Shown one piece after another: positions 1 through 59,023 of a DNA stretch of 59,023 bases. The stretch is from Thermoproteota archaeon (GTDB lineage: Archaea > Thermoproteota > Nitrososphaeria_A > Caldarchaeales > Calditenuaceae), in the NCBI GenBank assembly GCA_030550155.1, contig JAUQPZ010000006.1, forward strand, positions 1-59,023, written 5' to 3'. Every line of letters begins with the position of its first letter. Positions within the stretch are counted from its first letter, which is position 1. A model generated the notes under the pieces. That model made no database searches and was not told where the DNA came from. It saw only the letters and a program-made list of their open reading frames with translations. A program made the position numbers and the translations under genes.

Positions 1-22
1 TTTCATCCCCACATCTAAAATC

Positions 23-418
23 GTGGAAAAATTAGGGTGGGAAACGCAGAAAATTGGGCGGATAGCAACTCGCCTAGGGTATATGAGAATTAGGAGCGGG
101 AAATATCGGGGCTATACGGTTGATTACGAGATCCATGAGCGCAACAAGAAGCGCTTCAGGGTAGGCGAAGAGCATAAGCCGCCGCCTAAGCCGGCAGCCA
201 CACCCCCACACCACGAAGTAGATGCTGGGGGAGAAACCATTACCTCGCCACCAAGTGAAAATGCGGCGAGCTTAAATGGCGCTATAGAGCCACAGGTGAG
301 GGGGGCGAAGAAATGTGAAGAATGTGGTCGCGAGGCCGAGGAACTCTACCGTATTCCGCTTAAAGGTTTGGGGCCGAAACTACTATGCCGCCCATGTGCG
401 AACACCGCCATAGCTTAG
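23..418 (+). CDS. hypothetical protein with C-terminal CxxC...CxxC zinc-ribbon-like motif (element cargo)
   Basis: ORF; C-terminus KKCEECGREAEELYRIPLKGLGPKLLCRPCANTAIA. Confidence 0.5.
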   Translation: MEKLGWETQKIGRIATRLGYMRIRSGKYRGYTVDYEIHERNKKRFRVGEEHKPPPKPAATPPHHEVDAGGETITSPPSENAASLNGAIEPQVRGAKKCEECGREAEELYRIPLKGLGPKLLCRPCANTAIA

Positions 419-465
419 TCTGCGCTGTTTTTAGCCATAAATATTATCAGGATTTTCATAATAGT

Positions 466-618
466 ATGATGAAGAAGGTTCGTAAGGTCATGAGAATTGG
501 ACCCTGCATCGCTGTCTCGCTGCCAAGAGATTGGGCTAAGGTCTTAGGAGAGTATTGCGTGGCCGAACTTGACGCTGCTAACAAACGCATCATACTCCAT
601 AGAGTGGAGGTGGAGTAG
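466..618 (+). CDS. small AbrB/SpoVT-like DNA-binding protein
   Basis: internal ATG of the 385..618 ORF gives MMKKVRKVMRIGPCIAVSLPRDWAKVLGEYCVAELDAANKRIILHRVEVE, swapped-hairpin AbrB-like pattern. Confidence 0.5.
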   Translation: MMKKVRKVMRIGPCIAVSLPRDWAKVLGEYCVAELDAANKRIILHRVEVE

Positions 619-620
619 GT

Positions 621-1107
621 ATGGTGAATTTGGATCTTCCGAAAATAAGGGCTGCGATGAAGGGGATAGAGGTGGCGATAGCCGAGCTGGACCAAAGGAT
701 AGCGGCCCTCGAAAACAAAGTCGAGCCCCACCACATTGTGGAAAAAAGCCCAGCTCGAAGTGAGTCGCGAGGCCTTGAAGAAGAAGATGGAGTTGCTGGA
801 TCGTGAAGCTCGAGAAAGCGAGGCGGCGCTTAAGCAGCTTTTCACCCAACATATTGAGAATCTCAATCCACTGAAAAAGGAGCAGAACCAGCTTCTCGCC
901 GCAATTGATGAAAAATTAGATGAGCTTGAAGGTCTATTTTCCCAGCTCGAAGAAAACATAAGACAGATTACGCATGTGGGTGATCAGCTCTCTCGCACAT
1001 GCGAATACCTTGGAGTAAAACACATCAATGACTATCTCCGCGAGTTTCCGTTAAACCTCATAAACATTCGTCGCAACATCTACGAATACAAGAAATTATT
1101 GGGATGA
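621..1107 (+). CDS. coiled-coil protein split by an apparent frameshift at an A6 run (ORFs 621..806 and 736..1107)
   Basis: heptad-rich helix continues across the two frames; removing one A from 742-747 fuses them. Confidence 0.5.
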
Positions 1108-1156
1108 ATAGGTGGGAAAAGTAGGGTAGGCCCGAAATATTTCACCAATAATAGAA

Positions 1157-2632
1157 TTAGGTTTTGCGATATCGTATCAATAGTTTTTTAAGTAGCTCCT
1201 CGGCCTGTGGATCTCGGATATTATGTTTTTCAGCGAGGTGATTAAGCGCCGCGGCTGTATCGGCGAGCAGGCTATTAAGTGTATCAATTTCTTGAGGCCT
1301 TAATTCCTCATGCCTCATACTCAAGGCGAGGAGGACCTGTATAAAGTCGGGCAGGTCTTGGGGAGTTAGTGTCTTGCTATATTTGCGGAGCTTCGCCGAC
1401 AGGAATGATAGGGGCTTATCTCGATACATGTTTCCACCTATGAGAGCCGTCATAATTGTTTTGAAGTATTCAATCTCGCCGCGAAGAACAGTTATTTCAT
1501 TTTCCAACTCCTCGATTTTCTTCCTAGCCTCGCCGTTAACTACCACCTTGGATGGAAGCTCTAGTAGAAATGTTAGGGAAGGCAGGGCCTTGAGGTATTG
1601 CTGTCTAAGCCAGTCGAGGTTAGTTATACAATAGTCATAAACCGACTCTATTCCAAATTGAGATAAGGAGTGGCCCATCATAGCCTCGGTTGCAATTCTA
1701 TCGACGCCCGCCACGCTGCAGGCCGTCTTGAAATATTTTCTAAGCGAGTGAAATCTGACATTGTATCTGATTGGTTGGCGTCCCTTAGCTCCGCCGGGCA
1801 GGCTTACAGGCCTTCTATCAATCCCCGCCCTCTTGCATGCTTTGTTCCAGAGGTGTAGGGCGCCGTTATACGTTAACGGTGTTGGATTTCCAGGCTCATA
1901 ATCATTCTCTCCATTCGCTTGACTTGTGACGAAGAGATAGCTATCCCTGGTTATGTTTTCCCCCCTCGTCCTCCGATAATTCAGGTATGCGAGGAGGAAG
2001 TCTCTCGCCTCTCTTGATATAAAAGTAATATGTGGAATCTCGAGGCCCCTCTCCGCTTTAGTCAATTCTTCCGGGATCTCAAGCATGTAGCACTCCTGCT
2101 CTTTCTCGAGGTCATCTCTAAAGTGTTTTAACTGCAGCCTCAGGCCGGAGACACCGACACGCAGACCTGAAGAGGCGAGCACAGCGATAAGTGCCCGCGT
2201 CCTAATATCGCTAGCAAGTAGTAGGCGGCGGATATCCTCTTTCTCTATTATGTCCCGTTTTAATAGTTTCGGTATTCCGCGAGGCGAGATATATCTTCTA
2301 TACTCTCTCGTTATAGCCCGTGAGACGGCATCAATGTTTATACCATTCTCTAACAGCCAGATTCTCACCGCATTACTCCAATTCCAGAGAGTCTTGGGAG
2401 CGAGGCTCGACTTCCGCATAACAAAATATTCCCGGAAGATTCCAACCAGCTCATCACCGCTCATTTTCTTGATTTTTTTAACAGCCACACTCGGCGAATC
2501 AACTTTCAGGAAAACACAGAAATCGCCGACAGCTTTCCCCAGAGATTCAGTCATACTCTCCGAATAATCCCGAATACGAACAACCCTAGCAACCGATTCA
2601 TCAACCACAACCTCCCTCCAATTCATCAACAC
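1157..2632 (-). CDS. tyrosine recombinase / integrase
   Basis: 491 aa; C-terminal SSGLRVGVSGL..., FHSLRKYFKT, MMGHS and tyrosine motifs of tyrosine recombinases; adjacent to tRNA 3' end. Confidence 0.85.
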   Translation of the reverse strand: MLMNWREVVVDESVARVVRIRDYSESMTESLGKAVGDFCVFLKVDSPSVAVKKIKKMSGDELVGIFREYFVMRKSSLAPKTLWNWSNAVRIWLLENGINIDAVSRAITREYRRYISPRGIPKLLKRDIIEKEDIRRLLLASDIRTRALIAVLASSGLRVGVSGLRLQLKHFRDDLEKEQECYMLEIPEELTKAERGLEIPHITFISREARDFLLAYLNYRRTRGENITRDSYLFVTSQANGENDYEPGNPTPLTYNGALHLWNKACKRAGIDRRPVSLPGGAKGRQPIRYNVRFHSLRKYFKTACSVAGVDRIATEAMMGHSLSQFGIESVYDYCITNLDWLRQQYLKALPSLTFLLELPSKVVVNGEARKKIEELENEITVLRGEIEYFKTIMTALIGGNMYRDKPLSFLSAKLRKYSKTLTPQDLPDFIQVLLALSMRHEELRPQEIDTLNSLLADTAAALNHLAEKHNIRDPQAEELLKKLLIRYRKT

Positions 2633-2676
2633 AAAACAATTATGACAGCGTTATAAACCTATCCACCGTATTAATT

Positions 2677-2749
2677 AGCGGGGGGTGGATTTGAACCACC
2701 GTTCTCCGGGTTATGAGCCCGGCGGGATTCCTGGCTACCCTACCCCGCT
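2677..2749 (-). tRNA. tRNA-Met (anticodon CAU)
   Basis: 73-nt cloverleaf: acceptor AGCGGGG/CCCCGCT, anticodon arm CCGGG-CTCATAA-CCCGG, T arm GGTGG-TTCAAAT-CCACC. Confidence 0.93.
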
Positions 2750-2774
2750 GTATCTTTGTTGCGCGGCTCTGAAT

Positions 2775-3551
2775 TTAAATCTTGAGCGCTTTTTGTTTGC
2801 CAAGCAGCCAGTAGAGCTCGTGTCGGGCCCAGGATTCAAGCCCTTCTTCTAGACCCAGTGGAGTAATGTAGTCGTGTATGAATTTGAGGTGTTCTTGGAT
2901 GTGTCTCAGGGCTTCTTTTTCTGAGGTTTGGCGGCGTGTTTGGGTTCGGAGGAGTGTCTGGAGCGGTGGGAAGCTATATGGGAGTCCAGAATATATCAGT
3001 CTCGTGGCCGCGTATGGTGATAGATTCTTTTTGAGGCTGACCGCGTTCTCCGGGTTACAAACGACGACTGAGACATCGTGGAGGCTAGTCTTCTGTACCA
3101 GAAACCTGGCCTCTTCAAGGGCTCTTGCCTCGGATGCTAGCTTCATCTCGTTGATTAGCCGTAGCCAGTCAGCAACGTTTACCGTTCTCCTCAATGTGTC
3201 GCGCAGAAGCAGCGTCTGGAGCTCGTCGAGGATCTTCTTCTCGGCTTCGGAGAGATCTGAGAGGTAGCATATGACGTCTCTGCCTCTCGCGACTCTGGGC
3301 ATGAGGCTAAGGAAGAACTCATTACCCCTCATGAAGACGGGGAAGTAATAGCGCCCTGAGGCAAAGCTTGTTACAACCTCGTTTAATAAACTTTTAAGGT
3401 CCTTGCCCTCAACCAGTTCATCGACCATCGATTGCAGCGATTTGGGGAGATTAAGGAATATGGCATCGTAGTCATCTTTTCCGAGGATGGTGCTTGCTTC
3501 TAAAGCTGCTCGGAGTGTCTGTGGCTTCGCAAGAATGCCTATCGCCGTCAT
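2775..3551 (-). CDS. conserved hypothetical protein
   Basis: 258-aa ORF, no recognised motif. Confidence 0.6.
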   Translation of the reverse strand: MTAIGILAKPQTLRAALEASTILGKDDYDAIFLNLPKSLQSMVDELVEGKDLKSLLNEVVTSFASGRYYFPVFMRGNEFFLSLMPRVARGRDVICYLSDLSEAEKKILDELQTLLLRDTLRRTVNVADWLRLINEMKLASEARALEEARFLVQKTSLHDVSVVVCNPENAVSLKKNLSPYAATRLIYSGLPYSFPPLQTLLRTQTRRQTSEKEALRHIQEHLKFIHDYITPLGLEEGLESWARHELYWLLGKQKALKI

Positions 3552-3618
3552 CCTCTAGAAAACTGTGGGGGTGGGGTTGTTTATCTTGTTTAGATGTTCT
3601 CGGTGTTGTTCTGGCGGT

Positions 3619-4911
3619 TTAGAAGAGGAGTGAGAGATAGGGGATAAGGAAGAGGGAGAGGACGACTCCGACGACTGCGAGGCTAATAGCAAGGGTTGCC
3701 GCCCTCACCCCCTGCTCACCCAATCTCTTTCCGAGAAGCGAAGATATGGTGCGCCTGAATATCTGTCCACCATCCAGAGGGTAGATGGGGAGCGCGTTAA
3801 ATATGCCCACGTTAAAGTTAACGAACCATATCCAGTAGAGAGCGTTGGCGGTCACCTGATATCCTGAACCACCCATGACAGGATGAATGTAGAGGCTGGA
3901 AAGCGAGAGGCACTCTGTCTCCGCCCCCTCAGGCCGCGTGCAAATCTGCGTTTCTGAAAAGGGGTGGAGGGAGCCTGGATATGATGGCGGCAGGAGATAT
4001 ATGAGGGGGTTCCTGAGGTAGGCGGATTTGTAAGTCTGGAGGTGCCGCGAAGCCCACTCCTGGATATCGGCGTACATGAGCCGGACGCCTATCATAGGCC
4101 TGCCGGCGCCCAGGTCTGCCACTCCGACTCTGTAGACGCTGGTCTCGCCTCCGCCTCTGGAAACCTCGATAATCACTTCTCCGTTATATCCGGCCGCAGA
4201 GATGGCCTCATAGAGGGTTGAGAGACTTGTTACTGGCGTGTTGTTGATCTTGGTTATGACATCGCCGGGTCGAAGTCCCGCCTCCGCCGCGGGTGAGCCA
4301 TCGATTACGCTCTCCACAGTTATTATGGTGGCTGGCTGGAGGCTCGAGGTCAAGAAAATCAGCAGAGAGAGGGAGATAAGTGCTACTGCAATGTTTGAGG
4401 CTGGTCCTCCGGCTAAGATCCTCACGACGTCACGGGCCTTGCCAGTCTTCATCTCCTCTTCATCAGTTTCGACGAATGCGCCGATGGGAATGACCGTGAA
4501 GAGTATGAGACCGCTTGACCTGACGCTGTATCCGAGCCGTCTCGCTAAGACACCATGCATCCCCTCGTGGACAATTAAGGCTATGACGAGTCCGAGCCAT
4601 CCATAAAGAATCGGAAGGTAGGGGTTAAGTCCGGGGATTAAGAGGAGGCTCTGGACTCCGGCCTCCCTCTGCGCCTCTTGCACCTCTGGCCGGCTAATCA
4701 GGGCGTGAAGCGATAGGAGTAGTAGGAGCATGCCCGTGGCCGCTATCACTGGAACACTCACGAGGGCAGCCCACCCGAGGAAGCCTACGGCTCTCTTCTG
4801 GCCAAGGACATCAAACACGCTTGAGAGTTTTTGCGACTTGACCAATATGAAGGGCGGCTTGAACTCAACCTCTAGCCATCTCCCCAACGTTGTCTTCCTC
4901 GCGACTATCAA
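3619..4911 (-). CDS. M50 (site-2 protease-type) membrane metalloprotease with PDZ domain
   Basis: HEGMHG metal motif, PDZ-like segment VIDGSPAAEAGLRPGDVITKINNTPV, C-terminal NALPIYPLDGGQ. Confidence 0.85.
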   Translation of the reverse strand: MIVARKTTLGRWLEVEFKPPFILVKSQKLSSVFDVLGQKRAVGFLGWAALVSVPVIAATGMLLLLLSLHALISRPEVQEAQREAGVQSLLLIPGLNPYLPILYGWLGLVIALIVHEGMHGVLARRLGYSVRSSGLILFTVIPIGAFVETDEEEMKTGKARDVVRILAGGPASNIAVALISLSLLIFLTSSLQPATIITVESVIDGSPAAEAGLRPGDVITKINNTPVTSLSTLYEAISAAGYNGEVIIEVSRGGGETSVYRVGVADLGAGRPMIGVRLMYADIQEWASRHLQTYKSAYLRNPLIYLLPPSYPGSLHPFSETQICTRPEGAETECLSLSSLYIHPVMGGSGYQVTANALYWIWFVNFNVGIFNALPIYPLDGGQIFRRTISSLLGKRLGEQGVRAATLAISLAVVGVVLSLFLIPYLSLLF

Positions 4912-5063
4912 GCCTATCTCCTACTCTCTTATATAAATCAATGCCCTAAGCACACGTGAGCTGAAGAATTGAACCTCGTTTCCTGAAACAAGAGAAGTAT
5001 CACGGGCTATTGTGTCCATTGAATCTGGAAAAATTATAATCGAGGAAGGCCGAGGTGTTTTGA

Positions 5064-5810
5064 ATGAGTTTAGTTGCTGTGGTGATTCCCACCTACAACG
5101 AGGCCGAGAATATTGGAAGAGTTCTGGAATCCCTTCTCGACGTGGCTAGAAGGTATAGGCTTGAGATCCGGGTGCTCGTGGTGGACGATAACAGCAGTGA
5201 TGGAACGGTGGAGATCGTGGAGGGGTTTCAGGCGCGATCTGGCTCCGTGTCGATGCTAAGGAGGCCCGGTAAGATGGGTTTAGGGTCAGCATACGTCGAC
5301 GGTTTCCGCTGGTGTCTCAGAAATCTAGAAGGCCTTGCAGTCGTGGTTGAGATGGATGCGGATGGCAGTCATGATCCCTCACAGCTCCCCTTTCTTGTAG
5401 AGCCCATCTTGAATGGTGTCGCGGATGTGGTCATTGGCTCAAGATATGTGGCGGGCGGTGGATGGCGAGGTGGGAGTTTAAAGAGGAGAATAATAAGCAG
5501 GGGTGCGAACTTATTGACCCGCATCTCAACAGGGATGAAGGTCAAAGATGCGACAAGCGGGTACAGAGCCATCGCTGGGACGGTCATCGAGAAAGTCTTC
5601 TCAAGGGAACAATGTTTTGAGTCTGGATACATCTTCCAGGTTGAGACGCTCTTCAGCTACCACAAACTCGGAGCAAGGATCGTGGAGGCTCCGATAGATT
5701 TTTATGAGCGGGGAGGCGGAAAAAGCAAGCTGAATTTCCGCGAACTGGTTATGTTCGCAGAGTGGTGTTTGAGGCAGTTTTTTAGCCGTATTAAGACCGG
5801 TTTTACTTGA
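5064..5810 (+). CDS. dolichol-phosphate mannosyltransferase-like GT2 glycosyltransferase
   Basis: VVIPTYNEAENIGRVLE, VVDDNSSDGT, EMDADGSHDP, GSRYVAGG motifs. Confidence 0.85.
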   Translation: MSLVAVVIPTYNEAENIGRVLESLLDVARRYRLEIRVLVVDDNSSDGTVEIVEGFQARSGSVSMLRRPGKMGLGSAYVDGFRWCLRNLEGLAVVVEMDADGSHDPSQLPFLVEPILNGVADVVIGSRYVAGGGWRGGSLKRRIISRGANLLTRISTGMKVKDATSGYRAIAGTVIEKVFSREQCFESGYIFQVETLFSYHKLGARIVEAPIDFYERGGGKSKLNFRELVMFAEWCLRQFFSRIKTGFT

Positions 5811-6105
5811 CGGCGCCTATAATTAGGCCTATGAGGAGACCCACTGCGAGGGCTGGATATTTTCCCAGTAGGAGGAGAAACTCGAGCATGAAAGCTGCTA
5901 TCGGTCCAAAGAGGGTGGCGACGGAGTGTGGAGAGAATATGCCGGCTATGGTGAAGCCGAAGAAGAAGAGGATTATAAGCGCCAGTACTATGAGGAGAAG
6001 ACCCTTGATGGCTCTCGCTATTCCTAAGCCGATAAGCGCCCCAGCCAGTAGTAAGACTACATTGATTAATAAGTCGCCTGGGCTAAGCTGCATACAAGCT
6101 ATCAA
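5803..6105 (-). CDS. small multi-pass membrane protein
   Basis: 100 aa, hydrophobic; convergent overlap with preceding gene. Confidence 0.45.
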   Translation of the reverse strand: MIACMQLSPGDLLINVVLLLAGALIGLGIARAIKGLLLIVLALIILFFFGFTIAGIFSPHSVATLFGPIAAFMLEFLLLLGKYPALAVGLLIGLIIGAVK

Positions 6106-6216
6106 CTGTCAGAGATACTTATCCTTTCCTCTGTCAATAACAAGAGGTGTTGAGATAACTTTTGGTGTTAGGGGTAGGTTTTTTACCCTCTTTTCCTCAC
6201 TATTGTTACAAGCGGC

Positions 6217-7341
6217 TTGATGTTCGGTCCTGAGGGCTATGGAGACAGGATAGAGGCGATCAACGGAGTTGTCAGATCTCACCTGCCCGTGCGTGAGGTA
6301 ATTTACGTGGAGGGCGTCTTGACGTATAAGATAATGACTAGCGAGATAAAGGATAGCTTTAGAGCGATTTACTCGGAGCTTATAGGTATAGGTTTTGTGC
6401 CAGTAGCATTAAAGGTGGGGGACGAGGTCGTCTTAAAGGTCTTACCCTATAGGCCTCCACCGACCCGTAGAAGCCTCTGGCCTTTAATCCTCTTCATCGT
6501 GACTATCTTTACAGTTTTTCTTGACGGATTGATTAGGTCTGGAGGGCTTGGTGGGTTAAGAGGGGGTCTTCAGACGGGCTTGAGTTTCTGGGAAGCCGCG
6601 GCCTATACAATAGGTGTGCTCTCGATTATTGGGATACATGAGCTGGGGCACAAGATTTCTGCTAGGCATGACAACATAGATTCGAGCCTACCTTACTTCA
6701 TCCCAGGAATACCCGGAGTTATGCCGACGTTTGGTGCTATAATCTTTCAGCGCGGGCCTATTCGGAATAGGGATGACCTTTTCGACTTGGGCGTGAGCGG
6801 GCCTGTAGCGGGTTTTGTCGCAAGCCTTGTTGTGATGGTTGCTGCTTTTCAGCAGGCTCAATGGGTTGAGAGGAGCGTTGTTGAGGAGCTTGTGCGTAAC
6901 GGTAACGTTGTGCTACTTCCGTCCCCGATCATCTTCGACCTAACTTACTCGTTGATTACCCGGGGGCCAGGGTTTGTCCCCATCTTCTCGGCGTTAGGCT
7001 TTGCCGCTTGGCTCGGCATGGTTGTTACAAGTCTAAACCTTCTCCCAGTCTGGCAGCTGGATGGTGGAAGAATCTTTAGGAGCTTCACGAGCTTCAGGAG
7101 ATATAGGCTCTTATCCTTTATCTCTATAGGGTTACTCTTCATCACAGGCTACTATTATCTTTCTCTGCTCCTGCTTTTCTTTGTCTTAACACCCATAGAC
7201 TTTGCCCCGCTCGACAATGTCTCCCCCCTCTCAAGGTTTAGGAAGATCGCGCTCATAGGAGTGATTTTGATGGTGATTCTCACCTTCGTTATCTTGCCTG
7301 GACCTCTGCTGAGCCTCTTGGAGCCGCTAAGGAGGGTGTAG
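6217..7341 (+). CDS. M50-family site-2 protease-like membrane metalloprotease
   Basis: GIHELGHK and NLLPVWQLDGGR motifs, multiple TM segments. Confidence 0.8.
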   Translation: MMFGPEGYGDRIEAINGVVRSHLPVREVIYVEGVLTYKIMTSEIKDSFRAIYSELIGIGFVPVALKVGDEVVLKVLPYRPPPTRRSLWPLILFIVTIFTVFLDGLIRSGGLGGLRGGLQTGLSFWEAAAYTIGVLSIIGIHELGHKISARHDNIDSSLPYFIPGIPGVMPTFGAIIFQRGPIRNRDDLFDLGVSGPVAGFVASLVVMVAAFQQAQWVERSVVEELVRNGNVVLLPSPIIFDLTYSLITRGPGFVPIFSALGFAAWLGMVVTSLNLLPVWQLDGGRIFRSFTSFRRYRLLSFISIGLLFITGYYYLSLLLLFFVLTPIDFAPLDNVSPLSRFRKIALIGVILMVILTFVILPGPLLSLLEPLRRV

Positions 7342-8340
7342 CCCAATATTTGGGACTCTGTGGAGCCCATCCCTTATGACGAGTATCTTTTGGCCCCGCC
7401 CATGAAGTCGAATCAGGTGCGAAACCCCCTCCTGGACAGTCTCGAATGCCTTGGAGCCAACAATTGCCTGGACTAAGCTTCTTGGGAGAGGAGTTGCGAG
7501 GTATGTCTTCGCGTTTTTAAGGATCTCTGAGAGCCGGTAGGCGATTATCTCGGATGGCGAGGAGTTTAGTCCTGGCTTTTCAGTCTCTCCCAGCTTGATG
7601 TACTGGTGGAGGTTTTTTACAAATTCGGGTGGGCCTAGCCCCTGCTTACACTCTGCAACAGCCAGTATTGTCGTCTCATCATTGCAGGTGGAGGCCGCTA
7701 CTATAATGGCCTGTGCTAAGTTGTAAAAATGCGAGTCAAGCGGAGCCTTCCCCGGAGAGACCAGTATGGAATGTGGGTCGAGTCGCTGGCTGGTGGGCGT
7801 TTCACCCTCAGCCCAGACTGCCTGAATGTTGCCGTCAGGTGTAAAGAGTAGTTCAAGGGCCTTCACGCTCAGCCCCGAGACATCGAGGTCTCGATGCCCG
7901 TGGAAGCGTAGTAGCCATCCAAGAATATCTCTTGGACTATCTGCGAATCCTTCAAGAAGGACCCTAGTTGTGGAAGGGTAGACGAATGTTACCTCTCCAG
8001 AGTAGGCGTCGAGTTGATGAAGGTTTCCAAGCGGCTCTATCTCAAGATTGCCGGCGAGTCCTCTGAGTTCTCCAACCGCGTCCTCAGCAATGTCCTCCCC
8101 AAGCCTCCACGAAGTTACGTAGATTTTGGGTGAGATGCTGGCGACACTGCTCAACAATGGCTCATATGCCTTTGCAGGTGGAAGATAGTCGATAATGAGT
8201 AGCGCGGTGGATGATAGTTTAGAGAGTTTTGAGGCGATCTCGGCCTCCGTCATCCTTGTTGTAAGGGGGGTGATTACTGTCGCCTCTTCCGGCGCCTCGA
8301 AGAATACCTCAGAGCCCCCCCAAGGTATCCAGTACTCCAT
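7327..8340 (-). CDS. LarA/DUF2088-like (lactate racemase-type) protein, tentative
   Basis: 337 aa; AIIVAASTCNDETTILAVAECKQGLGPPEFVKNLH resembles the LarA C-terminal domain. Confidence 0.45.
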   Translation of the reverse strand: MEYWIPWGGSEVFFEAPEEATVITPLTTRMTEAEIASKLSKLSSTALLIIDYLPPAKAYEPLLSSVASISPKIYVTSWRLGEDIAEDAVGELRGLAGNLEIEPLGNLHQLDAYSGEVTFVYPSTTRVLLEGFADSPRDILGWLLRFHGHRDLDVSGLSVKALELLFTPDGNIQAVWAEGETPTSQRLDPHSILVSPGKAPLDSHFYNLAQAIIVAASTCNDETTILAVAECKQGLGPPEFVKNLHQYIKLGETEKPGLNSSPSEIIAYRLSEILKNAKTYLATPLPRSLVQAIVGSKAFETVQEGVSHLIRLHGRGQKILVIRDGLHRVPNIGLHPP

Positions 8341-8350
8341 TACTAGTCAC

Positions 8351-9760
8351 TTACCGCTCTACTTTTCTCCCCCAGTCCGAGTGGAAGTATCCTTCCCGGT
8401 CCAAGCGTCTAAACATGTGTGATCCGAAGTAGTCTCTAACAGCTTGTATAAGGTTTGCCGGGAGCCTGCGCGACCTTATGGATAAATAGTATGACAAGGC
8501 GCTCGCGGTGGCTGGTGTGGGGATGCCTGCTGAGGATGCCTGAGCTACAAAGCCGAACCAGTTGGGCATCAGCTCCTCGAGGAGAGCCAAGTTTTTCTCA
8601 AGAGCCACGGTAGCAGCCTCACCTTGAGCGTATGAGAGCAGTGAATAAAGCTCCTCCACGATTCTGGACCTAATTATGCATCCAGCCCTCCACACACGGA
8701 GAGCCTCGGAAACCCTGAAACCATAGGTCCTCGCCCCCGCGTCGAGCAGGCTTATCCCCTGAACGTATGAGAGTAACATCGTGGCTCTCAGCGCATCCCT
8801 GACCAGCGTATTATCCTCATCCAGCTCACGTTTGGTAGCGGAGGCGTGTGGGGGACACGGCGTAATCTGCCTTAGGCCGCGCTGAGTCGATAGAGTCCTC
8901 TGCTCAACAGCTGCGGTGATTGTGGGTACGGCTACTCCCAATTCGAGGGCGGCCTCCACAGACCATCTACCCGTCCCCTTCTGTTCTGCCTCATCAACTA
9001 TGAGCTCGACGAGCGGTCTCTGTGTATCTGGGTCAACATATTTGAGAACTTGGGCGGCTGCTTGTAGAAGAAAAGAGCGCAGCTCCCCTTTGGCCCACTC
9101 CTCGAAAATTGAGCCGATCTCTAAGCTGGAGTAGCCGGCCGCTCTCGAGAGATAGTCGTAGGCCTCTGCTATAGCCTGCATCACCGCATACTCTATCCCG
9201 TTATGGACTATCTTGACGAAGTGTCCTGCACCCCCGTCGCCGAAATAGCTTATGCATCTCGAGTTTTCGAAAATGGCCGCTGCGGGTCCAACTTTTCTCT
9301 CGGCGTCGATGTAGGCTGAAAAGTCACCCCCAATCATCATGGAAGGGCCTTTAAGGGCGCCTTCTTCTCCCCCGCTTATTCCGACTCCTAAAAACCTGGT
9401 ACCTCTCGAGCCCAACTCCGCGAAGCGCCTATCGGAATCTCTGTAATGAGAGTTACCACAGTCCATGACGATGTCTCCCTTGTCCAGCATGCCGCTCAGG
9501 TCTGCAAGCACATCGTCTACCGGCTTTCCAGCCTTTATGAACAGAACAATTATCCGGGGCTTAGAGAGTGACTGGACAAACCCTTTCAGATCTGTAAACC
9601 CATAAATCATTCTACCCCTCGCTTTCCCTTCAATAAACTGGCGCGTCTTCTCAGCTGTCCTATTGTAGACGGCGACCTTCAAGCCCCGGCTCTCCAAGTT
9701 GAGAGCGAAGGCCTCCCCCATCACGCCTAGACCGTAAACCCCAATATCGGCTGAGCTCAT
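8351..9760 (-). CDS. gnd: 6-phosphogluconate dehydrogenase (decarboxylating)
   Basis: 469 aa; GVMGEAFALNL, GISGGEEGALKGPSMMIGG, GGAGHFVKIVHNGIEYAVMQAIAEAYDYL. Confidence 0.93.
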   Translation of the reverse strand: MSSADIGVYGLGVMGEAFALNLESRGLKVAVYNRTAEKTRQFIEGKARGRMIYGFTDLKGFVQSLSKPRIIVLFIKAGKPVDDVLADLSGMLDKGDIVMDCGNSHYRDSDRRFAELGSRGTRFLGVGISGGEEGALKGPSMMIGGDFSAYIDAERKVGPAAAIFENSRCISYFGDGGAGHFVKIVHNGIEYAVMQAIAEAYDYLSRAAGYSSLEIGSIFEEWAKGELRSFLLQAAAQVLKYVDPDTQRPLVELIVDEAEQKGTGRWSVEAALELGVAVPTITAAVEQRTLSTQRGLRQITPCPPHASATKRELDEDNTLVRDALRATMLLSYVQGISLLDAGARTYGFRVSEALRVWRAGCIIRSRIVEELYSLLSYAQGEAATVALEKNLALLEELMPNWFGFVAQASSAGIPTPATASALSYYLSIRSRRLPANLIQAVRDYFGSHMFRRLDREGYFHSDWGRKVER

Positions 9761-10104
9761 CTCTGCACCACTCTCTTAACACCCTTCTCCAACAATTTTA
9801 GAGCATCTTTCCCCACGTAAACCTCATCCCCGGAAACTACGATTGGGCGTTTGAGCCTCGTCGGCTCGCTGATAAGCTTGTTTAGGAATCCGCGAAGACC
9901 AAGCCTGTCATACTCTATCTGACTCCTCCTCTGCCTTACAAGGCCCGCGGCCCCATACTTCTCAAAAGCCTTCTGAAGAATCTCAAAGCCCGGGGGAGTC
10001 TTCAACAAGTCTATAAATTCATACCCCATCTTAGAAGATTTGAATAAACTCTCCACATCTCTGCAAGTCTTGCAACGCCTATAGCCATAAAACTTCACAA
10101 CCAT
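9757..10104 (-). CDS. ArsC/Spx-like thioredoxin-fold protein
   Basis: internal start MVVKFYGYRRCKTCRDVESLFKSSKMGYEFIDLL...RPIVVSGDEVYVG. Confidence 0.6.
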   Translation of the reverse strand: MVVKFYGYRRCKTCRDVESLFKSSKMGYEFIDLLKTPPGFEILQKAFEKYGAAGLVRQRRSQIEYDRLGLRGFLNKLISEPTRLKRPIVVSGDEVYVGKDALKLLEKGVKRVVQR

Positions 10105-10111
10105 CAGAGAA

Positions 10112-11146
10112 TCACTCTGAGGATATCCTGATAGGTATTCGGAGGCTCTCGTAATACTCCCTGATCCAGGGAAGGATCTCTCTTCCGAGGAGGTTGAGGA
10201 ATTTCTCCTCGTCGGGTGATGAGCTGTGAATGAATACTCTGTCAAAGCCCAGTTTAAGAAACTCTCCAAGAGCCTTGTAGATGTCGTCAGAATCGGAGGT
10301 TATGAGCCACGTCTTCTTGATCTTCTCAATCTCCACCTCGCCCACCATGCTCTCAAGCTCTCGAGGATCTGCGACGCGCTCCCTCTTCTCCCTCGGAATC
10401 GCGGTCGGCGCCCAGAAGACCGCCCCCTTAAGAGCCTTCTCGTAGTCGGGGTCATATGAGACTTTAAACTCCATACATCTGCTTAGAGAGGATACGTCTC
10501 TCCCCACCTTTCTGCCTCCCTCCTCTAAGGCGTTAACGATGGCTTGGTAGTTCTCGAGCCCCCTCGGATTTGTAAGGATGCCTTCCGCATACATCCCAGC
10601 TAGTTGGGCCACCTTCTTATCCGCCGTCGCTATGTAAAGCTTGATCTTCTTCTTGGGCTTAGTATAGAGCTTAGCCTTCACGAGTCTGTAATACTTCCCC
10701 TCATAATCGACGAAGTCCCCCTTCCAGAGCAAGTGTATGATCTCCACAGCCTCCTTAAGCCTCTCTACCTTCTCTGTATAGCTCGGCCACTGGAACCCCA
10801 ACGGGACCTCGTTCATCGCGTGCCCTGTCCCAACAGTTAGGAATATGCGTCCGGGATACATGTAGTCGAGTGTGGCGAAGGCCTGCGCAACTATCGCTGG
10901 ATGGTATCTGAAGAGAGGCGTCGTGACCGCTGTCCCGACCTCAACGCCCTTAAGCCTTTCGGCGACAGCGGTGAGCCATATCCATGGATGCGCGGAGTGT
11001 CCCCCGTTATCTCGCCAGGGATGGAAGTGGTCGCTCGTGACAATTGTGTCGAAGCCCACAACAGATGCGTGTATGGCTAAATCTAACAGCCTGTCAGGGG
11101 GATACTGCTCCTGAGCGACCCAGTAGCCGAGGCTGATTCCCCTCAT
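10112..11146 (-). CDS. F420-dependent glucose-6-phosphate dehydrogenase-like LLM-class oxidoreductase
   Basis: SDHFHPWRDNGGHSAHPWIWLTAVAERLK, TPLFRYHPAIVAQAFATLDYMYPGRIFLTVGTGHAMNE closely resemble Mycobacterium FGD; start chosen at MRGISLGYW. Confidence 0.75.
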   Translation of the reverse strand: MRGISLGYWVAQEQYPPDRLLDLAIHASVVGFDTIVTSDHFHPWRDNGGHSAHPWIWLTAVAERLKGVEVGTAVTTPLFRYHPAIVAQAFATLDYMYPGRIFLTVGTGHAMNEVPLGFQWPSYTEKVERLKEAVEIIHLLWKGDFVDYEGKYYRLVKAKLYTKPKKKIKLYIATADKKVAQLAGMYAEGILTNPRGLENYQAIVNALEEGGRKVGRDVSSLSRCMEFKVSYDPDYEKALKGAVFWAPTAIPREKRERVADPRELESMVGEVEIEKIKKTWLITSDSDDIYKALGEFLKLGFDRVFIHSSSPDEEKFLNLLGREILPWIREYYESLRIPIRISSE

Positions 11147-11242
11147 CCGCGCATCCACTCCCTTAGCCAAATATATCTTTACCCACAGCCATTCCAACGA
11201 TTGTTAAAAATCTCTATAACGAAGGTAAGACGTAACTGTCTT

Positions 11243-11905
11243 GTGAAGGTAATACTGCTGTCCCACCCCATCACCAGCTCCACCCCCCTATACCCTGGAA
11301 CCCCGCCCGTCGAGCTGTCCCAGCTCAGGAACATAGAGCGCGGCGACTCAAGCAATCTCTGGCGTATAGCCATGGCCAATCACACTGGGACACACGTCGA
11401 CGCACCCAACCACTTCTACAGCCAAGGCAGAAAGATCTCGGAATACACCCTGGAGGAGCTTGTCTTCCGCCAAGTAAAGGTATTCGAAATTTTCAAGGAG
11501 CCGGGGGGCGAGGTTTCTGCAGGCGACCTCGAGCCGTTTAAAGAGACAATGAGGGAGAGCGAAATGATTCTCATTAGGACTGGTCTTGAGAGGTTTAGGA
11601 GACTCGACCCCGCCGCCTACGCCGAGAAGGGTGTTCTATTCTCTCCCTCTGCTGCTCATCTCCTAAGAGAAGCGGCTCCAAGGCTGAGAGGTCTGGGGAT
11701 CGATGCCATAAGTGTCTCAACTCCCCTGAGAAGGGCTGAGGGGCGAGAGACGCACAGAATACTTCTCTCCGACAACAGGTTCCTGATTGTGGAGGACATG
11801 GCGCTAGAGGGGAAGCCCACGGTGTTCAGCTACGTCATAGTTGCGCCCCTCCTAGTCGCCGAGGTTGATAGCGCCCCATGCACAGTTATCGGAATCACCG
11901 AGTAG
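11243..11905 (+). CDS. cyclase family / kynurenine formamidase-like metal hydrolase
   Basis: ILLSHPITSSTPLYPGTPP, NHTGTHVDAPNHF motif. Confidence 0.8.
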   Translation: MKVILLSHPITSSTPLYPGTPPVELSQLRNIERGDSSNLWRIAMANHTGTHVDAPNHFYSQGRKISEYTLEELVFRQVKVFEIFKEPGGEVSAGDLEPFKETMRESEMILIRTGLERFRRLDPAAYAEKGVLFSPSAAHLLREAAPRLRGLGIDAISVSTPLRRAEGRETHRILLSDNRFLIVEDMALEGKPTVFSYVIVAPLLVAEVDSAPCTVIGITE

Positions 11906-12290
11906 CCCTCCTCAAGCCTTGCAAAGACTCCAACAGCCTCTCTACCTCACCCTTAAAGTCAAGTGTTCCGTGACCCACCAACCCTCCACCCATCGCGCGC
12001 GGTATGTGAAGAAGCTCGTGTAGGACAACCTCGGCCTTCTGGCGCTCTGACAAAGAGTCGAAGCTCTCCGAGATGAACTCTATAACGTAGTGAGGCCTCA
12101 GACCCATGCCCGCCCAAAGAGCCCTACTCCCCGTATGGACGCGGGCTACAGTACCCCTAGCCCTTGCTTCGAAGCTTCTCACGCATCTAATCCTCGAGAA
12201 GTCTAGGTGGGAGAGACCGGCCCCCACCCCGATCTCCCTCACATACTCCTCAAGACCCTTATCCCTAACATATCTTGGCATAGCCACCAC
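11895..12290 (-). CDS. putative zinc metallopeptidase
   Basis: 131 aa; VVLHELLHIPRAMGGGLVGHG. Confidence 0.6.
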   Translation of the reverse strand: MVAMPRYVRDKGLEEYVREIGVGAGLSHLDFSRIRCVRSFEARARGTVARVHTGSRALWAGMGLRPHYVIEFISESFDSLSERQKAEVVLHELLHIPRAMGGGLVGHGTLDFKGEVERLLESLQGLRRATR

Positions 12291-12367
12291 CGCTACCCAG
12301 AGCCCTCATATAACCCTCTAGCCGAAAAATACAAAGCATATAACTCCGCAGAAAGGATACACTCTAT

Positions 12368-12424
12368 GGGATGATGACCAACGTCCACGCCGAGATATGA
12401 GGCATCGATGGGCAGTCTGACCCC
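12368..12424 (+). ncRNA. candidate C/D box guide sRNA
   Basis: C box ATGATGA 12371-12377, D'-like CCGA 12390-12393 after exactly 12 nt, D box CTGA 12417-12420, flanking GGG/CCC pairing; intergenic. Confidence 0.45.
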
Positions 12425-12428
12425 GTCC

Positions 12429-14771
12429 TCAGCTTGTGCCGACGATATTGTGCATAACCATTAGGTCCTCTTTGAAGAGTGATAGTTGTTCAGGGATGGT
12501 CACCTCTATGGGCTCCCTGAGAGAGAGGTTTTTCTCCTTCTTCTGCTTCCAGACGCTGCTATTGAACTCGACCAGCGCCTCGGTGTATTTGGAGAAGCTT
12601 TTGTCCCAGCGTGGTATGGGTAATCTCTCCAAATGTATCGACTTTTCAGAGTATAGTGTCCTCCAGATGTAGTCTGTTATGAAGGGCGTTATGGGTGCCA
12701 ACAGTTTGAGACAATTCTTGAGGATGAGGTGAAGCGTGTACCAAGCGGCCTCTGCGTTTCCTTTCTGGGAGCCGCGCCTCAGCGCCCTAATCTTGGTCAT
12801 CTCAATGTAGTGATTCGCGAAGATGTTCCAGACAAAGTTTCTTACACGGGTTGCGGGGACAAAAAAGTTGAACTCCCTGTAGCCTCTCATCGACTCCTCT
12901 ATCAGTATTGACAGCTCTGAGAGCACCCACCTGTCCGCGGGAGTCAGACGTGCGCGACTCGGCTGAGGAAACTGTGACACATACCTCGCAATGTTCCAGA
13001 GCTTAGTTATGAATTTCCCCGCACTCGCTATTCTCTGCTCAGATATTCTAAAGTCGTATCCAAGGCTTGCCTCCTGTGCACACCAGAACCTGAAAACGTC
13101 GGCCCCATATTTTTCCAGTATGGGGCGCGGGTCGATGACGTTCCCCCTGCTCTTACTCATCTTTTCACCCTTCTCATCCAGCCCCATCCCACTAATCCAA
13201 ACAGCCCTGAAAGGCGGCTTTCCTGCCAGCTGATAGCAGCGGAGCAGTGTGTAGTAGAGCCAAGTTCTTACAATGTCTTTTCCCTGGGGTCTGACGGAGA
13301 CAGGGTAGGCGCGTCTGAAAAATTTTTCATCCCTCAGGTAACCCGATATGAAGAGAGGTGAGATGCTCGAGTCAACCCACGTGTCAAGCGTCCTCTCCTC
13401 TCCTTGAAACTCGGTGCCTCCACAGTTGTAGCACTTTTCAAAAGGCGGGCTCTCCATCCAGGGGCGATAATATTTTCCAGGCTGTGGCAGGTTTGGTTGT
13501 CCACAAGACTTGCAGTACCAGATAGGGATCTCTGTGGCGTAGTATCTCCGCCTAGAGATGGGCCAGTCGATTTTAAGCGAGTTTATCCAGTCTATCAGTA
13601 GCTGCCTGTGAAACTCGGGGTAGAACGTCATCTTGGAGCTTGCCTCTAACAGCTCCTCCTTAAGGCTCAGCTGCGTCAAATAGTACTCATCCATCGGGAT
13701 GATCTCTATAGGCGTGTTAGACCTCTCACAGATAGGAATCTGATGTATTATCCTCTCAATCTTCACAACCCTGCCCTCATCTTTTAACATGTCGATAATC
13801 CTCTGCCTCGCCTCTTCGACAGTTAAACCCCTCAACGGGCCAGCGGCCTCCAGCATCCTACCGTCTGTGCCTATGAGTATAACCTCTTCCAAGCCTAGCT
13901 CCCGGAAGAGCTGAACGTCACTCTTGTCGCCATAGCTACAAATCATCACGATGCCTGAACCGAAGTCGGGTCTCGCAGCGGGGTGAGCAATTATCGGCAC
14001 CTCCCTCCCATAAACCGGCACCAGCGCTCGCCGCTTCTCTAATCCTTGATACCTATCATCTGCCGGGTTGTAGATAATGGCTTTGCAGGCTCCTAAAAGC
14101 TCAGGCCTAGTGCTGGCAACCACAATGCTTCCCTCACCCACGAGGTCGAATACCATGTATACAAGATCTGTGGGCAGCTCGGCGTAATCGATCTCCGCGT
14201 CGGCAACTGTGGTGCCGCAGTCGTAGCAGAAGTTGTTAGGCCTGCTGGACCTGTAGATGAGCTCTCTCTTAAACAAGTCGATAAATGTTGTCTGTGTAAG
14301 CGCCCTATATTCCGGCGAATCGGTCCTGTAATGGTTTTTGAAATCTCCCGAGAGGCCAGCTCTCCTCATCACCCAGAGCATCTCAGACTCCAGCTCATCG
14401 AGTGTCTCAGAACAGATACGTATGAAGTCCGACCTAGGTAACGCTGTAAGCCTGATCTTCTTCTCCCTCTCCACATATCGCTCGACGGGAATACCGTTTC
14501 TATCAATACCTATGGGGAAGTAGACTTCATGCCCCATCATGCGTGCGGTCCTAGCAATCATGTCTATCTGGGTGTAGTGCGCAGCTGCGCCGATATGCCA
14601 AGGCCTGCCCGAGGGATATGGGGGCGGTGTGTCGATTAGGAAAAGCCTCTTCCTTGACTTTCCGTCGAATCTGTATAGGTCCTCCTCCTCCCATTTCTTA
14701 AGTATCTCTAGCTCGAGGCTAGGGTCCCATCTCGTCTCCTTCAGCTTTGGCTCAAACGCTGGGGCATCCAA
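12429..14771 (-). CDS. valS: valyl-tRNA synthetase
   Basis: 780 aa; PPYPSGRPWHIGAAAHY, IPICERSNTPIEIIPMDEYYL, EKMSKSRGNVIDP. Confidence 0.93.
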   Translation of the reverse strand: MDAPAFEPKLKETRWDPSLELEILKKWEEEDLYRFDGKSRKRLFLIDTPPPYPSGRPWHIGAAAHYTQIDMIARTARMMGHEVYFPIGIDRNGIPVERYVEREKKIRLTALPRSDFIRICSETLDELESEMLWVMRRAGLSGDFKNHYRTDSPEYRALTQTTFIDLFKRELIYRSSRPNNFCYDCGTTVADAEIDYAELPTDLVYMVFDLVGEGSIVVASTRPELLGACKAIIYNPADDRYQGLEKRRALVPVYGREVPIIAHPAARPDFGSGIVMICSYGDKSDVQLFRELGLEEVILIGTDGRMLEAAGPLRGLTVEEARQRIIDMLKDEGRVVKIERIIHQIPICERSNTPIEIIPMDEYYLTQLSLKEELLEASSKMTFYPEFHRQLLIDWINSLKIDWPISRRRYYATEIPIWYCKSCGQPNLPQPGKYYRPWMESPPFEKCYNCGGTEFQGEERTLDTWVDSSISPLFISGYLRDEKFFRRAYPVSVRPQGKDIVRTWLYYTLLRCYQLAGKPPFRAVWISGMGLDEKGEKMSKSRGNVIDPRPILEKYGADVFRFWCAQEASLGYDFRISEQRIASAGKFITKLWNIARYVSQFPQPSRARLTPADRWVLSELSILIEESMRGYREFNFFVPATRVRNFVWNIFANHYIEMTKIRALRRGSQKGNAEAAWYTLHLILKNCLKLLAPITPFITDYIWRTLYSEKSIHLERLPIPRWDKSFSKYTEALVEFNSSVWKQKKEKNLSLREPIEVTIPEQLSLFKEDLMVMHNIVGTS

Positions 14772-14788
14772 TGCTAAAGCTCAACTAG

Positions 14789-15160
14789 CTATGGAGCCAT
14801 AAATATCTGTTGTATACTTCTCAGACCCCTCCTGTATCTCTGAGTCTTCCTCAACCTACTTCTCAGAGAGTAGTCGAGCTGGAGATAAGATGAGAATTTT
14901 TCGCCCACCCATCTCAGAATGCTCTCACCCTCCCTATCCAAGTCCAGCAGTGGAATTACCTTAACACAATCCAACCCATTCTCGACTATTCGCAACAGCT
15001 CGTTAAGAGTGTAAATCTTGCCTTTAACGCCTCTCTCGATCAAGGCACCCCGATCTCCAACTCCCTCGACGAGTATCGTGGCGCCTGACGAACATTCCTC
15101 GTTTAGAAGCTGAACGATATCTCGGATTTCCTCCTCTTCCTCGCCTCTAAATGTTTTCAT
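14789..15160 (-). CDS. TOPRIM-domain protein
   Basis: ATILVEGVGDRGALIERGVKGKIYT... VIPLLDLDREGES toprim signature. Confidence 0.7.
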   Translation of the reverse strand: MKTFRGEEEEEIRDIVQLLNEECSSGATILVEGVGDRGALIERGVKGKIYTLNELLRIVENGLDCVKVIPLLDLDREGESILRWVGEKFSSYLQLDYSLRSRLRKTQRYRRGLRSIQQIFMAP

Positions 15161-15280
15161 TACTCAGTAAAACGTGGGGTCTCCAGATATTTAGTGTTAT
15201 CACAATTTGCAACAGAAATCGCTCTTTTTCAGTGGAGTGGTGTTCCCAGATATTAATCAACGTATTACGAACCTTTATCT

Positions 15281-15466
15281 ATGATACACTTTCAGACTGG
15301 TCCCCGAGGTGTAGTCTGGTTGAAGGTGGTTACAGTTCATCTTCCTGAGGCATACCTTGAAGCGATAGACGAACTGGTAAAGAGGCGTCTCTACCCAAAC
15401 AGGGCCGAGGCCATTAGAATGGCTGTGAGAGATTTCATCAAAGAGGAGGCTCGGTCAAGTGAGTAG
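15281..15466 (+). CDS. ribbon-helix-helix transcriptional regulator (CdrS-like)
   Basis: VVTVHLPEAYLEAIDELVKRRLYPNRAEAIRMAVRDFIKEE; overlaps ftsZ start. Confidence 0.8.
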   Translation: MIHFQTGPRGVVWLKVVTVHLPEAYLEAIDELVKRRLYPNRAEAIRMAVRDFIKEEARSSE

Positions 15467-16631
15467 CCAGGAGTCCTTAGCCGGGGGGCATGAGGAGAAT
15501 TTCGGTGTAAAGATTAAGCTACTGGGGCTAGGGGGAGCCGGAAGCAACACCGTCCACAGGCTTATCTCCTCCGGCCTATACGGCGCTACCGCAATAGCTG
15601 CCAACACTGACAAGCAACACCTCGATACGGTGAATGCCCACCACAAAATTCTCCTGGGGCCCAGAACTACTCGGGACCACGGAGCTGGCGGAAACCCTGA
15701 AGTAGGAAGATTGGCAGCTGAGGAGAGCGTCGAGGAGATCAAAAAATTTCTCGATGGAGCTGACCTGGTCTTCATAGCCGCAGGGCTTGGCGGGGGGACG
15801 GGGACGGGGGCAGCCCCTGTCTGCGCCAAGATCGCGAGGGAGCTGGGAGCTATAGTTGTGGGAGTTGTTACGATGCCCTTTAGGTTCGAGGGCGGTATTA
15901 GAAAGAGGATAGCTCTTAGGGGGCTCTCCGAGCTCCAACAGCATGTCAACACGGTTGTGGTCATCGACAATAACAGGCTGCTCGAGCTTTATCCGCAATA
16001 CAATCTTAAGACAGCCTTCTCCCTCGCCGACGAGGTAATAAATAATATGATTTTGAGTATAACGGAATCGATTGTAAAGCCCAGCTTAATCAACATTGAC
16101 TTTGAGGATTTCAAGACCGTTGTCTCGCGAGGCCGATTAGCAACTCTAGGCATCGGGAGGAGCAGCTCACCCAATAGAGCAGAGGAGGCGACCTTTAACG
16201 CGCTTCAATCACCCCTCTTTGAAGGTAGTATGGACCTCGAGGGTGTGGGTGCCGCGATAGTGCATGTTACGGGAGGCGAGGACATGAAGCTTAAAGAGGC
16301 CTCCAGGCCGCCGGAGATAATTTATGAGCTGATGGGTGATAACGGGCTGATTGTCTGGGGTGCAAGGGTGGACAACTACTACAACGCCACGATGCAGGTC
16401 TCTCTGATACTGGCCGGTCTTGAGACTGAGAACTACATAAGGGATATGGCCAACGCTGTTCAGGAGGTGGGTGATCTCTTCCCTAAGAGAGAGCATGGGA
16501 ACGAGAGCCAGACGAGGAGGGAGGCTGCGGAAGAGCCTGCGAGAGCCCAAGCAAGCGAGGTTGACGAGCTGGACAGAATAATCTCGGAGCTCGGCATAAA
16601 GAGGCTCAGCGGACAAAAGGCAAGCATCTAG
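15459..16631 (+). CDS. ftsZ: cell division protein FtsZ
   Basis: GLGGAGSNTVHRL, IAAGLGGGTGTGAAPV, FSLADEVINNM. Confidence 0.95.
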   Translation: MSSQESLAGGHEENFGVKIKLLGLGGAGSNTVHRLISSGLYGATAIAANTDKQHLDTVNAHHKILLGPRTTRDHGAGGNPEVGRLAAEESVEEIKKFLDGADLVFIAAGLGGGTGTGAAPVCAKIARELGAIVVGVVTMPFRFEGGIRKRIALRGLSELQQHVNTVVVIDNNRLLELYPQYNLKTAFSLADEVINNMILSITESIVKPSLINIDFEDFKTVVSRGRLATLGIGRSSSPNRAEEATFNALQSPLFEGSMDLEGVGAAIVHVTGGEDMKLKEASRPPEIIYELMGDNGLIVWGARVDNYYNATMQVSLILAGLETENYIRDMANAVQEVGDLFPKREHGNESQTRREAAEEPARAQASEVDELDRIISELGIKRLSGQKASI

Positions 16632-16635
16632 GCTT

Positions 16636-18318
16636 CTAAGACTCTGCCAGCGCTTTCCCTCCTAACTTAAGGCTCTCAATATCTTTTATCTTCCTAAAAA
16701 GAGGCTTAGGCCTCTCAATCCTTGTCCCAGGCAAAACAAGCTCGCTACCCAACCTATCCCAGCTCTTGCTCATGCCAAAATCCAGACCCAGCATCCTCCT
16801 CAGCTCTGAGGCTGTATCAGGTGTAAACATGTCTAAGAGTATCGAGAGAGCCCCCGCGAGCTGCACCCCCACGTAGAGTGTCGTGGCGGCTCTCCGCCTA
16901 TCCGTCTTGACAAGCTTCCAAGGCTCCTTCATGTTCAGATACCCGTTCGCCCCTTTAACCAGCGACAGGACCTCGATAAGCGATTGCCTCTCCCTAATCT
17001 CCTCCATCAGCTCTTCGATCTTCCCCTTAGTCTCTGAAGCCTGGCTGAGGAGCCTCTCATCATACTCGTCTAGGTCTTGGGGGGCAGGCACCTCTCCATC
17101 GAAATACTGGTTGATGAAGGTCAAGACTCTGTGAACGTAGTTGCCTATATCGTCGTTGAGGTCGCTGTTTACGGTGGATATAAAGTCTTGCCACTTGAAG
17201 TTTGTGTCGCTTGTCTCGGGTCTGATCTTGATGAGATAGTATCTCCAGTAGTCGCTCTTAAGGAGATCGAGGGCCTCGTCGAGCCATATCCCTATCTTCT
17301 TGCTTTTCGAGAATTTCTGGCCCTCATATGTGAGGTATTCTGTGGCCGAGACGCTCCACGGGAGGGGGAAGTCGTCCCCGTGGGCCAGTAGGAGGGCTGG
17401 CAGGATGATTGTGTGGAAAGGTATATTGTCCTTGCCTATGAAGTATACAGTCTTGGTCTCGGGGTCGCGCCAATATCTTTCCCAGAAAGCGGGGTCCCCT
17501 CTCCGAACTCCCAGCTCAACTGTCGCTGAAAGATATCCGAGCACGGCCTCAAACCATACGTAGATCGTCTTACCGTCGGAGCCTGGGAACGGCGCCGGGA
17601 TCCCCCATCTATTGTCTCTTGTAACCGCCCTCGGCTTAAGCCCCTCCTCAATCCAGTTAAGGCTAAATGCCCTGACACGCTCGGGCATCTTATCGTTTGC
17701 TGCAAGCCAAGCCCTGAGCTTCTCTGAGAGCTGTGGCAGGTCGAAGAACCAGTGACGCGTGGATCTCACGATGGGTGATAAGCCACAGATGGCACAGATG
17801 GGGTTGAGCAGCTCGAGGGGGTCTAGGACTCTCCCACAGGCCTCGCACTGGTCTCCCCTCGCGTGGCTATATCCGCAGTGGGGGCATGTGCCAAGTACAA
17901 ATCTGTCGGGTAGGAATCTTCTGCAGTTTTCACAGTATAGCTGGTCGAGGTCTCGATCGAATATGTATCCGTTCCTGTAGATGCGTGTGAAGAATTCGCG
18001 GCAGAAGGAGATGTGGACTTCGTTATGGGTGCGGGTATAGTTGTCGAAGGAGAGGTTATATTTCTTGAAGAGGTCTACAACTTTTTCGTGATACTTGTCC
18101 GTTAGGCTCTTAGGGTCGACTCCCTGCCTAGCTGCCTCTACCTCGATTGGTGTGCCATGCTCGTCTGAGCCGCTCACAAATACCACATCCTCGCCCTTGA
18201 GCCTGAGGTATCTGGCGAAGACATCTGCCGATAGCTCAGAGCCTATCAGATTACCTATGTGCGGGACTCCATGAATATATGGCCACGCGCCTCCGACAAC
18301 CCATTTGCCGAGTTTCCC
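16636..18318 (-). CDS. metG: methionyl-tRNA synthetase; no standard start codon upstream of the HIGH motif
   Basis: frame GKWVVGGAWPYIHGVPHIGNLIGSELSADVFARYLRLKGEDVVFVSGSDEHGTPIEVEA...KFSKSKKIGIW; bounded by TGA at 18319-18321. Confidence 0.85.
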   Translation of the reverse strand, partial: GKLGKWVVGGAWPYIHGVPHIGNLIGSELSADVFARYLRLKGEDVVFVSGSDEHGTPIEVEAARQGVDPKSLTDKYHEKVVDLFKKYNLSFDNYTRTHNEVHISFCREFFTRIYRNGYIFDRDLDQLYCENCRRFLPDRFVLGTCPHCGYSHARGDQCEACGRVLDPLELLNPICAICGLSPIVRSTRHWFFDLPQLSEKLRAWLAANDKMPERVRAFSLNWIEEGLKPRAVTRDNRWGIPAPFPGSDGKTIYVWFEAVLGYLSATVELGVRRGDPAFWERYWRDPETKTVYFIGKDNIPFHTIILPALLLAHGDDFPLPWSVSATEYLTYEGQKFSKSKKIGIWLDEALDLLKSDYWRYYLIKIRPETSDTNFKWQDFISTVNSDLNDDIGNYVHRVLTFINQYFDGEVPAPQDLDEYDERLLSQASETKGKIEELMEEIRERQSLIEVLSLVKGANGYLNMKEPWKLVKTDRRRAATTLYVGVQLAGALSILLDMFTPDTASELRRMLGLDFGMSKSWDRLGSELVLPGTRIERPKPLFRKIKDIESLKLGGKALAES

Positions 18319-18373
18319 TCACCAGACTAAGCAACGCGCACTCGAGTATAAATCTAGCCCAGCCTGCGAGAAG

Positions 18374-18679
18374 TCAACGCCTCTTCCTCAGCAACAGCGC
18401 CAACGCCGCTCCCAAGACTCCATGCCAGAATACAAGGTTAAGGATAAGTGCGTTGATGTTTACGACCCAGAAGTCTGCCGGCCCCGTAAACGTGACAAGT
18501 GTGTGAATGGCCCACGGGAATGGGAAGCCATAGCTGTCGTGTACAAAGTCGGGCCACTCGCGCCTAAGACCCCAGCCGAGCGCAGCTAAGACGCAGACAG
18601 ACCAGGCCGCCAGAAGAGCCATGACTCGCCGCAGCAAGGCACCAGATAGAGGCCCCCCACATATATTAGCAATTGTCAT
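18374..18679 (-). CDS. small membrane protein
   Basis: 101-aa ORF with hydrophobic helices. Confidence 0.4.
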   Translation of the reverse strand: MTIANICGGPLSGALLRRVMALLAAWSVCVLAALGWGLRREWPDFVHDSYGFPFPWAIHTLVTFTGPADFWVVNINALILNLVFWHGVLGAALALLLRKRR

Positions 18680-18740
18680 ATTGTTGTCCGCCCTCGGGGC
18701 GGTTGCATGTTTAAATTAATCGAGGATGAGTGGTTTGACT

Positions 18741-18814
18741 GGGCCCGTAGCTCAGGCAGGTAGAGCGGCCGGCTCTTAACCGGTAGGTCGAGGGTTCAAA
18801 TCCCTCCGGGCCCG
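18741..18814 (+). tRNA. tRNA-Lys (anticodon CUU)
   Basis: 74-nt cloverleaf GGGCCCG...CGGGCCC-G, anticodon loop CTCTTAA. Confidence 0.93.
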
Positions 18815-18892
18815 CGGTTGATCTAAGCTTGCCTCCAGCCAGCTTAAATATCGGGCTATGAATAGACATCAGAGAGCGTGGGCGAGTGAGGT

Positions 18893-19354
18893 ATGTCGGC
18901 TAAGAAGATCGTGGACGAGATTGTAAAGCTGATTAAAGACCCCGAGACGGTTGGCTTGGCGACTCTCAGGCACTATCCGATGGAGAGGCGGATTTACAGG
19001 TGGTTCGGGGCTTGTGGTTTCAGCCTTGAGCTCGTTAGGTATGAGGGAGGGCGTAAGAGGAGGGTTGCTGTGCTTGTTGAGGCCCGCGCTAGGACTGCGG
19101 GGCGGGGCAGATTGAAAGGCTATGAAAAGTCTGGCGGCTCGGTAAGGTGCGTGATTGCTGAGGAGGTGAACGGGGGGTTGAAGTATAGGGTCTTAAGGGG
19201 TAGCTATCGAGACATGGAGGAGCTCTTCGGGGCCGTTGAAGCTGTTAGGAGTGCATTCTACGAGCGATACAGGGCGCTTAAGCCAGAGATGAAGGAGAAA
19301 GAGGTCTTCCACGTGGCGGGCATTCCTGATGATGAGCTGCTGCTCGGCGTTTAG
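18893..19354 (+). CDS. conserved hypothetical protein
   Basis: 153-aa ORF. Confidence 0.55.
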   Translation: MSAKKIVDEIVKLIKDPETVGLATLRHYPMERRIYRWFGACGFSLELVRYEGGRKRRVAVLVEARARTAGRGRLKGYEKSGGSVRCVIAEEVNGGLKYRVLRGSYRDMEELFGAVEAVRSAFYERYRALKPEMKEKEVFHVAGIPDDELLLGV

Positions 19355-19466
19355 CCCGCGTGAATAAGGCTTCTATGGAACTGTAGCGGGGTATTACTGT
19401 GATATCTCCCCCAAAGCCGTCTCGTAAAATAATTTATTCGGAGGCGCGTGAGGGGCCTTTCTTGAA

Positions 19467-19754
19467 ATGGACAGGGCGTCTCGTGGACTGGTTACAGTTG
19501 GGTTAGGTCTGGGGATAGGCGTAGCGCCAACCCTCATAGGTTTGGCTCTAGTGGCTGTGGGGATGGCTTCGTCTCCCTTTGTCCAAGGCCTCATGGCGGA
19601 GCTGGCAGGATTATTCTCTGTTAATCTGTTGCTTTCTCTGGCAGCCAGCCCACTCATCGTCATAGGCCTTATGGACTTTCGGAGAGGTATAAGGGCTAGA
19701 GCCGTCCTGCAAGAGCCCGAAGCCGAGGAAAAAGAAGAAATCCCCGCACCATAG
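19467..19754 (+). CDS. small membrane protein
   Basis: 95 aa, two hydrophobic segments. Confidence 0.45.
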   Translation: MDRASRGLVTVGLGLGIGVAPTLIGLALVAVGMASSPFVQGLMAELAGLFSVNLLLSLAASPLIVIGLMDFRRGIRARAVLQEPEAEEKEEIPAP

Positions 19755-19760
19755 CGGCTT

Positions 19761-20876
19761 TCAGGAGGCCAGCTTCACAGCCTCCTGAGCAGCATCAAGC
19801 ATTCTCGTGAAGTAACTTATACCTCTCGACTCGAGAATCCTTCTCCCCTCATCCTCGTTGGTCCCAACTAGTCTTACAACAATCTTTTTAGCCCCTCCCA
19901 GCTCGTCATAAATACGGACAACCCCCGCCGCTACCTCGTCGCATCTTGTTATCCCCGCGAGGACATTTAAGAAAACAACCTTGACGTGAGGCCTCTCGGA
20001 CAGGAGCTTAAGCGCCTTGTAGACGAGCTCAGCTGTCGCCCCACCTCCTAGGTCCAAAAAACACGCCGGCCTACCACCCAGAGAATTAACTAAGTCCATT
20101 GTAGCCATAGTCAAGCCTGCGCCGTTACACACTATCCCTATCTCCCCATCAAGCTCCACATAGTTGAGGCCCAGCTTGCTCGCCTCACTCTCAGCTCCCA
20201 CCTCCCTGCCGAGCTTAAGCCCCCGAACCCTCGCGGCATTATCATCAACGATTACCTTCGCGTCGAGAGCCACCAATTCTCCATCGCTCTTCAGCGAGAG
20301 AGGGTTAATCTCTGCTAGGTCGCAGTTATAGTGTGTGTAAACGTTGTAAAGACTCTTTATGATGCCGCGTAGTCTGTCCCCCGCCGGCGAGGAGAGGCCT
20401 AGCCTCTTGAGAATAATCCGTGTATGCCAATCCCTTAAACCGGTCAAAGGGTCAATCGAGACTCTCACAAGAGCCTCAGGATGGTTTTTCGATAATTCCT
20501 CCACATCAATACCACCCATCCTCGACGCCAAAACCAAGTGAGAGTTTGAGGCCCTGTCAACGATTATGGACAAGTACAGTTCCTCGACATGTTCAACCAC
20601 CTCCGCGACCAGCAGTTCCTCAACAATCTCCCCCCTTATTCTGGAGCCGAGGAGCTCAGAGGCCACGCGACGAGCTGCCTCAAGCGATTCAACAACTTTG
20701 ACGCCACCAGCCTTCCCCCTCCCTCCCACAAGCACCTGCGCCTTCAAGACCACAGGTAGACCAATCCGGCTTGCAGCCCTCTCAGCCTCCTCAGGACTTT
20801 TAACAACGATGAAGCTGGGGACAGGTATCCCGGCCTCGCTTAGAAGTCTTAAGCCCTCATGCTCGAGGAGCTTCAT
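19761..20876 (-). CDS. sucC: succinyl-CoA ligase, beta subunit
   Basis: 371 aa ATP-grasp; VVLKAQVLVGGRGKAGGVKVV, CDLAEINPLSL, FLDLGGGA. Confidence 0.9.
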   Translation of the reverse strand: MKLLEHEGLRLLSEAGIPVPSFIVVKSPEEAERAASRIGLPVVLKAQVLVGGRGKAGGVKVVESLEAARRVASELLGSRIRGEIVEELLVAEVVEHVEELYLSIIVDRASNSHLVLASRMGGIDVEELSKNHPEALVRVSIDPLTGLRDWHTRIILKRLGLSSPAGDRLRGIIKSLYNVYTHYNCDLAEINPLSLKSDGELVALDAKVIVDDNAARVRGLKLGREVGAESEASKLGLNYVELDGEIGIVCNGAGLTMATMDLVNSLGGRPACFLDLGGGATAELVYKALKLLSERPHVKVVFLNVLAGITRCDEVAAGVVRIYDELGGAKKIVVRLVGTNEDEGRRILESRGISYFTRMLDAAQEAVKLAS

Positions 20877-20919
20877 ATGAAAGGTTCACTCAAATTATCA
20901 GATTCGGTATGTTGGAGCT

Positions 20920-21525
20920 TTAAGGTTTTACCCTATTAAACCTCTTTTCAACATCCTCCCAATTTACAACCTGCCACCACGCATCCACATAGCTGGCGCG
21001 GTCATTCTTGTACTGAAGATAATAGGCGTGCTCCCAGACATCTAGTGAGAGAAGTATTGGAAGCTGAGCCAGATGCATGAGATTCTGCTTCTCTATCTGC
21101 GTCAAGATAAGCCTGTCAGATTCGGAGTCATAGAGGAGTAGCGCCCAACCCACGCCCTCAACAGTCTTGGCGGCGTCGCTGAAAAGTTTCTTAAATCGGT
21201 CGAATCCTCCAAACTCCTTCTCTATTCTGTCAGCGATGCCGCCTCCGGGCTTTCCCCCACCCCTCCCTGGCGGAGCCATGTTGGGCCAGAATATGGAGTG
21301 TAGCTTGTGGCCGTCAAGATTGAAGCTCAGGTCTCTAAGAACAGCTCTGACATCTATCTCTAACTCTCCGCGCGCCGCCTTCTCGATCTTGTCCAAAGCA
21401 GCGTTGGCGCCGTTCACATATGCCTGGTGATGTTTCGTGTGGTGCAGCGTCATTATCTGCTCAGATATCACCGGCTCGAGAGCATTGTATGCATATGGCA
21501 ACTGTGGAAGAGTATACTTCTGCAT
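20920..21525 (-). CDS. sod: Fe/Mn superoxide dismutase
   Basis: LPQLPYAYNALEPVISEQIMTLHHTKHHQAYV, DVWEHAYYLQYKNDRASYVDAWW. Confidence 0.95.
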   Translation of the reverse strand: MQKYTLPQLPYAYNALEPVISEQIMTLHHTKHHQAYVNGANAALDKIEKAARGELEIDVRAVLRDLSFNLDGHKLHSIFWPNMAPPGRGGGKPGGGIADRIEKEFGGFDRFKKLFSDAAKTVEGVGWALLLYDSESDRLILTQIEKQNLMHLAQLPILLSLDVWEHAYYLQYKNDRASYVDAWWQVVNWEDVEKRFNRVKP

Positions 21526-21570
21526 GGTCTATGGAGCCTCCTCCGCGTATATGAGTCTTTCCTACCGCCA

Positions 21571-22416
21571 CTATTTTGAAAAGCTGTATAGCCTTTCATA
21601 TATTCCGGGCATATCATACCGGCGTCCCAAAGATTTAGCGACAGATTTGATATTTTTTGGAGCTTGACCGCTTTGAAGTATCCTAATCATGGTGTCTACA
21701 GTGTTGTTATATTTTCTGAACAGCCGCAAAGCCTCTCTACTTGTCATCGGGTAGTCGGAGTAGAACTCCGCAGACTCTAGTATGGAGATGGAGACAAGTG
21801 AAAGTAATGCCTCGAGGCTTTTGGTCAAGATTCTTGTGCTCTCAATTTCAGATAGTAGCTTGGATGCTGTGATGCCTATGAAGTGTGTTAAGGCGAGGGC
21901 TACGAGCATCTTCTTATCATGCTCTTCAACGCTCAACCGTTTAAGACGGGTATTGGGGAGTAGCAACCTTACAAGCCTATCCTCCATGATGCTTCTCCTC
22001 TCCACGTGCAGTGTTAGAGTCCCTCTATCATCTTTTTGACCTGGGCCAAAGAGCGGGTGAATTGAGGCGACTATGTGCCCTCTCCTCCTAGCCCTGAGGA
22101 TGTATGGGTGGACCGGCTTTTTGAATGCCGAGATCTCGACGATCTTGAGCTGCGCCTCAGTTTCTGAGGCAAGCCGGCCTATAACTTGGCCCGTGGCCTT
22201 CACAGGTAGTGCCAACAATATAGGGCGGTCTGTGGGTATTTTGCTTAGGGAGGATATATAGCGTCCGCCAACACTCTCAGCTATCTTCTCTGCGCGACTT
22301 AGGCGGATGTCGTAGAGGAGGAGGTCTGCACCCCTGTTCTTGAGGCTTTTCGCAAACCAAGACCCCATCCTGCCGCAACCCAGTATCGAAAATCTCAGCA
22401 TCCCACACCTTGCCAT
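21571..22416 (-). CDS. prephenate dehydrogenase-like protein
   Basis: FSILGCGRMGSWFAKSL, SIHPLFGPGQ. Confidence 0.75.
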   Translation of the reverse strand: MARCGMLRFSILGCGRMGSWFAKSLKNRGADLLLYDIRLSRAEKIAESVGGRYISSLSKIPTDRPILLALPVKATGQVIGRLASETEAQLKIVEISAFKKPVHPYILRARRRGHIVASIHPLFGPGQKDDRGTLTLHVERRSIMEDRLVRLLLPNTRLKRLSVEEHDKKMLVALALTHFIGITASKLLSEIESTRILTKSLEALLSLVSISILESAEFYSDYPMTSREALRLFRKYNNTVDTMIRILQSGQAPKNIKSVAKSLGRRYDMPGIYERLYSFSK

Positions 22417-22421
22417 GAGGT

Positions 22422-23243
22422 CTACACTATGTAGCCCGGCGTCTTAGACTCCTCATCATACTCCCTCTCAAGACTCTCCACAAGTCGCTTGAGCTCTGAA
22501 TCCTGCTCGATAAGCCCTGAAACCTTACCCTCGAATACAGTGGCCTCAACGTAGAGCCTGTCAAGGTTAAACTCGATGTCGAGGAGTTTCCCAACCTTCT
22601 CAAGCACGGCAGACACAACCCGTGGATTAGCTATGTTGAGATAGCTAGGAACATGCCCCCAGACAGAAATCGCCTTCATGCCCAGCTTACCGCACTCGTT
22701 CATGAGGAAGCTGTGGATACTTGCGGGTCCTTGATAGTTTGAGGGTCTAAGCCCAAGTGTAAGAGCCCTATAATAGAGCTGCCTGTTTGAGGTGAGGAAT
22801 GAAAGCCTAGCCGGCCTCGTATGTGGAACTCTGTCGAGAAGCCCTCCTATGGAGACGAGCTCCTCTACGCCGAACTTATCCGCGAGAGAGAAGATGCCTT
22901 TCATCAGCCTATCCCAGCCACTCTGCGGCTCATAGCCCCGAATCAAGATTATGTCCCTCTCACCAGCTATCCCCCTGTATATATCGAAGCTGGGCATAAC
23001 AATCGTCTTCAACATCCCGTCCTCTATAACCACGAAGGGTCGGTGCTGTGTATGATCGATAAACTGCGACATATCTATGTGCCCGAATTGCGTAGCGTTA
23101 AGAGAGTCTATGAGATAAGATACTGAGAGAGAAGAAACCCCTCCCGCGTCAGGCCAGCCGGCTAGCCCTACAACAATAACTGGGTTCTTCATTTCAGGAG
23201 TAGACCTCAAGTGCAGGACAGACTCACTCACGGTTTTAGACAC
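22422..23243 (-). CDS. PAC2 family (proteasome assembly chaperone-like) protein
   Basis: VVGLAGWPDAGGVSSLSVSYLID, SIGGLLDRVPHTRP. Confidence 0.75.
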   Translation of the reverse strand: MSKTVSESVLHLRSTPEMKNPVIVVGLAGWPDAGGVSSLSVSYLIDSLNATQFGHIDMSQFIDHTQHRPFVVIEDGMLKTIVMPSFDIYRGIAGERDIILIRGYEPQSGWDRLMKGIFSLADKFGVEELVSIGGLLDRVPHTRPARLSFLTSNRQLYYRALTLGLRPSNYQGPASIHSFLMNECGKLGMKAISVWGHVPSYLNIANPRVVSAVLEKVGKLLDIEFNLDRLYVEATVFEGKVSGLIEQDSELKRLVESLEREYDEESKTPGYIV

Positions 23244-23332
23244 CGCAAAAATATGGGACTGAGGAGGTTAAAAATATGCGTACAGAGCCCAATAAAATAA
23301 AATACCAGCAAGCATTGAGAAACAGTGAAGAT

Positions 23333-23460
23333 AGCCCGGTCGTCTAGCGGCCAAACCCCCGGAGCAGGCCAGATATGAGGGGGCCAAGGATCCCGGGCTC
23401 TGGATCCAGCATCCTTGGAGGAGACCCCCGGGGACGCCGGTTCGAATCCGGCCCGGGCTA
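23333..23460 (+). tRNA. tRNA-Gln (anticodon CUG) with two introns
   Basis: acceptor AGCCCGG/CCGGGCT-A; 33-nt insertion bounded by GGCCAA repeats in D loop; second ~22-nt insertion after CTCTGGA; mature length 73 nt. Confidence 0.85.
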
Positions 23461-23618
23461 AGACAGTTTTGCAGAGACTTTAGTAGCTATTTTCAATAAT
23501 GAGATCGACTGTCTTGGCTGTTGTGTAGACGGCGCCAACAACTATGCCGCGTGCTTTGCGGGTCTCCTCGAATCTCTGAAAAGTTATTACTTGGCGTGAG
23601 AGATGGTAGCCGAAGGGC

Positions 23619-24701
23619 TTGTCGCTGCTGGAACAGTACTTCTATGCGGGTATAGTCTTTGCTGTCGTTTTCGGCGTAGGGCTGATTGTGAGGAGGCTTC
23701 TTATCAGTGTTATCCGTCACTGGGCTGAGAGGACTGAGTCCAAGCTTGATGACGTTATTCTCGGAGCAATTAAAACACCAATCCTTCTTTGGTTTCTCAT
23801 TGGGGGCCTCTACGCGGGTCTCGGCCTAATAATCATTCCAGCCCAGCTCGCCCAAGTCATAGAGCGGGGGTTTCTAGCACTGCTCATCCTGTCTGTCGCT
23901 TGGACGCTGGCAAACATAGCTGCCGGCATTATAAAGTATTATGGAGTGAGGATTGGGGCCGCGATTCAGGTCACGAGTCTCGGGCAGCTCGTCGCGAAGA
24001 TAGTCGTGATCTCCTTGGCTCTTGTTATAGTCTTGTCAGAGCTGGGGATAGAGATAACTCCTTTGGTCGCCTCCCTCGGCATAGGCGCGCTAGCAATCGC
24101 GCTCGCGCTTCAGGACACGTTAGCAAACTTTTTCTCGGGATTCTACGTCTTGGCTGAAAAGTCAATCAGAGTCGGCGACTTCATCAGCATAGAGGGAGTT
24201 GGTGAGGGGACGGTAATCGATATCGGCTGGAGGACCACCAAGATACATACTCTACCCAACAATGTCATAATAGTGCCCAACAAAAAGCTGGCAGAGTCAA
24301 TAGTGACCAACTATGACCTGCCCGAGCGGGAATTGTCACTTTCAACAACGATAGGTGTAAGCTATGACGAGGACCCTGACAGAGTAGAGCAAATACTTCT
24401 CGACGAGGCCACTAGGGCTGTCTCCGAGATAGGCGGCGCGAATCCCAGCTTCACCCCCCTCATAAGGTTCGCCCCAGGAGAGTATTCCCTCAACTATACA
24501 ATTATCTGGAGGGCCAACAGCGTGAGGGAGCGTGGCTTACAGATCCATGAGATGAATAAGAGGCTGGTCAAGAGGTTGAGGCAGGAGGGTGTCGAGATCC
24601 CCTACCCAGCCCGCGTAATCTACCTTAAGGGTTCGACAGCTGATTCCGAGAAGAGGGCTCTGAGACTGGGTAGAAAAAGGGGGCCTCAGGGTGTTAAATG
24701 A
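23619..24701 (+). CDS. MscS-family mechanosensitive channel
   Basis: LVASLGIGALAIALALQDTLANFFSGFYVLAEKSIRVGDFISIEGVGEGTVIDIGWRTTKI. Confidence 0.9.
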   Translation: MSLLEQYFYAGIVFAVVFGVGLIVRRLLISVIRHWAERTESKLDDVILGAIKTPILLWFLIGGLYAGLGLIIIPAQLAQVIERGFLALLILSVAWTLANIAAGIIKYYGVRIGAAIQVTSLGQLVAKIVVISLALVIVLSELGIEITPLVASLGIGALAIALALQDTLANFFSGFYVLAEKSIRVGDFISIEGVGEGTVIDIGWRTTKIHTLPNNVIIVPNKKLAESIVTNYDLPERELSLSTTIGVSYDEDPDRVEQILLDEATRAVSEIGGANPSFTPLIRFAPGEYSLNYTIIWRANSVRERGLQIHEMNKRLVKRLRQEGVEIPYPARVIYLKGSTADSEKRALRLGRKRGPQGVK

Positions 24702-24781
24702 TTTTTATGGGCTGTGGCGCCCCGCTTTGTATCGACTTTAATGGTAGGGTTTATATAGTTGTGTTCAGGAATTCAGAATAA

Positions 24782-25249
24782 ATGTTGAAAAAAATCGATG
24801 AAATCGACCTCAAGCTGCTACACATACTCTGTCAGCACGGGCGTGCCTCCTATAGGGAGCTGGCAAAGGCCCTAGGCGTCTCGGTAGCGACTGTGGCTTA
24901 CAGGATCTCGAGGCTTCAGAGGCAAGGACTGATCAAGGGGTTCACGGCGGTTTTGGATTACTCAAAGTTCGGGCTTGACATTACCGCTGTTATTGAGCTG
25001 GTGATTAGGGAGGGTAGGCTCCTCGAGGTTCAGAAGGAGTTGGCTAATGAGCCAAATGTGGTGGCGGTCTACGACGTTACAGGCGAGGTAGACTCGATAG
25101 TTGTGGCAAAGTTCAGGGATAGGCAGGAGCTAAGCCAGTTCATTAAGAGGGTTTTACGCATGCCTTACGTGGAGAGGACATCGACACACATTGTTTTAGA
25201 GGTCGTCAAGGAGGATTTTAACTCGCTCCGACCGACTCAGACAATCTAG
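24782..25249 (+). CDS. Lrp/AsnC family transcriptional regulator
   Basis: IDLKLLHILCQHGRASYRELAKALGVSVATVAYRISRLQRQGLIKGFTAVLD. Confidence 0.9.
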   Translation: MLKKIDEIDLKLLHILCQHGRASYRELAKALGVSVATVAYRISRLQRQGLIKGFTAVLDYSKFGLDITAVIELVIREGRLLEVQKELANEPNVVAVYDVTGEVDSIVVAKFRDRQELSQFIKRVLRMPYVERTSTHIVLEVVKEDFNSLRPTQTI

Positions 25250-27297
25250 CCCTCCTCAGGCTGAACCACGCTAGTCTGAGGCCATTGCCTCGGATAGATC
25301 ACTGTGAAAGGCTCATGCCTTATGACATGGCTGACCTCTTCTTGGAGATTAAACACCTCGGCGAACTCTTGGAGATAGCTACCCAACAGAGAAACGTCTT
25401 CGTTATTCAAAAGTCTATATTCGGAAACAAGCTCTTTCCAGTATTTACTCGTGTAGAGTTTTGAGACTGCTTTGAAGGTCTCGCTCGGTAGAATCCCCTT
25501 TAATGTTTGGAGAGAAAAATCTGCTAAGCTGGCAATCTTGCCGTATGTGGTCTCAGGCAACAACCCTTCTAAAACAAGACCCCACAAGTATCTCAGAACG
25601 TCAACTCTGGGTGGGGCGAGACCTATCTTGCTTGGACTGACTCTACCCCTAATATAGATTCTTCCTCCAACCATCCCACTCGCGACGCAGTTGCCGGCCA
25701 CCTCAACGTCCGTTCCCAAATAATTTAATCCGAGAACCACGATGATCCCTCCCGCCATATATTCGCCGAGATAATCATCGACCCTTCCACCCACTATCAG
25801 TATGGGCTTCCGGTCCCTAAATTCCCTCATCTGGATTCCGCAGCGGTTGCCTGCGTTGCCCTTGATGTATATCTTGCCCCCCTGAAAGGCCTGTGCCAAT
25901 ACATCTCTCGCATCACCATGCACAATTATGCTGCCATCCGTCATTACATCGCCCACATCGTCTTGGACATTGCCAAACACCTCGATTCGGAGGCCTGCAT
26001 TCAGGTTTCCGAGACAGTTGCCAGGTGTGCCGAAGATTCTCAGCTTTGCGGTAGACTTGATGCCGACGCCGATATATCTCTGTCCCCTAACTCCATGGAT
26101 ATTAACCTCCAACGCACTCGACTTTAGCCTCTCACGTATCACCTTGTTAAGCTTCTGGTAATCCATGTGTGAGGCATCTATCATGTCCGCGCTGAAGGGC
26201 TTAGCAGTTGAAACATGAGTTAATCCGTGAAACCTTTCGGGGAGTGCGCGGCCTGGGTACAGTATTCCTCTCTTAAGCGAGGCAAGGAAATACTCCCCGG
26301 GCTCGAGTGTCCAGACGCGGGCGGCCGGGCTTATAGTTCGTATCTGCGCCTCCTCGCTAGCGGCGAAAACATAGTTCTCATCCTGACCTACAACTATGGG
26401 TCTGAACTTGAATCTATCTGCGAAGGCAAGGAGATAGACGTCATACCCGTCGCAGTATCCAGCGATGACGCTAAATGGGCCGTCAAGCCTTGCTCCACGC
26501 CACCTATGCAGAAGCTTGACGGTCTCATGGTCGACTATGCCGTTGGTAAACCTGTTGCAAAGGATCTTTGCAACTTCTTGGACATTGAGGTGTTGGAAAT
26601 TTGTAAGATAGTCGAGGAGATAGGCTATGACCTCGCTGTCCGTTCCTACAAAGCTTGCATAGCCGAGGGACCACAGCAGCTCCATGTTAGCTCCGAAGGA
26701 GCTTATGTCGCCGTTATGAACTATAGCCCAGTCCCCGCTCGCGAAGGGGTGAGACCAGATCGGATACCTGCCCGGCGAGTTAGTGGGCTGCCTCGTATGA
26801 GCAATCCAGAGATCCCCCTGATAGCCCTTGGATTCAATGCCGTACATTTCATAAACATCGGCAGGGTAACCGATTCCCTTAAAGACATCGACATACCGGC
26901 CCCAGGAGTAGATCCGCCCCCTAAACCCATCTTTACTCAGCTCCATGTTAATCTCTTGGACGGCTCTCCAGAGCTTTATTGCATCCGCCTTGACATACAT
27001 GTTGTATGAGGCTAAGTTTCTTTCAGTTGGAGTGTACTCCAGAACCGGCTGTGACATCTGGCTATCTGGAAGATGGGCTCTGAGAGAATTGTAGACATGC
27101 TTGGCATCCTCCTCTGTTTTTGCGAATAGCTTGACCTTACTTCTCTGGTCCGCGCCGAGTTTGAATGTTGCAAAGCCTGCTCCAAGCCTGCTTCCCCTAT
27201 ATCTCACGCACTCGATTCCGCTGAGCGCCACGCTTGGCTGTATGGGCTTAGAATGTACTAATCTTAGTACCCCAAATATGCCGCAGCCCGACTTCAC
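25246..27297 (-). CDS. glutamate synthase-type fusion: class II glutamine amidotransferase + GXGXG domain
   Basis: N-terminal CGIFGVLRL, HTRQPTNSPGRYPIWSHPF; C-terminal NCLGNLNAG...GDVMTDGSIIVHGDA...GGIIVVLG repeats. Confidence 0.85.
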   Translation of the reverse strand: MKSGCGIFGVLRLVHSKPIQPSVALSGIECVRYRGSRLGAGFATFKLGADQRSKVKLFAKTEEDAKHVYNSLRAHLPDSQMSQPVLEYTPTERNLASYNMYVKADAIKLWRAVQEINMELSKDGFRGRIYSWGRYVDVFKGIGYPADVYEMYGIESKGYQGDLWIAHTRQPTNSPGRYPIWSHPFASGDWAIVHNGDISSFGANMELLWSLGYASFVGTDSEVIAYLLDYLTNFQHLNVQEVAKILCNRFTNGIVDHETVKLLHRWRGARLDGPFSVIAGYCDGYDVYLLAFADRFKFRPIVVGQDENYVFAASEEAQIRTISPAARVWTLEPGEYFLASLKRGILYPGRALPERFHGLTHVSTAKPFSADMIDASHMDYQKLNKVIRERLKSSALEVNIHGVRGQRYIGVGIKSTAKLRIFGTPGNCLGNLNAGLRIEVFGNVQDDVGDVMTDGSIIVHGDARDVLAQAFQGGKIYIKGNAGNRCGIQMREFRDRKPILIVGGRVDDYLGEYMAGGIIVVLGLNYLGTDVEVAGNCVASGMVGGRIYIRGRVSPSKIGLAPPRVDVLRYLWGLVLEGLLPETTYGKIASLADFSLQTLKGILPSETFKAVSKLYTSKYWKELVSEYRLLNNEDVSLLGSYLQEFAEVFNLQEEVSHVIRHEPFTVIYPRQWPQTSVVQPEEG

Positions 27298-27313
27298 CTG
27301 AGTGACTTGGAAG

Positions 27314-28333
27314 CTATTCTCCAGCCGGCTTCACCCCAAGTTTGTAAAGGATATCGTGTGGGAGGTCTAGGGCCCTAAACAGCTCTCTGCTGCCGACTAT
27401 TGTGCTCTGGTAAGAGCTAACGCCCGCGGCCCCCATCAAGAGCTTAATCTCCCTCTGCATGCCTATCAAGAGATTTTCAAGCCTCTCAGACAACAGCCTT
27501 CCAGCCAGGTCTTGCCTATAGTCGACCGCTATCCGCCACGCATCCTTGATGATACATGCGTCGGCTCCTAGACCCCCCAGCTTGAAAATGTCGGCGCTCC
27601 CCCTAATCCTGCTACCAGACGCTATGAGCCCTACCATATAGCGGGTAGGGTAGTCTCCTATCTTATCAGCTTTCAGGGCGCGGTCGGCCAGAGACAGAGC
27701 CAATTCAAGAGGCACATCGCCTCCGAGGTCTTCATCGATTATTAGTGCCTTAAACCCTGCGTGGGCGATTTTGACATAGATTGTGGGCTGAGAGTAGCAT
27801 GGAAGCCTCGCAACTAATTGGCTTGATTCGGGGAAACGAGCATGCAGAGCCTCTAAGACTGATTGGAATTTTTGGTCGTCAACTCTGATCACTAAGGGTC
27901 CATATCTATCTGTGGATGACGCTGCTGAGGTGTCCTCGAGAAAGACAAACCTCCGAATCTCTCTTTGGATCGATGGTGGTTGCCCAGACTCTAGATGGAC
28001 ACCGACGCCCATTCGGAAGCATGCTAAGAGAAGGGGCGGAATATGTGATGGTTCACAGCCAATAAGACCACCCAGAATTATTGGCATCGAGAGCCTTAGT
28101 TCACTGTCGAAGAGTAGTATCTCTGTCTCTGTTGGCTCTCTATAGGGGTCTATGCTGGGTCTCGTGACCTGCGCGCCGTCTGAGACTATGTGGTCCAGTA
28201 TGAATTGGGGTTTTTCGACGAATGGGGGATTTGTGGCCCCCATGCTGGTTATGGGCGGCTCTCCAGGTGTCTTCCCCTCGACTCCCGCAAGAGCTCTGAG
28301 ATTCAGAACTATGTCTTGTCTCCAAACACTCAT
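27314..28333 (-). CDS. glutamate synthase FMN-domain-like paralogue
   Basis: [36 protein letters not shown]-barrel-like; lacks obvious Fe-S cysteines. Confidence 0.6.
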
Positions 28334-29667
28334 GAGTACGAGTCTTCACCCCTAATCCCCAAAACCCTCAGCGATGGTTCACTAACGTTAACACCAACCA
28401 GGAGGTCTCTTCGCCCCCTCAGCTCTTCTATACTCTTCATCCCCAGCCTTTCTAGGATAAGCTTCAACTCCGCGGACCAACCTTCTATCAGATTGGTTAC
28501 CCAGCGGGTTGATGCCTCGAGTGAGAGCATTTTTCTCGGATTTTCATCAATCCTGTTAGTAATAACCGCGGGGCAGAACCCTATGTGACACTTATGCACC
28601 ATTATGCAGCCCATCGCGATCAGAGCGGCGGTCCCGATTGAGGGGATGTCGGCGCCGAGCGCGACCAACTTTGCCGCGTCCTCAGCGGAGCTGACCCTGC
28701 CTGCAGCAATAACTGTGAACCCTTCTCTCAGCCCCTCTCTCCGAAGCATCGAGTCGGCCGCAGCCACCGCAAGCTCTATCGGGATCCCAACATTGTCCCT
28801 GACAACCGCTGGAGCGGCTCCTGTTCCAGCTCCCTGCCCGTCTATTATTATGCCATCGGCGCCCATTCTGGCAACTCCAGATGCAATGTATGGGATGTAG
28901 TTAGTTGCAGCTACCTTGACGATGACAGGCTTTCCTGTAGCCTCTTTGAGAGCCCAGATCCTCTGCTCTAAATCCTCAATCGAGTAAATATCGTGGTGGG
29001 GTGCGGGCGAGATCGCGTCCACACCCACGGGTATCCTCCTCGTCAGAGATATTATCTCGACGACTTTAGCTCCGGGGAGGTGTCCGCCTATGCCAGGCTT
29101 AGCTCCCTGCCCTATCTTGATAACTACCGCGACACCCCTGTTCAAAACATCTAAGTCCAGTCCGAACCTTGCGGAAGCCCACTGTATCGCTATCCTCCTA
29201 CACATCCCTACCTCGGGGTGTAGGCCACCCTCACCCACGCCGGCGAGAGTACCCGTCAGGTCTGCGGCCCTCGCAATGGCGGTATTGGGTATTCCGCTCA
29301 GCGCCCCGAAAGACATATCGCCAAGATACAGGGGATGCCTCATCCAGAGGCGGTCATAGAAGGCATAGATTGAATCGGTTACATCCTCTGGAACGTCGAG
29401 AGGCGGCTCACTCTCTCCACCGCCCTCATCTAGCTCCCGCTTAAAAAAAACCCGGTCTATAATTCTCGAAGTCTCAAACTTGCAGCGATCCCAGACCATC
29501 TGGGGCCTCCCAGAAGTAGCAAGACGCCTGATGTGCTCGATACGAGCCTCTGTCCAGAACTCTGTGTTATTTTTCTTGGGAAGCGAGAGATACCTGTCCA
29601 TCACCACCAGGTTTGACCTGACACCTGTAGCGTCCCTTGTCAAATTAGCGGTAACCATCTGTTTCAC
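28330..29667 (-). CDS. glutamate synthase FMN-binding domain protein
   Basis: [61 protein letters not shown]. Confidence 0.88.
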
Positions 29668-29776
29668 CTGTCTGGTTGACGTGTTTAATCCACTGTAGAA
29701 TATTAACCTTTTCTTGACGGACGCTTATAAGTATTTAGCGTAGTTCAACAAAATCCAAAGAAACGCTACTAAAAGA

Positions 29777-30598
29777 TCAGGCCTCCCGGACCTTGGGCCC
29801 TCTAACGTTCCGCCTCTCCTCACCTCTATAAAGGACATTCCATAGAGGCATGTGCGCGAGCTTCACGATTCTCGCGTAAAAGTATTTCATCTCTCCGATT
29901 GAGTCAACATAGCTCGCGACTTCCCTCCCATTCTCGGTCATGTATCTCAGAAATCCCCCTCTCGGCTCCTCCTCACTCTCCACATAGAGGAACACTGGGA
30001 GCGCGTTTGCGTCGTAGTAGTCGAACACAGGCGCGATGACGCCGAGGATTGAGTGTCCGTTGTGTTTAAAGCTCCAAATCGGCGATGAGGAATACTCCTC
30101 GGAGAGAATGAGCAGAGTTCTGATCAGTACGGTCATCTCCTTAGCTTTGGTTAGGACAGGCCTTATTGCATTGTTGACCGTCTTGTTCTTTAGAGACTTG
30201 GTCAGGAAGTCTGGGGGAGACTCTATGTCCATTACGGCTCCGTAAACGTATCTCGGGTCATCGCCTGAGTTCGTGAAGTAGCTCTCTTCTTGCCCTATGC
30301 TTCTGTAGGCGAGGAAGGCGCCGGGCTTAGTGTCGGAGGATAACCTCGTGTAGCAGAAGAGAGGAAGATTTCCCCTCCAGTATGGAATGAGGAAAAGGCT
30401 TCCTATAATCTGCTCGCGGCCCAAGGTGAAATACCAGAATAACCCGTCTGGCTCCGGCTTGTTAAGAACTAGCCTGGCTAGATTCCTAAGGTCCACAACC
30501 TCCACCGCTATGGGAGGCCTCACCCTCTTTGGACTCACACTCATCGTCAAGACCCAACTAGCTGCCTCGCTATTTAAGCGGTTCTCGCCCAACTGCAA
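29777..30598 (-). CDS. conserved hypothetical protein
   Basis: 273-aa ORF. Confidence 0.55.
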   Translation of the reverse strand: MQLGENRLNSEAASWVLTMSVSPKRVRPPIAVEVVDLRNLARLVLNKPEPDGLFWYFTLGREQIIGSLFLIPYWRGNLPLFCYTRLSSDTKPGAFLAYRSIGQEESYFTNSGDDPRYVYGAVMDIESPPDFLTKSLKNKTVNNAIRPVLTKAKEMTVLIRTLLILSEEYSSSPIWSFKHNGHSILGVIAPVFDYYDANALPVFLYVESEEEPRGGFLRYMTENGREVASYVDSIGEMKYFYARIVKLAHMPLWNVLYRGEERRNVRGPKVREA

Positions 30599-30733
30599 GA
30601 GAGGCCGCTCTCCCCCTTAAAATATAAGGGATATCCTCCACAGGAAGACACACTACTCAGATATTCACATAGAAGGATCTGGATGATCCGTGCAAAATGT
30701 TGATTAAAGGCTTCAAGTACTCTAATTCAGGCG

Positions 30734-31294
30734 GTGGTTTGTGAACTGAGGCTAAAAGAGCTTAGAAGGGCTGTCTTGATCGGGAGGTTCCAGCCTTTCC
30801 ATTTGGGGCACCTCTCAGCTGTAAGGGAGATATTGGAGGAGTTCGATGAGGCGGTAATCGCCATAGGAAGTAGCCAGTTCAGCCACACTTTTGAAAACCC
30901 ATTCACGGCAGGCGAAAGAATAGAGATGATTAGGCTTGCCCTAGATGAGGATGGCCAAGACCTTTCAAGAATAATTACTGTGACTGTGCCGGACATCGGT
31001 GAGCACAAGCTCTGGGTCCAGAGGCTTGTCTCCACATGCCCAAAATTCCAGGTCGCATACACCAACAACCCATTCGTAAAGCTTCTTCTCGTCGAGCAGG
31101 GGATAGAGGTTAGAGAGGCAAAACTCTTAAACAGAGAGGTTCTGAGCGCAACTAGGGTAAGGTTCTTGATGGCTGAGGATGGGGACTGGAAAAAATACCT
31201 CCCCCCAATCGTCGCCGAATATATCGAGAGGATCGGTGGAGTGGAGAGAATCAAGATCGTCAGGGGCTCAGCAACAAGCTCCCTAATCAGGTGA
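30734..31294 (+). CDS. nadM: nicotinamide-nucleotide adenylyltransferase
   Basis: RAVLIGRFQPFHLGHLSAVREI, ENPFTAGERIEMI, SATRVRFLM. Confidence 0.88.
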   Translation: MVCELRLKELRRAVLIGRFQPFHLGHLSAVREILEEFDEAVIAIGSSQFSHTFENPFTAGERIEMIRLALDEDGQDLSRIITVTVPDIGEHKLWVQRLVSTCPKFQVAYTNNPFVKLLLVEQGIEVREAKLLNREVLSATRVRFLMAEDGDWKKYLPPIVAEYIERIGGVERIKIVRGSATSSLIR

Positions 31295-31701
31295 ACTGGT
31301 TGAGGACAATACTTGTGAAGCTAATAGGCCTAGAGCCCCTCTCAACCACCATCGCGTACGAGCTCTCAGATCTTTTGTCAGAGAAGGGAGGATTTGCACT
31401 TCCTAGAGAACACGATGTGGTGGTTGATCTTTCTCTCATGTTAGACAGTGACTTGAGCGTTCCACAACTTGTTAGGTGGCTGGAGAACATTTTGGACAGG
31501 CTCGGATTGGAGGGTGGCTACTCTGTTGAGCTTGCTCAGGACAGTATCATGATAAGGGCGACCTCTGAGGAGAGGGTTGCGAGGGTCGCAGCGGCTTTGA
31601 AGAGACCAAGCGTGTCGGTTGAGACCTGCCCACACTGTGGCTTCACCACACCTTACCCCGAAATTATGCGTGAACACATAAAAATTCATTACCTTCTCTA
31701 A
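31291..31701 (+). CDS. hypothetical protein with C-terminal C2H2-like zinc finger
   Basis: CPHCGFTTPYPEIMREHIKIHYLL; overlaps nadM stop. Confidence 0.6.
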   Translation: MNWLRTILVKLIGLEPLSTTIAYELSDLLSEKGGFALPREHDVVVDLSLMLDSDLSVPQLVRWLENILDRLGLEGGYSVELAQDSIMIRATSEERVARVAAALKRPSVSVETCPHCGFTTPYPEIMREHIKIHYLL

Positions 31702-31772
31702 CTTTCAAGTAGAGATGAGCAGAGAAGCTTGGCTTGCTGGGGTGATGCCTTCTGGAGCGAATTGAATGTGAC

Positions 31773-33461
31773 GTGGCCGTGATTGGCTCCGGTCTTGCGG
31801 GGTTGAGGGCTGCTATAGAGGCTGCAAGGACTGGGCGAGGAAAGGTTCGTGTCGCAGTTGTCACTAAAACTCAGCCCATGAGGTCTCACAGCGTATCAGC
31901 TGAGGGTGGCACGGCTGCCGTTCTTTATCCGGAGGAGGGCGACTCGTTTGAGTCACATATATGGGACACCGTGAAGGGCAGCGACTTTCTCGCTGACCAA
32001 GACGCGGTTGAGAGATATGTAAGCCTCGCACCTCTAGAGATTATACAGCTTGAACATTGGGGAATGCCTTGGTCTCGGAGGAAGGATGGAAAGATCGCTC
32101 AGAGATACTTTGGGGGGCAGAGCTACCCCCGCGCCTGCTATGCTGAGGACAGGGTTGGTTTTTACGAGATGAGCACACTCTACGATACCTGCCTGAAATA
32201 TGATGAGATAGTGTTTTACGATGAGTGGTATGCTACCAAGATATTGAAAAACAATGGGCGTTTCGCAGGCGTTGTAGCAATGAATCTGAAGAATGGGGAG
32301 CCCGCTGTCTTCAGCGCTAAGGCCGGGGTTCTGGCAACTGGCGGCGCAGGCAGGATATACAGCTTCGCCACATTTGGGCATAGCTCGACTCCCGACGGTT
32401 ACGCAATTGCATTCCGGGCAGGAATGCCGTTAAAGGATATGGAGTTTGTACAGTTCCACCCCACGGGCCTTGTCCCAAGCGGAATCCTGATCACTGAGGC
32501 GTCGCGAGGTGAGGGAGGGATTCTTCGTAACAAAAACGGCGAGAGGTTCATGGAGAGGTATGCCCCCAAGGCAAAAGACTTGGCACCTAGAGACATTGTT
32601 TCGCGGGCTATGGTAACCGAGATTAGAGAGGGCAGAGGGCTTAAGACGGAGGATGGGGAGGACTACCTTCTGCTCGACCTAACAGTCCTTGAACCAGAGA
32701 TAGTTAAGAAGAGATTGACGAGCATCAGGGAGATATGTATCCGCACGGCTAACATAGACCCGCTCAACGAACCCATACCTGTGAGGCCGGTCGCCCACTA
32801 TTACATGGGTGGCGTTGACGTAAACATTGACGGCGCAACAGAGTTACCGGGTCTCTGGGCGGCGGGAGAGGTATCCTGTGTCTCCATAAATGGCGCCAAC
32901 AGGCTGGGTTCAAACTCTACAAGCGAGTGCCTGGTTTGGGGCAGGATAACGGGGGAGCTGGCCGCGAGATTCGCGATGACTCATCAACCCGTCGAACCCG
33001 TAAAAGAGGACGTTGAATTAGAGGAGAGAAGAATATTTGATAAACTTTTGGGACCCGCGCCGAGGTTAAACCCGTACAACGTGAAGAGGGAGATTCAGTC
33101 TATCATGGAGCGGCATTTCCACGTTTTCAGAGAACAGGAGAGTATGGAGGAGGGTCTGAGAAAGCTGAGGAATTTGAGGGCTGAGATGGAGCTAGGAGTT
33201 GAGGATAAGAGCAGATACTACAACACGAACCTCATGAATGTCTTGGAAATTGAATGCATGATTGATGTTTGTGAAGTGATAGGCGCCGCCGCTGTCCATA
33301 GGCGTGAGAGCAGGGGCGCACACGCGAGGGTTGACTATCCGAAAAGAGACGACGAGAACTGGCTAAACCACATCTTAGCCTACAGGGTGGTCGGAGGAAT
33401 AGAATTCGCGTACAAACAAGTGGTCTTGACCAAATATAAGCCAGTGGAGCGCACCTACTAA
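31773..33461 (+). CDS. sdhA: succinate dehydrogenase/fumarate reductase flavoprotein subunit
   Basis: VIGSGLAGLRAAI, RSHSVSAEGGTAAV, FVQFHPTGL, RPVAHYYMGGVDVN. Confidence 0.88.
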   Translation: MAVIGSGLAGLRAAIEAARTGRGKVRVAVVTKTQPMRSHSVSAEGGTAAVLYPEEGDSFESHIWDTVKGSDFLADQDAVERYVSLAPLEIIQLEHWGMPWSRRKDGKIAQRYFGGQSYPRACYAEDRVGFYEMSTLYDTCLKYDEIVFYDEWYATKILKNNGRFAGVVAMNLKNGEPAVFSAKAGVLATGGAGRIYSFATFGHSSTPDGYAIAFRAGMPLKDMEFVQFHPTGLVPSGILITEASRGEGGILRNKNGERFMERYAPKAKDLAPRDIVSRAMVTEIREGRGLKTEDGEDYLLLDLTVLEPEIVKKRLTSIREICIRTANIDPLNEPIPVRPVAHYYMGGVDVNIDGATELPGLWAAGEVSCVSINGANRLGSNSTSECLVWGRITGELAARFAMTHQPVEPVKEDVELEERRIFDKLLGPAPRLNPYNVKREIQSIMERHFHVFREQESMEEGLRKLRNLRAEMELGVEDKSRYYNTNLMNVLEIECMIDVCEVIGAAAVHRRESRGAHARVDYPKRDDENWLNHILAYRVVGGIEFAYKQVVLTKYKPVERTY

Positions 33462-33613
33462 ACTATTTCTAAGACACCGCACGCGAACCTTCGGGCATAA
33501 CTATCTACATCCACGTCTTTATTCTAAGTACTTCATCAGAGCCAATAGCTTTTGCAGTATTCAGAAATGTAATTATCAACAAGCCTTAAATATGGTGGAG
33601 ATGGATTTCTTCC

Positions 33614-34114
33614 ATGCCGAGTAAACTGGTATTTTTCACGGTTATAGTGGCTACGGTGATCATTGCATCAATCGCGCTCGTTATAATACAGCCTCTCAGT
33701 CCCTTGAGGCAAACAACAACGGTGGAAAACACAGCCACATTGACGACCGAGACAGTGATGACGACAGGTGAGGCGACTGGGAAAGTGGTTACCTTTACTC
33801 TATACCTCTCAGACTACGGGTTCAACGCCTCAAGCGGTGGGCCTACGCTGACAGTCCGTGTCGGAGACCACGTTAGGATAACCTTAGTCGGCAACGGCTC
33901 AGGGCCTATTGTACACGACTTCACATTAGATGAGAACAGCCCATCTCCCTACAATGTAAAGTCGAGAAGACTCTCGAAGGGTCAGATCGACACCGTAGAG
34001 TTCGTGGCAAACTATGCGGGCACTTTCAAGTACTACTGCAGCGTGGCGCCACCTTACGGGCAAAGCCACAGGGAGAGAGGGCAGGAGGCCATCATAACTA
34101 TTCTCGAGCGTTAA
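33614..34114 (+). CDS. membrane-anchored cupredoxin-domain protein
   Basis: N-terminal TM; HDFTLDENSP..., TFKYYCSVAPPYGQSHRERGQE. Confidence 0.65.
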   Translation: MPSKLVFFTVIVATVIIASIALVIIQPLSPLRQTTTVENTATLTTETVMTTGEATGKVVTFTLYLSDYGFNASSGGPTLTVRVGDHVRITLVGNGSGPIVHDFTLDENSPSPYNVKSRRLSKGQIDTVEFVANYAGTFKYYCSVAPPYGQSHRERGQEAIITILER

Positions 34115-34119
34115 AAGTC

Positions 34120-34503
34120 TTGCGATTTCTACTCGTCAACCTCTCTTTGGGGCTCTCAATCTTCTTCGCGGCTTCGTTGCTTTTAACCGATGCAGAGCTC
34201 TGGGCCGTGGCACCCGATCATGCTTACGCATTGCTGGTCCTTATGCTGCTTGACTGTATCATGCTCCTTCTTGTCCTCAGACGCAAAGGATTTGCAATCA
34301 GATTCACTCAGTATTGGGGAGCATTCAAGGCCCTGCTCTTCTTAGCCGATATACTAACGGCTCCCCAATATGGGCTGACTTACCTAGAGTTTGCCACATA
34401 TCTATTCAGCCTTTGGGCATATAACGGCCTACTCCTCAGCCAAATCCTGATAACGGCCTCAGGCCTCAACTATATGAGATCGGTGAAAAAGGCTGAGGTC
34501 TGA
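34120..34503 (+). CDS. membrane protein, hypothetical
   Basis: 127 aa, multiple TM helices. Confidence 0.5.
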   Translation: MRFLLVNLSLGLSIFFAASLLLTDAELWAVAPDHAYALLVLMLLDCIMLLLVLRRKGFAIRFTQYWGAFKALLFLADILTAPQYGLTYLEFATYLFSLWAYNGLLLSQILITASGLNYMRSVKKAEV

Positions 34504-34541
34504 GAGGCTCTAAAAAGGGCTTAAGCCCTCTTCCCCACTGC

Positions 34542-34688
34542 TCAACGAGCGTCATCCCCACTTTTCAAGACTTTCTTAAGGACATCCCGCGTCTCTTTCT
34601 CTATGTCTGATATCAGTCGCGCTGTTAAGAGTCTAACCTCCTCTTCACACTTCCTTAAAACCTCGCTTACCCTTTCCTCGATACTCAT
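34542..34688 (-). CDS. 48-aa charged helical small ORF downstream of atpD
   Basis: own translation: MSIEERVSEVLRKCEEEVRLLTARLISDIEKETRDVLKKVLKSGDDAR; below ORF-track size cutoff. Confidence 0.4.
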   Translation of the reverse strand: MSIEERVSEVLRKCEEEVRLLTARLISDIEKETRDVLKKVLKSGDDAR

Positions 34689-34715
34689 TCCAACACACGG
34701 GTGGAGGCGCGTCAT

Positions 34716-35363
34716 TTAAGCTTTAGCCGAGGCGCGCCGCTCTAACAACTTCTTAATGTGCTTGAGCTTGACAAAATAGTCCCTGTCACTCTCTTCAAGC
34801 GCCATAGATATCGTCTTGATCGCCTCTTCGTATCGTGGGATGATTATGTATTCGAGTGCATTCAGGAGTCTCTGAGTCCTCCGGAGCTCGTTGGCAACTC
34901 TGAAGATATTGCTCTCGGCGGCCGCGGCTTTACAGATATCGACTATGACGTTTCTGATTTTCCGGGACGCCTCGTCTAGGTTCATTGATGTGTCTCCAAA
35001 GCCGTAGAGTGGCCCAGTCTCTTTGATGCTGGCCTCGATCGAGACGAGAGATATCCCCATCATCGAGAAGGTATTCAGCTTAATCTGAAGGCTTACGGGC
35101 GCGGAGCTGGATATAGACTCTATCCTCTCTGGCCCCAGCTCAAGATATGCTTGGAGGAGATGTCTGTAGGACTCCGAGAGATTTGCGAGAACCCTGCTCC
35201 TCATCTCCTGCGCCTCAGACACCAACTCACTCAGCCTCCTGATCAGGACATCCCGCTTATCTTCAAGAATCCTGTAGACCCGCTGAGCAGTCCTCACAGA
35301 CCTGCGGAGACGAATGAGCTCTAGACGAGTCCTTAAATAACCGCGGCCAAAGGCTACGGACAT
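34716..35363 (-). CDS. atpD: A/V-type ATP synthase subunit D
   Basis: RTRLELIRLRRSVRTAQRVYRILEDKRDVLI and long helical architecture. Confidence 0.8.
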   Translation of the reverse strand: MSVAFGRGYLRTRLELIRLRRSVRTAQRVYRILEDKRDVLIRRLSELVSEAQEMRSRVLANLSESYRHLLQAYLELGPERIESISSSAPVSLQIKLNTFSMMGISLVSIEASIKETGPLYGFGDTSMNLDEASRKIRNVIVDICKAAAAESNIFRVANELRRTQRLLNALEYIIIPRYEEAIKTISMALEESDRDYFVKLKHIKKLLERRASAKA

Positions 35364-35456
35364 CCACAGAACTCACCTCTCTCCTCCATATGTATCTTCC
35401 AGCTGGGCTGGGGGGAGCTGCGAGGTTTTTTAACCAGCCATCAAACTCCTTGATAG

Positions 35457-36857
35457 ATGCAGAGGAGCAGGTCACGCTCAGGGCTGGAGTATACTACGAT
35501 ACGAGAAATCCGAGGGCCGATTATGGTGATTGACCGTGTTACTCGGGCCGCCTATGAGGAGCTGGTGGAGATTGAGACGCCGGGTGGGGAAGTCAGGCTG
35601 GGGCGCGTGCTCGAGGTGGGTGAGGGGAAGGCTGTTGTTCAGGTATTTGAGGGGACCAGCGGCCTCTCGGTGGAGGGTGTCAAGGCAAGGTTTTTGGGGG
35701 ATACGATGAAGCTTGGCGTCTCTGAAGACCTTCTCGGTAGAGTCTTCGACGGGTTAGGTAGGCCGATTGATGGGCTGCCAGAGCCAGTGGCGGAAGATTA
35801 CAGAGATGTGAGCGGCGCACCTATAAATCCTGAGGAAAGAGAATATCCCAGCGACTTCATCCAGACAGGAATCTCGGCGATAGACGTCATGAACTGCTTG
35901 GTGCGGGGGCAGAAGCTTCCGGTCTTTAGCGGCCCAGGGCTGCCCCACAACCTACTTGCGGCCCAGATAGCTAAGCAGGCCGTGGTGCCTGGTAAGGAGG
36001 AGGAGTTTGCGGTCATATTTGCGGCTCTCGGTGTTCAGAACGACGAGGCGCGCTTCTTCAGAAGAGGCCTTGAGGAGAGTGGAGCAATGAGCAGGTCGGC
36101 CTTATTCCTCAACTTGGCCGATGACCCTGCGATCGAGAGGGTCATCACTCCGAGAGTCGCCCTGACTCTTGCTGAGTTCCTCGCCTTCGAGAGAGACTAC
36201 AACGTCCTAGTCATTATCACGGACATGACCAACTATTGTGAAGCTCTGAGAGAGATTAGTGCGGCACGCGAAGAGGTGCCGGGCAGGAAAGGTTATCCAG
36301 GCTACATGTATAGCGACTTAGCCTCGATATATGAGAGGGCTGGTAGGCTTAAGGGTAAACGCGGGACTATAACACAGATGCCAATCCTAAGCATGCCCAG
36401 CGACGACATCACCCACCCAGTACCAGACCTGACAGGCTATATAACCGAGGGCCAGATAGTTCTGAGCCGGGACCTCCACAGAAAAGGCATATACCCGCCC
36501 ATCAACGTCCTGATGAGTCTCTCAAGACTCATGGGCCCCGGAGTGATAGCGCCGAAAAGAACTAGGCCAGACCACGGAGATGTCTCGAACCAGCTATACG
36601 CCTCATATTCCCGTGCAGTTCAGCTCAGGTCTCTGGCAGAGATAGTTGGAAAGTCAAGCCTCTCACCACAAGACATTAACCTAATAGAGTTTGGAGACCT
36701 CTTCGAGAACAGATTCCTGAAACAAGGCGTTGATGAAAACAGGCCCCTCGATGCATCCCTTGAGGTTGCGTGGGAGATACTCAGCACACTTCCAGAGGAC
36801 AGCTTGACAAAGATCAGGGTTGAATACATCAGACAGTATTATAAAAGGCAAGCATGA
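35457..36857 (+). CDS. atpB: A/V-type ATP synthase subunit B
   Basis: 466 aa; [45 protein letters not shown]. Confidence 0.95.
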
Positions 36858-37650
36858 CTACCGCGCCAACGACGGCGCCGCTCAAACTACATATCAGATT
36901 CACGACATGGTTATCTATTAGGCTGTATCCCTTCAACAAGACGGTCGGCCTCCCACAGTGGTTTTTCGACTCCGTAATTTTCTTGCACACCTCACACCTG
37001 TATGTCCCCTGAAGAAGCTGCCCCACAGCGCTATCGACGCTGGTCCCCACCAGCCCAGCAATAAAAACTATCGCCGCGACTTCCTGAAAGGAGAGTGGGT
37101 TCACGCCCCCTACAGGAATATAGCCTAAAATCAGCATTAGAGGCGCGAGAAGCGAGCCCAGGTATCCTACCAGCGTGACGCCTCCGGGAGTGCCCGCCCT
37201 CACCTTTTTAAAACCAATTATCAGCCGTGGCTCACCTTTACTCAATAGCCCTGTCTCTGTGGCGAGTGTATCCGAGAAGACGGCTGCGACGGCTCCGATG
37301 TAGCAGCCGAGCAGGACCTCAGAGTATGCTGGTAAGAGGGCGTATGCTAGAGCGGCGGAGGCCGCGACCAGCCCGTTCCCCACGACGTTCCTCCAACCTC
37401 TAAGCCCCTTTCGCGGCTCTGCAGCGCCGATCCGGCTCTTTCTGTCGTATCCTAGCTTTGTAAAGATTCCCGCTGTCACCACGAACACGGTAATCACGAT
37501 GAATCCTACTCTCCCGATAGTTGAATAGATGATTGTGCCTATCGCCGCTGCGAGGGTTGTCCCTGCGATGTCGAGGATTTTTAGCTTATGCGAGAGGATC
37601 GAGAAGATTGAAATGACTATGACCATCTCTATGGCGAGTGAGGGGTTCAT
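36829..37650 (-). CDS. DUF92-family integral membrane protein
   Basis: [14 protein letters not shown]...[15 protein letters not shown]...[15 protein letters not shown]. Confidence 0.75.
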
Positions 37651-38966
37651 GTGCTCACCCTAATTCCTTTGAGTAGTGTTTTAGCCTTCTCGTATACTTC
37701 TTCAAAAACCCACTCCTCCTGCACTCTCCGCTCCAGATCTCTCACACTCACGACTTTCCTCTCGATCTCCCTCCTCCCCAACATGGCGAGGAATCTCGCC
37801 CCCCTCCTCTCAGCCCTCCGAATAGCCTCAACGGCACTACATACTGATGGCTCAAACTCAGTGGATGCCCCGGCCCTTCTGAACTGAGTCGCGACCTTAA
37901 AGGCCTCACCCACTGCATCATCAGATAAAGGCACGACGTATACTAGGGCTGAGTCGTGATCAACCTTCACAGCCATCTTATCCAGCAGATACTGCATCAC
38001 CCTCGTTAACCCTATCGCGAATCCGACGCCGGGAATGTTAGGGCCACCCACAGTGGATACCAAGCCGTCGTACCGCCCGCCTCCGCCGAGAGCGACATCT
38101 GCGTGGCGTCCATATACCTCGAAGATGAAGCCCGTGTAGTATGAGAGACCCCTAGCGAATCCCGGGTGATAAACCAGGATAGAGGGGTCCACGGCGCTGG
38201 TCGCCAGACTCAGTATCTCTTGAAGATTTTGCGCCTCTCCAAGGGCCCGTTCATTACCTGCCACTATCTCCTTGATGTCGGTCAAGGTCTCTAGGGCCGG
38301 TCCGGGCTTATGGTTTGCGACCTCACTGAATAGCATGGCGCCCTCTTGGCTTTTTGAGAGCTGCCGCACCATTTTCTCAGCCTCCTCAGTCCTGCCCCGG
38401 TCCATTAGCGCAAGAACTCTGTCCTGGTCCTCGGATTCAATGCCGATCGAGGACATGATGGCCCTGTGAACCCCAACATGGCCTATCTTGAAAGTGTATT
38501 CACTTACCCCCGCCCTCTTCATGAAGTCGTCAAAGATTAAAAGGCCCTCCGCGTCAGCCGAGGCGTGACTGGAGCCGAAGATCTCAAATCCCCCGTGGTA
38601 GAACCGGCGTCTCCTCCCCCACTGCGGCTCATCCAGCCTATAGCAATCAGCTATATATCCGAGCCTGATGGGCAGGGGACTCCTGCTTAACTTCCCGGCA
38701 ACTAGCCTAGCGATAGGGGCAGTCATCTCGGGTCTCAAAACCAGCTGCCTCCCATGCGCGTCCTTGAAGACATACATGTGGCCCAGAATATCTTCTCCAG
38801 ACTTCACGGCGAACAGCTCGAAATATTCGACGGTAGGCGTCTCAACCTCCCTATACCCGTAAAGCCGGAAAAGCTGCCTCACGGTCTCTAAGAGCCTCCG
38901 ATGCAGCGGCATCTCGTCTGGAAGAATGTCATCCATCCCCCTAGGCGGAGAAAGCGGAACACTCAC
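37647..38966 (-). CDS. hisS: histidyl-tRNA synthetase
   Basis: PPRGMDDILPDEM, LRPEMTAPIAR, ALGGGGRYDGLV; GTG start at 38966 preferred over 39020. Confidence 0.93.
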   Translation of the reverse strand: MSVPLSPPRGMDDILPDEMPLHRRLLETVRQLFRLYGYREVETPTVEYFELFAVKSGEDILGHMYVFKDAHGRQLVLRPEMTAPIARLVAGKLSRSPLPIRLGYIADCYRLDEPQWGRRRRFYHGGFEIFGSSHASADAEGLLIFDDFMKRAGVSEYTFKIGHVGVHRAIMSSIGIESEDQDRVLALMDRGRTEEAEKMVRQLSKSQEGAMLFSEVANHKPGPALETLTDIKEIVAGNERALGEAQNLQEILSLATSAVDPSILVYHPGFARGLSYYTGFIFEVYGRHADVALGGGGRYDGLVSTVGGPNIPGVGFAIGLTRVMQYLLDKMAVKVDHDSALVYVVPLSDDAVGEAFKVATQFRRAGASTEFEPSVCSAVEAIRRAERRGARFLAMLGRREIERKVVSVRDLERRVQEEWVFEEVYEKAKTLLKGIRVST

Positions 38967-39064
38967 CAAAGCATCTACACAGATATGCAAATACCAACAT
39001 ATAAAAGAGTCTTTTAACAAATGCGCGACATAACATTAAATCGCCCCCAAAGAAACAATCAGAC

Positions 39065-39101
39065 GGAGCCCGTAGCCCAGGCAGGAAGAGCGACGGGCTC
39101 C
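39065..39101 (+). other. tRNA-5'-half-like fragment forming a perfect 9-bp snap-back hairpin (island left boundary)
   Basis: GGAGCCCGT-agcccaggcaggaagagcg-ACGGGCTCC; resembles the spliced 5' half of the tRNA-Lys(UUU) at 50534. Confidence 0.6.
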
Positions 39102-39107
39102 ATAATA

Positions 39108-39611
39108 TTAGATGGTTGATTTGTATTTCTTTCTTCTTGGTTTCTTCCTTAATACTCTGTTGGAGAAGGTTTGACAACATTTACTACAATATCACTCTCC
39201 CCTGTCATAATGTGGCTGACGGCCCGATGAAATAAACAGGGGCGCCTCATCTCCTTCATAGCTGAAAAATGATATTCCATCCTCAACCCACAGGGCTATT
39301 CTAACCCCTCTCCCCTCGTTAGCCTCTAAATGGAACAGCGGTTTATACATGTTTTGTATTTTCAGCCTCCATCCTGCTGTAATGTCATACCTCCCCTAAC
39401 AGTACCGATATGGTCTCCCCTTATCTGGTATGTTTAAAGACTTCCAAGCTGTTCTGGGTAGTTTAAGCCTCATCGAGCCCTTTCCTCACATACTATCCTG
39501 CTTCTCCACAATCGGAAGCCCCATTCTCAAGATAAGCTGCCTTGGAGCTATGAAGCCGTCTCTAGTGGCTACGTGTGGAATACCTAAATAGGCAAGTCTT
39601 TCGGAAACCAT
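39108..39611 (-). pseudogene. 168-codon reading frame with three internal stops (TGA, TAG, TGA), zinc-finger-like C-terminus
   Basis: codon-by-codon reading: MVSERLAYLGIPHVATRDGF...ISSGRQPHYDRGE*YCSKCCQTFSNRVLRKKPRRKKYKSTI; stops at 39486-39488, 39396-39398, 39192-39194. Confidence 0.6.
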
Positions 39612-39623
39612 TTTCCTGTCCAC

Positions 39624-40166
39624 TCAAGGCGTGTAGATTGTTACGGCGTCCTCACCTCTCTCCAGCCTGTCAGGATGGTTGAGGACAATCCTGTAAAGCT
39701 TAAGCCACAGAGTATAAATACCTCTGATGTATCGGTAATCCCCTTCACAGTAGAACCTGCCCTTTTGTCTAATCTTCTCAACAGCCTCAAGCCTTCTAAC
39801 GGTGTCCCCGATAGCCCTGACCACGTTCCTGCGCTTAAACCCTCCGTAGCGGAGAGATACTTCGACTACCGCTTGCTGGACAGGCGGTCTCGGCCAGAAA
39901 AGCGGTTTTAGGCGTATCGGGACTTTACCCGCTAAAGCCCTCTCGATAAGGGGGACAATCTCCCTCTTATGCCTCTCAGCACCTATACCAACATAGTCAT
40001 TCAGCATGTCTCCTACAATACACTTTACGTCACAATCCCTTATGACAAGCCTCTTCGGCGGAATGGAGTCGGCTACAACAACCTTAACAATGATAGGCTT
40101 CCAGTATCTTGGTGATGACGCCATAGCAGTTATTGTATTTGCGGAGGTCTGCGTCAAAGTCTCCAT
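39624..40166 (-). CDS. hypothetical accessory protein
   Basis: 180-aa ORF directly upstream of the 39108-39611 frame. Confidence 0.5.
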   Translation of the reverse strand: METLTQTSANTITAMASSPRYWKPIIVKVVVADSIPPKRLVIRDCDVKCIVGDMLNDYVGIGAERHKREIVPLIERALAGKVPIRLKPLFWPRPPVQQAVVEVSLRYGGFKRRNVVRAIGDTVRRLEAVEKIRQKGRFYCEGDYRYIRGIYTLWLKLYRIVLNHPDRLERGEDAVTIYTP

Positions 40167-40187
40167 GTTTTTAAGCAGACGAGGCCA

Positions 40188-40430
40188 TTATAAAAGAAGG
40201 TCTGAAAGGTCTTCTTTGCACTCAGCACACTCAACCCCATGTATGTAGTATTCTGGGTCTGTCTCTTTCTCTTCAACTATACGGTCTCCATCATATACCC
40301 CTTCGAACTCTGTGGTTTTCTTACCGTTTATTAATAATTTATTTGAACCGCATCGGGGACAGCTGACAGAGCTTAACTCTTCAAAACAAGCCCAAGCTTC
40401 TGATAAAACGAAGCCACACCCCTGATCCAA
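40188..40430 (-). CDS. zinc-ribbon protein, hypothetical
   Basis: VSCPRCGSNKLLINGK...GVECAECKEDL. Confidence 0.5.
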   Translation of the reverse strand: MDQGCGFVLSEAWACFEELSSVSCPRCGSNKLLINGKKTTEFEGVYDGDRIVEEKETDPEYYIHGVECAECKEDLSDLLL

Positions 40431-40479
40431 AAATATATTGTATAAATAACTTTATATAATAGGCATCTTCAAAAATCGA

Positions 40480-41802
40480 ATGAATATGATGACCCAAAGA
40501 TCAAAAAGAAACCTGATCATTAGCGTAGTAGTGGTTCTTATCGTCGGCATCGCTATAGGAGCTACACTTATTGTTTTGAATCCATCAGCTCCCGCAAAAG
40601 AAAAAGTTGTTATGATCGTGATGAGTGGCCCAGAGGCTGAATATATAAAGAAAGCCGCTGAAGTATTTAACGCCGAGGCTGCCCAGGAGCTCAACGTTCA
40701 ACTCGAAATAGTTGAATTAGGCCGTGACCAATACTTCGACAAGGTTAAGACAGCGTTATTGGGAAGGTCCAAAGAGTTCGACATCGCATGGCTAATCAAT
40801 CTAGACATCGCTCAGTACGCGAAAGCTGGCGTCATAGAGCCGCTTGACGGCTACATCTCAGATCGCAATTCGATGAAGTATGACATAAACGAGTTCCTAC
40901 CAATAGCCCTCGAAGGTGTGAAATATAAGGGAAAGACATACGCTATACCACTATGGATAAGCACTATGTTTCTGTACTATAGAACAGACTTAGTATCTCC
41001 AAATGAAATCGATGAGTGGGACAAGTTTATAGAGACAGCGAAGAGATTCACTAAATCTTACAATCCAAATTCTTCAACCGATTATGGAACTACGATTTTC
41101 GGCGCCCCTTTCGTGACTATGCCTATGGAGTGGTACATTTATCTCTGGTCTTATGGAGGAGAAATTATAAAGGATGGACTGCCAGTATTTAACAATCCGG
41201 CTGGACTCAAAGCAGCTAACACCTACTACCAGCTAGTAAAACACGGCATCGTTCCACCTGACTGGAACACGTATGAGTATCCCAAGGTCTTAGAGGCAAT
41301 AAAGAACGGGAAAGTAGCATTTGGCATTCAGTGGGACGCAGCATACTTCGAGATAAAGAGCGCCCTTGGAGATAAGGTGGAAATTATGCCTCCCCCCGCC
41401 GCTCCCGGCGGCAAACCTGCTGCATACACACATACATGGACAATGGTCATAAATGGAGCATCTGATAAAAAAGCAGCCGCATTCAAGGTGATGACCTGGC
41501 TGACGTTAGACGATAAAGGCGCGCAACTACTCGGTTCGTTTGGCCTTCCTATACCGACTAGGAAAGTTTTGACAAATCCAACCTTTAAGGAGAAGGCGCC
41601 TCACTGGGAGAAGATGTATAACCAGATTTTGAATTATGGGCATTCTTTACCAGTAGCTGCGTCTTTCTCACCGATACAGGATAGGCTCATATTCTATTTG
41701 AGCAAGATGCTGAGCGGAGAGTTGACGCCTCAGGATGCCTTAAACAAGGCAGCCGAAGAAGCAGTCAACATAATGAAAGAAGCTGGAGAGTATGGGGCAT
41801 GA
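40480..41802 (+). CDS. sugar-type ABC transporter substrate-binding protein
   Basis: N-terminal TM anchor, class-1-like SBP fold text: QLEIVELGRDQYFDKVKTALLGRSKEFDIAWL..., PLDGYISDR. Confidence 0.88.
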   Translation: MNMMTQRSKRNLIISVVVVLIVGIAIGATLIVLNPSAPAKEKVVMIVMSGPEAEYIKKAAEVFNAEAAQELNVQLEIVELGRDQYFDKVKTALLGRSKEFDIAWLINLDIAQYAKAGVIEPLDGYISDRNSMKYDINEFLPIALEGVKYKGKTYAIPLWISTMFLYYRTDLVSPNEIDEWDKFIETAKRFTKSYNPNSSTDYGTTIFGAPFVTMPMEWYIYLWSYGGEIIKDGLPVFNNPAGLKAANTYYQLVKHGIVPPDWNTYEYPKVLEAIKNGKVAFGIQWDAAYFEIKSALGDKVEIMPPPAAPGGKPAAYTHTWTMVINGASDKKAAAFKVMTWLTLDDKGAQLLGSFGLPIPTRKVLTNPTFKEKAPHWEKMYNQILNYGHSLPVAASFSPIQDRLIFYLSKMLSGELTPQDALNKAAEEAVNIMKEAGEYGA

Positions 41803-41805
41803 CTA

Positions 41806-42678
41806 ATGAGGAAGTGGGCAATTAATAGAAATAATCTTTTTCTTCTTCCCTCGCTTATAATCCTCATTCCAATATCTCTTATTCCTTTCTTGATAATAAT
41901 TTATTTCAGCCTCTTGAACATATATACATTCAATTTTTATAACCCGTCATGGGCCGGCTTGAACAACTTCATCAACCTAGTATCGGGTCCTGATTTTTGG
42001 AATTCTTTATTCGTTAGTGGACTATACGTAACCGTTGTCGTAGGAGCAGAGGTGATTTTCGGGTTGTTATTAGCATTGTTTTTTAATTATAATTTTTATG
42101 GAAAATCAGTCTTGTTCGTTATCATAATGATTCCGGTCATAATTTCACAAGCAGTAGTAGGATATATGTTCTTAATAATGCTGTCGGACATGTTCGGCAT
42201 AGTAAGTTATATATTATCTATCTTGAATGTAAAAATCTCGATATTAGGAGAACGCGCAGCAGCGTTAGCCGCAATGATTTTAATAGACATCTTAATATGG
42301 ACACCTTATTGTTTCCTAGTGATCTATGCAGGCTTAAAGACCGTTCCATCCGCTGTCTTAGAAGCAGCTAAAATTGACGGAGCCACGAAATATAAACTAT
42401 TTAGATACGTGATGCTCCCTTTACTTTTGCCAATAATAACGGTTGCAGTAATATTTCGAACGATTGACGCTTTTAAGACTTTTGACTATGTATATATAAT
42501 TACTGGTGGAGGGCCAGGAACCGCGACGACCACGTTGTCAATTTTGATTTATAAATATTTTGACTCGGGAAACATAGGGATGTCTAGTGCCCTGAGTTTG
42601 CTAGTTTTGATTATGGCTATCCTCTTATCTCGGTTATACTATAGCTTCTTGGTGAGTAGAAGATGGCAGACCACATGA
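41806..42678 (+). CDS. sugar-type ABC transporter permease
   Basis: six-TM architecture, EAAKIDGATKYKLFRYVMLPLLLP EAA motif. Confidence 0.9.
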   Translation: MRKWAINRNNLFLLPSLIILIPISLIPFLIIIYFSLLNIYTFNFYNPSWAGLNNFINLVSGPDFWNSLFVSGLYVTVVVGAEVIFGLLLALFFNYNFYGKSVLFVIIMIPVIISQAVVGYMFLIMLSDMFGIVSYILSILNVKISILGERAAALAAMILIDILIWTPYCFLVIYAGLKTVPSAVLEAAKIDGATKYKLFRYVMLPLLLPIITVAVIFRTIDAFKTFDYVYIITGGGPGTATTTLSILIYKYFDSGNIGMSSALSLLVLIMAILLSRLYYSFLVSRRWQTT

Positions 42679-43475
42679 AAATCATTTATACAATCATAGC
42701 ACTTTTGATCTCGTTTTTATTCATATCTCCCATACTGTGGATCGGCGTAATTTCTGTTAAGCCCACCGATTTGATATTCTCTGAAGTCATAAGCCTAACT
42801 TTCTTTCCTACGATCGAACATTATAGCAATGTATTATCATCACAATTCGTCACCTATTTGTTAAATAGTCTATTAGTTGCTTTATTCAACATTGCGCTCG
42901 TACTCTTAATATCTATTCCAGCAGCCTACGCTGTTAGTAGATTGAGAGTTGGCCGTAAAAATTTTATGTTCTGGCTTCTTACCCTAAGAATGACACCGCC
43001 AATAGTTTTTAGCATACCAATCTTTGTGATCTTTCAATTAATCGGTCTTCTAGACAATCTTCTTTCACTGGTTTTAGTGTATTCCATCTTTAATGTTCCT
43101 CTGGCCGTCTGGTTCTTCACCACTTTTATTAATGCTATTCCTCACGAGGTTGAGGAAGCGGCATTTATAGATGGTTGCGATATTTATAATCTATGGTTAA
43201 GAATCCTGATACCCATTATTATGCCTGCCATAGTTTCAATATCAATACTGAGCTTCATAGCAGCGTGGAATGAATACCTATTTGCCTTAATCTTAACAAT
43301 CACAAAGAGCCGTACTTGGACAATAGGTTCACAGATATTCGTAGGTACTTATAGAGTGCAGTGGGGTGAGCTTGCGGCTGCAGGCATAATAGGAGTCATA
43401 CCTCCTATCTTATTACTTTTTATTATTAAGGAACGTTTAATTCAAGGATTGACGTTAGGGAGACTTAGGGGGTGA
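42663..43475 (+). CDS. sugar-type ABC transporter permease
   Basis: EEAAFIDGCDIYNLWLRILIPIIMPAI EAA motif; overlaps upstream permease. Confidence 0.9.
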   Translation: MADHMKIIYTIIALLISFLFISPILWIGVISVKPTDLIFSEVISLTFFPTIEHYSNVLSSQFVTYLLNSLLVALFNIALVLLISIPAAYAVSRLRVGRKNFMFWLLTLRMTPPIVFSIPIFVIFQLIGLLDNLLSLVLVYSIFNVPLAVWFFTTFINAIPHEVEEAAFIDGCDIYNLWLRILIPIIMPAIVSISILSFIAAWNEYLFALILTITKSRTWTIGSQIFVGTYRVQWGELAAAGIIGVIPPILLLFIIKERLIQGLTLGRLRG

Positions 43476-44644
43476 CACATATGAAAATATCAGTTAGCGA
43501 GATAAATGAGTGTGTACAGCTTGGTTTGGGTTGGCTAACATCTATGACAAGGCAAATCGGTAAAGATAAATATGCAATATATGAGAGATTTATGATAAAC
43601 CTACTTCAAATAAAGAAATTGTTTCGACCAGACTGTTGCGCCGAGTTTGGGTTACTACTAAGTGAGATAAATGAGGATAGTCAAGATTTAGCCACTATCA
43701 GGGAGGGCATAAAACGCTGGTTACTTGAATCCATTCATAACAATAGATACTTTTTTGGCTTTGATGAGGAGAAAAAGGTCTGGGTTAATCAATCATGGAT
43801 AAACGATAATTCAAAGGTCCTGATATATTTTATAAACGAAGAAGAATATGCTGTGGCAGAGAAGATTGCACGTTTTCTGTTGGACGCGCAGGATGTGTCA
43901 GGTGGATTTAAAGCCTGTCTCGTTGAAGACAGAGAGTGGTTTCCAGTATTCGTGACGACTACTAATTGGGCCACCTATTCATTATTAAGATTATACAGCG
44001 CAACCAAGAATAACGTTTACCTTGAAGCTGCTCTTAAGGGGTTAGATTGGCTAATCAATAAACAGAAACAAAATGGGAGGATAACAACCACATATGAACT
44101 GTATCGAGGTGAACCGATGCGTGAAAATTGGAGACCTCCGTCCTCCGAGACCGCGGAGGTAATCCTACCGTTAGTAGAGGCATCGAGATTAGGGTTTAAC
44201 GAATATAGGAAAAATTTAGAAGCAGCTCTGAGTTGGTTAATGACGCTTCAGCATGAGTCCGGAGGTATAATGAATTGTGATGACGAATCAATAAACGCTT
44301 CAGAAGAGTGTAATAAATATCTTGCGGATCTGGTCTACACAAACAGCTACGCGTTACTGTCAGCCATTGAAGCCTTAAAGGTTACGATGAGAAAAGACTT
44401 GGAAACATTCGTAGAGAAGCTAGCAACCTTTTTAATGAAAATACAGGTAAGAGAAGACGTTTTCTGGAAAGGAGGCTGGCGGGGATCGTACGATTTAATG
44501 GAGAAAAAATGGGCGGGCCGCTCTCTTTTAGGTGGCAACTTCGAAGAGGAGGGAGGAATGTACTCAGTCTATACAGGCTGGTCGGCCGCCGTAATACTGC
44601 TAGGTTTGACAAAACTTGCAAAGATAATTCAGAAAAATATCTAA
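43472..44644 (+). CDS. alpha/alpha-toroid-like protein, possible carbohydrate-active enzyme
   Basis: repeated Trp/Leu helical repeats (ARFLLDAQDVSGGFKA, GLDWLINKQKQNGRI, ALSWLMTLQHESGGI); co-directional with ABC genes. Confidence 0.55.
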   Translation: MTHMKISVSEINECVQLGLGWLTSMTRQIGKDKYAIYERFMINLLQIKKLFRPDCCAEFGLLLSEINEDSQDLATIREGIKRWLLESIHNNRYFFGFDEEKKVWVNQSWINDNSKVLIYFINEEEYAVAEKIARFLLDAQDVSGGFKACLVEDREWFPVFVTTTNWATYSLLRLYSATKNNVYLEAALKGLDWLINKQKQNGRITTTYELYRGEPMRENWRPPSSETAEVILPLVEASRLGFNEYRKNLEAALSWLMTLQHESGGIMNCDDESINASEECNKYLADLVYTNSYALLSAIEALKVTMRKDLETFVEKLATFLMKIQVREDVFWKGGWRGSYDLMEKKWAGRSLLGGNFEEEGGMYSVYTGWSAAVILLGLTKLAKIIQKNI

Positions 44645-44942
44645 ATTATCAATATATCGATAACATAATCTCATGGAGAGAGAAGGAAAGTTACTGAATA
44701 TTAATCTTACCATAATTTATTATCATGTGAATTATCAACTACCTCTGAGATTTAATGCTACGCCGTGAACTCATAATATGTATGGGATGCACAATAAATG
44801 AGTAACAGTTCATTTGGGGAATTTTATCATTATCAAGTCGAGTGCTTAGAGAACTACCTTGTCATTACAGATAAAAGCATAATCGTCGGAAATCTGTCGA
44901 GCAATTTTCACGAAAAACCCAACTGCTTAACACCCAGAAAAC

Positions 44943-45182
44943 TCAGCACCTCTTGGGACCCGTCCGACGAGACGCCCTAAGTTTATCCTTACAGCCAAGC
45001 GTAACCGCGCACTTCACAGCCTCAGTGACAAATAATCTTATTATGCCTCCCCCAAACGAATTTCTCACGGTAACCATCGCATTACCTTTAACAGCTAGTT
45101 TGGTAAACTTTCTAAGGCAGGTGAAGGACTCCACGCTAGGAAAAAGCTCGTCGATGGATTTTAGCGAATAAGGCCAAATCAT
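44943..45182 (-). CDS. hypothetical protein, possibly decaying
   Basis: 79-aa ORF just downstream of the 45191-45616 frame. Confidence 0.3.
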   Translation of the reverse strand: MIWPYSLKSIDELFPSVESFTCLRKFTKLAVKGNAMVTVRNSFGGGIIRLFVTEAVKCAVTLGCKDKLRASRRTGPKRC

Positions 45183-45190
45183 CTTCCGCC

Positions 45191-45616
45191 TTACTCCAAC
45201 CCTTCTATAAAGTGGAATGTTTCTCTACATTTTGGACATTCAAACTCTACATAATCCGCTTGGACATCTGTCGCCTCATCTCTTTCGAATACCAAGTGAT
45301 TTGGGTCTTGTGGGGAGGGGTAAACTTAGTAGCAGAGCCAGACCTTGTCGAATTCTAGGACATACTCAAGTGGGCTGCATCTGTGACACTCAAACCCCCT
45401 CCCGTTAAACCTGAGACTCATACGGGTAGGAGGCTCTGGCATGTATTTAACAATGAGAGGCCATACCTCAACGCCGTAACCGCATAGATATATTATCAGG
45501 ACGGTGGAAAGCGCTATACAATAGCCGTCGTGGCCTGCTTGACATTTATTCATGGCTGCGCATCGAGGCTGTATGAGTGTTTTCAGTTTTAGGTATGACG
45601 ACTGAGTTAAATACAA
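45191..45616 (-). pseudogene. double zinc-knuckle protein with one internal TAA (45326-45328)
   Basis: ...GRGFECHRCSPLEYVLEFDKVWLCY*VYPSPQDPNHLVFERDEATDVQADYVEFECPKCRETFHFIEGLE. Confidence 0.5.
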
Positions 45617-45774
45617 TGGATACCGCTGGAGCGTCCAGAACCCTTATGTTCTTGCCGACAGCGAAGATGAGGCAAGGAAGCTTTTGAAGAGGGGGGGGGG
45701 ACGCAGGACTGTGTGGCGACTGCCTCTCCGAAATGCTTTCCGATTGCGGGTATCAGGTGATGCGGAATGAGTGA
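45573..45774 (+). pseudogene. small CxxC protein interrupted by TGA (45603-45605) and by a G10 run (45691-45700)
   Basis: MSVFSFRYDD*VKYNGYRWSVQNPYVLADSEDEARKLLKRGG then, with one G removed, DAGLCGDCLSEMLSDCGYQVMRNE. Confidence 0.45.
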
Positions 45775-46899
45775 GGAATGGGGTGAGGAAGAGGTCGAAG
45801 AGGAGGAGTGGCAGGAAGAAGAATGGGGGGAGGAGGAATACGTCGATGAAGAATATGGGGAATATGAGGAGCGTGGGGAGGTCGGGCTAAGACAGGTTGG
45901 CCCCATCTCAAACGTCTCTGACAACCATCATCGGGGCTCGCCCAGGTGTGTCTGTGCTCGGAGCTGCCGTCCCACTACTGTTACGAGTGTCATGCCCGTT
46001 TCTGTTCAACATGTCATATACGGCATGTAAAGCTTCCAAGGTCGCTATCCTTCACAGAATATGTAATGGTGAGGAGGCATCTGAAATACATACGTCCAGA
46101 CCATACGATACTGGTGAAGATGTCGGAGGCGAGGAGGAGGCTCATGGAGACCTATGGAATAGACCAGGAGAGGGACAATGCCGAGAAGGTTTACGAGATG
46201 GCGACGAGTAATGGCCTCACAGACTAGCTTGCCGAGAACTATCTAAAAAACAGCTACGACAACGCTTTGAAATATATTGCGGAGCAGAGAATCGTCGTCG
46301 AAGGCTTCTCACCCGGGGAGGTGGCGAAAGCGATACACCACTGTAGCAGAAAGGTTCGCGAGAGCTATGTCAAGGAGTTGAGGAGGGAGCTTAGGCGGGA
46401 AATAATAATTCCCTTCACACACCTCCTGATTAGGGGCGGGGATGACAGGAGCTATCTGGAGAGGTTATATCAGAAAATCGTAGGCCTGAGTTCGGCGTTT
46501 TCAAAATCTGAGCCGAGCCTAGACCACTACATCAGAACAACAGCTCCCACAACCCTGTCAAACCTTTCCGATGGGGGCGGGGGCATAATGGCCCTCAGAG
46601 ACGTGGCGGAGCTTCTTGAAGAAGCTATGAGGCTATATTGTGAGACAGTGGGGAAGCCTAGGCCTGTCAGACATCATATTCGAAGCAGGGCGGCTGGAAA
46701 GCTGTTGAAGGCGGAGGAAATATTCACCGAGCAGCTGATAAACAATCTGAAGGAAAAGTTTCCCGAAGAAGCTTATAGAATAGTGTCGAGCATGAGGAAC
46801 ACCATCAAACTTCTCAAAAAAGAGCTGGAAGCATATTTGGATAAAGCCTCCTCCGAGCCTCAGGACACCATGCAGTCAAAGATTGAATCATATTTTTAA
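45767..46899 (+). pseudogene. acidic N-terminus + B-box-like zinc finger + helical domain; one frameshift (~45950) and one in-frame TAG (46225-46227)
   Basis: ORFs 45767..46030, 45946..46227 and 46267..46899 reconstruct one protein; ...RCV(x)CSELPSHYCYECHARFCSTCHIRH...GLTD*LAENYLKNSYDNALKYIAEQ. Confidence 0.5.
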
Positions 46900-46963
46900 C
46901 GTTACGTATCCTCCGAATATACTTTTTATGGAAGATAAGAGGGGGCTGTCGACTTAAGGCTAC

Positions 46964-47476
46964 TCATGACTTTATCCACTCCTCCGATACCTTCGGCCTG
47001 TATGTTGGGGAGCATGTGTTGAAGTGTTTTATCCTTCTCTTAGGCTCGCTGGACCAAGACTCTATCGTGTTCCTCCTTCCGAATGCCTCTGTCGGTATCA
47101 GTATAGACTGTAGGCATACTTTCTTTACTTTACATTCTCTATGGATATTCCACGACCCCTAGATACCTGTATGGTGAATACCTCTCCCCTCCCAATCTCC
47201 TTGGCAGCCCATCGATAGCCCCCTTGAAGAGATATGGAACCATCTCCTGACCAATTCATGGCCTACCCGGAATCCTAGCACGTCCAAGACCTCGGCAACC
47301 ATTCTAGGGCTGAAGCCCCCTCCACATACATCCCGACAGCAAGAACGCATACGAGGAAAAACATTTCTATCACTGAAGAAACCTATAAGACGGCCTAGGC
47401 CAACCCCCATACCCATCACCCCAACGAACGGGTAGGCCCAGACCATAGACCTTAAGTTAACAGTCCCGTCTCTCAC
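46964..47476 (-). mobile_element. DDE-type IS transposase relic (internally deleted, one in-frame TAG at 47159-47161)
   Basis: same frame contains FSPRMVAEVLDVLGFRVGHELVRRWFH and, after the stop, EAFGRRNTIESWSSEPKRRIKHFNTCSPTYRPKVSEEWIKS. Confidence 0.55.
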
Positions 47477-47482
47477 TTGTAT

Positions 47483-48237
47483 TCACTTCTTAGGTGGTTT
47501 TCGAGTCTTTGCTTTTTTTCTTATCATTGTGAAACCCTCTAGCTCGTAGAATTTTTGTCTGCTCCTTGCGCTTATGTAGAGGCTGTAGATGTTCTTTCTC
47601 AATCGGTATGGCTTGCCTTTTCTCTTATCGTGGATGGGGGTTCCTTTTTTCGCACGTAGATGCAGTCCGGTTGTTTTGATGCCTAGATCGCTGAGGGGTC
47701 TCTTGGTGTAGTTGAGGAATTGCTGGTCTGAATTAAAGCATGGAATAGACCCATCACTAATTACTGAGACTTCACTGTCGAAAAATCCATTTAGAAATCT
47801 CCTCTTGCAGTCTTTGCTGTGTTCTACGAATGGTTTTATCCTCTCTATGTCTATGGGATTCCGTAGAAATCCGTAGAGAACCTTTGATTGAACGGTTGTT
47901 CGTAACAACTCGATTCTTGTCATTGTAGGCTTTAGCGGATGCCTGTTGAGAACTTGTCCCAAGCACTTTGAGAACTCTTCTATGAACCCCCTATCTACGG
48001 CCTCGCCCCTACCTCGATGCTGCCTTTTCTTTTTCTGACTACCCATCCGTCGCCGGAGACAACTCCCATGATGTATGTGAGTTCTGGGGATTTCTCTAGG
48101 AAGTCCATGGACGGTATTCTACACCCGTTGAATGGGCTATGTATTCCTCTCAACCACTCACTGACCTGCGACTTGCGTAGCCGGACTCCGTATATCTTTT
48201 CTATCTCCCTTATGATCTTCTTGTACGAGTGTCCCAA
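47483..48237 (-). pseudogene. LAGLIDADG homing endonuclease, frameshifted between its two motifs
   Basis: ORF 47995..48237 has YIMGVVSGDGW; ORF 47483..48046 has FLNGFFDSEVSV and an NIYSLYISARSRQKF tail. Confidence 0.75.
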
Positions 48238-48352
48238 TCCCCACGCGCTCCCTGCCCAGCTAGAGGCTTTACGGCCCAGGAAAAGTAGGCTGCCCCAGCA
48301 CCATGCTGGGGATCCCGAGACGCCGTGTGTATTAAATCTCCTAAGCTTAAGT

Positions 48353-48712
48353 TTACTCTATATGCCTTATTTCCACTTTTAATCCGAGCTCGCGTAGTTG
48401 CTCATAGTGTTTGTCCGATGTAACTAGTGTCGGGTTTTTTGCTCTTGCGGACGTTGCTATGAGTAGGTCGGCGTCTGGTACTTTTACGCCTATACTTTTT
48501 AATTTTTCATATAATTTGCAGTATTCGTTTACGACATCATTGTTTAGAGAGATTATCTCATAGAGTTCTTCAAGGGAGGATTTTACCTCGTTTCGTTTAT
48601 GTGCCGGTACTCCTCGGAGAAATTCGATAAGGGTGATTACGCTGATAGAGCCCTCCTCTAGCGCCCCCCTTCTGGGGAGTTCGATCAGTATACTCGTGTC
48701 AAGCAGATTCAT
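48353..48712 (-). CDS. PIN-domain toxin (VapC-like)
   Basis: MNLLDTSILIELPRR...VKVPDADLLIATSARAKNPTLVTSDKHYEQL. Confidence 0.85.
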   Translation of the reverse strand: MNLLDTSILIELPRRGALEEGSISVITLIEFLRGVPAHKRNEVKSSLEELYEIISLNNDVVNEYCKLYEKLKSIGVKVPDADLLIATSARAKNPTLVTSDKHYEQLRELGLKVEIRHIE

Positions 48713-48905
48713 CGCAATTCGAGCTCACTCCTAAGTTTTTTGGACTCCTCCAGCACATTACTAAGATCCTCTTCGGATAATGTTCTTCTGAGCTTTTCGA
48801 AGGCTTCGCGTCTTCTTTTCTCCTTTACCTCCTGATACAGCCCCAGAAGATATTCTCCCCACTCAGCGTTAGCCTTATCTTTTTTCTAGTATCTCTTTTA
48901 TCTCT
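48709..48905 (-). pseudogene. VapB-like antitoxin without a start codon, frame broken at an A6 run
   Basis: own reading: EIKEILEK-[A6]-DKANAEWGEYLLGLYQEVKEKRRREAFEKLRRTLSEEDLSNVLEESKKLRSELELR; TGA overlaps VapC ATG (ATGA). Confidence 0.5.
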
Positions 48906-49163
48906 TAAGGAAGCTATATGGTTGAATAACTAATCAATCATTTAACCCACTAAATATATACCTTACTTTTTAAATACTGTCCTAATAAGGTAGGGTATTT
49001 AAAGCATTATCCGGCACTACCCCCAGTATAGTTCTCGTTTTCCGTTTTTTTGAGCGTATAGAACCCGATGGAAGACCTGTTCTCCATGAATTCTGGAAAG
49101 CCCGTAAATAGCAGCAGCTTACTAGGAATTACGACGAACATGGGCCCAAACGTTTCCCTAAAA

Positions 49164-49592
49164 TCAGGTCTGAGAAGCCTCTTTATCCCCCTCTATCCAT
49201 TCCGCCTTGAAGCCTTCGGCCCTCCTGTATACCCAGTAGGCCCTCCTCCCCTTATTCCTCACCCTCTCTAAGACACCCAACACCGCTAGGTGCTCAGGCC
49301 CAAGCCTCGCGTGCCGGAAGTCTTTTGGAGCCCAGCACCTCCTGTGGAGCTCTTGGGCAACCTCTGAGGGCGACCTTTACCTCTCGAAGAAGCCATCCTC
49401 GACCAAGAGAATAATCTTACCTTAAAGCTCACTCTCAGTAATCTTCACATAGACAGGCTACCTAGCAATAATAACTCTTGGAACCTCAACCCTAACCTCG
49501 AGTGATCCCAAGTTTTTAAGAAGAGTTTTCACCGCCTGCTCCAAGGCTTCAACCCTGTGCTTAAGCTGCTCAACCTCCGATCCAGAGCCCAT
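49164..49592 (-). pseudogene. 143-codon coiled-coil/helical protein frame with three internal stops (TAG, TAA, TAA)
   Basis: codon-by-codon reading MGSGSEVEQLKHRVEALEQAVKTLLKNLGSLEVRVEVPRVIIAR*PVYVKITESEL*GKIILLVEDGFFER*RSPSEVAQELHRRCWAPKDFRHARLGPEHLAVLGVLERVRNKGRRAYWVYRRAEGFKAEWIEGDKEASQT. Confidence 0.65.
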
Positions 49593-50533
49593 ACGCTACC
49601 AATACAGAAATTATAGGGGCATGTATTAAGCAAACCCAGCCCACAGAAAGACAAAATCGATAATATTTAATACACCCAAACCCTACAACTCGCAAGAAAG
49701 ATATGACGAGGAGGAAGGGCGCCGCTCCGGCTGGTGGCTGAGTCGTCCTGAGCAGCGAGGAGACTCCATCCACATCACTATTTTTGGGCTGGTCCGGTCC
49801 ACCCAATCTAGCTGGTAGGAATGGGATTCATGGACGACGTGGCTAAGCCTTATGGGTTTGAGCTTGTCCTCGGGAGCGAAGCCGGTAGCACATCAATGGT
49901 ACGGTCTACCGCTAGACTGACATAGTAGGGCTATATTTCTATGACGTCCCTGTCCTAGTCCGCTTTGCCTTTCGCTGGTTCACCTGCTGAAGCATCTCCA
50001 CTAGTGTCGAGAGCCTCTTATCATTCAATATTTTCGAAAATCTTCTAAGCCTTCTAGCCCCTCAGATTCAAGTCGCGCTTCTCCCCAGTCTGACCACACG
50101 AGTCGGGGGGTTGAGCTGAGCTACCAGGGCCGCGGTGTGTCTTGGTGTGGTGGGTGTTGGTGGAGCAGTTGAAGTCTACATACAGTGGGGCTACCACCCC
50201 AACATGCATTTTGGCAGGATTACCCTCAATAATCGTTGAGAGTATGCCCCTATTCTTTGAGACCGTGTAATGAAGATTGGAGCGACAGCCCCGAATACTA
50301 AAACAATCTGGGGCAGAATAACTGTGAGCTTAGACACGCTACAGGATCACAGTCCATAACCTAAGCGTAGCCCCCACATCTATCCTTGCCGTGAGGCATT
50401 CGTCGCTCTATTGCCCGGCCTTCATCTGGCTTCTCAGACGTTGTCAGATGACGGGCTCCCGGCTAAACCCTCCCCTCCTTTTTCCTCTTATTAAACATAC
50501 ATTTATGTAATGGTAGGAAGAGTCGTTGATGTT

Positions 50534-50638
<105 letters not shown>

Positions 50639-51199
50639 ATCTAGGCATCTTGAACCGTGCTTGACCACGGCCCCACATTTTTACCCCCGTGGCAAACTTA
50701 AAATGATTGGCGTGAAAGCTGGCGCTGGATTTTGATTGAATATTGTGCGGGCTCCCTTCAGCTAGCGGGTTGACCACCACAGCTATTCTTGTGTAAATGT
50801 CAGAGTAGCCACTTCCCAGATTTGCCAACACGTCGTCCTCGGATGTTAGTCCAAGTCAGCAGCAACTCTAGTGGGGGAGGTCGGAGAATACTCGGCGCCG
50901 CTAATTATTTTCTCGAATTACGGAATAGCCCCATTGGATTTACGACTTATTGGGACGCCGGTAAGCTATGTGGCTTTTGAGAGGTTTTACGATGAGAGGC
51001 CTGAGGAGGTGCTTTTTGTAGCGGTCGAGAGAGATGCGAGCCATGGTGTTAACTCCGCGCGGACGGATAGTGAGGGGACTGATCGAGTTGGGACGGGTGG
51101 GGTGGTTGACGATTCATCTACCATCTGAGGTTGAGTGATTGTTACGAGTTGGCGTCCTTTGACTTAGGTTTTTATAGGGTGTGAAAGCTCGGAGTTGTA

Positions 51200-52228
51200 A
51201 TGAGTGGTGGATTGGCGGAGGGTGTCGTGGAGAGGTGTGAGCGTTGCGGAGCCGTGCTGGATGTCTCTCCTGACTCTGTTGTCGTTGTTTGTGGTTATTG
51301 TGGGTGGGTCTCTCTCGTGGGTGGTGGGGAGACTAAGGTTCTAGCGCCTGACTGCGCGGATGTCTCTGCTTTAAGGAATCTGGCAGAGTCATTTGTCAGG
51401 TCTAAGGCCGGTGGTAATGTTCGCCTCCGTGAACTTGCTTTCTTGATGGTCCCCTTCTGGGTGGTTGAGCTGGACACGTGGACACGCTATAACGGATATG
51501 TGGAGGAGGTTAGGACAAGGCAGACGGGCGTGGGGAAGCGGTCGAGGATGGAGAGCTATAGAATTTACAAGCCCGTGAGGGGCGAGTTTAAGGAAAGGGT
51601 AGCCGTCGCGGTCTATGGGCGGCGATTCGAGGCAATTTTTGGGCTCAGCCAGCTGAAAGCGAGTGTCATCAGCAACTACGGTAGGGCCCACGAGCTTAAC
51701 CCTCAGGCGATAAGGGGGTGGAGCGCCATCAGCTCTGAGCTCGGAGAGTCGGAGGCGGTTGAAGCCGCCAAGACAAGAGTCTCTGAAGAGCATAGGGCGC
51801 GGGTCGAGTCGATGACCTCAAAAATCTTCGACTGCTACACCACGGCGAACCCATTATCGTCAAGACTCCTCATCTACCCCGTCGTGGAGGCGCGCTATGA
51901 GTGGGGAGGGAAATCCTATCGGATCTGTATTGACGGGTTGAAGGATTCGCCGAGGATACTTGCTGCGGAGCTTCCTCTGACTTTGAGGACCAGGGTAGCT
52001 AGGGCTCTTCTCACGGTCGCAGGAGTCGCGGGGGCCATTCTGCTAGCACTTATGCTACAGCCACTAGTAGGCGTCGAGGAGTTGCCTGAAGAGCTGAGAC
52101 TAGCCGCCATAGCTGCTGCACCTATCGTCTCTTTTGTGAGTGGGGTGGTTGGGGCGTACTCGGCGACCATCGTGCAGAGGGTTATGAGGGCTTTGAAGGC
52201 AAGGGATATAATGGTTTTAGGTGGTTGA
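51200..52228 (+). CDS. membrane protein with N-terminal zinc ribbon
   Basis: CERCGAVLDVSPDSVVVVCGYCG; two C-terminal TM helices. Confidence 0.7.
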   Translation: MSGGLAEGVVERCERCGAVLDVSPDSVVVVCGYCGWVSLVGGGETKVLAPDCADVSALRNLAESFVRSKAGGNVRLRELAFLMVPFWVVELDTWTRYNGYVEEVRTRQTGVGKRSRMESYRIYKPVRGEFKERVAVAVYGRRFEAIFGLSQLKASVISNYGRAHELNPQAIRGWSAISSELGESEAVEAAKTRVSEEHRARVESMTSKIFDCYTTANPLSSRLLIYPVVEARYEWGGKSYRICIDGLKDSPRILAAELPLTLRTRVARALLTVAGVAGAILLALMLQPLVGVEELPEELRLAAIAAAPIVSFVSGVVGAYSATIVQRVMRALKARDIMVLGG

Positions 52229-52231
52229 GCC

Positions 52232-53233
52232 GTGTCGTCGATCGAGATTCTTTGCCCGAACTGCGGAGCACCACATGTTATCTCGGAGAGCGACTTAGCC
52301 GTCAACTGCAGATATTGCGGGGTAACCTTCAGGACCTACTCGGAAGAGAGAAGATACATGCTCCCCGCATACTATGACAGTGCCAGGGCGATAGAGAACT
52401 TTCTACTCTGGGTGAAGAAGCAGCTCGGGTACGAGGAATCCTTGCCAGTCCACATTTATATAAAGGACGCGAAGCTTCACTTCTATCCTTTCTGGACATC
52501 GGTCATCCGGGCAAAAACAGTCTTTAAGGGAGTAGGTGAGGACGCAAGATACAGTAACCCTTACTCAGGCGGCTATAGAAGCATCACAATCATCTACCGT
52601 GAGGAGGAAGGCTCCTTTGAGAAGCTGCTCGAATACGCGATTCCAGCCTCTAAGGAAATTCCAAACGCTAAGGAGATGGTTGCTGTGTCTAGGAACCGGC
52701 TATACTTTAGCCACGAATACGTTAGACGTAAGAACGGCATACTTCATGGAGCCACACTCTCAAGGGAGGAGGCGAGGCGGATTATGGAGGAGAGCGCGGA
52801 GGCTGAGCTCACAAGAATGATTGCGAGGGAGGTCGTGAAGGTAAATTCTCGAAGCGATGATCTCCAGTTCAGCGATTTCACTCTGGTCTACGTCCCTGTC
52901 TGGCAGATCACCTATAGTTTCAGGGGGCGAGACTATGGAGCCCTGGTTGATGCATCATCCTCAAGAGTCTTGAACGCGACATATCCCCCGGATATCGTTG
53001 AGAAGGCTAGCTACTTCGGCGTCGGAGCGGCACATATTGGTGCTGGGGTTATACTATCTATCCTCCTGTGGGGAGTGGGAGCCTTGGCGGCCGCAACCGC
53101 TCTCTTGGGCTTCTCAGCCGCAGGGATCGTCTACATTATCCGCGGAGCCACACCCACGAGGGCTGCTGAAGAGGTGGCGGAGGAGTCCAAGGCTGAGACG
53201 CTAAAGCGTTTATACCGCGTAGTGTCTAGATGA
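52232..53233 (+). CDS. membrane protein with N-terminal zinc ribbon (paralogue-like)
   Basis: ILCPNCGAPHVISESDLAVNCRYCGVTF; C-terminal TM helices. Confidence 0.7.
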   Translation: MSSIEILCPNCGAPHVISESDLAVNCRYCGVTFRTYSEERRYMLPAYYDSARAIENFLLWVKKQLGYEESLPVHIYIKDAKLHFYPFWTSVIRAKTVFKGVGEDARYSNPYSGGYRSITIIYREEEGSFEKLLEYAIPASKEIPNAKEMVAVSRNRLYFSHEYVRRKNGILHGATLSREEARRIMEESAEAELTRMIAREVVKVNSRSDDLQFSDFTLVYVPVWQITYSFRGRDYGALVDASSSRVLNATYPPDIVEKASYFGVGAAHIGAGVILSILLWGVGALAAATALLGFSAAGIVYIIRGATPTRAAEEVAEESKAETLKRLYRVVSR

Positions 53234-53243
53234 GGGGAATGAC

Positions 53244-53780
53244 ATGAGCGTGGAGCGGGTTAAAAGGGAGATGGGGCTGGGGGAGCGTCTTCTCAGCTAT
53301 ATTCCAGGGTATAGGGGTTACAAGGAGAAGGAGCTCAGAAGAGAGACTGACAGGCTTGTGAGGATGAAGGTGGTCTCCATCCTTAATGAGGCCAAAAACA
53401 TCATGAATGCATTCCAAAGCCCCCAGGCAATAAGAAAGATAGCCGTCGACGAGGATGCAAGGCTCCTCATAGAGAATGCGAGGTCAGAATTTGATAGAGT
53501 GGTTCAGAGAATAGACCGCGCCGTAGCAGGATACGCAGGATTATTTGACGCCGTCAAGGTCAGGGAAGACAAGCTCGACGCGATTCTGCAGCACGACCTC
53601 TCACTGATAGAGAGGGCCGAGAGGGTAAAGACTCTGGCCTCTGAGGTTTCGGGGAGTCAGCCTGCCTCTGCGGAGTGGAAGGAGAAGGTCAGGGAGTTGA
53701 GAGCGGCCCTCACGGAGCTTGACGGATTAGTCGATGCGAGGTCTGCGATTCTCAGAGGCTTGGCCGAGGTGGTTGGATAG
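53244..53780 (+). CDS. coiled-coil protein of the SPFH operon
   Basis: LGERLLSYIPGYRGYKEKELRRETDRLVR..., extended helices. Confidence 0.6.
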   Translation: MSVERVKREMGLGERLLSYIPGYRGYKEKELRRETDRLVRMKVVSILNEAKNIMNAFQSPQAIRKIAVDEDARLLIENARSEFDRVVQRIDRAVAGYAGLFDAVKVREDKLDAILQHDLSLIERAERVKTLASEVSGSQPASAEWKEKVRELRAALTELDGLVDARSAILRGLAEVVG

Positions 53781-54818
53781 ATGCCCAAGGTCATTCAGTG
53801 GGTCGGCGCGGGTGTTGACGACATTGTTTGGAGATACCCTATAGACCAGATTGAGTGGGGGAGCCAGCTGATAGTTGAGGAGGCACAAGCGGCCATTTTT
53901 CTGAGAGATGGGAAGGCTTATGATGTTTTCAGGGCAGGGAGGCACACGATAACCACCATGAATCTTCCACTACTGACGAGGGTGCTGTCTGCGATAGCAG
54001 GCTATGAGAAAACACCTTTTACAGCCACAGTCATTTACGTCTCCCTTAGACAGTTTCAGGGAAAGTTCGGGGCCCAAGGTCAGACCAAGGAGATCGCCCC
54101 ACTGAAGTTTTTTGGCGGGTTCTGGTTCAGGATCAGCGAGCCAAACCTCTTTGTCCAAGAAGTTGTAGGCTCTCAGAGCGCCTACACCACTACACAGCTA
54201 CAGGAGTTTCTTAGGGGATACTTCAACGAGGTGCTCATCGACGAGCTTAGCCGTCACAGCATCGCCGAGGTATATGGGAAGCTGGACGAGACAAGCTTCT
54301 TAGCCAAGAATGTCGTGGGGTCGGCCTTCAGGAGAATTGGTTTAGAGCTTATCGACGTGAAGTTCGAGGGCATAGACACGACGCCAGAGTGGAGGGACAG
54401 GATATTCTATCTATCTCAGGGAGTGCCGGTGGCAGAGGTACTCAGGATGCAGACCGTCACCAAGACTGCTGAGGCCTTGTCACAGAGCCCTGGCGCGGCA
54501 GTCGGTGCAGGAGTAGCGATTATACCGCCCCTTTTCCAGCAACCCGCTCAACAGCCGCCCAGCGTCCTCCTTGTCTGCCCCTACTGCGGATTCCAGAACC
54601 CTCAACAGGTTAAGTTCTGTGGGAACTGTGGGAGGCCGCTAACACCTCAGCCCCCGGCTCAGCCACAGACACAGACGTGTCCCAACGGGCACCAGGTTCC
54701 CGCAGGCTCACAGTTTTGCCCCACGTGCGGCGTGAAGCTGACACTTTTCTGCCCGAACGGCCACCCTGTCCAACCCAGTATGCAGTTCTGCCCACAATGC
54801 GGTGCTAAACTCCAATGA
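53781..54818 (+). CDS. SPFH/band-7 domain protein with C-terminal multiple zinc ribbons
   Basis: VIQWVGAGVDDIVWRYPIDQIEWGSQLIVEEAQAAIFLRDGKAYDVFRAGRHTI; CPYCGFQNPQQVKFCGNCGRPL, FCPTCGVKL, FCPQCGAKL. Confidence 0.85.
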   Translation: MPKVIQWVGAGVDDIVWRYPIDQIEWGSQLIVEEAQAAIFLRDGKAYDVFRAGRHTITTMNLPLLTRVLSAIAGYEKTPFTATVIYVSLRQFQGKFGAQGQTKEIAPLKFFGGFWFRISEPNLFVQEVVGSQSAYTTTQLQEFLRGYFNEVLIDELSRHSIAEVYGKLDETSFLAKNVVGSAFRRIGLELIDVKFEGIDTTPEWRDRIFYLSQGVPVAEVLRMQTVTKTAEALSQSPGAAVGAGVAIIPPLFQQPAQQPPSVLLVCPYCGFQNPQQVKFCGNCGRPLTPQPPAQPQTQTCPNGHQVPAGSQFCPTCGVKLTLFCPNGHPVQPSMQFCPQCGAKLQ

Positions 54819-55141
54819 ACTACGGTGCAGGAGCCCTAGCCTTGATAGTCATCACGGTGGGGGTCATATTGATTCTCGCCGGCTCGGGAGCTTTCTCCCC
54901 AACCCTCAATATCTCTGTGGGTACTGTCTTAACGGTCTTCGGAATCTACACCATTGTCTTCGGCGCCCTTTCTGGTGATAAGCTCTACTACACCTCCTGG
55001 GGGGTGATATTTTCCGTCGCGGGGTTGACAATCGCGGCGTCTCACATATTAAATCCTCTTCTCGGACTGGGCGTAGCCCTGCTCCTTATAGGGATTTTAG
55101 CGATTATGCTCGCAAGAGGGAGAAGTCTAGGAAAGCGGTGA
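54815..55141 (+). CDS. small membrane protein of the SPFH operon
   Basis: 108 aa, four hydrophobic helices; start overlaps SPFH stop. Confidence 0.55.
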   Translation: MNYGAGALALIVITVGVILILAGSGAFSPTLNISVGTVLTVFGIYTIVFGALSGDKLYYTSWGVIFSVAGLTIAASHILNPLLGLGVALLLIGILAIMLARGRSLGKR

Positions 55142-55315
55142 AGTCAAAGATCTCCATCCACTTGAAATCAGCGTGTCGTTCAAGCAACTGATAGAAACAA
55201 TCAACAAAGGCTACGCGGCTCACAAAAATTCAGAATAAAGGAGCGGTCGGGGACTTCTTTTAGAGTCCTCCATGTTTCTCAAAGCTTAGCGGCGGCTAGA
55301 AAGGCCTGGCTATTC

Positions 55316-56506
55316 TCAGTACTGGTAGAATCCGCGGCCGGTTTTCCCACCCAGAAAACCTTTAGAGACAAGGTCTTTGAGGAGTGGGCATGGAGAATAG
55401 AGTTCCTGACCATATTTTTTGTGGAGTGACTCGAGTTTCTGGACTATGCTGTCGATGCCGTTTCTATCGGCATACTCACACGGACCCATGGGCCAGCCTG
55501 CTCCAAGCTTCATGCCCGTATCGATGCTCGCGGGCTCGGCAACATCTTCATAGACAATCCACGCAGCCTCATTAACAGAAACCACCCAAGACCTCTCAAC
55601 ATCGTATTCGCCGGAGAGCTCAGACCTGATTCGGGGTCTCCCAAAACTCCAATCGTAAAATCCCCTACCCGCCTTCTGGCCTAGGCTACCGCTCCTGACC
55701 AGCGGCTCAATGACCTCCGGGCAGGGCCTAAACCTCTCGCCAAAGGCTTGGTATAGAACTTTCTCCATCTCATATGCTGTGTCGATTCCGATGTAGTCGC
55801 AGAGCTCAAACCAGCCCATAGGAAATCCTCCAGAGTACTTCACCGAGGCGTCGATACCCTCTATGCTTGCCTCTCCCCTGTGATAGGACCAGAAGGCCTC
55901 GTTGAATACGAGTACAAGGACCCTGTTCACTATGAATCCTCTTGTATCTTTCTTGCAGACGATAGGTGTTTTACCCAGTCTTCTGGCGAGCGACAGGACC
56001 TTCTCGAGTGTCTCATCACTTGTCTTGGCACCTCTGATAACTTCTATGAGGTTCATGATCTGGGGGGGATTGAACCAGTGCATTCCAATGGCTTTGTCAG
56101 GTCTCTTCGTGGACTCGCCCATCTCGCTTATGCTTAATGTAGAGGTGTTGGAGGCGATTATCGCGTGCGGAGGAGCTAATTCATCAACCCTTTTAAAGAT
56201 GGCCTTCTTCAGCTCCAATTTTTCAGGGGCCGCCTCGATCACGAAGTCCGAATCTCCAACTGCCTCTTCATAGGAAGTTGTTAGTCTCAGCCTGGAAAGC
56301 GCCGCATCTGCCTCTTCCCTCTCTATCCTTCGCTTCTCCACGAATCTCATTAGACTCCACTCTATGTTTCGCAGCGCCCTGTTTAGTATCTCATCATCGA
56401 CGTCTAGCAAAGCCACCTTGAAACCATTCATCAAGAAGACCTGCGCTATGCCGTGGCCCATGGTTCCCGCACCGATAACCGCCACGTTCTCAATCTGCTC
56501 GCGCAA
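55316..56506 (-). CDS. 3-hydroxyacyl-CoA dehydrogenase
   Basis: VAVIGAGTMGHGIAQVF, GMHWFNPPQIMNLIEVI, KAGRGFYDW, KTGRGFYQY. Confidence 0.92.
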   Translation of the reverse strand: MREQIENVAVIGAGTMGHGIAQVFLMNGFKVALLDVDDEILNRALRNIEWSLMRFVEKRRIEREEADAALSRLRLTTSYEEAVGDSDFVIEAAPEKLELKKAIFKRVDELAPPHAIIASNTSTLSISEMGESTKRPDKAIGMHWFNPPQIMNLIEVIRGAKTSDETLEKVLSLARRLGKTPIVCKKDTRGFIVNRVLVLVFNEAFWSYHRGEASIEGIDASVKYSGGFPMGWFELCDYIGIDTAYEMEKVLYQAFGERFRPCPEVIEPLVRSGSLGQKAGRGFYDWSFGRPRIRSELSGEYDVERSWVVSVNEAAWIVYEDVAEPASIDTGMKLGAGWPMGPCEYADRNGIDSIVQKLESLHKKYGQELYSPCPLLKDLVSKGFLGGKTGRGFYQY

Positions 56507-56564
56507 AAGGTAACACCGCGATGAATGGTTTGACAGGTATATTTGTCTTAAATTAAGATCTAGT

Positions 56565-57008
56565 CTAGGAGTTATCTGCTGCGTGAGGTGTTAAGACGTA
56601 TAAGGGGAATCCGTCATCTGAGATTCTCGGAACAAGCCTGACCCTCATGCCAATCCTCACATCCTTCTTCTCAGCTCCCACAAGCCATGCCAGCGCCTTT
56701 ACTCCATCATCCAGCTCAGCAATCGCCACCGTGTAGGGCGGTGCGCCCCGGAAGCTTGGAGGCCTGACATCGACGTGTGTAAACGAGATTACTCTCCCCT
56801 CCCCCCTGAGCTCAACCCACTCGATGTCCGAGGAATAGCATTCGCCGCAGTCAGCCACGGGTGGAAAATAGAGCCTCCCACACATTTTACATCTAGTTGC
56901 GAACACCTTCCCCTCCTTAAGCCCCTCCCAAAACTTTAGAGTCTTGCTTATCGGTATATTATACTCGAGAACGAGCTTCTTGGAACGAAGGGATGGAAAA
57001 CCGGCCAC
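56565..57008 (-). CDS. DUF35 zinc-ribbon/OB-fold acyl-CoA-associated protein
   Basis: CKMCGRLYFPPVADCGECYSSDIEWVELRGEGRVISFT. Confidence 0.88.
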   Translation of the reverse strand: MAGFPSLRSKKLVLEYNIPISKTLKFWEGLKEGKVFATRCKMCGRLYFPPVADCGECYSSDIEWVELRGEGRVISFTHVDVRPPSFRGAPPYTVAIAELDDGVKALAWLVGAEKKDVRIGMRVRLVPRISDDGFPLYVLTPHAADNS

Positions 57009-57015
57009 CAGCTCC

Positions 57016-58194
57016 TCACCTCCTCAAGACCGTTACATAGCAGTAGTGCCCGGTTCCGCCGACGTTGTGTGTAAGTGCCACATAGTTCTTTAAAGGTGCC
57101 TGACGGATGCTTGGCTGAGCCTCCTCCCTGAGCTGTTTTGTCTGCTCAACAATCATAGAAACGCCCGTGGCTCCTATCGGGTGGCCCTTCGACTTCAGCC
57201 CTCCATCAACGTTTACAGGGATTTTTCCACCTATCTCCGTCTGCCCCTCCCTTATCATTTTGATACCTTCTCCCCTTTTGCAGAAACCTAGGTCTTCGTA
57301 GGCCATCAGCTCCGCGATTGTGAAGCAGTCATGCACGCTCGCGACGTCTATCGCGTCTGGCGTGATCCCAGCCATCTTGTAGGCCATTCTCGAGGCTTTG
57401 ACTGAGGCGTCTATGCCGATGAAGCCGTCTCTATATGAGAGCGTACTCCTCTCCGATGAGTAGCCAAGACCAGCTATCCAGACAGGTGTCTCTATCCTTA
57501 GCTCCCTTACCTTCTCCTCGGAGGCCAGGACGACAGCCGCGCTCCCATCTGTTATGGGCGAGCAGTCGTAGAGCTTGAGAGGCCATGCGACCACGTAGGA
57601 CGACAAGGCATCCTCTAAACTGATCTCTTTCTGGAGGTGTGCAAGAGGGTTTACAGCGCCATACTTATGATTCTTGACGGCGACGAGAGCCAGGTCCTCC
57701 TCTGTCGCTCCATACTTCTCCATGTAGGCCGTGGCGTAGAGTGCGTAGTAGGCGGGGAATGTGAGGCCGAAGTTCTCAAACTCCCATAGATAGGACCCAG
57801 CCCTACCTAGGAGCTCCACCACCGTTAGGCTATCAACCTGCCTCATCTTCTCCACACCTATCACCAGAGCGGTGTCTGCAAGTCCGCTGGCTATGGCCGA
57901 GTATGCGTTATAGACCGCGGCGCTACCACTGGCGCAGGCCGCCTCCACCCTGACCAGCCCCGCCCCGCTCAACCCACAGTACTCGGCGATGGCTGCGGCT
58001 GGGAACGGCTCCTCATACCACACCCCTACTGTTCCAACTGAGACGTATGGTATGTCCCTGTTTGTGACGCCCGCGTCGTTAAGCGCCTGTTTGACCGACT
58101 CGAAGGCAAGCTCCTTCAAGTTGACGTCTCTTCTATCGCCGAACTTGCTATGCCCAACGCCTATAACTGCGACACGTCTCACTTCATCAATCAC
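57016..58194 (-). CDS. thiolase family acetyl-CoA acyltransferase
   Basis: VRVEAACASGSAAVYNA, HDCFTIAELMAYEDLGF, NVDGGLKSKGHPIGATG; GTG start at 58194 chosen. Confidence 0.92.
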   Translation of the reverse strand: MIDEVRRVAVIGVGHSKFGDRRDVNLKELAFESVKQALNDAGVTNRDIPYVSVGTVGVWYEEPFPAAAIAEYCGLSGAGLVRVEAACASGSAAVYNAYSAIASGLADTALVIGVEKMRQVDSLTVVELLGRAGSYLWEFENFGLTFPAYYALYATAYMEKYGATEEDLALVAVKNHKYGAVNPLAHLQKEISLEDALSSYVVAWPLKLYDCSPITDGSAAVVLASEEKVRELRIETPVWIAGLGYSSERSTLSYRDGFIGIDASVKASRMAYKMAGITPDAIDVASVHDCFTIAELMAYEDLGFCKRGEGIKMIREGQTEIGGKIPVNVDGGLKSKGHPIGATGVSMIVEQTKQLREEAQPSIRQAPLKNYVALTHNVGGTGHYCYVTVLRR

Positions 58195-58978
58195 CCTTAA
58201 ACTCGGGCTTTGATCTTGAGGTGAAGGCCTCAACTCCTCTCTTGGCGTCATTCGTTGAGAAGAGTAGCGCCATGAGTAATGACTCCAGCCTTGTCCCAGC
58301 CTCTAGCGGGAATTGGCTCCCAAAGTTTAGAGCGTATTTGGCGTACTTGAGCGCTATGGGAGGGCCTGACGCGAGCCTCTGAGCCAGCTTCATGGATTCT
58401 TGACGCAGCTTTTCAGACGGAACCACAGCGTCAACTAGTCCTATCCTGAGGGCTTCATCCGCCTTTATCCTCTCCCCCAGCATGACAAGCCTCTTTGCAT
58501 TCTTAAACCCAACCACCCTTACGAGCCTCTGTGTCCCACCCCACCCGGGAATGATCCCGAGATTAATCTCTGGTGACCCGAGCTCAGCGTGCTCCGCCGC
58601 TATTCTGAAATCGCAGGAGAGGGCGAGCTCCAATCCTCCTCCGAGAGCATACCCATTGATTGCCGCGATGACCGGCTTAGACATCTCCTCGAGGAAGGCG
58701 AAGACCTTCTGCCCCTTCCTTGAAAACTCCTCTCCCTTCACAGGCGTGACTTTGGGGAATGCTGTTATGTCTGCACCCGCACTAAAGGCTCTATCCCCCT
58801 CACCAGTTATGACGACGCACCTTATCCCAGCGTCCTTCTCGACGGCATTCAACGCATCGTACAGCTCATCCATCATCTCCTCGTTGAATGTGTTAAGTTT
58901 GTGAGGTCTGTTAAGTATTATCCATGCTGCGCTGTCCTCTCTTTCTAACTTAATCGTGTTATAAGATGCTTGGGACAA
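58187..58978 (-). CDS. enoyl-CoA hydratase/isomerase
   Basis: ILNRPHKLNTFNEEMMDEL, DRAFSAGADI, GYALGGGLELALSCDFRIA. Confidence 0.93.
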   Translation of the reverse strand: MSQASYNTIKLEREDSAAWIILNRPHKLNTFNEEMMDELYDALNAVEKDAGIRCVVITGEGDRAFSAGADITAFPKVTPVKGEEFSRKGQKVFAFLEEMSKPVIAAINGYALGGGLELALSCDFRIAAEHAELGSPEINLGIIPGWGGTQRLVRVVGFKNAKRLVMLGERIKADEALRIGLVDAVVPSEKLRQESMKLAQRLASGPPIALKYAKYALNFGSQFPLEAGTRLESLLMALLFSTNDAKRGVEAFTSRSKPEFKGD

Positions 58979-59023
58979 GCAACTCTCACCGTCTAATATT
59001 TTGAGGGCAGCTATTTCAATATT

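Follow-up and report, generated by a model that had tools for sequence, protein, structure and literature searches.

Thermoproteales and other crenarchaea carry BHB-type (bulge-helix-bulge) tRNA introns at noncanonical positions, with up to three introns in a single gene (PMC3218864; PMC8450103), and tRNAscan-SE 2.0 lists 673 noncanonical introns from 217 archaeal genomes (PMC8450103). Among the closest described systems is Caldiarchaeum subterraneum, which has 13 intron-containing tRNAs, including three multi-intron tRNAs and introns in the D arm; one of its multi-intron tRNAs has the anticodon CUG and was printed as Glu (Sugahara et al., 2012, PMC3293823). The gene studied here, a tRNA-Gln(CUG) gene with two introns, occupies a 128-nt locus (23333-23460, forward strand) of the window, the whole stretch of 59,023 nt that was analyzed. 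It is a further case of this known class of multi-intron archaeal tRNAs, and it shares with the crenarchaeal genes the presence of BHB-type introns at noncanonical positions. We directly demonstrate its gene structure and junctions, its pairing and covariation, its conservation, and the presence of both EndA paralogues in the genome.

The host is a hot-spring archaeon of the Caldarchaeales (formerly Aigarchaeota), in or near the family Calditenuaceae, represented by a metagenome-assembled genome (MAG) of 1.44 Mb in 45 contigs with about 90% completeness. C. subterraneum is from the same order and also has introns both in the D arm and at 37/38. However, it belongs to another family, as the nearest named relatives of the present genome are Ca. 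Calditenuaceae. CUG is an anticodon of Gln, and we take L043 in our set to be the likely counterpart of the C. subterraneum multi-intron tRNA. The two lineages differ in that both Gln isoacceptor genes have the D intron in the present genome, whereas the UUG gene in the genus of L043 is intronless (L069-L071). A protein encoded next to the locus, presumably of the PAC2 family judging from its sequence, shares 73-77% identity with proteins from five database records.

Table 1. Features of the tRNA-Gln(CUG) locus in window coordinates, and the other tRNA-Gln gene of the genome. A slash within a bulge marks the cut.
Feature	Coordinates	Strand	Remarks
Exon 1	23333..23354	+	Acceptor 5' strand, U8 C9, D-stem 5' strand, D loop up to A21
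Intron 1, 33 nt, position 21/22 (D arm)	23355..23387	+	Bulges AA/A (5') and AA/G (3')
Intron 1 central helix	GGCC 23349-23352 with GGCC 23382-23385	+	In the D-arm segment, the minimum-energy structure is the BHB
Loop motif GGYYRGR (here GGCCAGA) in intron 1	23367..23373	+	In 71/75 parsed D introns
Exon 2	23388..23403	+	D-stem 3' strand, C26, anticodon-stem 5' strand, loop C32-G37, anticodon CUG
Intron 2, 22 nt, canonical 37/38	23404..23425	+	Bulges GG/A (5') and AC/C (3')
Intron 2 helices	Central CTCT 23398-23401 with GGAG 23420-23423; inner TCCA/TGGA	+	
Exon 3	23426..23460	+	C38, anticodon-stem 3' strand, variable loop, T arm, acceptor 3' strand, discriminator A73
L082, tRNA-Gln(UUG)	G000:C34, 5' half 32778-32794	-	D intron 31 nt, canonical intron 23 nt

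We consider it nearly certain that 23333-23460 is a tRNA-Gln(CUG) gene, functional and present as a single copy, which is interrupted by two BHB-type introns and whose transcript would be spliced to 73 nt by heteromeric EndA and a tRNA ligase. The preliminary description had claimed that the locus yields a 73-nt tRNA once 33 and 22 nt are removed, and this was borne out. The spliced form is a cloverleaf within the 72-76 nt expected of an archaeal tRNA-Gln(CUG), with a CTG anticodon and fully paired D (4/4) and anticodon (5/5) stems, and ARAGORN calls it as a full-length tRNA-Gln(ctg). The sequence, the stems and the two GGCCAA copies (23349-23354 and 23382-23387) were likewise as described there. 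On the unspliced window, ARAGORN reported a 95-nt tRNA-Gln(ctg) at 23366-23460, with the right anticodon and with its 5' end inside the D intron; an Rfam tRNA search of the window and of the whole genome did not report the locus 23333-23460. The ARAGORN call, if taken as the true gene, would imply a single intron and a different 5' end. This is extremely improbable because that 5' end lies within a variable intron, while the actual 5' half, AGCCCGGTCGTCTAGCGGCCAA, shows conservation throughout the order and it is the spliced 73-nt form that is called full length.

The fact that standard finders mis-root or miss the locus might also be taken as a sign that it is a tRNA-Gln pseudogene in decay, disrupted by insertions that arose by chance, CAG being decoded by another gene. 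We give this reading hardly any credence, since every stem is intact, the gene is retained with compensatory changes in congeners and in nearly all genomes of the order, and the remaining Gln gene is a UUG gene that is itself intronic. A second CUG gene, which would have pointed to a decayed copy, was searched for in the genome (a MAG of about 90% completeness) and none was found. The sole other tRNA-Gln gene found was the UUG gene (L082), which has both introns as in the CUG gene. At this completeness an unseen second CUG gene is conceivable, although the congeners, which have the same tRNA-Gln(CUG) gene, also carry one copy each.

Motifs of the BHB type, whose absence was named earlier as a refuting outcome, are present at both junctions, each with a 4-bp central helix and 3-nt bulges. 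The canonical intron has a complete motif, in which the outer helix CCGGG/CCCGG and the inner helix TCCA/TGGA enclose the bulges GGA and ACC and the central helix CTCT/GGAG. The D-arm intron has a noncanonical BHB made of the GGCC/GGCC central helix and the bulges AAA and AAG. The D stem GTCT/GGAT serves as its outer helix. On the 5' side three bases (AGC) stay unpaired, and because of these extra bases the motif is a relaxed one. When the D-arm segment was folded alone, the BHB was the structure of minimum energy; unconstrained folding of the full GC-rich precursor, and likewise of the mature tRNA, did not return the native fold, so that energy alone is no proof of the BHBs.

The position of the D junction had been called ambiguous by reason of the repeats. 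Since GGCC is self-complementary, the two strands of the central helix resemble a direct repeat, which accounts for the ambiguity, and the relatives settle the matter. Among them the 3' GGCC copy varies (GGCT, GGTC, GGTT, GACT or GACC), and the intronless homologues L069-L071, L126 and L128 read AGCGGCCAAGGAT unbroken, with AGCGGCCAA directly followed by GGAT at the junction. Taken together, the variable 3' copy and the AGCGGCCAAGGAT kept in intronless relatives place the D intron from after A21 to before G22. The alternative that GGCCAA is a target-site duplication was considered and is unneeded, the copies being strands of a self-complementary helix with a 3' copy that varies in relatives.

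For the second intron, the preliminary description was right in placing about 22 nt after the anticodon loop and made the cut one base too late. A strict BHB cut falls after G37 (CTCTGG/A...AC/CCCCGG), and thus intron 2 is 23404-23425 and mature position 38 is C. It is unlikely, if less so than the readings above, that intron 2 of this same gene lies one base further (38/39) and that A38 is kept. The stems are identical whichever segment is removed, and A38 is found in L040, L034 and other intronless CUG relatives; however, by the 3-nt bulge rule the cut belongs at 37/38, and among relatives the base preceding the final C varies as intron bases do.

A pattern drawn from the 5' half matched 55 of 61 related genomes; of the 44 genomes of the order that were covered, 43 had a match. 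From 85 loci, 83 gene models were recovered, all of them 73 nt after splicing. The D intron (14-39 nt in parsed genes) was present in 75 of the 83, and all but one of these 75 also had the canonical intron (14-36 nt). The two-intron architecture recurs order-wide, well beyond chance. The D-arm central helix was fully paired (4/4) in 72 of 75 relatives, where exon GGUC often faced GACY, and position 34 covaries with its partner strand in the canonical central helix between CUG and UUG genes: with C34 this strand was mostly GGAG or GGGG, whereas with U34 it was most often GAAG. Both central helices show compensatory change, in sequences that are related and partly redundant. In a sample of 400 genomes of the phylum, tRNA-Gln with an insert of 10-40 nt at this D-loop position occurred in 86 (26 of 164 genera), so this intron position is common in the phylum. 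The earlier statement that multiple introns with one in the D loop are uncommon stands for archaea in general; it does not apply to Caldarchaeales, where the tRNA-Gln D-loop intron is the rule.

A separate observation concerns genus g10 (L091-L100). In three of its five genomes, the D introns of the CUG and UUG genes were separated by edit distances of only 0, 3 and 3, compared to a minimum of 4 and a mean of 8.9 for the same isoacceptor between genomes; the canonical introns had no such within-genome likeness. The likeness of the D introns suggests gene conversion of the 5' half between isoacceptor genes.

The D intron carries a conserved loop motif, GGYYRGR, in 71 of the 75 parsed cases, whereas shuffled introns gave it in about 1.6 genes, with a maximum of 7 (500 rounds). 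The motif can pair in two ways, each with 7/7 pairs in 70 of 70 genes. In pairing B its partner is U33-G37 together with canonical-intron bases 2-3, while base 1 is bulged; in pairing A/E it is the D-arm exon (U11-U13 and G18-C20a, with a 3-nt bulge), a configuration incompatible with the D-intron BHB. Of 499 scanned sites, that of pairing B was the best. A similar score was, however, reached on a subset by 16 of 150 permuted motifs, which makes pairing B not significant on its own. Duplex energies compared to shuffles did not separate the two pairings. The complementarity of GGYYRGR to two targets, the anticodon/5' splice site and the D-arm exon, is suggestive and unproven. One possibility, which we regard as doubtful, is that GGYYRGR is a selected "anti-anticodon" element that masks the 5' splice site and a central-helix strand of intron 2 and so orders splicing; the D-arm intron would then have to be removed before the canonical one.

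GGYYRGR was absent from the D introns of sampled genes without a canonical intron (L072, L127 and L201-L205), but it is also missing from L062, L086 and L125, which possess both introns; these absences are confined to few lineages. Family f10, whose sampled genes have the canonical intron, carries motif variants with one extra base, GGCTTAGA and GGACCAGA. In family f13, which we take to be Thermoproteaceae, tRNA-Gln has a D-loop intron at the same position as the present gene; unlike it, f13 D introns are without GGYYRGR and most sampled genes have no canonical intron. A YYAG sequence in D introns of family f7 was considered as the same motif and rejected, as by inspection it is accounted for by the inner helix URA/UYA.

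Other tRNA introns were seen along the way. A tRNA-Lys(UUU) gene of the window (about 50534-50638, forward strand) carries an intron of about 31 nt in its D arm, near 24/25, with the hairpin AAATATTACC-ATGA-GGTAATATTT; it scored under the Rfam cut-off (28.6 bits), was missed by ARAGORN, and was called as tRNA-Lys(ttt) when spliced at 24/25. In several genera the canonical introns of tRNA-Gln(UUG) include GGCCGC, for the most part within TGGCCGC, which is perfectly complementary to the D-loop exon GCGGCCA (L063, L073, L074, L088, L090, L091, L093, L095, L097, L116, L118, L121 and others). For UUG canonical introns, pairing with the D loop came to -9.9 kcal/mol, compared to -6.2 for shuffles. 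Canonical introns of tRNA-Ser(CGA) from two genera (L176, L177, L179-L183) have CUGGUC or UGGCC and can thereby pair with the D loops of the same genes, through the complementary GGCCA or GCCAG; those with CUGGUC may be linked to the GGYYRGR motif. L135 (G000:C28:3783-3887) is a tRNA-Asn(GUU) with an apparent intron in the variable/T-arm region.

The D-arm intron would require an enzyme tolerant of relaxed BHBs, because its D-stem outer helix is set off by the extra 5' AGC. Two tRNA-intron-endonuclease genes (PF01974) are present in the genome. The first paralogue aligns with crenarchaeal catalytic EndA over 171 residues (4e-53) and keeps the LKFGSDFAVY and GPGIDHAPF stretches. The second matches EndA chains at 2.7e-25, is diverged and, by inspection, is without the His stretch. 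Catalytic and non-catalytic subunits, the two parts of an (alpha-beta)2 enzyme, are thus both encoded, and the pair fits an alpha2-beta2 splicing enzyme that would perform the cleavage. In the proposed pathway, the 128-nt pre-tRNA would be transcribed and folded, heteromeric EndA (alpha and beta) would cleave both BHB-type motifs, and a tRNA ligase would join the exons into the 73-nt tRNA-Gln. The archaeal tRNA ligase is RtcB. Alpha2-beta2 EndA excises introns with relaxed BHBs, and such motifs also occur in the D loop (PMC6379350). Like the relaxed-BHB substrates of that enzyme, the present D-arm intron lies between the D stem and a 4-bp central helix, and its genome has heteromeric EndA genes.

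The gene model is now fixed for an essential tRNA of an uncultured archaeal order, one that common finders mis-root or miss, and the tRNA-Gln D-loop intron emerges as an order-wide feature and no oddity. If the GGYYRGR motif is functional, ordered splicing of multi-intron pre-tRNAs would become directly testable; if masking holds true, one tRNA intron would control the splicing of another.
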